Source: an uncultured Granulosicoccaceae bacterium (GTDB lineage Bacteria; Pseudomonadota; Gammaproteobacteria; Granulosicoccales; Granulosicoccaceae). From it: a DNA stretch of 40,402 nucleotides. This document shows, piece after piece, positions 1 through 40,402 of the stretch. Both the position numbers and the translations under genes were made by a program. Position 1 is the stretch's first letter. Each line of letters opens with the position of its first letter. The stretch lies in NCBI GenBank assembly GCA_938020525.1, contig CALIHW010000131.1, forward strand, positions 1 to 40,402, in the 5' to 3' direction. Under the pieces are notes generated by a model that saw only the letters and a program-made list of their open reading frames with translations, had not been told where the DNA came from and made no database searches.

Positions 1-67
1 CTTTAGACTTCATCTCTTTCACAGTACAGTACGAGTCATTGTTTTATTGTTGAGGTGCCTGGAACGA

Positions 68-2959
68 TTAATCAATGCAGTCATCTATAATTTCTACTGG
101 GTGCCAGACCTTAATGTTATTGTGATCATTGATTTGTTTACGGCAGCTAAAGCCGTTACTGACGATTCTGGTTTCTGAATCAGATTCTGACACAGCGCTT
201 GCAAGATTTCTTTGATACAGCGTATCTCCGATATAACTGGTAGATTGCTGTATTCCAAACACTCCAGCCATACCGCAGCAGCCGGCTTCGGGCTCTGATA
301 ATTCCTCAAAACATTGTTGCATCCATTCAATCTCTACCGGGCTGCCTGATTTACTATGGCAGTGCCTGTGGATAATGCCTCTGGGTAATTTCTTTACGGG
401 TCTAATATCCTTGCTTTGCAGGAATTCTGCTAACGTCATTGTGCGGGATGTAAGGTCGGAAGCTCGCTTATCCTCAGGGAAAAATCGAAGTAGCTCGTCT
501 TTAAAAATCGACAGACAGGAGGGTTCAAGAACAATAACATTTGAGCTCGCGGGCAGGGTGTTGTAGAAGCTGTCCAGTATCGATTGCAGTTGCGATTTGG
601 CTTGATCAAGGAATCCATGTTCATATAAAGGTCTGCCGCAACAAAAGTGTTGTTTAGCAATATGGACTTCAAAACCGCATCGTTCCAGTAGTGATACTGC
701 TGTAGTTAGCACCTGTGGCTGGTAGGCGTTGTTGATACTATCTACCCAGAGCACAACCGGGTTTCCGCTTCCAAACTTGTAAAACAAGCCGTTTTCGGAA
801 AGAGAGGTGCTGCTTAAGCCGGAACTAAACGGGTCTTCAGCAAGCCTTGGTAACTCTTTATCCTTGTGTATACCTAACCGTGACAAAAAATATTTACCCG
901 ATGGACCCTTGAGCAGAGCATTGAATAATCGAGGGCTGCGAATCAGGTACGGCAACCATTTTCCAGCCTTGCCAAATACCTGGTGATGCAGCGGTCGTTT
1001 TTTGTTTTTGTAATGCTGTGCCATGAATTCGGCTTTGTATGCTGCAATATCCACCTGTGTCGGGCATTCTGTTTTACAGGCTTTGCATGACAGACAATGC
1101 TCCAGCGATTCTGCAATGTCTTTATTGTTAAACCCATCATCTATTAGCTCGCCTCTGAGCAACTCATGTAACAGATGGGCTCGACCGCGGGTAGAGAATC
1201 TTTCTTCGCCGGTTGCCTGGTAGCTGGGGCACATTGCACCAGATTGTGCACGGCACTTTCCCATACCAATACATCGTTCAGTACTGCGTCCGAGGCCACC
1301 GGTGTCCTCGCTAAATTGAAGTACGCTGTCAAACACCGGTGTTTTATAGTCCGGTCCAAGGCGAAGGTTTTCATCCATGCGATAGGCATTAATGACCTTG
1401 CCCGGGTTCATGGTGTTGTCAGGATCCCATGCGTTTTTAAATCTTCTGAACGCATGCATTAGTTTGTCGCCAAACATGATCGGCAGAAACTCGGCTTTTG
1501 CCTGACCATCACCATGTTCACCTGATAATGAACCGTTGTATTTGACGACGAGCTCTGCGATTTCCCGGCTGAATCGCCGCCATTTGGCAACACCTTCTTC
1601 AGTTCTGGTGTCGAAAGTCATTCTCGCGTGAATACAGCCGTCGCCAAAGTGGCCATATAGACTGGTTTTGTAGCCATAGCTTTCAACCAGTGCGTACAGC
1701 TCGCGAAGGTAATCCCCGAGTTGCATAGGATCGACTGCGGTATCTTCCCACCCAACTACCGGATCAATATCACCGGGGTTCAATGCAAGTGCTGTTGCAG
1801 AGGCGCCTTGTTCCCTGATACTCCAGATGTCTGTAATTTCTTTTGTATTCACAACTGACTTAAAGCCTGTGATCGTGGCATTGTTTGTCATGTCTTGTTC
1901 AAATGCATTGCAGCGTTCATTCAGCGCGGCTTCTGTGGCTGCTGCGAGTTCAATCAATAGCCACGCACGACCTTCCGGCAGAAGGGCGACTTCTCGTTGT
2001 CTGAGGTTTCTATCGTTCAGGCCACCGATGATATTCCAGTCCAGACCCTCCATCGCAATGGGTGAATAGGGCATTACTGACGGTACGATATCAGCAGCCT
2101 GGAAGATATCTTTAAAACCCAGTACGAAGAGTCGTTTGCATGCGGGGTTTTCAACCAGTGCTACCTGAGCAGATAAAACACTGACGCATGTGCCCTCTGT
2201 GCCGACCAGCGCGCGTGCAACGTTGAACCCGTTTTCCGGTAGCAGTTGGTCCAGGTTATAGCCGGATACTCGCCGCTTAATAGACGGGTAGCGTTGTCGT
2301 ATTTCTTCTGCATACTCGTCACGTATGGCTTTTAGCTCTTTGTAGATAGACGCCCGTGTGTCGTTGCCCGCAATAATCTCTGTGAGCTCTGCATCGCTTG
2401 TCGGCCCGACTGTGAAGCTCTCTCCGCTGGTTGTTAGTATCTCCAGTTCAAGGACGTTCTCTACTGTTTTGCCTGCATACATCGAATGCGGACCACAGGA
2501 GTTATTGCCGATCATGCCGCCCAGCGTACAGCGGCTGTGGGTAGCCGGGTCAGGACCAAAGGTTAGTCCGTGTACTTCAGCTGCGGCTTTCAGCGCATCA
2601 CAGACAATGCCTGGTTGTATATGCGCGGTTCTGTTCTCGGAATCTACAGACAGCACTTTGTTCATAAAGCGTGAGCAATCAAGAATTACTGCTTCATTTA
2701 CTGTCTGGCCGTTCTGAGAGGTCCCGGCGCCGCGCATTAACACGGCTACCTTGTGCGACTTACAGAGTCTGATTGTGGTTTTAATATCGTCAGCAGAGCG
2801 TGGGAATACAACTCCCAGTGGCACTTGGCGATAATTGGAAGCGTCGCTGGTGAATAGCGCTACGCCCGCGGCAGAAAAGTCTGTGTCGCCATCAATCTGA
2901 GCTTGCAGTTTCTGATGCAGGGCCTGCAATTCCGGATGATAGATTTCAGCAGTGCTCAT
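68..2959 (-). CDS. YdiJ-like FAD-binding and 4Fe-4S dehydrogenase (D-lactate / D-2-hydroxyglutarate dehydrogenase type)
   Basis: A 963-residue protein with the full domain order of the YdiJ family. An N-terminal FAD-binding PCMH domain occupies about residues 50-270, with the glycine-rich GNNSCGPHSMYAGKT stretch near 152. The FAD-oxidase C-terminal domain includes GHFGDGCIHARM near 440. A ferredoxin-like part carries cysteine clusters RCIGMGKC...CPSY and CLSCKACKTECP near 565-630. The C-terminal CCG-type domains show CCGRP and GCCGMAGVFG. By family knowledge such enzymes oxidise a D-2-hydroxyacid and pass electrons through Fe-S clusters to a respiratory acceptor; the substrate cannot be read from sequence. 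It is a little shorter than E. coli YdiJ as I remember it (about 1018 residues). The ATG at 2959 has only a weak ribosome-binding site. It stands alone, divergent from the carbonic anhydrase gene. Confidence 0.9.
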   Translation of the reverse strand: MSTAEIYHPELQALHQKLQAQIDGDTDFSAAGVALFTSDASNYRQVPLGVVFPRSADDIKTTIRLCKSHKVAVLMRGAGTSQNGQTVNEAVILDCSRFMNKVLSVDSENRTAHIQPGIVCDALKAAAEVHGLTFGPDPATHSRCTLGGMIGNNSCGPHSMYAGKTVENVLELEILTTSGESFTVGPTSDAELTEIIAGNDTRASIYKELKAIRDEYAEEIRQRYPSIKRRVSGYNLDQLLPENGFNVARALVGTEGTCVSVLSAQVALVENPACKRLFVLGFKDIFQAADIVPSVMPYSPIAMEGLDWNIIGGLNDRNLRQREVALLPEGRAWLLIELAAATEAALNERCNAFEQDMTNNATITGFKSVVNTKEITDIWSIREQGASATALALNPGDIDPVVGWEDTAVDPMQLGDYLRELYALVESYGYKTSLYGHFGDGCIHARMTFDTRTEEGVAKWRRFSREIAELVVKYNGSLSGEHGDGQAKAEFLPIMFGDKLMHAFRRFKNAWDPDNTMNPGKVINAYRMDENLRLGPDYKTPVFDSVLQFSEDTGGLGRSTERCIGMGKCRAQSGAMCPSYQATGEERFSTRGRAHLLHELLRGELIDDGFNNKDIAESLEHCLSCKACKTECPTQVDIAAYKAEFMAQHYKNKKRPLHHQVFGKAGKWLPYLIRSPRLFNALLKGPSGKYFLSRLGIHKDKELPRLAEDPFSSGLSSTSLSENGLFYKFGSGNPVVLWVDSINNAYQPQVLTTAVSLLERCGFEVHIAKQHFCCGRPLYEHGFLDQAKSQLQSILDSFYNTLPASSNVIVLEPSCLSIFKDELLRFFPEDKRASDLTSRTMTLAEFLQSKDIRPVKKLPRGIIHRHCHSKSGSPVEIEWMQQCFEELSEPEAGCCGMAGVFGIQQSTSYIGDTLYQRNLASAVSESDSETRIVSNGFSCRKQINDHNNIKVWHPVEIIDDCID

Positions 2960-3197
2960 TATTTCTACGGGTCAGGTCAGGGTCGGGAGTGCTGACTGAT
3001 TATAGTCTTCCGGCCTCTTGGAAGGGAGTTTCTTTCGTATATGCCTCGGTGGGGTTGACGCGAATGGAATCCGTCAATTTGCAGCCCGCTCGTTGGGTTG
3101 AAAACCACATGCGTACATAACCCACGTTATTTAAAGGTAAGGGAACTTGATTGTGGTTGCGGTACTATCGGTCAGGGCTAATTTTTTCGGATTAATG

Positions 3198-3719
3198 ATG
3201 GGTATATATGCGATTGGAGACAAATCTCCTAAAATTGCGTCTGATGTATGGATTGCACCTGATGCTACGGTGATCGGAGATGTCGATCTGCAAGCAAAAA
3301 GCAGTGTCTGGTTTGGCGCTGTGATTCGCGGTGAAAATGACTCCGTAACAATAGGTGAGGGGAGTAATGTTCAGGATGGTTGTGTTCTGCATATCGATCC
3401 GGGGTATCCACTGACGCTGCACAAGAACGTCACTGTAGGGCATAAAGTCATGCTGCATGGTTGCACTGTCCAGGAACAATCTCTCATCGGTATTGGAAGC
3501 ATCCTGTTAAATGGCTGTGTGATTGGCAAGAGATCTTTGGTCGGCGCCAATACGTTAATTCCAGAGGGCAAAGAATTTCCGGATGGCGTGTTGATACTCG
3601 GTTCCCCGGGTAAGGTTGTTCGAGAACTTACGCAGGAAGAGCAGAATGGTTTGATCCACTTTGCCGAGCACTACATGAGTCATGCTGAAAATTATAGAAA
3701 CAATCTGGTAGCGCTATAA
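3198..3719 (+). CDS. Gamma-class carbonic anhydrase family protein (left-handed beta-helix)
   Basis: About 173 residues of hexapeptide-repeat beta-helix. The gamma-carbonic-anhydrase landmarks are visible: GAVIRG, the first zinc histidine in CVLHIDPG, and the paired histidines in VTVGHKVMLHGCTV. The GSPGKVVREL tail is also typical of the YrdA/PaaY/CaiE group. The family usually begins close to the MGIYAIGDKSPK stretch, so I place the start at the second of two adjacent ATGs (3195 and 3198). A TTG at 3147 preceded by GGTAAGGGA would add 17 residues and is the main alternative. Function in bicarbonate chemistry is assumed from the family; many members have no proven activity. The gene is followed by a short tandem repeat and then the guanidinobutyrase gene on the same strand. 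Confidence 0.88.
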   Translation: MGIYAIGDKSPKIASDVWIAPDATVIGDVDLQAKSSVWFGAVIRGENDSVTIGEGSNVQDGCVLHIDPGYPLTLHKNVTVGHKVMLHGCTVQEQSLIGIGSILLNGCVIGKRSLVGANTLIPEGKEFPDGVLILGSPGKVVRELTQEEQNGLIHFAEHYMSHAENYRNNLVAL

Positions 3720-3765
3720 CAGCCAGAAACAACCAGCCAGAAACAACAAACCAGCTTGAAACAAT
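3720..3765 (+). repeat. Tandem 14-bp repeat between carbonic anhydrase and guanidinobutyrase genes
   Basis: CAGCCAGAAACAAC occurs twice with no spacer (3720-3733 and 3734-3747). A third copy with three mismatches lies at 3752-3765. It begins on the last base of the upstream stop codon. It probably arose by slippage; no function is evident. Confidence 0.75.
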
Positions 3766-3801
3766 CCTGGAGCAGGCGGTTAGACAAACTCAGGAACTTA
3801 C

Positions 3802-4755
3802 ATGTCAGTAGAATACAACCAACCGCTTGGCGGTAATGAGATGCCAAGGTTTGCAGGGCCAGGAACATTCATGCGCCTGCCATCTGCAGAAACGGCAGCC
3901 AACCTTGATGCAGCGATTATCGGCATCCCTATGGATATTGGCACCAGCTGGCGATCTGGTACCCGTTTCGGACCAAAACAGGTTCGTGCGGAAAGCAACA
4001 TGCTGCGGCCCTACAATATGTGGACTCGAGCAGCGCCTTTTGAAAACATGCAGGTGGCTGACATCGGTGATGTGCCGATAAACACTTTTAATTTATTGGA
4101 TGCGGTCGATCGAATAACGTCTTTCTATGATGATGTTCTGCAACACGATGTAGTTCCCGTATCTATCGGTGGTGATCACACCTTGACGCTACCGATACTG
4201 CGATCAATTTATAAAAAGCACGGTAAAGTTGCACTGATACATGTTGATGCACACGCTGACATCAATGAGCACATGTTTGGAAATGAAATAGCACACGGCA
4301 CACCTTTCAGGCGTGCTTATGAAGAAGGTCTTATTGACGCTCACCACACATACCAGATTGGTTTACGCGGCACTGGATACTCCGCTGATGATTTTGATAC
4401 CGGCAGAGACTGGGGTTTTACGGTCGTTCATGCTGAAGAGATCTGGTACAAGTCCTTGTCACCATTAATGGTTGAGATACGGCAGAAGTATAAAGACATG
4501 CCCGTATACTTAACTTTTGATATCGACAGTCTTGACCCTTCGGTCGCCCCTGGTACCGGCACGCCAGAAATAGGCGGGCTGACGGCTTCACAGGGTATGG
4601 AGATCATTCGCGGATGCCATGGATTAAATCTGGTTGGTTGTGATCTTGTAGAGGTCAGTCCTCCCTATGATACCTCTGGTAATACGGCAGTGGTTGCTGC
4701 AAATCTGCTTTATGAAATGCTTTGTGTGTTGCCGAAAGCCATTGCGGCGGTTTAA
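3802..4755 (+). CDS. gbuA: Guanidinobutyrase / agmatinase-family ureohydrolase
   Basis: A 317-residue ureohydrolase with the complete binuclear manganese site: His126 in GGDHTLT, Asp149, His151 and Asp153 in HVDAHAD, and Asp240 and Asp242 in TFDIDSLDP, followed by GTGTPE. The opening QPLGGNEMPRF and the RSGTRFGP and VEVSPPYD blocks match Pseudomonas GbuA (4-guanidinobutyrase) better than E. coli SpeB, as I recall those sequences. Predicted reaction: hydrolysis of 4-guanidinobutyrate (or agmatine) to urea and an amine or amino acid. AGGAA lies 5 bases before the ATG. It is convergent with the DMGDH/PhyH operon, with a perfect hairpin between them. No urease, GABA transaminase or regulator gene is nearby. 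The symbol is a best guess; agmatinase or guanidinopropionase remain possible. Confidence 0.88.
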   Translation: MSVEYNQPLGGNEMPRFAGPGTFMRLPSAETAANLDAAIIGIPMDIGTSWRSGTRFGPKQVRAESNMLRPYNMWTRAAPFENMQVADIGDVPINTFNLLDAVDRITSFYDDVLQHDVVPVSIGGDHTLTLPILRSIYKKHGKVALIHVDAHADINEHMFGNEIAHGTPFRRAYEEGLIDAHHTYQIGLRGTGYSADDFDTGRDWGFTVVHAEEIWYKSLSPLMVEIRQKYKDMPVYLTFDIDSLDPSVAPGTGTPEIGGLTASQGMEIIRGCHGLNLVGCDLVEVSPPYDTSGNTAVVAANLLYEMLCVLPKAIAAV

Positions 4756-4775
4756 GCTCTGAACTGCTAAAGATG

Positions 4776-4793
4776 GCCTGCTAAACAGCAGGC
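4776..4793. terminator. Hairpin between convergent genes
   Basis: A perfect 7-bp stem GCCTGCT/AGCAGGC with loop AAAC lies 20 bases after the guanidinobutyrase stop. Only a short mixed T tract follows, so it may work weakly in either direction for the two convergent genes. Confidence 0.55.
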
Positions 4794-4921
4794 GTTACTT
4801 CTGTGGTACTAGTGAAAACGCACGGCGCTTAACAATTTCAGGTCGAAGATGTATGTTTTTAGATGAGTAATGCAGCGACTGAATATGGATGCCTGACATC
4901 ATAAACCGGCGCACCCAGTTT

Positions 4922-5788
4922 TTACTGCTGATGGCTTGTCCATATCTTTGGATAAAGATCAGTGCCCGGGCGATCCCCCGGTTTAAGGCCATATTGAGTC
5001 ATGATGTCGCTGTGATCCGGATCCATACCGCACTCTCTGAATTTCACACGAGCATCATCACCCAGCCACTTGCTGGTGAAGACCTTTAACTCCTGGTCTT
5101 CATCGAGTTTTCCAGACCCACCATGCAGGATTCTGCTATTAAACGCGATACAGTCACCAGGTTGCATATCCCAGCTGACCACATTGTATCTATCAGGGTC
5201 AGCATCGATATCCGGGATGGATTCTTGCGCAATACCGGTAAAGTCAACCTGGTCTACATCTGATTTACCATCAGGGTTCAGTGTGCCAAAGTTGTACTGA
5301 TCAAATACCTGATCACTCAGGTGCGAACCCGGTACAAAAGCCAGTGCGTTTTTCTTTTTAACCGGTACAAGTGGCATCCAGATAGTACAAGTGTCATATC
5401 CTTCAATTGTCCAGTAGGGTTCATCCTGGTGCCACGGTGTTGAAAATTGCGTACCAGTAGAACGAACAAAAACGGCATCAAAGAAAAAGTTGATCTCTTT
5501 TGCTTTCAATAGTTTGCCAGCAAGCTCTCCGGCATGAGAGTTAAAGATGAAATTTTTGTACTCATCAATGTCCTGCCATGCCTGACTATCCCAGAACATG
5601 GTGCGCCCTTGTTTATCACGGTCCCAGGTTCGAGCACGATGCGTGGGATTTTCACAGTTTTTGGTCAAACCGCGGGATAAAACTTCAATCCATTCCGGAT
5701 TGAAAATGTCTTTGAGCAAGACGACGCCATCTCTATGGTAGCTATCGATCTCCTCGGTAGAAACTTCGCGCGGTAGTTTTGAAGGCAT
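4922..5788 (-). CDS. Phytanoyl-CoA dioxygenase (PhyH) family Fe(II)/2-oxoglutarate oxygenase
   Basis: A 288-residue double-stranded beta-helix oxygenase. The iron triad is seen as His120 and Asp122 (TPWHQDEPYW) and His222 (RILHGGSG). The block after His222 reads LKVFTSKWLGDDAR. In relatives I remember, an arginine that would bind 2-oxoglutarate stands where Lys235 is here. The chosen ATG at 5788 is preceded by AGAGGAA at good spacing; an upstream TTG at 5809 has no such site. It is the third gene of a minus-strand operon, 35 bases after the second DMGDH-like gene. That context suggests hydroxylation or oxidative N-demethylation of a methylated amine, or a betaine- or ectoine-like solute, rather than a phytanoyl substrate. 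The exact substrate is unknown. Confidence 0.87.
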   Translation of the reverse strand: MPSKLPREVSTEEIDSYHRDGVVLLKDIFNPEWIEVLSRGLTKNCENPTHRARTWDRDKQGRTMFWDSQAWQDIDEYKNFIFNSHAGELAGKLLKAKEINFFFDAVFVRSTGTQFSTPWHQDEPYWTIEGYDTCTIWMPLVPVKKKNALAFVPGSHLSDQVFDQYNFGTLNPDGKSDVDQVDFTGIAQESIPDIDADPDRYNVVSWDMQPGDCIAFNSRILHGGSGKLDEDQELKVFTSKWLGDDARVKFRECGMDPDHSDIMTQYGLKPGDRPGTDLYPKIWTSHQQ

Positions 5789-5823
5789 CAGGGTTCCTCT
5801 GCTGTGCAAGCAATCGCCGATAG

Positions 5824-8292
5824 TTAGGCTTGTGCTTTAACACGATCGGACTTTGGATCGTACATTGGTTTCAGACTAACATCACAGGAATGACGCTGAC
5901 CTGCAATTTCTATTTCATACTTACTGCCAAGGACCTCTTCTATAGACTGTCCTTCACAGGGGATGTAGCCCAATCCGATAGCGCTGCCAAGAGCATGACC
6001 ATAGTTACCTGAGGTTAGATAAGAAACAATCTTGCCGTCTCTTAGTACCGGCTCTGCATGATAGAGCATCAGTTCACTGTCCTGCATTTTGAATTGCAGC
6101 ATGCGATTCGAAAGCCCGCTCTCGCGTTTCTTCAACACCGCATCTCGACCAATAAAATCCGGCTTGTCTGTTTTCACTGCAAACCCGAGTCCTGCTTCTA
6201 GTACGTGATCTTCATCGGTGATGTCGTGGCCGAAGTGGCGAAAACCTTTTTCTATCCGGCATGAATCCATCATGTGCATGCCACATAGCTTAACACCGAG
6301 ATCCTGACCTGCTTCTAACAGAGTTTCAAATACATGCGGTGTCTGATCAGAAGAACTGTAAATTTCAAAACCGAGTTCACCGACATAAGTTACCCGATGC
6401 GCACGGGCGAGGCCCATTCCGATCTCAATATCATGTGCAGTACCAAAAGGGTGGTTTTCATTTGACCAGTCGTGAGGGCTTGCCTTAGAAAGCAGCTTAA
6501 CGGCGTTAGGACCCATTACGGCTATAACTCCTTCTGCTGCAGTGACATCAACCACAACAACATTATGCTCTGCAATATGTCGCTTAAGCCACGACATATC
6601 GCGCACTACAGTCGCCGCTGGTGTCACCATCAGATAGGCAGTTTCTGAAAGTCGGGTAACGGTGATATCCGCTTCAATGCCACCGCGATCATTAAGCATC
6701 TGGGTGTAGACGATCTTGCCAGCAGGCACTGACATGGAGTTGCCACAGACCAAGTTGAGAAAAGCTTCAGCATCTGCTCCTTCGATCCTGATTTTGCCGA
6801 ACGAAGTCATGTCATACATGCCGACGTTCTCACGAATCGCCATATGCTCAGCGCGTGAGTTTTCAAACCAGTTTTGTCGCTTCCAGCTGTATTCGTATTC
6901 TGGTTTCTGACCTTCATTGGCGAACCAGTTGGCGCGTTCCCAGCCGGCGGTTTCTCCGAATACCGCGCCTTGCTGTTTCAGTAGTTCATGTAAAGGAGAG
7001 CGTCGTATGCCACGTGCTGTTGCCATTTGTCTATACGGGAAGTGATCAGCGTATAGCAGACCGAGCGTTTCAGTGACACGTGCGGTCAGGTATGTTTTAT
7101 TACCCATAAATGGCTGCATGCGACGGATATCAACATCGCTCAAATCAAAAGGCGGGTGACCGTGTTCCATCCAGTAAGCCAGTGCCATGCCGGCGCCACC
7201 GGAAGACTGAATCCCGACTGAGTTGAAACCTGCGCATACAAAAAAGTTTTTAAGCTCCGGTGCTTCGCCCAAATGATAGGCGTCATCCGGTGTAAAACTT
7301 TCAGGACCATTGAAGAATGTATGGATGCCAGTCTCACCAATGAGCGGCATGCGATTAACCGCCATCTCAAGAATGGGTTCAAAGTGATCGAAGTCTTCCG
7401 GCAATTGGTCAAAACAGAAATCCTTTGGTATGCCGTCAACTGCCCAGGGCTTTGAGACCGGTTCGAATGCCCCCAGTAGCATTTTGCCCGCATCTTCCTT
7501 GTAGTAAGCGCATTCATCCGGAACCCGCAATACCGGTAATTGAGTGAGTCCTTCGATGCTTTCAGAGACAATATAAAAATGTTCACAAGCCTGAAGCGGC
7601 ACATTGACACCTGCCATACGGCCGACTTCGTGCGCCCACATACCACCGCAGTTAACAACAAACTCGGCTTCAATAGTGCCTTCTTCGTCTGTGCCATCTC
7701 GCTGCCAGGTGACACCGGTAACCTGTCCGTCTGACTGCTGTATTGATGTGACGTTTACCCCTTCAATGACAGTAGCGCCATTTTGTTTGGCACCTTTGGC
7801 GAGCGCTAGTGCAATGTTTGCAGGATCACCTTGTCCGTCTTTTTCAAGGTATACCGCACCGGTAACATCATCTACATTCAGGTGCGGGTAGCGTTGCTTT
7901 ACATCGCTGGGCGATATCTCTTCTACGCCGACATCAAAAGCGCGTGCCATTGATGCTGATCGATAAATCTCTTCACGGCGTTCTTCGGTGAGGGCAACAG
8001 TTATTGAGCCGACCCGTTTAAAACCGGTAGCGACTCCGGTCTCTTCTTCGAGTGTGCCGTAGAGTTCCTGACTGTACTTAGCAAGACGTGTCATGTTTTG
8101 CGTTGCACGCAGTTGTGCAATTAAACCGGCTGCATGCCATGTGGTACCGCAGGTTAGTTGCTTGCGCTCAAGTAAGACAATATCTTTCCAGCCTTGCTTT
8201 GCAAGGTGGTATAAAACTGAACATCCAGCGACACCGCCACCTATTACAACAGCGCGTGCATGACTTGGAACCTTGCCTGAAACCTGGCTCAC
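5824..8292 (-). CDS. Dimethylglycine/sarcosine dehydrogenase-like flavoprotein with GcvT domain (paralog 1)
   Basis: About 822 residues. An N-terminal DAO fold carries the dinucleotide motif VVIGGGVAGCSVLYHL. Next comes TTWHAAG, whose His53 is the expected covalent FAD attachment residue of DMGDH/SARDH enzymes. The C-terminal half is a GcvT-like folate-binding region (YTQMLNDRGGIEADITV, GELGFEIY) followed by the aminomethyltransferase beta-barrel. Predicted reaction: oxidative N-demethylation of dimethylglycine or sarcosine, with the one-carbon unit passed to tetrahydrofolate. I chose the GTG at 8292 because it overlaps the upstream gene's stop as GTGA; a GTG at 8328 would add 12 residues but has no good ribosome-binding site. 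It is second in a three-gene operon. Confidence 0.9.
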   Translation of the reverse strand: MSQVSGKVPSHARAVVIGGGVAGCSVLYHLAKQGWKDIVLLERKQLTCGTTWHAAGLIAQLRATQNMTRLAKYSQELYGTLEEETGVATGFKRVGSITVALTEERREEIYRSASMARAFDVGVEEISPSDVKQRYPHLNVDDVTGAVYLEKDGQGDPANIALALAKGAKQNGATVIEGVNVTSIQQSDGQVTGVTWQRDGTDEEGTIEAEFVVNCGGMWAHEVGRMAGVNVPLQACEHFYIVSESIEGLTQLPVLRVPDECAYYKEDAGKMLLGAFEPVSKPWAVDGIPKDFCFDQLPEDFDHFEPILEMAVNRMPLIGETGIHTFFNGPESFTPDDAYHLGEAPELKNFFVCAGFNSVGIQSSGGAGMALAYWMEHGHPPFDLSDVDIRRMQPFMGNKTYLTARVTETLGLLYADHFPYRQMATARGIRRSPLHELLKQQGAVFGETAGWERANWFANEGQKPEYEYSWKRQNWFENSRAEHMAIRENVGMYDMTSFGKIRIEGADAEAFLNLVCGNSMSVPAGKIVYTQMLNDRGGIEADITVTRLSETAYLMVTPAATVVRDMSWLKRHIAEHNVVVVDVTAAEGVIAVMGPNAVKLLSKASPHDWSNENHPFGTAHDIEIGMGLARAHRVTYVGELGFEIYSSSDQTPHVFETLLEAGQDLGVKLCGMHMMDSCRIEKGFRHFGHDITDEDHVLEAGLGFAVKTDKPDFIGRDAVLKKRESGLSNRMLQFKMQDSELMLYHAEPVLRDGKIVSYLTSGNYGHALGSAIGLGYIPCEGQSIEEVLGSKYEIEIAGQRHSCDVSLKPMYDPKSDRVKAQA

Positions 8293-10754
8293 CCCTTTGC
8301 TCTCACTCGTTCGTTTGCCGGATCCCACAATGGCTGATCTTCCTGCACCACTGCAGACATTTTCTCACCGTATATCTCAACTTCAAGAGTAGTACCGGGT
8401 ACAGCCACATCTGCCTGTAACATGCCAAGTGCAATAGACTTATCAATCCGGTGACCCCAGCCTCCGGAAGTGGTCTCACCAACAACGTTGCCGTTGTGCC
8501 ATAAGGTAGACATATAAGGTGCATCGCATTCTTTTGCATCAACAACCAGTGTGACAAAGCGCTTGCTAACACCGGCTGCTTTTTCTGCTTCAATTGCAGC
8601 TTTGCCGATGAAGTCGCCTTTGTCCAGATTAACGAATCGATCAAGACCACCTTGTAAAATGGAGTAGTCGGTAGATAAATCACCTTTCCATGCGCGGTAG
8701 CTTTTTTCAAGCCGCAGGGAATTCAGGGCAAACATACCAAACGGTTTTGCACCGAGGGGTGCGCCGGCTTTGACGATGTCTTCGTAGATCGCGACAGTAT
8801 CTTCGATCTTGGTGTGAACCTCCCAACCCAGTTCACCGGCAAAAGATACACGTACCAGCTGACACCAACGATCGTTGATTTGAACACTTTGATGGCTCAA
8901 CCACGGTAGTGAAAGATCCGCATCGCAAATGGATGCAAAGAGTTCGCGGGACTTGGGGCCGGTGACTATTAGACAATGAAAATCATCAGTGATGTTATCG
9001 ATGGTAATGCCGGAGTCTGCCGGCAGACGATGTTTTAACCAATCAAGATCATGCCATTCTGCAGTCGCGGCAGTTGTTAGAAAGAACATATCGTCTTCGA
9101 TAGCCATCACAGACATTTCTGTCACGATGCGGCCTTTATCATCACTGAAATAACTTAAACCCAGTCGACCGGTTCGGGGGATGTTGCCGGTGGTTAGACC
9201 GTTCAACCAGTCTCGTGCTTTTTCGCCTTTGAGCTTGTACCTTGAAAAGCCGGGTAGATCGAGAATGCCGACAGCATCTCTGACCGCATGGCACTCTTCA
9301 CGTACCCGTGGATACCAGGGACCTTCACGGTTCCATGTGTGAGTGCCTTCCTCGGAGGTGTCATCACCGGCTGCGGCAAACCAGTTTGGTCTTTCCCAGC
9401 CATTGAATGCACCAAATTGTGCACCGAGCGCTGTCATCTTGTCATGCAGTGGTGAATGCTTTTTATCTCTTGCTGCAGGCCACTCGTGATGGGGAAAGTG
9501 CATTGCGTATTCATGGCCATAGACTTCCATGCCTTTTCTATTGCAGTAGTCCTGATCACAAAAACCGGTAAATCTTCTCGGATCACAAGACCACATATCC
9601 CACTCGGTTGAGCCTTCAGTGATCCACTCAGCCAGTACTTTACCGGCACCTCCGGACTGTGCAATACCAAAGGTAAACACACAAGCTTCATAAGCATTGC
9701 GTACTCCGGGCATCGGCCCGATTAACGGGTTACCGTCCGGCGTATAGGGAATTGGGCCGTTAATGCATTTGTTAATGCCGACTTCACCAAGCATCGGCAC
9801 ACGTGCCATAGCATCTTCCATGTGCCATTCAATACGTTCCAGGTCATCCGGGTACAGCTGGAATGAAAAGTCCGCAGGCATCGGATCATCCGGTGTCATC
9901 CAGTGGCCTTTGCAGTTGTTCTCATAAGGCCCGAGGTTCAGGCCGTATTTTTCCTGTCTTAAATAGTACGAAGAATCTACATCACGCAGTAAAGGCAGCT
10001 TTAAGTTGTTTGCTTCGCTCCACTCTTGTAGCTCCGGGATTTCATCCGTAAGCAGGTACTGATGGCTCATTGTCATCATCGGTACTTCGCGGCCTCCGTG
10101 CGGGATAAACCATCGACCAACTTCCTGTGCACGATAGCCTGCTGCATTGACAACTTTCTCACAACGTATGTTGCCTTGCTCTGTTTCAACTACCCACTCA
10201 TCACCTGATTTGCTGATACCTGTGACAGGGCAGAAGCGAACAATGTTTGCACCGAGGTCACGCGCACCTTTGGCGTATGCTTGTGTGAGCTGTGCCGGGT
10301 CTATATCTCCGTCGTACGGGTCGTACATTCCACCAACAAGATCGTGTGTCTCCAGAAACGGGTAGTATTTTTTTAAATCATCGACAGTGCACATCTCTGT
10401 GTCCATTCCCTGATAACGACCCATGCCGTTGACCCGCTTGAACTCCTGCATGCGCTCTTTACTGTGAGCAAGGCGGATTGAGCCTGTGACGTGATAGTTC
10501 ATCGGGTAGTCGACCTCGTCAGACAATCCTCGGTACAACTCTGCGCCATAGCGTTGCATGTTCATTACTGACCAGGAGGCCGAGAATGTTGGAACATTGC
10601 CGGCTGCGTGCCAGGTGGATCCGGAAGTCAGCTCGTTTTTTTCAAGCAGAACGCAATCAGTCCAGCCGGCTTTGGCAAGGTGGAACAGTGCAGACGCGCC
10701 GACAGCGCCTCCACCAATAATAACGACACGTGCCTGGTCAGGAAGCTGAGCCAT
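8289..10754 (-). CDS. Dimethylglycine/sarcosine dehydrogenase-like flavoprotein with GcvT domain (paralog 2)
   Basis: About 821 residues, with the same DAO plus GcvT layout as its downstream neighbour but clearly diverged. The dinucleotide motif is VVIIGGGAVGASALFHL and the flavin-linking motif is STWHAAGN (His49). In the folate domain the segment reads YFSDDKGRIVTEMSV, where paralog 1 has QMLNDRGGIEADITV. An acidic residue expected near folate is therefore Glu here and Asp there. GELGWEVH is conserved. The ATG at 10754 is preceded by TTGGACAAAAT; an earlier TTG at 10805 looks poor. It is the promoter-proximal gene of the operon and probably acts on a related but different N-methyl amine (inference). 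Confidence 0.9.
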   Translation of the reverse strand: MAQLPDQARVVIIGGGAVGASALFHLAKAGWTDCVLLEKNELTSGSTWHAAGNVPTFSASWSVMNMQRYGAELYRGLSDEVDYPMNYHVTGSIRLAHSKERMQEFKRVNGMGRYQGMDTEMCTVDDLKKYYPFLETHDLVGGMYDPYDGDIDPAQLTQAYAKGARDLGANIVRFCPVTGISKSGDEWVVETEQGNIRCEKVVNAAGYRAQEVGRWFIPHGGREVPMMTMSHQYLLTDEIPELQEWSEANNLKLPLLRDVDSSYYLRQEKYGLNLGPYENNCKGHWMTPDDPMPADFSFQLYPDDLERIEWHMEDAMARVPMLGEVGINKCINGPIPYTPDGNPLIGPMPGVRNAYEACVFTFGIAQSGGAGKVLAEWITEGSTEWDMWSCDPRRFTGFCDQDYCNRKGMEVYGHEYAMHFPHHEWPAARDKKHSPLHDKMTALGAQFGAFNGWERPNWFAAAGDDTSEEGTHTWNREGPWYPRVREECHAVRDAVGILDLPGFSRYKLKGEKARDWLNGLTTGNIPRTGRLGLSYFSDDKGRIVTEMSVMAIEDDMFFLTTAATAEWHDLDWLKHRLPADSGITIDNITDDFHCLIVTGPKSRELFASICDADLSLPWLSHQSVQINDRWCQLVRVSFAGELGWEVHTKIEDTVAIYEDIVKAGAPLGAKPFGMFALNSLRLEKSYRAWKGDLSTDYSILQGGLDRFVNLDKGDFIGKAAIEAEKAAGVSKRFVTLVVDAKECDAPYMSTLWHNGNVVGETTSGGWGHRIDKSIALGMLQADVAVPGTTLEVEIYGEKMSAVVQEDQPLWDPANERVRAKG

Positions 10755-10804
10755 ATTTTGTCCAATTAGAAGGGTAGATGAGCCCGAGTTTGTGGGCTTT
10801 GACA

Positions 10805-10810
10805 ATTATA
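10805..10810 (-). promoter_or_regulatory. Candidate -10 box for the DMGDH/PhyH operon
   Basis: On the minus strand a perfect TATAAT lies about 50 bases upstream of the ATG at 10754. No convincing -35 box sits 17 bases further up, so an activator may be needed. Confidence 0.35.
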
Positions 10811-10875
10811 GGTAAAGAGCCAGCAACGTACGCGCAATGGGTCAGACTTGAGCACCTGTGCGAAGTGTGTGGTTG

Positions 10876-10889
10876 GTTCTTTAAGGAAC
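10876..10889. promoter_or_regulatory. Near-palindrome upstream of the DMGDH operon
   Basis: GTTCTTTAAGGAAC is a 14-bp inverted repeat with a single G-T mismatch pair, lying about 65 bases upstream of the candidate -10 box. Its place and symmetry fit an activator site. The rest of the gap between 10755 and 11024 shows no gene. Confidence 0.35.
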
Positions 10890-11024
10890 GGTGGAGATTT
10901 TCACACGGACCTGTGTTTTTCGTCCATGATAAATTAGTGTGCGCCATGCGAAGTGGCGCGCGCAGAAAGGTCGGCAATCGGTGCCAGCCGGAAGAGCAGA
11001 TCAGCCGGGAGTGTGAAAAAGGAA

Positions 11025-11399
11025 CTATAGAGCGCGGAGATAATGTTCGTATTCGTTGATAGCGCTGCTCAATGCCAGATGGCTGTGCGAATGTTGCCAG
11101 AAATTGATTAGCTTGAAGCCTGACAGGCAGCTCCCCGGTCGCGGCGATGGACATGTCCAGATAGACTTCACTTCAAAAAGCACCAGCTCGTCGTCACAAA
11201 CATCACGCGGCATGCGCAGCGACAGTTCGTACGTCTCAGCACGCTTCACCGGTGATATGCACAGCATGCGGATTCCCTCAAGGGAAATATCCAGAATTTG
11301 GCCGAACTCGCGCCTGGTTACCTGGCAATTGACATGCATCGGGAATTTTAAGTTCTGACGTGGAAAACTTCGTCTGTTGTAGTCTGGCTTCGCGCTCAT
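11025..11399 (-). CDS. PilZ domain protein
   Basis: A 124-residue single-domain protein. NRRSFPRQNLKF near residue 8 gives the RxxxR cyclic-di-GMP motif, and LDISLEGIRM near residue 37 gives the D/NxSxxG motif. Family knowledge: PilZ domains bind cyclic-di-GMP and control surface polysaccharide or motility through protein contacts. No effector domain is fused, so it would act in trans. The gene stands alone on the minus strand, about 270 bases before the DMGDH operon. The last about 25 residues, rich in His and Ser, have no family match I recognise. Confidence 0.85.
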   Translation of the reverse strand: MSAKPDYNRRSFPRQNLKFPMHVNCQVTRREFGQILDISLEGIRMLCISPVKRAETYELSLRMPRDVCDDELVLFEVKSIWTCPSPRPGSCLSGFKLINFWQHSHSHLALSSAINEYEHYLRAL

Positions 11400-11580
11400 G
11401 CTCTCTGTGCTGTTCTCGTGAATTGTGTCGCGACCGTTTACCTATTTGTGGCCACAAACAGTTAGTTATAGGACACATCGCGGCATTGGCAACCAGCGAA
11501 ACCGGATTAGTGGATGCGAAGCCAGAGAACTCGTATTATCCGTCACAGCTTTGACTATAAAAGCGCGTAAATTGTTGTTT

Positions 11581-11619
11581 ATCCGCATAATTACGGATGT
11601 AATGATAACTATCTATACT
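11581..11619 (+). promoter_or_regulatory. Candidate promoter of the 176-residue gene
   Basis: TTACGG (11591-11596) and TATACT (11614-11619) are separated by 17 bases. The inverted pair ATCCG/CGGAT (11581-11598) overlaps the -35 region and might be an operator. The gene's ATG follows 24 bases after the -10 box. Confidence 0.45.
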
Positions 11620-11643
11620 ACTTAGATTAAGGAGTTCTCTGTT

Positions 11644-12174
11644 ATGAATGATGCAGTAAAAGATCAGTACACCGAAGATGAATGGTTTCTGATATCCAGT
11701 GTGCCCTCAATGGTCGGTGCAGCAATGGCTGGTGCCGGTAAGAGCGGCATAATTGGTACGGCCAAAGAAGCAATGGCCAGCATGAAAAGCATGGTGGCTG
11801 GTAAGAGCGACTACCCGGAAAATGAGCTAATCAATGCCGTGCTGGTAAAAGCCGACAGTTTTAGCGATGCAAGAGAAAAAGCCGGTGCTTACCGTGAAAA
11901 AGCCATGGCACAGTTTAAAGAGCAGAACATCAGCAGCCCGGAAGAGTTTAATAACTATATGCTGGACAACGCTCGCAAAGCCGTGGCCCTGGTGAAAGCC
12001 AAGCGTAGCGACAAAGAAGCAAACGAGTACCAGCAGTGGTGTATCGATGTGGCTAAAAAAGTGGCTGAGTCTGCCTCTGAAGGAGGTTTCATGGGGTTCG
12101 GTGGTGAACAGGTGAGTGATGGTGAAAAAGCGTTAATGGCAGAATTGCAGAAGGTATTTACTGTAATGACCTAA
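11644..12174 (+). CDS. Unrecognised 176-residue soluble protein
   Basis: I do not recognise a family. The start is well supported: AAGGAG lies nine bases before the ATG, and a promoter-like pair is upstream. The protein has a glycine/alanine/methionine-rich stretch (about residues 20-50, GAAMAGAGKSG...AMASMKSMVAGK). A long charged helical region follows (about 60-150), rich in Lys, Glu and Ala, then a short glycine patch SEGGFMGFGGEQ near 155. There is no signal peptide or membrane span. The composition suggests an abundant helical, perhaps stress-related or self-associating protein, but that is a guess. It is probably a single-gene transcript ended by the weak hairpin at 12411. Confidence 0.75.
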   Translation: MNDAVKDQYTEDEWFLISSVPSMVGAAMAGAGKSGIIGTAKEAMASMKSMVAGKSDYPENELINAVLVKADSFSDAREKAGAYREKAMAQFKEQNISSPEEFNNYMLDNARKAVALVKAKRSDKEANEYQQWCIDVAKKVAESASEGGFMGFGGEQVSDGEKALMAELQKVFTVMT

Positions 12175-12194
12175 TCTCGTCGTTGCCGGTGAGG

Positions 12195-12266
12195 CCATGG
12201 CCATTACCATTACCATTACTACTAAGGACCATAGCTACATGGCCATTGCTACTATGGCCATAGCAC
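12195..12266 (+). repeat. CCATTA/ATGGCC micro-repeat region
   Basis: The gap between 12175 and 12466 contains CCATTA three times in a row and several further copies of ATGGCCAT or its variants within about 70 bases. A perfect 6-bp hairpin TGCAGG/CCTGCA lies at 12365-12380. No coding frame is convincing here. Confidence 0.5.
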
Positions 12267-12410
12267 CTGTGACTGTTCCAACTATAGTATTCGCAACTGT
12301 GGTTAGCCGTGCTACTGATCATTGGCAACCACTGCCTTGAATTGATAGCATGTAGTCACTGAACTGCAGGCCAGCCTGCATCAAAGACCAAGCAATAAAA
12401 ATCTAAACAG

Positions 12411-12436
12411 AGCCGGGTCAATCCCGGTTTTGTTTT
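12411..12436 (+). terminator. Weak rho-independent terminator
   Basis: CCGGG/CCCGG stem with loop TCAAT followed by TTTTGTTTTAT. It lies downstream of the 176-residue gene and directly upstream of the next gene. Confidence 0.55.
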
Positions 12437-12466
12437 ATAGCAGTTTTGCAATGCCCGGACTCTGCA

Positions 12467-12820
12467 ATGGCTCTACCTATAATGCCAGTTTTAAAACTGA
12501 TCGCACTGGGTTCAGTAAAGATAATATTTCTTGGACTCGGGGCATTGATTGTCCCTGTTTTTACTGTGCGATTAGTAATAGGGGGTACCGGGGAGTCAAT
12601 TCGCATGGCCACAAACTGGATGATTGATCACGGCAAAATGGATCAGACAGAGGCCGATCTCTTTTTTCAAACACTGAGCAAAGTGCAGCAAGCGGAGTTT
12701 ACCCGCTCACAGGCGCGCGGATTGTTGTTTGCGAAAATAAAGAAAACAGCAACTGGCACACTTTCCGGCGTAAAGTTCGTGGGACAATGGGTGTTGGGGT
12801 TCTTCAGGGGCAAAGGTTGA
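12467..12820 (+). CDS. Small inner-membrane protein of unknown function
   Basis: 117 residues from the ATG at 12467; an in-frame TTG at 12446 would add seven. Residues about 5-40 are strongly hydrophobic (PVLKLIALGSVKIIFLGLG and on), enough for one or two spans. The rest is a basic and acidic helical tail ending VGQWVLGFFRGKG. I recognise no family. Only 18 bases separate its stop from the VTT-domain gene, so the two are probably cotranscribed and may act together at the membrane. Confidence 0.55.
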   Translation: MALPIMPVLKLIALGSVKIIFLGLGALIVPVFTVRLVIGGTGESIRMATNWMIDHGKMDQTEADLFFQTLSKVQQAEFTRSQARGLLFAKIKKTATGTLSGVKFVGQWVLGFFRGKG

Positions 12821-12838
12821 AAACCGTGCGTTCTGACG

Positions 12839-13597
12839 GTGTGGTGGCATGGTAAAAGCGCAGTAGTCAAAGTGAGCAATAATAAAAGCGCTGCAATACC
12901 CTGGTTGCCGTTGCTAACAGGCTTGTTCTTAGTTGCCTCGGTAGTCGGTAGTATCTGGATTATTGCTTTTGACGGGCACACGTTCGTGCAGTCACTGTTG
13001 GTCGGTATAAACAACCGAGTAGCAGTAACCGGCGGTAGCACTCTTTGGTTAGGTGCCTACGCCTTGTTGTGTGTGCTCAGCCAGCTACTCGTCATACCAA
13101 GCGGCTCCTTAATACTGATCGCTGCAGGATTTATATTTTCACCGTTGCTGGCTGCGGGAATCTTCTCCGTCGCGCAGGTATTGTGTAGCTGGCCGGTGTA
13201 TCGAATCGGTAAAACCATCAGCGATAAGTTCCCGCATCGTTTTCAGTTACTCAGTGATAAGTTTAACTTTCCATCAGACTGGGATCGCCTGGTGCAGGAG
13301 GAGGGGTTTATCGCGACAATCGTACTCAGACTCACTCCGGTAATACCGAGTGCTGTGGCATGTCTTCTGGCAGCTGGATTAAATATTAGTCTTGCCAGAT
13401 TTATTCCTGCAACCATTGCTGTTTGCTGGATAAGGCCGTTGTTTTTCGCAAGTGTCGGTGGGTCACTGCAGGCATTGTCAGCGATATCTGATGCAACAGC
13501 TGCAAAGAGTGTATTGTTGCCTCTGCTGTTACTCTTTGTCGCAGCGGTACTGGTTCTGATGAGTAAGCTTTATCTGAGGATGCGCAGCCAGGCCTGA
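12839..13597 (+). CDS. TVP38/TMEM64 (VTT domain) family membrane protein
   Basis: 252 residues with about six hydrophobic spans. The central region shows the VTT-domain pattern: VIPSGSLILIAAGFIFSP followed by a reentrant-like stretch, then EGFIATIVLRLTPVIPSAV about 60 residues later. The family (DedA/TVP38 superfamily) is linked to lipid scrambling or membrane homeostasis. The family's usual phenylalanine- and glycine-rich motif is partly diverged (RLTPVIPSAVACLLAAG). The start is uncertain: GTG at 12839 and GTG at 12872 (giving MSNNKSAAIPW) are both possible and neither has a strong ribosome-binding site. Confidence 0.78.
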   Translation: MWWHGKSAVVKVSNNKSAAIPWLPLLTGLFLVASVVGSIWIIAFDGHTFVQSLLVGINNRVAVTGGSTLWLGAYALLCVLSQLLVIPSGSLILIAAGFIFSPLLAAGIFSVAQVLCSWPVYRIGKTISDKFPHRFQLLSDKFNFPSDWDRLVQEEGFIATIVLRLTPVIPSAVACLLAAGLNISLARFIPATIAVCWIRPLFFASVGGSLQALSAISDATAAKSVLLPLLLLFVAAVLVLMSKLYLRMRSQA

Positions 13598-13610
13598 TTA
13601 TGCGGGTCAC

Positions 13611-13639
13611 TTGAATACCTCCGCCAGCCTACCTACAAT
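13611..13639 (+). promoter_or_regulatory. Candidate sigma-70 promoter for the 66-residue gene
   Basis: TTGAAT, 17-base spacer, TACAAT. The coding ATG follows 30 bases after the -10 box, giving a short leader. Confidence 0.5.
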
Positions 13640-13669
13640 GCGCACACGCACCTTATCCGGATTCATCTA

Positions 13670-13870
13670 ATGTCTAACGAAGATAACTCGTTTGTCGCTT
13701 TATTTAATGGCTACCACAGCAAACATACTCATGAGAAGCGTGCTGTGGCAGTAGCTGCCGCTCTGGAAATAATACGCGCTGATGCTTCTGGCGGTAATGC
13801 TGAAGTTGGTGACGAGTTGAAAAGCCTGGCTAAATACGCGGACCAGATTCAAAAGGCATTGGCTGACTGA
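13670..13870 (+). CDS. Small hypothetical protein (66 residues)
   Basis: An acidic, helical 66-residue protein without signal or membrane segment: MSNEDNSFVALFNGYHSKHT at the start, an alanine-rich helix in the middle (AVAVAAALEIIRADAS) and KYADQIQKALAD at the end. I do not recognise it. Support comes from a good promoter-like sequence upstream and protein-like composition. The ribosome-binding site is poor. Confidence 0.6.
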   Translation: MSNEDNSFVALFNGYHSKHTHEKRAVAVAAALEIIRADASGGNAEVGDELKSLAKYADQIQKALAD

Positions 13871-13953
13871 ATACAAGGTATTTCTACAGCCAGCTTTTAA
13901 CAGGCTTCCTGTAGCGGGCTGTTGGTGTTTGCCAGGTCTGATTGTAGTAGCTG

Positions 13954-13989
13954 TTTGGCCTGGTTATTTGGCCTGGTTATTTGGTCTGG
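13954..13989. repeat. 13-bp tandem repeat abutting the sugar-kinase stop codon
   Basis: TTTGGCCTGGTTA occurs at 13954-13966 and 13967-13979, and a third partial copy TTTGGTCTGG ends at 13989, right beside the stop codon of the minus-strand kinase gene. Confidence 0.75.
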
Positions 13990-14931
13990 CTACGAGTTCA
14001 ATACTTCATCCAGTGTTGGCAGGTCCGCACCAAATCGGCTACAGGTAACAGCCGCTGCTTTAAGGGCAAACTCAAGACTTGCTTTGGCATCAACGGTACC
14101 CTTTAGCGACCCATCATCAGCAATATGATTATTGGCTGCCATCCAGTGCAGAACTGATGCCTGAAAAGTATCTCCGGCTCCTACAGTGTCCTTAACGTCA
14201 ACCGGTTTTGATTTGGCTGTAACCGGGTTTGAATCAGAAGTGTATACGCTTGCACCTTCCGCTCCGCGAGTAATGTAGACAATAGAGGCACCGTGATCAA
14301 AACACTCGGTGACAAAACGTTCTTCATTGTTCTTGCCGAATAAACCTTCAATGTCCTCATCACTGCCTTTAATTAACGTGGCAGTAGAGGCGAAGGCTTT
14401 GAAGTTTGAGCGCCAGATATCAAGGTCTGGCTCGATAGCCAACCGAAGATTCGGGTCATAGCTGATAAATCTTTTACCTTGCTCACGCTTTGCCAAGGCC
14501 TTTAGTGACTCGGCTACATTACCTACCGCTGTTGAGTAAGATCCAAAGTGCAGGGTTCTAACGGCATCAGGTAGCTGTTTTGGAAGTTCTGAGATAACCA
14601 CTGATACATCTGCTGTGTCGTTGATATAAAAACTGTACTTTGCAGAACCGTCGGGCTGCTTGATGATAAACGCAAGGGTTGTATTGCGATCAGTTGGCAG
14701 ACACAAGGAAGTATCAACCGAGTTGTCTTTAAGAAACTGCGTTAAACCCTGACCGAACACATCGTTGGAAAGCTTGGTGAAGTAAGCGCTCTGATGTCCC
14801 ATGCGTGATAAGCCCAGTGCCACGTTCATTGGTGATCCACCGGTTACACCGTTTACCACGACGCGCAGATTGTCTGTGCTGTCAGGCTCCAGAAACATAT
14901 CGTATAGCGAATCACCACAGCTTAAAAACAT
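13990..14931 (-). CDS. PfkB-family carbohydrate kinase (fructokinase-like)
   Basis: 313 residues of ribokinase fold. An N-terminal CGDSLYDMF strand is followed by the glycine-rich sugar-binding motif GVTGGSPMNVALGLSRMG. The C-terminal signature DTVGAGDTFQASV holds the catalytic aspartate and anion hole. The predicted reaction is ATP-dependent phosphorylation of a sugar, most likely fructose or a related hexose; the exact sugar is open. The ATG at 14931 follows GATCGAG. It stands alone: the strong terminator at 14981-15012 separates it from the binding-protein gene upstream. No sugar transporter is adjacent. Confidence 0.88.
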   Translation of the reverse strand: MFLSCGDSLYDMFLEPDSTDNLRVVVNGVTGGSPMNVALGLSRMGHQSAYFTKLSNDVFGQGLTQFLKDNSVDTSLCLPTDRNTTLAFIIKQPDGSAKYSFYINDTADVSVVISELPKQLPDAVRTLHFGSYSTAVGNVAESLKALAKREQGKRFISYDPNLRLAIEPDLDIWRSNFKAFASTATLIKGSDEDIEGLFGKNNEERFVTECFDHGASIVYITRGAEGASVYTSDSNPVTAKSKPVDVKDTVGAGDTFQASVLHWMAANNHIADDGSLKGTVDAKASLEFALKAAAVTCSRFGADLPTLDEVLNS

Positions 14932-14980
14932 AACTCGATCTCAAGTTGATTTTTTTTAATGATTATGGGAATTTAAACAA

Positions 14981-15012
14981 AAAAAGAGCCGCGACCAGCG
15001 CGGCTCTTTTTT
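14981..15012 (-). terminator. Strong rho-independent terminator of the transporter operon
   Basis: A perfect 13-bp inverted repeat AAAAAGAGCCGCG/CGCGGCTCTTTTT around the loop ACCAG, with A and T tracts on both sides. It lies just after the stop of the binding-protein gene read on the minus strand, and could work both ways. Confidence 0.9.
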
Positions 15013-15030
15013 GTCAAAGCAGTGATTATA

Positions 15031-15963
15031 TTACTTTGGCATCCACGCTTTCCAGGTGTCTTCGTTGTTATCCAGCCACGCAGCAACAACTTCTTCCATG
15101 TCTTTACCATCCACATCGACTTCAAGAATCATGGGTGCCTGCATTTCGTTAGTGAGTCTGAAGTTATTAAGCAGCTCTATTACCTCAGGATTTTTCTCGG
15201 CAAATTCAGGATTGGCGTAGTTGAACGTGACGTCCTCAGCCCAACCGGTGGCAGGCCACTTGTCGTCAGAGTGAGCAGGTAGTTCAACCTTCACTAAATC
15301 AAGTGCTGCATGAATCCAGTGTGGTTCCCACGCATAGGCAATGAAAGGTTCCTGACGCTTGTAGGCTGCTTGCATTTCTGCCCAGTGAGCGGCTTCTGAG
15401 CCAAGCTCTACTGCCTCGTAGTTTAAACCGAGCAGTTCCATTCTTTTGTTGTCTTCACACTGCCATGAGGCTGCAGGACAACCCAGCAGTCTGCCCTTGT
15501 CACCGGTTTCAAGAGTTTTAAACAGATCAGCGTATTGATTCATGTTTTCCCAGCTCTTGAGATCAGGTGCAGGTGCGTTATCACCTTCAACCATGTAGCG
15601 TGGGACGTAGTAGCTGGAAACCCCGATCACACCGGCATCTGCAACTTTCAACATGGAACCGTCACCACCGAACTCAGTTACATACTTTTGAATGGTGGTT
15701 GAGTATGAAGGCCAGAGTTCGCAACCGTAGTCGAGATCACCTGCGCGAATTGCCTCATCTCGGCCAGGGCCAGATGGCATGACAATGCGCTTGACCTTAA
15801 AATCCATTTCATTTTCGAGAATCTGGTGGACGATCTCACACATGACTGCACCACCAGTCCAGTCGTTAACGGCAGAATTCACCAGGCCGCCGGCTGACGC
15901 TGGAGTCGATACGGTGATCGCGAGCGCCAGAGCGCCTGCAACAGAAGTAAGAGTTTGTTTCAT
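15031..15963 (-). CDS. Betaine-type ABC transporter substrate-binding protein (OpuAC/ProX family), system 1
   Basis: 310 residues from the ATG at 15963, which is preceded by GAGGAA and opens with a clear Sec signal peptide (MKQTLTSVAGALALAITVS, cleavage after PASA). A longer frame upstream has no support. The mature protein has the OpuAC pattern: NDWTGGAVMCEIV, AGDLDYGCELWPSY, and tryptophan-rich stretches (AAHWAEMQ, AYAWEPHWIH) that could form the aromatic cage for a quaternary amine. It acts in the periplasm and would deliver solute to the double permease encoded upstream. Its ATPase is encoded divergently at 18492. Betaine, carnitine, choline or proline betaine are all possible. Confidence 0.88.
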   Translation of the reverse strand: MKQTLTSVAGALALAITVSTPASAGGLVNSAVNDWTGGAVMCEIVHQILENEMDFKVKRIVMPSGPGRDEAIRAGDLDYGCELWPSYSTTIQKYVTEFGGDGSMLKVADAGVIGVSSYYVPRYMVEGDNAPAPDLKSWENMNQYADLFKTLETGDKGRLLGCPAASWQCEDNKRMELLGLNYEAVELGSEAAHWAEMQAAYKRQEPFIAYAWEPHWIHAALDLVKVELPAHSDDKWPATGWAEDVTFNYANPEFAEKNPEVIELLNNFRLTNEMQAPMILEVDVDGKDMEEVVAAWLDNNEDTWKAWMPK

Positions 15964-16040
15964 AATATTCCTCGATTTCGCTTGTTGTGCCTGGAGGCAT
16001 TTTGTGCAGCCAGCCAGTCGACTCTGTACTGACGCATTAC

Positions 16041-16181
16041 CTAAGTAAACCACTTGCGGCGCTGGCTGTCGATATCCGCTGGCGTCGCTCTTCGTAGAAC
16101 CAATCCGAAAATCCCGATGTTGAGCACAATTGCTGTACTTATCGCAGCAATCAACGCGCAGCCCGATCCCCGGATTCTCAC
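16041..16181 (-). CDS. Small single-span membrane protein coupled to the betaine permease (46 residues)
   Basis: A short frame starting at a GTG that overlaps the permease stop as GTGA, the classic translational-coupling layout. The 46-residue product is a short basic start (MRIRGSG), one clean hydrophobic helix of about 20 residues (CALIAAISTAIVLNIGIFG), then LVLRR and a polar tail (ATPADIDSQRRKWFT). Positive residues on both sides of the helix leave the topology unclear. It lies between the permease and binding-protein genes. I know of no named family. A small accessory subunit of the transporter is a reasonable inference. A 25-codon frame (16037-15960) follows it and ends overlapping the binding-protein ATG; that one looks less protein-like. 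Confidence 0.6.
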   Translation of the reverse strand: MRIRGSGCALIAAISTAIVLNIGIFGLVLRRATPADIDSQRRKWFT

Positions 16182-18376
16182 AGCCCGAGGGCTTTCTGCT
16201 GATTTTGTGTCCAGCCCTGAGTCAGTCTGTCCAGCAGAATGGTCAAAAGAACGATTCCGATGCCTGCAGTCAGACCTTTACCCATATCCGCTGTGCTCAT
16301 CGCATCGTAGACCTCTTTGCCCAGTCCAAGACCTGCCACCAGCGGGGTGATCGCCTGCATTGCCAGCGCAAATACGACTGCCTGATTCAGCCCCAGCATT
16401 ATGGACGGCGAAGCCATGGGCAGTTTCACCTTGAGAAGAGTTTGTAGCGGTCCCGAGCCGAATGAGCCGGCGACCTCGTTAACCTCGGTGGGAAGTTGCC
16501 GCAGGCCAAGGGTTGTTAAACGAATGACTGGTGGAATGGCGTAAATCACAGTGGCGATTACAGCAGTAGTTTTGTTACCGCCAAAAAAGAACAGTGCAGG
16601 TATCAGGTAAACGAAAGCCGGTAAAGTCTGCATCGCATCAAGGATTGGGCGCAGGACTGAATCAACAGGTTTAAAATACGCCGCGAGAATCCCAAGCGGT
16701 ACACCGAGCAACATACATATCGCGACAGATACCGAAGTGCCAGCCAGGGTAAACATTGAAATTTCCCATAAGCCTGCGGCTGCAAGAAAGACCAGAAAGG
16801 TAGTAGTAACAACGGCAAACCTCATGGTTGTTGATTTCCATACAATCAACCCGAGCAGCCCCATCACATACCACCACGGTAAACCGGTTAAAAAAGAATC
16901 AAGCGGGTCAAGAAAGTACAAAAATACAATAGATCGAATGCCTTTAGTGATGCCGATAAAAGTCGGATTCACCGTCAGCCAGTTAATCGCAAAGTCAATC
17001 GGTTCTCTAATAGAGAATTCTAGTTCCCGCGGGTAGCTGTTCATCCACTTGAACTGAGTTGCCAGAAAATAGACAGCAATCAATATAAGCAAACCCGGTA
17101 TGAGTAAAGGTCTGTTACTGAAGACATTGGCAATACCCGGAACGATAAAGCGCAGCGGTGTGGCTACAAGACTGGTAAGTTTTGCGCCTATGTTATTGAA
17201 GAGATCGCACAGAGCTCCAATCGGTCTTTCAATAGCTTTTGCTAAAGAGTTTTGATCCCATTTCTGTGGTAGCAGACGAAATAGTGGGCCGACATGTCTG
17301 GTCTGATCTTTTGCTACACCACTGATTGCGTAACTCAAACGGTCAAAGATAATCGCCATAAACACAATGCTGATACCGCCTTCAAAAGCCCAGCCGACTT
17401 TAAGCCTTGTCAGTGCTTTCCAGATCTGTTCACCCAGGCCGCCACCGCCAATAAATACTGCAAGAACTGCCAGCCCGAGGCCCATCATGATGCACTGGTT
17501 CACGCCAAGCATGATTGAAGGCAGAGCCTGTGGCAGCTTGACTTTAAACAGCATTTGCAAGCGACTAGAACCGAAGCTTTGTGCCGCTTCTACCATAGTC
17601 GCCGGTACCTGACGAATGCCGAGGTTGGTCAGTCTCACGGCAGGTGGTAACGCATAGATAATAATTGCCATAGCAGCCGGTGTTGCACCGACGCCAAAGA
17701 AAAATATGGCGGGTATTAAATACACGAATGCCGGCATTGTTTGCATTGTGTCGAGTATCGGTTTGATGAAAGCATCAAAGCGATCACTTTGCGATGCAAT
17801 GATGCCAAGCATCACGCCAAGTATTGCAGAGAAGGCAACAGAAACAGCCATCAGGCTCAGGGTAGACATTGCCTCGTACCACATATCTACCATGCCCCAG
17901 AACAACACACCGAAAAAGGTAAGCAAGCCGAGTTTGAGCCCGCCGTAGGCAAGTGCCGGAATTACCAGGAGTAACAGTACGACGGTCCACGGTAGTGTCC
18001 AAAGTGTTTCTTCGAGCCACTCAAGCGGTACTTTTACTACCTCGGCAACGGCTCGGGTGTAGGTTTTTAGGTTGGCTTCAAGCCATACTCGGCCGTCGTT
18101 GATCCAGTCGGCAAACGGAAAGGCATCGATAACCATTTGCGGAAATGGAAACCGGTTTGCCGCAAGTGAATACACAGCCAGTGATATCAGAACCCCGATA
18201 GCGATAAACACGGGGATGGTCAGGTTGTAGCCTCGGAAAGAAACGAGCCCTTTGTTTAGAGGAACCTTATTAATGGAGGCATCGGCACTGTTGTCTGCTG
18301 CGGCAGTGATGGTGAGATTCGCTTTTCGATAGTCAAACCCATGGTACGTTGCTGCGTTGTTGTTCCGCAAGCGCAT
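16178..18376 (-). CDS. Betaine-type ABC transporter permease with two fused permease domains, system 1
   Basis: 732 residues containing two complete ProW-like membrane domains in one chain. Each half repeats the same landmarks: DTMQTMPAFVYLIPAIFFFG and DAMQTLPAFVYLIPALFFFG, then the ATPase-contact loops FGSSRLQMLFKVKLPQALPS and FGSGPLQTLLKVKLPMASPS. A single chain could therefore form the whole pore, where ProW normally works as two copies. The ATG at 18376 is preceded by GGAAG at good spacing; a longer frame upstream would run into the divergent promoter region. It is divergent from the ATPase gene, with 115 bases between the starts, and is followed by the coupled small membrane ORF and the binding protein. 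Confidence 0.9.
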   Translation of the reverse strand: MRLRNNNAATYHGFDYRKANLTITAAADNSADASINKVPLNKGLVSFRGYNLTIPVFIAIGVLISLAVYSLAANRFPFPQMVIDAFPFADWINDGRVWLEANLKTYTRAVAEVVKVPLEWLEETLWTLPWTVVLLLLVIPALAYGGLKLGLLTFFGVLFWGMVDMWYEAMSTLSLMAVSVAFSAILGVMLGIIASQSDRFDAFIKPILDTMQTMPAFVYLIPAIFFFGVGATPAAMAIIIYALPPAVRLTNLGIRQVPATMVEAAQSFGSSRLQMLFKVKLPQALPSIMLGVNQCIMMGLGLAVLAVFIGGGGLGEQIWKALTRLKVGWAFEGGISIVFMAIIFDRLSYAISGVAKDQTRHVGPLFRLLPQKWDQNSLAKAIERPIGALCDLFNNIGAKLTSLVATPLRFIVPGIANVFSNRPLLIPGLLILIAVYFLATQFKWMNSYPRELEFSIREPIDFAINWLTVNPTFIGITKGIRSIVFLYFLDPLDSFLTGLPWWYVMGLLGLIVWKSTTMRFAVVTTTFLVFLAAAGLWEISMFTLAGTSVSVAICMLLGVPLGILAAYFKPVDSVLRPILDAMQTLPAFVYLIPALFFFGGNKTTAVIATVIYAIPPVIRLTTLGLRQLPTEVNEVAGSFGSGPLQTLLKVKLPMASPSIMLGLNQAVVFALAMQAITPLVAGLGLGKEVYDAMSTADMGKGLTAGIGIVLLTILLDRLTQGWTQNQQKALGL

Positions 18377-18491
18377 AGGCGACTTCCAGGGCGTTGCATT
18401 GGTCCTGTGGCGCGCGAAGTACACAACATCGGTTGCAAGCTGGTACATTAGGCATAGCCAGTACCCGAAAGAACTCCGCCAAGAGCATCAC

Positions 18492-19523
18492 ATGCCGACA
18501 GAGCCAAAAATCCGCTGCAATTCAATCTGGAAGCTATTCGGACCACATCCGGAATCAACGCTTGCCCAGATCGATCGCACTTTGACCCGAAGCCAGATTC
18601 AACAGGACACCGGGCATGTGGTGGCAGTCAAAGATGTCAGTTTCTCGGTGCAGGAAGGCGAGACCTTTGTTGTGATGGGGCTGTCGGGGTCCGGCAAATC
18701 GACACTGGTCCGTTGTCTTTCTCGACTTATAGACCCGACAGCAGGCCAGGTCCTGATCGATAATCGCGATATCACCACGGTTAACCAGCGCGAGTTAAAA
18801 GATCTGCGGCGCCACAAGATGGCAATGGTGTTTCAACATTTCGGCTTATTCCCGCATCGAACGGTGCTGGATAATGTTGCCTACGGGTTAGAGGTACGCG
18901 GCGAAAGACGTCAGGCCAGACTTGAGAAAGCCATGGAGTTTATTGATCTTGTGGGGCTTGATGGCTGGGCTGAACATTATCCACGTGAGTTGTCTGGCGG
19001 TATGCAGCAACGCGTGGGCCTGGCGCGGGCCATGGCGGTGGAGCCTGAGATTCTGCTGTTTGATGAACCATTCTCGGCACTCGACCCGCTAATTCGGCGT
19101 GAAATGCAGGATGAACTGTTAACTCTGCAGTCGCGCCTGAAGAAAACCATGGTGTTCATTACGCATGATTTTCAGGAGGCGATCAAAATGGGTGACCACA
19201 TTATGATCATGCGTGATGGTGCGGTATCGCAGATGGGCACGCCGGAAGAAATAGTGGCTAACCCGGCGGATAAATATGTTGCAGACTTCACTGAAGATGT
19301 ACCACGCTACAAGGTGTTATCTGCAGGTAAGGTTATGCGGCCAGTGAATGGCCAGATGATCGATAGCAACGGACCAACTGTGCCGCTAAACGCAAAAATA
19401 GAAAGCCTGATAGACTTGGTCGCAGATACAGATCAACCAGTGGCTGTGGTAGATGCTAACGGAACAGTACAAGGCACGCTGGATCGTTCTATCGTTATGA
19501 AATCAATGAAAGGCAGCATGTAG
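18492..19523 (+). CDS. Betaine-type ABC transporter ATP-binding protein (ProV/OpuAA-like), system 1
   Basis: 343 residues from the ATG at 18492 ([17 protein letters not shown]). Walker [11 protein letters not shown]-loop [10 protein letters not shown], signature [10 protein letters not shown], Walker [13 protein letters not shown] and switch histidine FITHD are all intact. The C-terminal part (about 270-343) looks like a single or degenerate CBS-type sensor region ([19 protein letters not shown]). The N-terminal insert of about 30 residues between the first strand and Walker A is typical of ProV. It is encoded divergently from its likely permease and binding protein. It is followed after nine bases by the Rieske oxygenase gene, tying uptake to degradation. 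Confidence 0.9.
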
Positions 19524-19532
19524 GAGAGAACA

Positions 19533-20693
19533 TTGCTTGATAACAATCAAAGCCAAAAAGTGAGCGAGAAGCTGAGCCATAAGCTTAATAACTATGAAAA
19601 GCCGTTGGTCGAGTCGCCGCAGGAGTCGTTTACGTTACCTTCCTACGTATACACAGATCCGGAAGTGTATGAGATAGAGAAAGAAAAAATATTCTATCGC
19701 ACCTGGCAGTTTGTAGCGCACAAGACTGCTTTCAACGAGCCGGGTGACTATGTCACGGTACAGATCTGTGATCAGAACCTTTTTGTAATGATGGGTAAAG
19801 ATGATGAGCTGCGTGCGTTTTATAACGTCTGTCAGCACAGAGCGCATGAATTACTGCCGCATGGCAGCGGAAATGTTAAAAGCGTCATTGTCTGCCCTTA
19901 CCACGCATGGGCCTTTGAAAGAGAAGGGCAGTTGCGGGGTGCACCGCGGTCAGATAACCGTCCGAGTTTTAACAAAGCAGATTATTCACTTAAGCAGGTC
20001 CGACTGGAAGTATTCCTCAACTGCATCTTTATCAACCTGGATGATGATGCGACACCGTTATGCGAGTTAGCACCTGATCTTGAGGCTGATGTCAGAGAGC
20101 GCGTGCCGTACTACGATGATCTAAAAGCACCAACAGAAGGACTGTTGGGAGAATCCCGAATTAACGCAGGTTGGAAGGTAGTAGTCGATAACTATGTTGA
20201 GTGTTATCACTGCGATCATGCACACAAAGCTTTTGCGAATCTAATTTGTATGGATACTTATCAGCACGATACTTTTGGTATCTGGGCACGACAAATTGGT
20301 GGTGACATCAGGCAAGACAATACAGCCTACGAGCTGGCTGATGATGCGCCGGTAATGAACTCGGTCTTCTGGTATCTATGGCCGAACACAACATTCAATA
20401 TCTTACCAGGTACAGAGGAGGTGAATATTTCCGCCATCCGGCCACTGGGACTTGAGAAAACTGATTTTACCGGGCCGTCGCTAAGTGTCACTGGCAAGTT
20501 TGATCAAAAGCGCGCCGATTATACCGCTGAGGTACTGGTACCGGAAGATATTGATCTGTGCGAAAGTGTTCAACGTGGCTTGAAGTCAAAAGGCTATACG
20601 CAGGGTCCGCTGATTGTTGATGATGAACGGACTGGTCGCGGTGAACACGCATTGCATCATTTTCACAGACTTGTGCAAAAAGCCATTAGTTGA
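19533..20693 (+). CDS. Rieske non-heme iron oxygenase, quaternary-amine demethylase type (GbcA/CntA-like)
   Basis: 386 residues. The Rieske cluster ligands are Cys100, His102, Cys121 and His124 (CQHRAHE ... CPYHAW). The catalytic domain shows WKVVVDNYVECYHCDHAH, giving iron ligands His226 and His231, Glu223 at the usual bridging position, and probably Asp339 in PEDIDLCESVQRGL. The end, GEHALHHFHRLV, resembles glycine-betaine and carnitine oxygenases. Predicted role: oxygen-dependent N-demethylation (or related hydroxylation) of the solute brought in by the linked transporter. The start is a TTG, supported by GGAGAG nine bases upstream. It shares a transcript with the ATPase gene. No ferredoxin reductase partner gene (GbcB-like) is in the window. 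Confidence 0.87.
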   Translation: MLDNNQSQKVSEKLSHKLNNYEKPLVESPQESFTLPSYVYTDPEVYEIEKEKIFYRTWQFVAHKTAFNEPGDYVTVQICDQNLFVMMGKDDELRAFYNVCQHRAHELLPHGSGNVKSVIVCPYHAWAFEREGQLRGAPRSDNRPSFNKADYSLKQVRLEVFLNCIFINLDDDATPLCELAPDLEADVRERVPYYDDLKAPTEGLLGESRINAGWKVVVDNYVECYHCDHAHKAFANLICMDTYQHDTFGIWARQIGGDIRQDNTAYELADDAPVMNSVFWYLWPNTTFNILPGTEEVNISAIRPLGLEKTDFTGPSLSVTGKFDQKRADYTAEVLVPEDIDLCESVQRGLKSKGYTQGPLIVDDERTGRGEHALHHFHRLVQKAIS

Positions 20694-20891
20694 ACAACGG
20701 CTAGCAAGAGGTTATTGATCAGTTCTGGCATGTTGCTTTGTCTACGGCTCTAGGCTCATCGGCAATCTCATTATGCCTGCGTTAGTTCGTGAAACGTTTT
20801 ATTCTTCAGCCGTGGTTTCGAAATAGTTAGCTTTGGCGAAAATAAATTGGTTAATATTTTTGAGTACGATCGATCTATTCATAGACCCGTG

Positions 20892-20909
20892 TAACATGGA
20901 AGCATGTTA
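20892..20909. promoter_or_regulatory. Inverted repeat in the lipoprotein leader
   Basis: TAACATG/CATGTTA with a 4-base spacer lies about 45 bases before the lipoprotein ATG. It could be an operator or a leader hairpin. The remaining gap after the Rieske gene (20694-20951) shows no gene. Confidence 0.4.
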
Positions 20910-20951
20910 TTCCCAAGCCTTAATACAAGGCGTTTTTTAGGAGTAGTAAAG

Positions 20952-21857
20952 ATGAATGCGCGAATATCCCTGTTAATTCCAGCAATTGCCTGTTCTGTGT
21001 TTGTGACGGCCTGTGGCGGTGGTGGCAGCGACGATGACAGCGCGCAACCGGTTGTCATCAGTGATCCAAACCCGGAAGAAGCGTTTTTTAACGATGATGC
21101 CAAGTTTGAATATGTTGATTCAATGTTGGGTCGATTTCTAAGCGTTTTCCGTCCGCTTTCAAATCTTGCTGATAATGATTTGGCTAAAAGAACCATCCTA
21201 ATGACAGAAAGTGACAGCATCAGCTGCAGCGGTGGTGGTTCTGTCAATATATCATTGACTACGGACGATGCCGGTGAAGAGCTGGAGTCTGCGAGCATCA
21301 GTTTCAATAGCTGCATTGAAGAAGGCGAAACCACTAATGGAGACATTGCTATTGCTCTGAATCTTGATGCCTCCGGAGATAATGGCACTATCAGTATCTC
21401 GGCCAATGATTTTAGCGTGACTGGTGGTGATGAAGACATTGCAATGAACGGTGCTGTTACGGTTGGAATGCAAAGTACTGACAGCAGTGAGACTTTCTCG
21501 ATTAGTGGATCCAGTTTATCAGTGAGTGCCGGCAGTGAGTCAATCTCAATCAGTAATTACAATATTACAGCAATAGATAATTTTGCTGCTGATAGCTCGT
21601 CGCTCGAGGCGGGTATGACGGTGTCTAGTGATGTTGACGGTACAGTGACATTTGCAGTTTCTCCACCACTTGTATTGAACGGGTCAGATGATTATCCATC
21701 CAGTGGCACATTGACAATGACTCATTCAGACGGTAGTTCGTTGTCAATGACGGCTGACAACGGTGATCCTGCGACGTTTGATTTCATCATCAGCGACGGT
21801 GCAACCACCACTTCCGGTGTTCAACGCTGGGACGAAATTGAGTTAGATGATTTCTAG
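20952..21857 (+). CDS. Predicted outer-membrane lipoprotein of unknown function, Ser/Asp-rich
   Basis: 301 residues from the ATG at 20952, which has AGGAG upstream; an earlier in-frame ATG at 20904 would hide the signal peptide. The signal peptide ends in the lipobox VTAC (Cys21), followed by GGGGSDDD, a typical linker without an inner-membrane retention Asp at +2. The mature part is acidic and rich in Ser, Thr, Gly and Asp, with alternating short strands (SISANDFSVTGG, SISGSSLSVSAGSESISIS). This suggests a beta-solenoid or beta-sandwich adhesin-like fold. One cysteine pair (SCSGGGS, FNSCIEE) may form a disulfide. I know no named family. It is a single gene ending in a terminator. Confidence 0.8.
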   Translation: MNARISLLIPAIACSVFVTACGGGGSDDDSAQPVVISDPNPEEAFFNDDAKFEYVDSMLGRFLSVFRPLSNLADNDLAKRTILMTESDSISCSGGGSVNISLTTDDAGEELESASISFNSCIEEGETTNGDIAIALNLDASGDNGTISISANDFSVTGGDEDIAMNGAVTVGMQSTDSSETFSISGSSLSVSAGSESISISNYNITAIDNFAADSSSLEAGMTVSSDVDGTVTFAVSPPLVLNGSDDYPSSGTLTMTHSDGSSLSMTADNGDPATFDFIISDGATTTSGVQRWDEIELDDF

Positions 21858-21890
21858 TTTCGCGTAAATCATTAGAAGATTTACAATATC

Positions 21891-21919
21891 CAAGGTGCCC
21901 ATAGTGGCGCCTTTTTTTA
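21891..21919 (+). terminator. Rho-independent terminator after the lipoprotein gene
   Basis: AAGGTGCC/GGCGCCTT stem (one G-T pair) followed by seven T. It sits between the lipoprotein stop and the racemase start. Confidence 0.8.
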
Positions 21920-21939
21920 TCTAAAAATTAATAAGGATT

Positions 21940-23061
21940 ATGAGCGGACCACTCAAAGGCCTCACTGTAGTTGAGATGGCGGCCATTGGACCAGTGCCAT
22001 TGGCCGGCCAGTTAATGGCCGATCTAGGCGCAACAGTTATTATTGTTGATCGCAAGAGTTCGGCAGCAGTTGTTACTGACATTAACCGCCGTAACAAGCA
22101 GTCCATCGCAGTTAACCTAAAAAGCACAGAAGGCCGCGATGTTTTACTTCAGGTACTGAGTAAAGCCGATATCCTGTTAGAAGGATTCAGGCCAGGTGTT
22201 ATGGAGAAACTATCACTAGGCCCTGATGAGTGTCATCAAACCAATGCTGGCCTAATCTATGGTCGAATGACTGGTTGGGGTCAGGATGGGCCTCTTAGCA
22301 AGACAGCAGGCCATGATATCAATTACCTGGCTATCACTGGTGCTTTGCATGCAATTGGCTTAGATGACAAGCCTCCGGTACCGCCGTTGAATCTGGTGGC
22401 AGATTATGCGGGTGGCGCAATGTTTCTGGTGATGGGGGTATTGTCAGCACTGCATGAAAGGCGGCAATCAGGCAAAGGGCAGGTGATAGATGCGGCAATG
22501 ATTGACGGTGTGCCATCGATTATGGGCTTTATTCAGAACCTCTATCATGATCAACAATGGTTGCCGGAACGGCAGAGCAATATGCTTGACGGTGGAGCGC
22601 CATATTATCGGTGTTATAAGACTGCCGATGATAAGTACATTGCTGTGGGTGCAATAGAACCTCAGTTTTTTAAAGAGCTAATTGAGTTATCTGGTATGCA
22701 GGAATCTGAGTTGGATATTCAGAACGATCGTGCAAAGTGGCCCGAAACACATGCGCGCTTTGAACAGCACTTTAAATTACGTACACGAGCTGATTGGATG
22801 AAAATATTTGAAGGCACTGATGCCTGTGTGGCACCGGTATTGGATTTTGAGGAAGCACCGAATCACGATCACAACAAACAACGATCCGTTTTCAATGGTT
22901 CTAGGTTTGAAGCATCGCCTGCGCCGAGATTTGATCGTACTCCGGCTTTAGCGCCATCTGCACCGGTGGTGGTGGGTTCAAGTACTGTTGAAGTTTTGTC
23001 TCGCTTGGGTGTTGATGCTGATGAACTGAAAAGGTTACGTAGTGCTGGAGTACTTACTTAG
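21940..23061 (+). CDS. Alpha-methylacyl-CoA racemase (CaiB/BaiF CoA-transferase family)
   Basis: 373 residues of the CaiB/BaiF fold. The catalytic residues known from the mycobacterial racemase are found at nearly the same positions: His125 in GHDINYLAI, Asp155 in LNLVADYAGG and Glu240 in GAIEPQFF. This supports racemase rather than CoA transferase. Predicted reaction: epimerisation of (2R)- and (2S)-methylacyl-CoA esters, for breakdown of branched acids. AAGGAT precedes the ATG. It is alone on its strand, preceded by a terminator and followed by the tandem-repeat array. A desaturase lies convergent beyond the array, but no beta-oxidation genes are adjacent. Confidence 0.9.
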   Translation: MSGPLKGLTVVEMAAIGPVPLAGQLMADLGATVIIVDRKSSAAVVTDINRRNKQSIAVNLKSTEGRDVLLQVLSKADILLEGFRPGVMEKLSLGPDECHQTNAGLIYGRMTGWGQDGPLSKTAGHDINYLAITGALHAIGLDDKPPVPPLNLVADYAGGAMFLVMGVLSALHERRQSGKGQVIDAAMIDGVPSIMGFIQNLYHDQQWLPERQSNMLDGGAPYYRCYKTADDKYIAVGAIEPQFFKELIELSGMQESELDIQNDRAKWPETHARFEQHFKLRTRADWMKIFEGTDACVAPVLDFEEAPNHDHNKQRSVFNGSRFEASPAPRFDRTPALAPSAPVVVGSSTVEVLSRLGVDADELKRLRSAGVLT

Positions 23062-23068
23062 CTATTTC

Positions 23069-23541
23069 TATCCTGAAACATGGGCCCCTCTTGCAAAGCA
23101 AAAAACGCTTTGTATTCTCCCGAGGGAGAATGTCGATTCGGGGTTTTGATAAGCGTTAGAGTGACACCCTCCAGGGGGAGGGTCGGCGTCTAAGCGCCGG
23201 GGAGGGGCAAGTCGCTCAGACCTTTCAGTTTAACCTGAAGCATGGGCCCCTCTTGCAAAGCAAACAACGCTTTGTATTCTCCCGAGGGAGAATGTCGATT
23301 CGGGGTTTTGATAAGCGTTAGAGTGACCCCCTCCAGGGGGAGGGTCGGCGTCTAAGCGCCGGGGAGGGGCAAGTCGCTCAGACCTTACAGTGGTTTATAA
23401 CCGGAAGTATGGGCCCTGTTGCAAAGCAAAAAACGCTTTGTATTCTCCCGAGAGGGAGAATGTCGATTCGGGGTTTTGATAAGCGTTAGAGTGACAGCCT
23501 CCAGAGGGAGGGTCGGCATATAAGCGCCGGGGAGGGGAATG
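23069..23541 (+). repeat. Tandem array A: three copies of a 144-167 bp structured repeat
   Basis: Copies run about 23069-23230, 23231-23397 and 23398-23541. Each holds four possible stem-loops in order: CAAAGC/GCTTTG around an A-rich loop; ATTCTCCC/GGGAGAAT with loop GA (GAGA in copy 3); CCCTCC/GGAGGG with loop AGNG; and CGGCG/CGCCG. The array fills the gap between two convergent genes and contains no coding frame I trust. The same family lies inverted at 39952 to the window end. The sequence between the array and the desaturase stop is AT-rich with nothing recognisable. Confidence 0.9.
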
Positions 23542-23582
23542 TTAATCAAGTCGTGTTACAGACAAAGTAATTCCATTTTTAA

Positions 23583-24473
23583 TTACTTCAGAGTTTTATA
23601 CAGCTGACTGTTAAATTCGCCATAGCTTCGATTGGTATGCTGGAGGTACGTGGCCAACTGCCTGTGCAGCGAAGGCAGCTGATGAAACGGTACTGCGGGA
23701 AAGATATGATGTTCTGTATGATAGGGCATATTCCAGGTAAACCACCTGACTATCGAACAGCACAGTACGGTTCTGGTATTTAGAAACATATCATCAGTGT
23801 TCTCACAAAGAGTGTGCTCCGCGAGCAGGTATAGTCGTAGGAATGGTTGGCCGATTACCAATGGCACAATCCAGACCCAGAATAGCGCGGTACTTTGGAA
23901 AACAAAACTTGTTATAAATAGTAAGACGTACCCAAAACACATGATTCTCGCTTGCTTGATGACTGAGCTGCGCGCACTGTCTGGAATGAAGCTATCGTTA
24001 ACCGAGCCTGTACTGCATTTTGAAATGACTTTTAAAAGTGATAAGAATACAGGTATGCCGCTGACATGTATTAGCCACTGTCTTTTTGTTGCGGGTTTAC
24101 TTGTTTCAAGTTCTGGATCTTTACCCTCAATCTGAGTATAACGATGATGTTCACGATGAAAGTATCGGAACCACTCGGCGGGAAGCAGAAGGATAAACCC
24201 GCAGATTGAACCAACCATCGGGTTTAATCTTCGGGAACGAAAAGGTGTGTCGTGAATGCATTCATGTTGCAGATGAAACAGGCTGACTATTAACAGCCCC
24301 TGGGGGAGTAATAGTAGTGGCCAGATACTGGATTGACTCAGTATCCCGATCGAAAAAACCGCGAATAGAAGTACCAGAGTGCCAAGCCGGAGCAATGCGC
24401 TGGTGTCTGTTTTCTCAGTTAGTGAGCGCTTTTCATTCGGAGAAAGTTGGCGCAAGAAATCTCGGTGATTCAT
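23583..24473 (-). CDS. Membrane fatty-acid desaturase family protein
   Basis: 296 residues with four to six hydrophobic spans and the three histidine boxes of the di-iron membrane desaturases: HECIH (70-74), HREHH (106-110) and HTEHH (252-256). It is an integral inner-membrane enzyme expected to desaturate or hydroxylate a fatty acyl or related lipid chain. The family also includes carotenoid ketolases and hydroxylases, so the substrate is open. No strong ribosome-binding site precedes the ATG. It lies 16 bases after the TPP-enzyme gene on the same strand, so the two are probably cotranscribed. No electron-donor gene is adjacent. Confidence 0.85.
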   Translation of the reverse strand: MNHRDFLRQLSPNEKRSLTEKTDTSALLRLGTLVLLFAVFSIGILSQSSIWPLLLLPQGLLIVSLFHLQHECIHDTPFRSRRLNPMVGSICGFILLLPAEWFRYFHREHHRYTQIEGKDPELETSKPATKRQWLIHVSGIPVFLSLLKVISKCSTGSVNDSFIPDSARSSVIKQARIMCFGYVLLFITSFVFQSTALFWVWIVPLVIGQPFLRLYLLAEHTLCENTDDMFLNTRTVLCCSIVRWFTWNMPYHTEHHIFPAVPFHQLPSLHRQLATYLQHTNRSYGEFNSQLYKTLK

Positions 24474-24489
24474 AGGGTGGTTGGCTGTC

Positions 24490-26109
24490 TTATCTGACTT
24501 TAGGTAGCAGAATATACTTCCAGGGGGATGGAAACTCGCCTACCGGTACTTCTATCAGATTTGGGCCGGGGTTTGCGATTGCAGATACAAGTTTTAATTT
24601 AAGTTCGTCTGGCGTGCTAGCCCTCTCTGCGGTGACGCCCATGCTTTGGGCCAGTTTGACGAAATCGGGGCTGGTAAGGTCTGAGGCAATATAGCGTGCA
24701 TCGTACTTGTCTCTCTGAATGCCTTTGACATTACCGTACGCATTATCATTCATAACCACTATATTAAGCGGAATGTTGTGATGAACCGCAGTTGCAAGTT
24801 CTGCAATAGTAAACATCGCACCACCATCGCCAGCGATTGATACAACCGGTACGTCTGCTCTCGCATGCGCTGCACCAAGCGCTGTGGGAATTCCGTAGCC
24901 TAATGTGCCTTGATAGCCGGTTGATAAAAATGTTCTGGGCCGATAGCTCTGAAACGCAAATCTTGATACATACCCTATTTGCGTGAGTTCATCTACGAAA
25001 ACACCTTCGTCCGGTAATGCTTGACGGATAGCAGTTAGCCATTCGAGTTGTGGCTTCAATTCAGATGCAATCTCAGTGATAAACAGTGATTTTTCTGCAG
25101 TTATTCTCTCCCTCCAGCTATCACGCTTTGGCTGATCCGGCAGTGATTCGAGTAGTTTCGGGAGCACGTCCTTCAGATCAGCGTGTATGCCAAGCGTTGC
25201 AGGGATTACTTTATCCAGTACTGTCTGGTCTATGTCTACATGTAGGATCTTAATGTTCTCATCAATACCCCAATCGTTTTTCTGAGTTATCAGACGAGTA
25301 CCAAACCCGATCACAAGATCGCATTCGTTCCAGAGTCGGTGGCCTGCAGGCAAGGGTAGTGATAACTCTTCACGGCTGTCCATTACTCCATGGCCGTTTC
25401 TAAAAGCCATGACACCTGCACCAATAGTGTTGGCCAGGTCGCAAACATCTGTAGAGTGAGCCTGCGCACCTGAGCCAACAACGATCAACGGATTTTTTGC
25501 ATCGCTGATGAGTTGAGTTGCAGTATTGATTTGTTCGTCATCTACTGGCGTTGAGTGAGAACTCACTGTCAGTCGGGTGTGATCATAAGTTGTTTCAACC
25601 AACCATTTATCTACCGGTACTTCAATACCAACGGGTCTCGGTCTGCCATTTCGCAGATCTGTCCATGCATCTGCCAGTTGCTGTTGTGCCAGTTCACCAT
25701 CGACTATCCGATCAGCGCGCTTGCATAAAGAGGACATTATCTCCAGTTGGTTTTCTATTTCATGCAACAGACCGAGGCCCTGACCGATGGCATTGGATGG
25801 AATCTGCCCAACCACGCCGAATAACGGCGCGTTGAGAGCGTAAGCTGTACATAGAGCTGCACAGCCGTTTAGAAAACCTGGCCCGGGTACTATCGAGAAT
25901 GCCTGAGGTTGGCCGGTAGCCAATGCGGCACCCAGTGCCATGTATACCGCGCCCTGTTCGTGACGCGTATGGATTACTTTTAATTGATCCTGCCGGTCAA
26001 ACAGAGCGTTAAAAAAATGATCGTTCTGAACACCGGGTACGCAGTACAGAGATGTGATGCCGTTGGCGATCAGGCTATCCGCGGTGAGTGAAGCGATAGT
26101 TTGTGTCAT
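24490..26109 (-). CDS. Thiamine-pyrophosphate enzyme, acetolactate-synthase-like
   Basis: 539 residues with the three-domain layout of the POX/ALS family: pyrimidine-binding domain with catalytic Glu51 (HTRHEQGAVYMALG), central nucleotide-like domain, and diphosphate-binding domain with GDGGAMFTIAELATAV about 30 residues before NDNAYGN. These enzymes decarboxylate 2-oxoacids or ligate the resulting two-carbon unit. The sequence lacks features that would name one reaction, so it could be an acetolactate synthase relative, a benzoylformate-type decarboxylase or another lyase. The ATG at 26109 has GAGGG upstream; an upstream in-frame start lacks such a site. It is followed closely by the desaturase gene. 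Confidence 0.88.
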   Translation of the reverse strand: MTQTIASLTADSLIANGITSLYCVPGVQNDHFFNALFDRQDQLKVIHTRHEQGAVYMALGAALATGQPQAFSIVPGPGFLNGCAALCTAYALNAPLFGVVGQIPSNAIGQGLGLLHEIENQLEIMSSLCKRADRIVDGELAQQQLADAWTDLRNGRPRPVGIEVPVDKWLVETTYDHTRLTVSSHSTPVDDEQINTATQLISDAKNPLIVVGSGAQAHSTDVCDLANTIGAGVMAFRNGHGVMDSREELSLPLPAGHRLWNECDLVIGFGTRLITQKNDWGIDENIKILHVDIDQTVLDKVIPATLGIHADLKDVLPKLLESLPDQPKRDSWRERITAEKSLFITEIASELKPQLEWLTAIRQALPDEGVFVDELTQIGYVSRFAFQSYRPRTFLSTGYQGTLGYGIPTALGAAHARADVPVVSIAGDGGAMFTIAELATAVHHNIPLNIVVMNDNAYGNVKGIQRDKYDARYIASDLTSPDFVKLAQSMGVTAERASTPDELKLKLVSAIANPGPNLIEVPVGEFPSPWKYILLPKVR

Positions 26110-26271
26110 ATAAGTACCCTCGATAGAGAATGATACTTGGTTTCTCGCGGCACAGCGCATTAAGTGCAGGGTAGAATTAACGCAAATCGGTCAGTACACT
26201 GATCGCTTAAAACTTGCAGACTTAATGTACTCAACAAACTCCCGGTCAACCGATACTGCAGGATAGGTTCT

Positions 26272-26571
26272 GTGCTTTTACTAGAGAAACTTGCAGAAAA
26301 TAAAATTAAATCTGCTGTAGATCGTGGCGAGCTCGAGAATCTGCCAGGTGAAGGGAAGCCATTGTCCCTGGATGATGATGTCCATATACCGGCTGATCTG
26401 CGTGCCGGATACCGGATTTTGAAGAATGCTGGCTATCTTCCGGCGGAGTTGGCCGTATTAAGAGAAATTCGCGAAATAGAAGCACTGCTTGTTCAGGCCG
26501 AGCTCAAGTGTGACAAAACAACGTTGATGACCCGGCTAAGCCTGCTTAAAAGCCACCTTTCTGCAAATTGA
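26272..26571 (+). CDS. DUF1992 protein (DnaJ-C28-like, YhdN type)
   Basis: A 99-residue cytoplasmic protein with the DUF1992 signature at the start: LEKLAENKIKSAVDRGELENLPGEGKPL, then DDDVHIPADLRAGYRILKNAG. The rest is helical. The family is widespread in proteobacteria and related to eukaryotic DNAJC28, but has no J-domain and no established role. The GTG start at 26272 follows AGGATAGG. It is a single gene with a small hairpin (TCCTGC/GCAGGA, 26579-26597) just after the stop. Confidence 0.85.
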   Translation: MLLLEKLAENKIKSAVDRGELENLPGEGKPLSLDDDVHIPADLRAGYRILKNAGYLPAELAVLREIREIEALLVQAELKCDKTTLMTRLSLLKSHLSAN

Positions 26572-26668
26572 ACAGGTGTCCTGCTGAAATTGCAGGAAGT
26601 TTCTGCGCTGGATAATCTCTCTGCTGCATGCTAACTAACTGATATTACAAGTTCGTTTGAACCAGTAC

Positions 26669-26703
26669 ACACCAGCATGTCGTTGAGAGCGTCATCCTGG
26701 TGT
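26669..26703 (+). promoter_or_regulatory. Inverted repeat upstream of betaine transporter operon 2
   Basis: ACACCAG and CTGGTGT are separated by 21 bases, about 110 bases before the binding-protein ATG. It may be an operator or a leader fold. I could not place a clear promoter in the 239-base gap 26572-26810. Confidence 0.3.
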
Positions 26704-26810
26704 GGCTCGATACAATTTGCTTTTAGTTCCTAGTAAACTGTCCCGCGAAGCGAGCGAAGTCTCGCTGTGCTGGCAAATGTTAGCATCCCGTTAACTTGAG
26801 GAATTAAGTG

Positions 26811-27767
26811 ATGAAATTATCTAAAACTACCTCGTTGGCATGTGCCGGCGCTCTGTTTACGTGCAGCTCTGTCGCACTGGCGGCGGATGTTGTAATCGGT
26901 GTGCCGAACTGGCCATCTGTACTCGCAACTGCACATGTACTGAAGGTAGCAATGGAAGACAACCTCGGTCTTGAGGTTGAGCTTCAAAACGGCAGCAATC
27001 CGGTAGTCTTTGAAGCGATGGATTCAGGGGCTATGCATGTACACCCGGAAGTGTGGTTGCCAAACCAGACTAATCTAAATAATAAATATGTAAAAGAGAA
27101 TGGCACAGTTCGGATGAATCCGAATGGTGTCGCTGGTGACCAGGCGATGTGTGTTACTAAAGGCACTGCTGATCGTACAGGTATTGCCAATCTTTCGGAT
27201 CTCACTGATCCGGACATGGCAAAGAACTTCGACACTGATGGCGATGGCAAAGGTGAAATCTGGATTGGTGCAGCAGGTTGGGCATCAACTAATGTGGAAA
27301 AGGTTCGCGCCAAGTCTTACGGCTACGCCGAGACTATGAATCTTAAAGAAATGGACGAGTCACTGGCACTTGCAGAGGTTGACAATGCAGTAGCACAAGA
27401 CAAAGACATCGTATTCTTCTGCTACACACCTCATCATATGTTTTCACTGCACGAGCTGGTGATCCTGAAAGAGCCTGCCTATGATGAAGCCAAGTGGACT
27501 GTTATTCAGCCAACTGATGATCCAGAGTGGCTTGAAAAGTCAGACGCTGGTGTTGCATGGAACACGGCGTACCTGCACATCCACTATGCAGCATCACTTG
27601 AGACTGATCAACCGGAAGCAGCGTCCATGCTTTCGAAAGTCAAGCTCGATACCGACACAGTATCTGCTATGACCTTCGCACTGGTTGTTGAAAAGCAGGA
27701 TCCTGCCGAGTTTGCTGCCAAGTGGGTTGCAGAAAACGGCGATGTAGTAGACGGCTGGTTGCAATAG
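26811..27767 (+). CDS. Betaine-type ABC transporter substrate-binding protein (OpuAC family), system 2
   Basis: 318 residues. The ATG at 26811 has GAGGAA 7 bases upstream. The signal peptide ends SSVALAA. The mature part has the OpuAC pattern: VVIGVPNWPSVLATAHVLK, HVHPEVWLPNQ, and tryptophans at several places. The stretch FDTDGDGKGEIWIG matches a calcium-binding DxDGDG loop inside the domain. Such loops occur in relatives I remember from marine bacteria. It opens the order binding protein, ATPase, permease and ends at a rho-independent terminator. High expression of the binding protein by partial termination is likely. Its ligand specificity is unknown and may differ from system 1. Confidence 0.9.
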   Translation: MKLSKTTSLACAGALFTCSSVALAADVVIGVPNWPSVLATAHVLKVAMEDNLGLEVELQNGSNPVVFEAMDSGAMHVHPEVWLPNQTNLNNKYVKENGTVRMNPNGVAGDQAMCVTKGTADRTGIANLSDLTDPDMAKNFDTDGDGKGEIWIGAAGWASTNVEKVRAKSYGYAETMNLKEMDESLALAEVDNAVAQDKDIVFFCYTPHHMFSLHELVILKEPAYDEAKWTVIQPTDDPEWLEKSDAGVAWNTAYLHIHYAASLETDQPEAASMLSKVKLDTDTVSAMTFALVVEKQDPAEFAAKWVAENGDVVDGWLQ

Positions 27768-27794
27768 CGCGTCAGCATACGTTTCTACACCTGC

Positions 27795-27824
27795 AAGGGG
27801 GGCACGTAAGTGCTCCCCTTTTTT
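27795..27824 (+). terminator. Attenuating terminator between binding-protein and ATPase genes
   Basis: GGGGGGCAC/GTGCTCCCC stem with one G-T pair and a loop of four, followed by six T. It would lower expression of the ATPase and permease relative to the binding protein. Confidence 0.8.
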
Positions 27825-27912
27825 GTATGGCGCATTTGTATGTGCACACTTGTATATGCTCGGGTTGATATAAAAGCCGGATCTCTGACTGCAGAATCAA
27901 TAGGGATAGTAA

Positions 27913-28950
27913 ATGACTGAAGAGGTAATAACGCTACAGAATGTCTGGAAGATATTTGGCTCCCGGGATATCGAGGCAATGAAAGCGATAGAATCCCGTG
28001 GTCTGACGAAGCCAGAGGTGCTGGAAGAGTTTTCCTGTGTTGTAGGTATTGCCGACTGTTCATTTTCAGTAAAGCGCGGCGAGATATTTTGTGTCATGGG
28101 TCTTTCCGGTTCCGGAAAGTCTACTATGGTGCGTCACCTGAATCGTTTGATTGAACCGACAGCGGGATCAATCTCGGTACTCGGTAAAGACATGATGAAA
28201 CTAGGTGGTGATGCCTTACGTGAGATGCGTGCGAAGCATATCGGTATGGTGTTTCAACACATGGCATTGTTGCCGCATCGAACCGTGCTCGATAATGTCG
28301 GGTTTCCGTTACAAATTCGCGGGGAACCCAAGTCACGCCGTTGGGAGATATCGCAAAAGTGTCTCGAGATGGTCGATCTTGTGGGTTATGAAGATCGTTT
28401 CCCGAGAGAGTTATCCGGTGGTATGCAACAGCGAGTCGGTCTGGCACGCGCACTGGCATCAGACCCGGAAGTCCTGTTAATGGACGAGCCCTTTTCCGCA
28501 CTTGATCCGCTAATCCGTCGCCAGTTGCAGGAACAGTTTATGGCGCTGTCTGCAGAGCTAAATAAAACTACCGTATTTATTACTCACGATCTGGACGAAG
28601 CCATACGCATTGGTAATCGTATCGCGATAATGAAAGATGGTCGGATCGTGCAGATTGGAACACCGGAGGAAATTGTTACTAATCCTGCGGATGACTATGT
28701 CAGAGATTTTGTAGAAGGAATTTCAAAGCTTAAGCTGGTGTTTGCACACTCGATAATGCAGCCACTTGAATCCAGTGATTCCGATCTAAGCAGTTCACCA
28801 CGAGTACATCACGGCACAGACCTCGATCAGCTGATCGATGTTGCCACAACTACCGAGCATCCGATAGTGATTCAAGATGATAACAACCAGGATGTCGGGG
28901 TTATTTCCAAATCTACCTTGTTGAAAGGCATACAAGGAGGCAAAGCATGA
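27913..28950 (+). CDS. Betaine-type ABC transporter ATP-binding protein (ProV-like), system 2
   Basis: 345 residues with Walker [11 protein letters not shown]-loop VFQHMALLPH, signature [10 protein letters not shown], Walker [13 protein letters not shown] and FITHD. As in the system 1 ATPase, a single CBS-like tail follows (LDQLIDVATTTEHPIVIQDD). The two ATPases are clear paralogs. The stop overlaps the permease start as ATGA, so the two proteins are translationally coupled. It acts at the inner face of the membrane to energise import of a betaine-type solute. Confidence 0.9.
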   Translation: MTEEVITLQNVWKIFGSRDIEAMKAIESRGLTKPEVLEEFSCVVGIADCSFSVKRGEIFCVMGLSGSGKSTMVRHLNRLIEPTAGSISVLGKDMMKLGGDALREMRAKHIGMVFQHMALLPHRTVLDNVGFPLQIRGEPKSRRWEISQKCLEMVDLVGYEDRFPRELSGGMQQRVGLARALASDPEVLLMDEPFSALDPLIRRQLQEQFMALSAELNKTTVFITHDLDEAIRIGNRIAIMKDGRIVQIGTPEEIVTNPADDYVRDFVEGISKLKLVFAHSIMQPLESSDSDLSSSPRVHHGTDLDQLIDVATTTEHPIVIQDDNNQDVGVISKSTLLKGIQGGKA

Positions 28951-30521
28951 CAGATACAGGCTTAGAATCCGGACCACGTTCTGCTGATACATCGGTTGCG
29001 AAGTTTGTACAGGTTAACGACTCCTATTACGCCCGTCACTTTGCAAAAATACAGGGCACCAACGGATTTGCATTTAGCTGGAACACGATGGCAGCTGTGT
29101 TCGGCCCGTTATGGGGAGCTTGGCGTGGCGCATGGGGATTTTTCTGGACCTTTTTAGTACTGGAGTTGTTTGCACTGGTGCAGATAGGCCGTGGCTTGTG
29201 GGGTGAGCTCGGAGCGAATCAACTGGCACGCTATGAAAAGCTGCTCGCCAATATAGCCAAACGTGAAGACCAGGCAAAGGAACTACTGGCTGCAGGTGAC
29301 AAGGCAGATGCTGATGCCAAACTAAAAATTGCTGATAACCTGAAGCGAGTGGCTGCTGAAGTTAAAGAAAGTGCGGATGCAGCAGCGGGTGAAGCGCTTA
29401 CTATTCTTATGATCGGGCTTGTGATGTTGGCCGTTGTAAAACTGCTGGAAGGTTTTATTGCTAACAGATCCTATGAAAAGCAGTATTTAAGGTGGCGTGC
29501 TGTGCCCTCTGTGCAGGCTGGTGTGAGTAAAACAAGTGCATGGTTTGGTGGCTTGTTGCTGTTGGCTATCTGGCCGCTGACGCTGTTTCGCTTCACCGTC
29601 TCCGACCCGGACAGCAAACTGTCAGCACTTACTGGTGGCGTTATTGGAGATAAAATACCCATTACAGAATTCCCGGTTAATCGAGAATACTTTGCTGTTC
29701 TTGCAAGAAAAGGCGATGCCGGTTTCGATTGGCTGGCGATCAATTTCAGTCATGTTTTTGAAGGTATCACCAAAGCTATTCGCACAGTGCTTGATGGCCT
29801 TGAGATAGTACTGATTCAAACACCATGGCCGGTTGTCATGATTGTTATTGTGGTGATGGCACTCAGGCTTGCAGGAATACGTGTAGCCATATTTACCGCA
29901 GCGTCCTTGTTATATCTTGCTTTTATGGGGCTATGGGAAATATCAATGATTACTGTGGCATTGATTGGAGCAGGTGCGTTTCTATGTGTGATTATCGGTA
30001 TTCCACTGGGAATATGGTTTGGTAAATCCAGTCGAGCCTATAAGTTTGCAGAACCTGTGCTCGATTTTATGCAGACAATGCCAGCGTTTGTTTATTTGAT
30101 ACCGATCATCGCTTTTTTTGGTACCGGTAAACCGCCCGGTGTACTGGCAACACTAATATTTGCCATGCCTCCTGTGATCAGGTTAACCGCGCTCGGCATG
30201 CGCGGTGTGCCAGAAGCTACCAAAGAAGCCGCAGTTGCCTTCGGGTGCTCCAAGTGGCAGCTACTACGCAATGTTGAAATACCGCTGGCAATGCCATCGA
30301 TAATGACTGGCATTAACCAGACTATCCTGATGTCACTTTCAATGGTGGTGATAGCTTCTTTGATTGGTGCAGAAGGCTTAGGCGCGCTTATTCTTGAAGC
30401 TCTGCAATACGCTGCCAAAGGGCAAGGATTGTTAGGCGGACTTGCCATTCTTCTGTGTGCAATGGTTATTGATCGGATTGCACAAGGCATGTACAGAAAG
30501 AAAGTAGGAGAGGGTCAATAG
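28947..30521 (+). CDS. Betaine-type ABC transporter permease with extra N-terminal DUF2628-like domain, system 2
   Basis: 524 residues. The C-terminal half (about 310-515) is a ProW-like permease domain with FMQTMPAFVYLIPIIAFFG and the coupling loop FGCSKWQLLRNVEIPLAMPS. The N-terminal part (about 20-85) reads YYARHFAKIQGTNGFAFSW, then FGPLWGAWRGAWGFFW. This resembles the membrane DUF2628 domain and is not part of ordinary ProW. A charged, alanine- and lysine-rich helical stretch (about 90-145) that may be a coiled coil joins it to further membrane spans. The start overlaps the ATPase stop (ATGA). Inference: the extra domain may sense or anchor, perhaps in osmotic control. Confidence 0.9.
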   Translation: MTDTGLESGPRSADTSVAKFVQVNDSYYARHFAKIQGTNGFAFSWNTMAAVFGPLWGAWRGAWGFFWTFLVLELFALVQIGRGLWGELGANQLARYEKLLANIAKREDQAKELLAAGDKADADAKLKIADNLKRVAAEVKESADAAAGEALTILMIGLVMLAVVKLLEGFIANRSYEKQYLRWRAVPSVQAGVSKTSAWFGGLLLLAIWPLTLFRFTVSDPDSKLSALTGGVIGDKIPITEFPVNREYFAVLARKGDAGFDWLAINFSHVFEGITKAIRTVLDGLEIVLIQTPWPVVMIVIVVMALRLAGIRVAIFTAASLLYLAFMGLWEISMITVALIGAGAFLCVIIGIPLGIWFGKSSRAYKFAEPVLDFMQTMPAFVYLIPIIAFFGTGKPPGVLATLIFAMPPVIRLTALGMRGVPEATKEAAVAFGCSKWQLLRNVEIPLAMPSIMTGINQTILMSLSMVVIASLIGAEGLGALILEALQYAAKGQGLLGGLAILLCAMVIDRIAQGMYRKKVGEGQ

Positions 30522-30557
30522 CTGTGTCTTTAGTGTTATTACGGGACTGTTTGCAAT

Positions 30558-30592
30558 GTATAGATACACATCGTGTAAACGTGTATCAATAC
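30558..30592 (+). terminator. Hairpin after betaine transporter operon 2
   Basis: GTATAGATACAC pairs with GTGTATCAATAC over 12 positions with one mismatch. There is no T tract, so it may protect the mRNA end or end transcription weakly. Confidence 0.45.
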
Positions 30593-30667
30593 AATCCATG
30601 GACAGGGTGTGATGATTATTTAAGTGTGTGAGATTTTATCTTCCATGTAGATGATCTGGCTGTATCC

Positions 30668-30740
30668 GTAGGGGGGGGATAAGCTGGAGGCGCATCCACC
30701 AATGTTCAAAACGGTGGATGCGCAAGCTTATCCTCCCTAC
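30668..30740. repeat. Long imperfect hairpin, REP/MITE-like intergenic element
   Basis: Perfect inner arms GCGCATCCACC (30690-30700) and GGTGGATGCGC (30713-30723). Outer arms are GTAGGG...ATAAGCT and AGCTTATCCTCCCTAC. The GGTGGATGCGC and GGATAAGC words are like those in widespread proteobacterial intergenic repeats. It includes a run of eight G. Confidence 0.7.
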
Positions 30741-30800
30741 GTTCTTCAGCGTTACGCTACACCTAGTCATTCTAAAAAACTATATATGACCAGCAATAGA

Positions 30801-30905
30801 TCACGTGCCTGAGTGGTCTGCGGCAGCGTTTGTTTCTGGATGGACACTAGCCAGTATCGGTTCAACATCTGTCCAAAAATCTCGCTTTAATTCTTGAGCA
30901 TTCAT
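30801..30905 (-). CDS. Possible small ORF (34 residues), uncertain
   Basis: The frame reads MNAQELKRDFWTDVEPILAS and ends ADHSGT. Its composition is protein-like (a charged helix with Trp), but it has no ribosome-binding site and no family I know. It could be a tiny gene or a relic of a larger one. The rest of the 30522-31018 gap holds only the two hairpins listed. Confidence 0.22.
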   Translation of the reverse strand: MNAQELKRDFWTDVEPILASVHPETNAAADHSGT

Positions 30906-31018
30906 TTAAGAATCATTGATTTCCTGACTAATTGTTGAGCGTGTATCATGATGTTAGGCGCGACAAAGTAGAAAGAATGTAATATGGTGTTTCTAAAATG
31001 TGACCAGGAAATGCCCCC

Positions 31019-31636
31019 GTGAGTGATTCCGAAACAATAGAGGTTTATAACCAGCAAGTAGAAGAATACGCCGAGCTGGTGAATGATTTTCACGAGCAGT
31101 CAGACATCATCTCCTTCACAGATAGTGTGAAGCCAGGTGGATATATTCTTGATCTTGGCTGTGGGCCCGGAACTGCATCGTCTTATTTTCTAAAGCAGGG
31201 ATTTCGAGTTGATGCAGTTGATGCTTCGCAAGAGATGGTACGCGTAGCACAAACTCAACTGGGTGTGGATGCCCGTTGTGCGTTGTTCTCGGACATTACA
31301 TCGGTCAATGTTTACGATGGAGTCTGGGCCAATTTCAGCTTACTGCATGCAAAACCCGAAGAGTTCCCGCAGATACTTGCAGCGTTACATCAGGCAATTA
31401 AAGCAGACGGAGTATTTCATATCGGCATGAAACTGGGTGAAGGATCACATCGAGACCATCTTGGGCGCTACTACAGTTACTACTCGCATGAGAGTTTGCA
31501 GGCACATCTGGAACGCGCTGGTTTTAAGGTTACTGATGTACAGTTGGGGGAAAGCCGTGGCTTGGCCGGCACCATTGATCCGTGGATACTGATGCTTAGT
31601 GCTGCTTCCGGAGAATCTTCGTTAAACGCAAATTAG
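31019..31636 (+). CDS. Class I SAM-dependent methyltransferase
   Basis: 205 residues. The SAM-binding motif I is LDLGCGPGTASSYFLKQGF near residue 42, followed by the acidic motif VDAVDASQEMV. WANFSLLHAKPEEFPQIL matches the later methyltransferase strand. It is a cytoplasmic small-molecule methyltransferase by family; the substrate is unknown. The start is a GTG with AGGAA upstream. It stands alone and is convergent with the OmpA lipoprotein gene across a long imperfect hairpin. Confidence 0.85.
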   Translation: MSDSETIEVYNQQVEEYAELVNDFHEQSDIISFTDSVKPGGYILDLGCGPGTASSYFLKQGFRVDAVDASQEMVRVAQTQLGVDARCALFSDITSVNVYDGVWANFSLLHAKPEEFPQILAALHQAIKADGVFHIGMKLGEGSHRDHLGRYYSYYSHESLQAHLERAGFKVTDVQLGESRGLAGTIDPWILMLSAASGESSLNAN

Positions 31637-31673
31637 TTCAGCATCTAAAATAGAAATCTGTAGCTAATACAAA

Positions 31674-31734
31674 TTGCCAGAGTTGATACTATCCATTATA
31701 GGCGTATCAAAGATAGTTATATCAACTCCGGCAA
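31674..31734. terminator. Imperfect hairpin between convergent genes
   Basis: TTGCCAGAGTTGATACTATC pairs with the downstream GATAG...TCAACTCCGGCAA with small bulges. It lies between the methyltransferase and OmpA-lipoprotein stops and may end both transcripts. Confidence 0.5.
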
Positions 31735-31756
31735 CCACCTAAGTTACTCTGTCGCT

Positions 31757-32233
31757 TTATTGAAAAACCAGCTCAACACGACGATTTTGACGTCTGCCAT
31801 CAGCGGTGCTGTTGTCAGCAACAGGTACACTTTCACCAAAACCGATCGAAGTGATCCTGTCATCGCTGATACCTCTTGATTTGAGTGCTCTGACGATTGT
31901 GCCAGCTCTCATCTCAGACAGCATCTGATTATGTTCTTCTTCGCCTAGGTGATCTGTATGACCTTCTACAATCACTTGGCGCGCTGAATTGTCATGTAAG
32001 TACAGAGCTGCACGAGAAACAATCTCATCTGCTTCGGGTGGCAGAGCTGCAGCATCAGATCTGAACTGAATACTATCAAATATTTTTCCAGAATCAGCAT
32101 CGAGATGTGCTCCTGATGCTGATCCAAGTGCTGCGCCTAATTCAGGCTCAGACGACGTTGGCAGGAAAGAGCATGCGGCGAGGGAGTTTGAGATTATAAA
32201 AACCAGTGCGCAAGCGCCAAGTACTTTTTTCAT
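31757..32233 (-). CDS. OmpA-family lipoprotein (Pal-like)
   Basis: 158 residues. The signal peptide ends with the lipobox LAAC (Cys21). The C-terminal OmpA domain, about residues 50-158, has IVEGHTDHLGEEEHN, a helix with MLSEMRAGTIVRAL, and the arginine-rich end GRRQNRRVELVF. These give the diaminopimelate-binding Asp and Arg positions of peptidoglycan-binding proteins. It is predicted to be anchored in the outer membrane and to hold it to the cell wall. It is shorter than Pal and is not next to tol genes, so it is an accessory member. Confidence 0.9.
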   Translation of the reverse strand: MKKVLGACALVFIISNSLAACSFLPTSSEPELGAALGSASGAHLDADSGKIFDSIQFRSDAAALPPEADEIVSRAALYLHDNSARQVIVEGHTDHLGEEEHNQMLSEMRAGTIVRALKSRGISDDRITSIGFGESVPVADNSTADGRRQNRRVELVFQ

Positions 32234-32811
32234 TTGTCCGTTCCGGGGATATTGTTCGCAGAACCCTGTATCGACAAAATTGAAAAAAGGTTTATCTTTT
32301 TTTTGATTGTTGGGTTGTTTGAACCAGCGAATAGGGTGGGATTCTGTCGTGCTGGGCTTAGAAATGATAAATCGACACGTGTTTGTTGCGATGTGACAGT
32401 AAATTTGGAAACTTGCAAGTAGAGATGGTTACTAATTCAGTTTCTCGATTGCCGTTTCTAGCGCATAAAAATGCGCGTCTGACGTATCAAGAAACGCAGT
32501 GATAGAAGGGTGTTGCTTCCAGAGAAATCTGGAGCTTACGAGGCTTGGGCATAATAAGTTACTTCTATAGTTGACTACAGAGGTGAGGTTGCCTTTTGAT
32601 TTCATATTCCACTGAGAAGTATGCCTCAGTTTCTCTTTAGAACGTCTGTCTGTAATTTTTCGTTGTAATTTTTTCTAGTGGCGCTGGTCGGAGGACTGTT
32701 ACGAAGGCTGGATAAGTCTCGAATCATTGAAAAACTATGTCATTTAATGGTCATGACATAATAATATGATATATAATCAGCGAAAAGCACTTTATCAAAG
32801 GAAATACGTAA
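32234..32811. other. Long intergenic region without a convincing gene
   Basis: About 580 AT-rich bases between divergent genes. It holds a small hairpin GCGCAT/ATGCGC near 32461-32476 and, at the right end, a promoter with a palindromic site (listed separately). No open frame looks like a protein, and no RNA family was recognised. Confidence 0.5.
32736..32777 (+). promoter_or_regulatory. Palindromic operator and -10 box upstream of the DGDGWGW protein
   Basis: TATGTCAT (32736-32743) and ATGACATA (32753-32760) form perfect 8-bp arms with a 9-base spacer. TATAAT lies at 32772-32777, so the palindrome covers the -35 region. An additional GTCATGAC palindrome overlaps it. The gene's ATG at 32812 has AAAGGAAA upstream. 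Confidence 0.5.
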
Positions 32812-33345
32812 ATGAAAAAAGCACTGTTACTCTTTATTTTGCTTGCTCCGTTCAAGTTCGCGCTTGCCCAGTTACCTGAGTGCCAATCACCGTTTGCTGA
32901 CACTAATGGCGATGGATGGGGCTGGGAAAGCATAGATAGCGTGTTCCAGTCCTGCAGCGTTTCTTCGGGTGCTGTAACCGAGCTACCAAATTGCATTGAT
33001 GATGACGGTGACGGATGGGGCTGGACTGGTACAGAATCATGTTTTATCCAGCCACGCGACTTTGACTATAGATGCGGTGGGGATCGAGTAGTCACAATGA
33101 CGATAACCAATCTCCAAAATAAGGAGGGCCGCCTGCTTTTTTATGGAAACAACACCGCGTTTACATGGGAAGCGGTCTCACCACCGTCCAGTGACCTCCA
33201 TGTGTTTCAGGATGGCGCACTTATCTTGACGCTTGTGTCTTATACACTGGGCGACAGTGGTCCAGGTATACGCCCACTTTTGGTTTCTACGACAGGTGCA
33301 CCCGGTGGACCTGGCGACAAACCATTCATTTGCGTTCGTAACTGA
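32812..33345 (+). CDS. Secreted protein with paired DGDGWGW motifs
   Basis: 177 residues with a clear Sec signal peptide (MKKALLLFILLAPFKFALAQ). Two similar modules follow: ADTNGDGWGWES (30-40) and CIDDDGDGWGWTGTESC (61-77). They carry Asp-rich calcium-type loops and tryptophans. I remember such modules as linkers or tails in secreted polysaccharide-degrading enzymes of marine gammaproteobacteria, where cysteines close the loop. The rest (about 85-177) is beta-rich and unrecognised, with a possible Cys pair (YRCGG, FICVRN). No catalytic domain is present. It may be a carbohydrate-binding or surface protein controlled by the palindromic promoter. Confidence 0.75.
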   Translation: MKKALLLFILLAPFKFALAQLPECQSPFADTNGDGWGWESIDSVFQSCSVSSGAVTELPNCIDDDGDGWGWTGTESCFIQPRDFDYRCGGDRVVTMTITNLQNKEGRLLFYGNNTAFTWEAVSPPSSDLHVFQDGALILTLVSYTLGDSGPGIRPLLVSTTGAPGGPGDKPFICVRN

Positions 33346-33350
33346 TCGCA

Positions 33351-33800
33351 ACCCGCTATTACCTCGATTAATCGCTCTCGATAGACCGAAGTGAGCCCAT
33401 AGCGTTTTAATGGATTGAGCAAACCCCGCAATACCTTTTAATCGCTGTTCGAATTTAGTGGATAGTTCGATCCAGTGTTTGGTGGAGATGTCGAGTCTTT
33501 GTAGCTTTGTAGTATTGGTGGAGCGGCAGCAGAGATAGCGCCTCGCTTGTCATCGCGTATCACTCTGCCGGTCCAGTCAACGAGTTCAATGTAGTCAATC
33601 AAGTTGAAAATGAGGCCCTTTGGCATAGGTTGTCTTAGGATCCCAGCGAAGGGCATTAGCGATTTAGGCTGTAGATTTTCGTCTTGATCAGACTGGATCT
33701 GAGCTGCTTTACTCTTCCAGTAATCAATGCGCATTTTAATGCTAGTGTGATCAGAGGTTTCTGGAGTAGGGGCCATTGCCGCCCTGATTTGATTATCAGG
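33351..33800 (-). pseudogene. C-terminal remnant of an IS200-like / REP-associated (COG1943) transposase, frameshifted
   Basis: Minus-strand remnants read NQIRAAMAPTPETSDHTSI, then LMPFAGILRQPMPKGLIF, then DYIELVDWTGRVIRDDKRGA, as in the C-terminal part of the large COG1943 transposase family. After the ILQ at about 33512 the reading frame shifts. In another frame it resumes RLDISTKHWIELSTKFEQR and continues with LKGIAGF. The break coincides with an 8-bp tandem duplication (CTTTGTAG at 33497-33504 and 33505-33512 on the plus strand). The N-terminal catalytic part, including the nuclease tyrosine, is missing upstream. A stop precedes NQIRAA. Confidence 0.8.
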
Positions 33801-33841
33801 TCCGTGCTATATGTACCAATTGAACGTAGGGAGTGAGATAA

Positions 33842-34687
33842 ATGCTATGTAAAGTCGGGGAAGTTGAAATCTGGAGAATCCTCGAGATTCACGCGCCTTT
33901 CTTGGCACCTGAAGAACTCTACCCAAATGCAGGTTCTGATGTGGCATCCATTTTGGAGACACATGATCCTGGTTGCATTTGTCCTCAATCCGGCGGGTTG
34001 ATTCTGCCAATACAAGGTTTTCTTCTAAAGACACCTTCTCATATCATTCTTGTCGATAGCTGCGTCGGAAATGATAAAACAGTGCCAGGCATGCCTGATT
34101 GGCACAAGCGTTCGGATAGTCGTTTCGAGTCGTCGCTAAAAGCTGCCGGGGTCGGGTTTAAAGATATCGACTATGTACTCTGCACACACCTGCATACAGA
34201 TCACGTTGGTTGGAATACGCAACTTGTAGATGGACGATGGGTGCCAACTTTTCCAAAGGCACGCTATATCATCCCTGAGGCAGATGAAGATTTTGGTCGT
34301 AATCGTGGTGGTGACAGTTATAACGAGAGTGTGTTACCTGTAATCGAAGCAGGGCAAGCAGAGCTGGTTAAAGAAGAGCACCGGTTGGGAGATCACGTGT
34401 CGCTTATCCCGACACCGGGGCATACGCCGGGGCACGTTGCAATCAGCGTTAGAAGCGGTGGTCATGATGCTGTCATCACTGGTGATGCGCTGCATTCAAC
34501 AGTACAGTGCTGGTATCCGAATTGGCATTTCAAACATGATGCGGATGCGGAAATGGCTGTGACATCGCGAATAAGATTGCTTGAACGCGTAGCAGAGGCC
34601 AACTGCATAGTATTGGGAAACCATTTCTCACTCCCTTCGATAGGGCGGGTTGTTGCAGAGAATGATACCTTTCGGTGGGAACAGTAA
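33842..34687 (+). CDS. Metallo-beta-lactamase-fold hydrolase
   Basis: 281 residues. The metal motif is HLHTDH (116-121). Further ligands are seen in PTPGHTPGHVA, TGDALH and LGNHF. No signal peptide, so cytoplasmic. The pattern suits lactonase- or glyoxalase-II-like enzymes; members of this branch include lactonases, but a specific role cannot be assigned. The start ATG at 33842 has AGGGAG upstream. It lies just beyond the transposase remnant and is convergent with the rhodanese gene. Confidence 0.85.
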   Translation: MLCKVGEVEIWRILEIHAPFLAPEELYPNAGSDVASILETHDPGCICPQSGGLILPIQGFLLKTPSHIILVDSCVGNDKTVPGMPDWHKRSDSRFESSLKAAGVGFKDIDYVLCTHLHTDHVGWNTQLVDGRWVPTFPKARYIIPEADEDFGRNRGGDSYNESVLPVIEAGQAELVKEEHRLGDHVSLIPTPGHTPGHVAISVRSGGHDAVITGDALHSTVQCWYPNWHFKHDADAEMAVTSRIRLLERVAEANCIVLGNHFSLPSIGRVVAENDTFRWEQ

Positions 34688-34744
34688 ACTGTCTATTACT
34701 GACACAACGATTGTTTCCGCACTCGGTGATTTGTAGAACTGACG

Positions 34745-34778
34745 TGACCCTTATGGCCCACATGACCCTTATGGCCCA
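34745..34778. repeat. Direct repeat TGACCCTTATGGCCCA
   Basis: Two copies (34745-34760 and about 34763-34778) at an 18-base period, with CTTATGGCCCATAAG as a near-palindrome. They lie in the 306-base gap between convergent genes, which otherwise shows nothing recognisable. Confidence 0.6.
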
Positions 34779-34993
34779 TAAGATGGATGGCTGCTTTTAG
34801 TAGGGAGCTACAGCCTTCAATAAAAGGAATTTGCGATGCGCTTGATTAATAAATACTTCGCATAGTAATGCACTGTAGCGGACAATCCGCTGATTGCGGC
34901 GTAGTGTGTAGAATGAAACCATGATTGAGTAAGATGGACTGCACATCAATCAGACACCAATTCCTGAGAGACTTCATTCAATAACCATCTACC

Positions 34994-35479
34994 TCAGTTT
35001 TCGTCATAAGGGTGGACGCTGGTAACCTTCTCCTTTGCCTGGTTAATTAATGGCAGTTGTTGATTTGCCCAGTCGAAGATACCGCCCCAAAGATTAACTA
35101 CGTTTTTAAAACCAGCCCTTTGTAAATTCTCGCCAATCTTCTCGCTGCGATAACCAACGCTGCAGTAAATCACTATGGGGGCATCTTTATCAATGTCTGC
35201 CAGAGTAGCCAGATTGAAGTTTTCAAAGCCAACGTTCTTAGCACCTTGAAGGTGGCTGACAGCGTACTCTTCGGGTTCACGAGCATCGAGTAGTATAGGT
35301 GCCGAAGGTTCTGAAAGCCTCGTAACCAATGCCCTGGCATCGATAACAGGTACAGTACCATCGAGCACCTCATCAAGAATTTCTTCAAATGTCGTGGTCT
35401 GCGCGTGGGCTATTGTGGACACCAGCATTAAAGCCACGATGTGGAACCACAAAAGAGCTGATTGTTTGTTGATAATCAT
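34994..35479 (-). CDS. Periplasmic rhodanese-domain protein
   Basis: 161 residues with a signal peptide (ending TIAHAQ). The rhodanese domain has LLDAREPEEYAVSHLQGA and the active-site loop CSVGYRSE, whose cysteine can carry persulfide. It ends HPYDEN. Predicted to act outside the inner membrane in sulfur transfer or thiol redox. It lies 30 bases after the hydroxyacid-dehydrogenase gene on the same strand, so cotranscription is likely, though a link in function is not evident. Confidence 0.87.
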   Translation of the reverse strand: MIINKQSALLWFHIVALMLVSTIAHAQTTTFEEILDEVLDGTVPVIDARALVTRLSEPSAPILLDAREPEEYAVSHLQGAKNVGFENFNLATLADIDKDAPIVIYCSVGYRSEKIGENLQRAGFKNVVNLWGGIFDWANQQLPLINQAKEKVTSVHPYDEN

Positions 35480-35509
35480 AATAACAAAATGCGAGTACGC
35501 ATATCGGAA

Positions 35510-36469
35510 TTAGCTAATTACCCTGATCGGGTTTCCGCCATAATAAGCGATAAATCCTTCAAGCATTTGCTGATAGAAAACTTCAAAAGTTTCAGCAGTG
35601 CAGTATCCGATATGAGGTGTTGCCAGAATTCTCGAATGATTGACCATCCAGCTGTTATTGTCTGCTGGTTCAACTTCGTACACATCTGTGGCAGCACCTG
35701 CAATAAGTTCTTCATCAAGTGCTGTTTTAAGCGCGACTGGATCAATTATCTCTGCACGGGAAGTGTTGATAATGTAGCTGTCGGGCCCAAGTTGTTTTAG
35801 ATCATCCAGATTAACCATATGATGTGATCGGTCTGAGTGTCTTAAGTGAATAGAAACAAAGTCAGACCGTTTATAAAGTTCCTCACGCGATACATAAGTA
35901 ACACCTTTTTCTGCGCATTGGGTTTCCTGCAGATTCTCGCTCCAAGCCAGTACATTCATGCCCAGTGCCTGAGCAAAGCCCGCCAGTTGACTACCGAGTC
36001 TGCCAAGGCCAAGTATGCCGAGGTTTCGGCCTCGAAGGTCTCTGCCCATCTCCGGCTGCCATGAGCCGTTGTTTTTTAGTTCATTCACCAGTGGGACTAA
36101 TTTGCGCGACAGAGACATTACCAGAAGCAGGGCAAGCTCTGCAGTGGCGTGACCCGGTGATTCCGTTCCACAAACTGTAACTCCTGCTGCATTGGCGGCT
36201 TTTACATCAATAGAAGCGTTTTTTTTACCGCTGGTAATTAATAGTTCCAGTTGTGGTAGTTGGCTAATTAGTGAAGCGGGAAAAGGAGTTCTTTCTCTCA
36301 TCAGACCAATGGCGTTGAAATCAGAAAGTTTATCTACCAGCTCTGTCTCATCGGACATAGCGTTTTCAAAAAATACAAATTCTGCTATGTCTGTACCTTG
36401 CCAATCCGCATAGTGCCGGGCACGGTTGTAGTAATCATCAAGGATAGCGATTTTAGGATTTTTAGTCAT
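35510..36469 (-). CDS. D-isomer 2-hydroxyacid dehydrogenase
   Basis: 319 residues. The Rossmann motif is LGILGLGRLGSQLAG. The three catalytic residues are visible: Arg in INTSRAEIID, Glu in VYEVEP and His in ATPHIGYC. Predicted NAD(P)-dependent interconversion of a 2-oxoacid and D-2-hydroxyacid; the substrate (glycerate, glyoxylate, phosphoglycerate-like) is not clear. It lacks an ACT domain, so it is not the long form of SerA. It is divergent from the MmcQ/YjbR gene with about 160 bases between, which hold an AT-rich stretch with a TATAAT near 36579. Confidence 0.9.
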   Translation of the reverse strand: MTKNPKIAILDDYYNRARHYADWQGTDIAEFVFFENAMSDETELVDKLSDFNAIGLMRERTPFPASLISQLPQLELLITSGKKNASIDVKAANAAGVTVCGTESPGHATAELALLLVMSLSRKLVPLVNELKNNGSWQPEMGRDLRGRNLGILGLGRLGSQLAGFAQALGMNVLAWSENLQETQCAEKGVTYVSREELYKRSDFVSIHLRHSDRSHHMVNLDDLKQLGPDSYIINTSRAEIIDPVALKTALDEELIAGAATDVYEVEPADNNSWMVNHSRILATPHIGYCTAETFEVFYQQMLEGFIAYYGGNPIRVIS

Positions 36470-36630
36470 CTTGGAATATCAGTAGTTGAGCGACGGAATC
36501 ACCCGGATGCCGTCTGCGATATGGTGAGGTCTGAGTGCGTCCCTATGCTACGCCGGAGAAATTGTATTTACAATTTTGTATAATAGGAAGCGCTTCTGCG
36601 GTGAGTCTTTCACGAACAGAGTGGTTGCCA

Positions 36631-36990
36631 ATGGACTATGACGATTTTAATAATTTCTGTAAGAGTTTACCCTCAACCAGCTATGTAAAGCAGTGGGGTG
36701 ATGCCCACGTTTGGAAAGTTGGCGGAAAAGTGTTTGCTATTGGTGGCTGGGAACAATCGGATGGTCCGGCGCTTGTTTTTAAAACATCAGAGGCAGATTT
36801 CTTTTTTCTACAAGAGGAGGATGGTTTCCGGCCTGCACCGTATATGGCATCACGTGGAATGAAGTGGATACAGGTTCACGATGTTACTGTAGTTGGTGAT
36901 GATGACATCAAAAGTTATATTGAAGAATCACACCGGATAGTGGCGTCTGGGCTGACCAAAAAATTGCAGGGCGAGCTGGGCCTTATTTAG
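36631..36990 (+). CDS. MmcQ/YjbR family protein
   Basis: 119 residues from the ATG at 36631. The earlier frame start at 36535 would add a tail unlike the family. It shows the family pattern: FCKSLPSTSYVKQWGDAHVWKVGGKVFAI, then a W at the turn and ASRGMKWIQVHD. These small proteins have a cyclic-nucleotide-binding-like DNA-binding fold but no proven role. It lies 43 bases before the HopJ-family gene on the same strand. Confidence 0.85.
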   Translation: MDYDDFNNFCKSLPSTSYVKQWGDAHVWKVGGKVFAIGGWEQSDGPALVFKTSEADFFFLQEEDGFRPAPYMASRGMKWIQVHDVTVVGDDDIKSYIEESHRIVASGLTKKLQGELGLI

Positions 36991-37033
36991 CTAAAATAAG
37001 CAACGTAAAAATATCTCACAGGATAAGTAACAG

Positions 37034-37381
37034 GTGAATTTAGAAACCCTTTTAAGCCGTGTAGAAAGTGAACCTGAGACACTGGAATTCGCAGAAGTAA
37101 TCCAGGTGATCAAAGACAACTACGCATTTACCGCCACTGATTTTCAGTGCGGCTCTGCTAACAATGCTGCAGGCAGTAACGAAGGCAGCTGCATGATCCT
37201 GGCATTTGCTAAAATGCACAATATCAGTCAGGAGAAAACCCCATATCTTTTTGGGAATTTCTACCGCGAAGATGTCTTAAAGCATCCGGACGGTGAAGAT
37301 CATACCAATATCAGAAACTTTATTTCACATGGCTGGGAGAAAGTTACTTTTGATTCCGAACCTTTGAGCCCTAAGCTTTAA
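37034..37381 (+). CDS. HopJ-family protein
   Basis: 115 residues with the full HopJ pattern: EFAEVIQVIKDNYAFTATDF, CGSANNAAGSNEGSCMILAFA, LFGNFYREDVL and GEDHTNIRNFI. The family was named after a Pseudomonas syringae effector, but the gene is widespread in free-living gammaproteobacteria where it is almost surely housekeeping. The GTG start has AGGATAAG upstream. No type III secretion genes are nearby. It is likely cotranscribed with the YjbR gene. Confidence 0.85.
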   Translation: MNLETLLSRVESEPETLEFAEVIQVIKDNYAFTATDFQCGSANNAAGSNEGSCMILAFAKMHNISQEKTPYLFGNFYREDVLKHPDGEDHTNIRNFISHGWEKVTFDSEPLSPKL

Positions 37382-37581
37382 TAGTCCGGATCTGCTTCGC
37401 GTTGCATTGCGGGTTAGGTGAGTAAAATATATCGTTTAGACATATCTGATAGAAAGGCTCAATACAGCACTGTCAGACGCCCAAGTGCGTCACGCGTGTT
37501 TTTCTGATTAATTTAGTGCTGAAGCAAGGTACACTAGCAGTCAGGCCAGAAATCAGTTGGCTCTTACCGGAGAGAAAAATC

Positions 37582-39162
37582 ATGAAACTCAGAACCTGCG
37601 AGTTATCCGCAGTAGGGGCAGCCCTGCTCCTATCGCTCACGACCACAGTCGGTCAGGCAGAAACCTTCCGATGGGCGGGTAAAACCGACCCGCAAACCAT
37701 GGACCCGCACGCGACTAACTCGGCACCGGTTCTGGGCTTCCTGAACAATGTCTACGAAGGTTTAGTGCGTCGTAATAAAGAGATGAAGATCGAGCCGGCA
37801 CTGGCCGAGAGCTGGGAGCAGCTTGGTGCGGATGGCTGGCGCTTTAAGCTGCGTGAGGGAGTGACTTTCCATGATGGCTCGGCACTGACTGCGGAAGATG
37901 TGCTGTTTTCTTATGAGCGTGCCTCCTCTGAAGAGTCCGATGTGCGCTCCTGGTTTGCCCCGGTTAAGAGTGTGGAGGTGGTTGATGATCAAACTATTGA
38001 TTTTTTAACCAACGCACCCAACCCGCTGTTCCCGGATTCAATTGCTAATTTTATGATTATGGATCGTGACTGGACAACAGAAAACGATGCAGCAAGACCG
38101 TCGAAAGAAGCAGAGAATCATGCGACTCGCAATGCCAACGGTACCGGAGCTTTCGTTGTCAGCTCACGTGACCCGGGTGTAAAAACTACCTTAAAGCCGT
38201 TTGACGGTTGGTGGGATGACATGGAAGGCAATATCACTGAAGCGGTTTTCACGCCTATCGATCAGGCGGCGACCGGTATGGCAGCACTGTTGTCTGGTGA
38301 GATTGATTTTATTTCACCTATTCCGCTGCAGGATGTGCCTCGTATGAAAGAGCGTGATGGTTTTACCGTGCATGAAGGCGTAGAGGCGCGTGTTTTGATG
38401 TTCGGTTTTGCACACCAGGCAGACAACCTCAAATTTTCAAGCGACGTTACAGGAGAAAATCCGTTTAAGGATGTACGTGTCAGACAAGCAGCCTATCAGG
38501 CAGTTAACGTCGATGCGTTGATTCAAAAAGTCATGCGCGGTAATGCGCAGCCTGCCGCACAATTGGTTTCTGATGCAATGAAAGGCTACTCGGCAAGTAA
38601 TGCAGAACGACTGGCTTTTGATCCGGAAGCTTCCAAAAAGCTGTTGGCAGAAGCGGGATACCCGGATGGTTTCAGCTTTGGTCTGCAATGCCCAAATGAC
38701 CGTTACATCAACGATGAGGCAATCTGCAAAGCAGCCGCTTCAATGTTTGCCAAGGTTGGCCTCAATGCAGAGCTTACATCCATGCCGGTCAGAAACTACT
38801 GGCCTGAGTTGCGTGAAGACAAGTTTGATATGTATCTGCTTGGCTGGTCTCCCGGCACATTCGACGCCGAGCACCCGATTCGTTTTCTGGTAACTACGCC
38901 TAATACAGAAAAGAAGCTCGGTAGCTGGAACTTTGGAGACTATTCCAATGCACGGATCGATGAGCTACTGCCAATGATTCAAACCGAACTTGATGATACA
39001 AAACGTCAGGCAATGATTGATGAGGTTACCGCGACAATGCAGGAAGAAGTAGCCTACATCCCAATGTATGTGCAGCCACTTATTTGGGCATCAAAAGACA
39101 ACATTGAGCTGACACAGCGTACGGATAACTTCTTTATCTTGCGTTGGGTTACAGTTAAGTAG
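37582..39162 (+). CDS. Peptide/nickel-type ABC transporter substrate-binding protein (SBP_bac_5)
   Basis: 526 residues from the ATG at 37582, which has GGAGAG upstream. An in-frame start 66 bases earlier lacks support. The signal peptide ends GQAE. The DppA/OppA pattern is complete: TDPQTMDPHATNS, LAESWEQLGADGWRFKLREG, VTFHDGSALTAEDVLFSYER, and the late FDMYLLGWSPGTFDAEHP. Acts in the periplasm; the ligand could be a peptide or another solute. It is an orphan here: no OppBCDF genes are in the window, and a hairpin follows the stop. It must share a permease elsewhere or act as a chemoreceptor partner. Confidence 0.9.
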   Translation: MKLRTCELSAVGAALLLSLTTTVGQAETFRWAGKTDPQTMDPHATNSAPVLGFLNNVYEGLVRRNKEMKIEPALAESWEQLGADGWRFKLREGVTFHDGSALTAEDVLFSYERASSEESDVRSWFAPVKSVEVVDDQTIDFLTNAPNPLFPDSIANFMIMDRDWTTENDAARPSKEAENHATRNANGTGAFVVSSRDPGVKTTLKPFDGWWDDMEGNITEAVFTPIDQAATGMAALLSGEIDFISPIPLQDVPRMKERDGFTVHEGVEARVLMFGFAHQADNLKFSSDVTGENPFKDVRVRQAAYQAVNVDALIQKVMRGNAQPAAQLVSDAMKGYSASNAERLAFDPEASKKLLAEAGYPDGFSFGLQCPNDRYINDEAICKAAASMFAKVGLNAELTSMPVRNYWPELREDKFDMYLLGWSPGTFDAEHPIRFLVTTPNTEKKLGSWNFGDYSNARIDELLPMIQTELDDTKRQAMIDEVTATMQEEVAYIPMYVQPLIWASKDNIELTQRTDNFFILRWVTVK

Positions 39163-39170
39163 TCTACGGG

Positions 39171-39203
39171 AATGTGTTGGTCGATAACTTCGACCAACAC
39201 ATT
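39171..39203 (+). terminator. Perfect 14-bp hairpin after the binding-protein gene
   Basis: AATGTGTTGGTCGA/TCGACCAACACATT around loop TAACT, eight bases after the stop. The following TTGTTGGCTTG is only moderately T-rich. Confidence 0.75.
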
Positions 39204-39272
39204 GTTGGCTTGAGAATTAGTTAGTATAAAGGTGTAGCCGTGGTTAGGGTTTGCTGATGGAAAATATAATCA

Positions 39273-39923
39273 ATGGCTGATGTAGATCTGGACCCGGACC
39301 CGGACTTGGACTTGTACAGCTGGCATACCCCTAACGGACAGAAAATCGTTATCGCGCTTGAAGAAGCAGGTGCTGCTTATAACTATCACCCGATTGATAT
39401 TTCCGCGGGTGAACAGAAAACAGATCGGTTCCGTTCAATCTCACCAGACGGGAAAATTCCAGCGCTGGTTGTAAATACAAACCCTGCGATAAGTTACTTT
39501 GAATCCGGCGCAATTCTTCTTTATCTTGCGGATCGCTTTCCTATGCTTGATGGAAACTCAGAAGAAGAACGAGCACGGGTTAGATCGTGGACGTTCTGGC
39601 AGGTAGGGCAACTAGGTCCGTTGGCAGGGCAGTTCGGGCGCTTCAGTGGTGCGGAAATTCCCAACCCAGCTGCGGTGGAGCACTTTGAGGATTTAGTCTG
39701 GAGATGTTTGCAGGTAATGGAGAAGCGATTAAGTGAGTCTGATTATCTGACCGGGGAGACGTTTACTGTTGCTGATATTGCCTCTCTTCCCTGGGTTGCG
39801 TCCGGTCAGAGCTATTTGCAGAAATATCAGTTTCCGTGGCGTGAGCAGTGTCCGTCTGTTGCACGTTGGGCAGATGGATTGCTGATGAAAGCGTCTGTTG
39901 TGAAGGCGTTTGGTCTTGTTTGA
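39273..39923 (+). CDS. Glutathione S-transferase, nu-class-like (YfcG/YghU type)
   Basis: 216 residues. The N-terminal thioredoxin-like domain has LYSWHTPNGQKIVIALEE, with the TPN signature of the YfcG/YghU group, then SPDGKIPAL (cis-proline) and the glutathione-binding FESGAILLYL. The C-terminal helical domain includes FTVADIASLPWVA. Predicted disulfide-reductase or conjugation activity. The odd start MADVDLDPDPDLDLYSW contains a short Asp-rich repeat before the fold. It is followed after 28 bases by the second tandem-repeat array. Confidence 0.9.
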   Translation: MADVDLDPDPDLDLYSWHTPNGQKIVIALEEAGAAYNYHPIDISAGEQKTDRFRSISPDGKIPALVVNTNPAISYFESGAILLYLADRFPMLDGNSEEERARVRSWTFWQVGQLGPLAGQFGRFSGAEIPNPAAVEHFEDLVWRCLQVMEKRLSESDYLTGETFTVADIASLPWVASGQSYLQKYQFPWREQCPSVARWADGLLMKASVVKAFGLV

Positions 39924-39951
39924 TTTATAAGCGGGCTAATTCCTAAAACGT

Positions 39952-40402
39952 CATTCTCCCTCGGGAGAATACAAAACGTTTTTTATTTTGCAAGAGGGGA
40001 GATGGTTCAGGTTATAAACATGCTGTATGGTCTGGGCGGCTTGCCCTTCCCTCTGGAGGGTGTCGGTGCCCGATGTTTATCTATACCCCGAAACGACATT
40101 CTCCCTCGGGAGAATACAAAGTGTTTTTTACTTTGCAAGAGGGGAGGTGGTTCAAGTAATAAATTACTGTATGGACTGAGGGACTTGCCCCTCCCTCTGG
40201 AGGGTGTCGGTACCCGCTGTTTATCTATACCCCGAAACGACATTCTCCCTCGGGAGAATGCAAAGTGTTTTTTACTTTGCAAGAGGGGAGGTGGTTCAGG
40301 TTACAAACATACTGTATTGTCTGAGCGGCTTGCCCCTCCCCGGCGCTTAGACGCCGACCCTCCCTCTGGAGGGTGTCGGTACCCGATGTTTATCTATACC
40401 CC
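39952..40402 (-). repeat. Tandem array B: inverted copies of the same repeat family, running off the window end
   Basis: Copies begin at 39952, 40097 and 40241 (periods 145 and 144). Read on the minus strand they match array A, including CTCTTGCAAAG, the ATTCTCCC/GGGAGAAT hairpin, CCCTCCAGAGGGAGGG and CTCAG near the unit end. Copies 1 and 2 lack a segment of about 24 bases containing the CGGCG/CGCCG hairpin, while copy 3 keeps it. The missing piece lies between short GGGAGG repeats, as expected of slippage. Confidence 0.88.

Follow-up and report, generated by a model that had tools for sequence, protein, structure and literature searches.

Two arrays of short tandem units on one contig of an uncultured Granulosicoccaceae bacterium keep their hairpins while the letters of the stems change. 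A sequence-only reading had taken this as a sign of selection for a folded RNA or DNA hairpin and had proposed an undescribed structured repeat or small-RNA family. The question is whether such matched changes point to an RNA, to cis elements of mRNA 3′ ends, to debris of transposons, or to mobile palindromes. Throughout, the window is the whole 40,402-nt stretch, which is contig C131 of a draft genome of 4.53 Mb (224 contigs, 93.3% complete).

Array A lies between two facing genes and consists of three tandem units that start at 23069, 23231, and 23399 (spacing 162 and 168 nt), each an X module followed by a Y module (Table 1). Array B is reversed and runs into the contig end. The sequence-only reading had described one unit common to both arrays, with stem I reading CAAAGC/GCTTTG in array A, CAAAGT/ACTTTG in two array B copies, and CAAAAT/GTTTTG in the third, and with the stem II loop of array A copy 3 enlarged from GA to GAGA on an intact stem; each of these details was confirmed. 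Its four stem-loops per copy hold for array A, where stems I–IV are present in 3/3 copies (stem IV being weaker in copy 3). They do not hold for two of the three array B copies (near 40045 and 40189), which are without stem-loop IV, apparently deleted between two GGGAGGG repeats. The claimed position just past gene ends also stands: The first X of array A begins 24 nt after the CoA-transferase ORF (end 23061), and the nearest X of array B lies 19 nt past the GST-like ORF (end 39923).

Two further features of the unit were considered. A protein-coding tandem repeat was rejected, as unit lengths of 144, 145, 162, and 168 keep no single frame. Array A Y copy 1 contains four G-tracts between 23173 and 23207 (GGGGGAGGG..GGGGAGGGG), with a hairpin within the middle loop, and these tracts could form a G-quadruplex on the + strand.

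Table 1. Arrays, modules, and related elements; positions refer to the window unless a locus label is given
Feature	Position	Strand	Details
Array A, X-Y-X-Y-X-Y (three tandem units)	23069..23541	+	Gap between facing CoA-transferase (+) and fatty acid desaturase (-) genes
X module, array A copy 1	23085..23146	+	Stem I 23094-23099/23107-23112; stem II 23114-23121/23124-23131
Y module, array A copy 1	23162..23218	+	Stem III 23167-23172/23177-23182; stem IV 23185-23188/23195-23198; tail GGGGAGGGG 23199-23207
X module, array A copy 2	23247..23308	+	
Y module, array A copy 2	23324..23380	+	
X module, array A copy 3	23414..23476	+	Stem II loop GAGA
Y module, array A copy 3	23492..23540	+	Stem IV weakened, GGCA/CGCC, loop TATAAG
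Array B, reversed, ends at contig end	39942..40402	-	Downstream of GST-like gene (+)
X module, array B	39942..39999	-	Stem I CAAAAT/GTTTTG
Y remnant, array B, without stem IV	40045..40083	-	Borders by eye
X module, array B	40084..40144	-	Stem I CAAAGT/ACTTTG
Y remnant, array B, without stem IV	40189..40227	-	Borders by eye
X module, array B	40228..40288	-	Stem I CAAAGT/ACTTTG
Y module, array B, complete	40322..40377	-	
287-bp TIR element, example	L078 1840-2126 (G000 C203)		
~320-bp TIR elements	L132 1064-1387; L133 1254-1581; L136 1476-1794; L137 1015-1330		

Judged from sequence, X is the backward form of the module that Y presents forward. The layout comprises a tag GNC, hairpin 1 (A YY CTCC .. 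GGAG RR T), hairpin 2—a near-constant loop on a stem free to vary—and a purine-rich tail (AAGAGGGG or GGGGAGGGG). Y reads GAC-A-CCCTCC..GGAGGG-T-C-[GGCG]TCTAAG[CGCC]-GGGGAGGGG; X in reverse reads GNC-ATTCTCCC..GGGAGAAT-[stem I, loop GTNGTTT or GTTTTTT]-AAGAGGGG or similar. Run over 35 stretches containing 58 Y modules (E up to 10), a covariance model derived solely from X hit 25 of them on the opposite strand and one on the same strand. Seven of the 25 reach E < 0.001 (best 3.8e-7), many are weak, and the sole same-strand match is an X that overlaps a Y at its edge. Along the arrays X and Y alternate and, since the X model matches Y on the opposite strand, the X-Y arrays are best described as modules in alternating orientation.

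The two orientations carry different subtypes of the hairpin. Hairpin 1 has TT/AA in 93 and CT/AG in 29 of the 140 reversed X that fit the search pattern (193 X examined), and CC/GG in 18 of the 21 fitting Y (33 Y examined); five X with CC/GG, which probably lie on Y modules, were left out of the X counts. The X set of alignment A3 includes a few weak matches on Y modules (L134, L136, L137, and L167). Tags before hairpin 1 are mainly GTC (67), GAC (33), and GCC (28) among the 140 reversed X, and GAC in 20/21 Y. A second Y type, with the hairpin GGACGCGGTAGCGGCC (GTAG in its loop), replaces the TCTAAG type in L024, L027, L037, L038, and L039. At L033 57-287, a decayed module has a hairpin 1 loop in which a GA microsatellite has expanded.

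The unit is abundant in the source genome and narrowly distributed outside it. BLAST places the array A unit at 76 sites, and a covariance model trained on 58 X copies (of 70 full-length ones, interrupted or decayed copies excluded) finds at least 148 X modules (best 150 of 1587 candidates scored). Under stricter filters in 57 genomes, 35 X modules occur in G003 and 2 in G005, with none in the other 54. The Y pattern is present in 3/14 genomes of the genus: 39 times in the source genome, 32 in G003, and 15 in G009. Across 84,980 species, each represented by one genome in a search that may omit records of the source genome itself, the stem I-II pattern was found in three stretches, all in one Granulosicoccaceae MAG, the relative G003. 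Viral contigs gave 0 matches for X and 0 for Y, and no literature report of such repeats in Granulosicoccus was found among the matches listed. In at least 19 of the 36 initially retrieved stretches, repeats lie no more than 1 kb from a contig end, and they therefore seem to cause assembly breaks.

Within these genomes the clusters occupy extragenic sites close to stop codons. With ORFs mostly inside repeats dropped, 39/40 clusters overlap no ORF of ≥300 nt; when the threshold is 240 nt and repeat ORFs are kept, 6/40 overlap a mechanical ORF. The facing stop codon is at most 65 nt away in 20 of 30 cases. The 20 clusters with both neighbors fall in 12 unidirectional, 6 convergent, and 2 divergent gaps, scarcely different in type from comparison gaps in the same loci (104, 23, and 23, respectively). 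Where exactly one gene 3′ end faces the cluster (24 clusters), X is antisense to the gene in 15 and sense in 9.

Comparison with relatives indicates both gain and persistence. In 5/5 relatives where the CoA-transferase and desaturase genes were found together, the two are adjacent without array A, separated by roughly 17 to 216 nt versus 521 nt in the source genome. An X-Y-X array elsewhere (G000 C52 in the source genome, C34 in G003) is at the same place in both species. Its X-Y core is identical at 131/143 positions (Y, 55/57) versus 62–91% per 100 nt around it, and its last X has decayed in the source genome. The gene downstream, recognized by eye, we take to be efp. The shared array may reflect either function in cis or conversion between copies.

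Three more sites differ between the two genomes. At the third, G003 has an X just past the stop codon; in the source genome an X begins there and is interrupted by a TIR element, beyond which the sequence differs from that of G003. A fourth intergenic site holds a single X in the source genome and two Y pairs in G003, the latter (L138 1091-1740, C3) arranged as two tandem ~355-bp units of paired Y modules with AGCG and GGAG stems. A fifth has arrays in opposite directions (L053 and L041). The picture is of arrays that turn over and occasionally survive long.

These positions bear on the possibility that the arrays act in cis at mRNA 3′ ends, as terminators or stabilizers selected at each gene. 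We regard this as very unlikely: An intrinsic terminator consensus is absent in array A, array A itself is absent in 5/5 relatives, orientation is mixed, and such a role needs no tandem growth. What it would explain is the closeness to stop codons, the strong predicted hairpins, and the one array conserved in place.

The matched stem changes that raised the question are numerous. Stem I occurs as 41 distinct arm pairs, of which 17 are fully paired (wobble allowed) versus 6.2 in shuffles, with 0/20,000 shuffles reaching 17. These counts use 183/193 copies, 10 with stem I gaps having been dropped, and they score the CCGGCGC class as not fully paired on account of its unmatched loop-closing pair; alignment A2 took in 150/159 matches. 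The large classes among the 183 are GCAAAGC (57), CCGGCGC (39), and CCAATGC (39), and smaller matched variants include CGAAAGC, GGAAAGC, and GCAAAGT, with CCAACAC in G005. Three loops—AAACTAC (75), AAACAAC (61), and AAAAAAC (30)—account for 166/183 copies. In the 58 aligned X, 7/7 stem I pairs have changed on both sides and 95.1% of cells are paired, whereas the outer X stem shows such changes in 0/4 pairs. For the whole X structure, covariation is 0.128 versus a shuffled mean of 0.083 (0/500), and eight pairs changed on both sides, seven in stem I and one in stem II, versus 3.9 in shuffles (3/500).

Stem IV gives a more mixed result. Across three genomes, 72/86 modules pair at all four positions (68 by Watson–Crick pairs only), with six Watson–Crick types around TCTAAG; the search pattern itself fixed that loop, allowing one mismatch, and these 86 are uninformative on its constancy. 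Among Y modules found by profile, 30/33 have the loop TCTAAG. Of 17 types (from 82/86 sequences), 9 are paired against a shuffled mean of 3.8, with 16/20,000 shuffles at least as high. In the 33 aligned Y, stem IV covariation is 0.402 versus 0.174 when shuffled and at most 0.106 when slid. Both-side changes (3 vs. 2.1; 153/500) and pair types (7 vs. 7.3; 402/500) in the same alignment do not exceed shuffles. Shuffle tests ignore relatedness, and these last two counts are the measures least misled by it.

A homemade tree-aware test of X (60 simulated sets, 145 sequences) found no significant pair: The best structural pair had E = 2, and the top pair overall was a nonstructural one, columns 16-39, at E = 0.08. 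The stem I columns within the model changed only 1–6 times on the tree. There are many matched stem variants, and they come from a modest number of events. Pairing has been kept through sequence change on near-fixed loops, as the sequence-only reading held. It had also named the finding that would speak against it, namely many copies genome-wide with changes at random, no covariation, and no transcripts. The copies are indeed many; random change without covariation was not seen, and the tree-aware test was not significant.

Would an RNA explain this pairing? The three array A stretches are predicted to fold better than dinucleotide shuffles (z −4.24, −3.30, and −4.39), into a multihairpin domain closed by an outer pairing CCCCTC/GAGGGG. 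That X and Y are one module in opposite orientation accounts for this outer pairing. Folding of the reverse strand is about as strong (z −4.39, −2.81, and −3.35), and the single array B stretch that was folded gave z −2.20, with 4/200 shuffles equally good. No sigma-70 promoter or terminator consensus was found in 22900-23700, the array A region. On the G-rich strand, G·T pairs show no excess over A·C pairs (stem I, 8 G·T and 11 A·C; stem IV, 4 and 10).

Homology searches bear on the same point. No Rfam family reaches its gathering score in the window, in keeping with the earlier proposal that the family is undescribed. A permissive Rfam search of 23000-23600 matched the trypanosome snoRNA TB9Cs1H3 to X three times (best E 0.0014), which we discarded as chance, this being a two-hairpin model from the wrong host. 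Whalefall-1 RNA (RF01762) gave seven matches in 48 genomes. Five fall within Y modules and share their orientation (best 28.1 bits), one coincides with an X and runs the same way, and the last comes from a different genus, in a stretch that lacks these repeats; 0/48 genomes exceed its gathering score of 37. The matches over the whole model, all sub-threshold, include 23163-23208 in the window (Y copy 1) and G003 C94 8241-8286.

Y weakly resembles Whalefall-1, to go by the letters. Both run through a hairpin, GAC/TC, a second hairpin, and a G-rich tail, and the likeness spans the whole model in the window's Y copy 1 and in five Y modules elsewhere. Y scores of 15.9 to 28.1 bits against 37 make it a nonmember by the Rfam rule. 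Whalefall-1 is listed as certainly RNA in PMC2864571.

That the unit is a structured noncoding RNA in many tandem copies, its stems kept for RNA folding, is therefore the reading best served by Whalefall-1, by the closed multihairpin domain predicted at z −3.3 to −4.4 in the array A copies, and by the array conserved between two species. We nonetheless judge it unlikely: The Whalefall-1 matches all fall under the gathering score, the reverse strand folds about as well, orientation to neighboring genes is not fixed, array A lacks the promoter and terminator consensus, and wobble counts give the G-rich strand no advantage. The small-RNA part of the original proposal fares no better, with X antisense to 15 and sense to 9 genes, no promoter- or terminator-like sites in 22900-23700, G·T pairs not above A·C, and array A not common to relatives. 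A small RNA is neither supported nor called for by the evidence.

The same modules also sit inside TIR elements. Two kinds, ~287 bp (261–298) and ~320 bp (316–328), have a common TIR, GAGGGTGTCG(N)NAAAG. The former holds two inverted X-type modules with stems CCGGCG and CCAATG, and the latter two inverted Y-type modules with stems GGCG and CGAG. Because the two modules of an element differ in stem, each can fold alone and not with its mirror module. In the stretches of the source genome, 26 TIR pairs of 250–335 bp enclose a module loop, one of them (L032) probably spurious; 10/26 have perfect 5-bp target repeats, and 12/26 have halves of hairpin 1 on both flanks. The commonest mismatched hairpin 1 class, CC with AA (six), resembles what a TIR element inserted into the hairpin would leave at its junctions. 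No TIR-bearing transposase or autonomous copy was seen among the matches listed (one transposase domain was searched), and the 1.9–2.0 kb loci of two PF05598 genes lack this TIR.

The arrays could be debris of such GAGGGTGTCG.. transposons, the modules having spread with the elements. Neither array A nor array B, though, showed a TIR at its ends, with at most loose look-alikes inside B; their stem I is unlike both stems of the 287-bp element, and neither an autonomous copy nor a TIR-bearing transposase appeared among the matches listed. We find this origin quite unlikely, even with one TIR shared by the module pairs of the ~287- and ~320-bp elements, perfect 5-bp repeats in 10/26, and a Y that visibly begins GACACCCTC, like the TIR end. 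The elements themselves resemble MITEs in their TIRs and 5-bp target repeats (10/26), their coding capacity being judged by size, and depart from MITEs in carrying inverted pairs of two-hairpin modules; the arrays have no TIRs that we could see. Their insertion at hairpin centers parallels IS elements in REP centers, as described in PMC1525189, and the differing stems of their two modules parallel the REP heterodimers of PMC3733652.

The comparison that fits best is with REPs and BIMEs. Four reports (PMC3733652, PMC1525189, PMC2817692, and PMC3116915) describe these as more than 100 short extragenic palindromes, in tandem clusters with alternating orientation, downstream of genes, with matched stem changes, and targeted by mobile DNA. 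The modules are alike in copy number, extragenic placement near stop codons, alternating orientation, stem subfamilies, and the mobile DNA they attract. Unlike GTAG REPs and REPINs, they have two hairpins rather than one, no GTAG tag before hairpin 1, and no Y1 (RAYT) transposase found in the source genome. The search for the REP transposase (Y1_Tnp, PF01797) gave 0/1 genome, 93.3% complete, and its control was positive in 5/14 genomes.

CGTC REPs stand closer to some modules than to others. According to PMC3733652, this group, which includes Neisseria dRS3, has a CGTC/TGTC tag, an AT start, and a CCA tail, and the superfamily is apparently without a dedicated transposase. Modules of the 287-bp element come near this, with a TGTC/AGTC tag, an 8-bp hairpin 1 stem from A, and a CCG/CCA tail: The CCGGCG type has the TGTC tag in 32/37 and the CCG tail in 35/37, and the CCAATG type has the AGTC tag in 21/23, the CCA tail in 23/23, and a stem that starts AC. 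Array X differs, with mostly GAC or GCC tags, an ACA tail (36/46 of the array type), loops mostly of 2–3 nt, and a second hairpin with a conserved loop that follows. The comparison rests on the 115/193 copies with a canonical stem II, set against a published stem of 8–9 bp, a loop of 4–5, and CGTC/TGTC/CCTC tags.

We consider it probable that these arrays represent REP/BIME-type mobile extragenic palindromes, and the cross-model match of X to Y strengthens that explanation. We place the repeat set within the REP/BIME kind, apart from RAYT-linked REPs and from Whalefall-1. We infer that the modules spread through a trans-acting protein that would recognize their hairpins during replication, when the DNA is single-stranded or extruded as a cruciform. 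Such a protein would read loop and tag, and in the stem only pairing would matter. Arrays would lengthen by tandem duplication, shorten by slippage, and persist right after stop codons, where insertions would harm least; an effect on mRNA 3′ ends may follow as a secondary matter.

Several observations weigh against the REP/BIME explanation: no REP transposase was found in the source genome, the tree-aware test of X was null, the least-biased measures of stem IV stay at shuffle level, the outer X stem is unchanged on both sides, and one array has been kept in two species. Target duplication, moreover, is defined for no X-Y array itself.

A more far-reaching version, which we hold to be doubtful, is a REP-like system without RAYT in which one two-hairpin DNA module has two settings, free alternating arrays and the inner pairs of TIR transposons. 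A putative hairpin-binding recombinase would fix the loop while the stem drifts, and Whalefall-1, a listed noncoding RNA from whale-fall metagenomes only, would be another member.

To the known REP-like families the analysis adds one for which the search detected no RAYT. The repeats also raise a testable doubt that Whalefall-1 is an RNA. More generally, stem changes that match from copy to copy of a repeat are no proof of a small RNA: Mobile hairpin DNA produces the same pattern.
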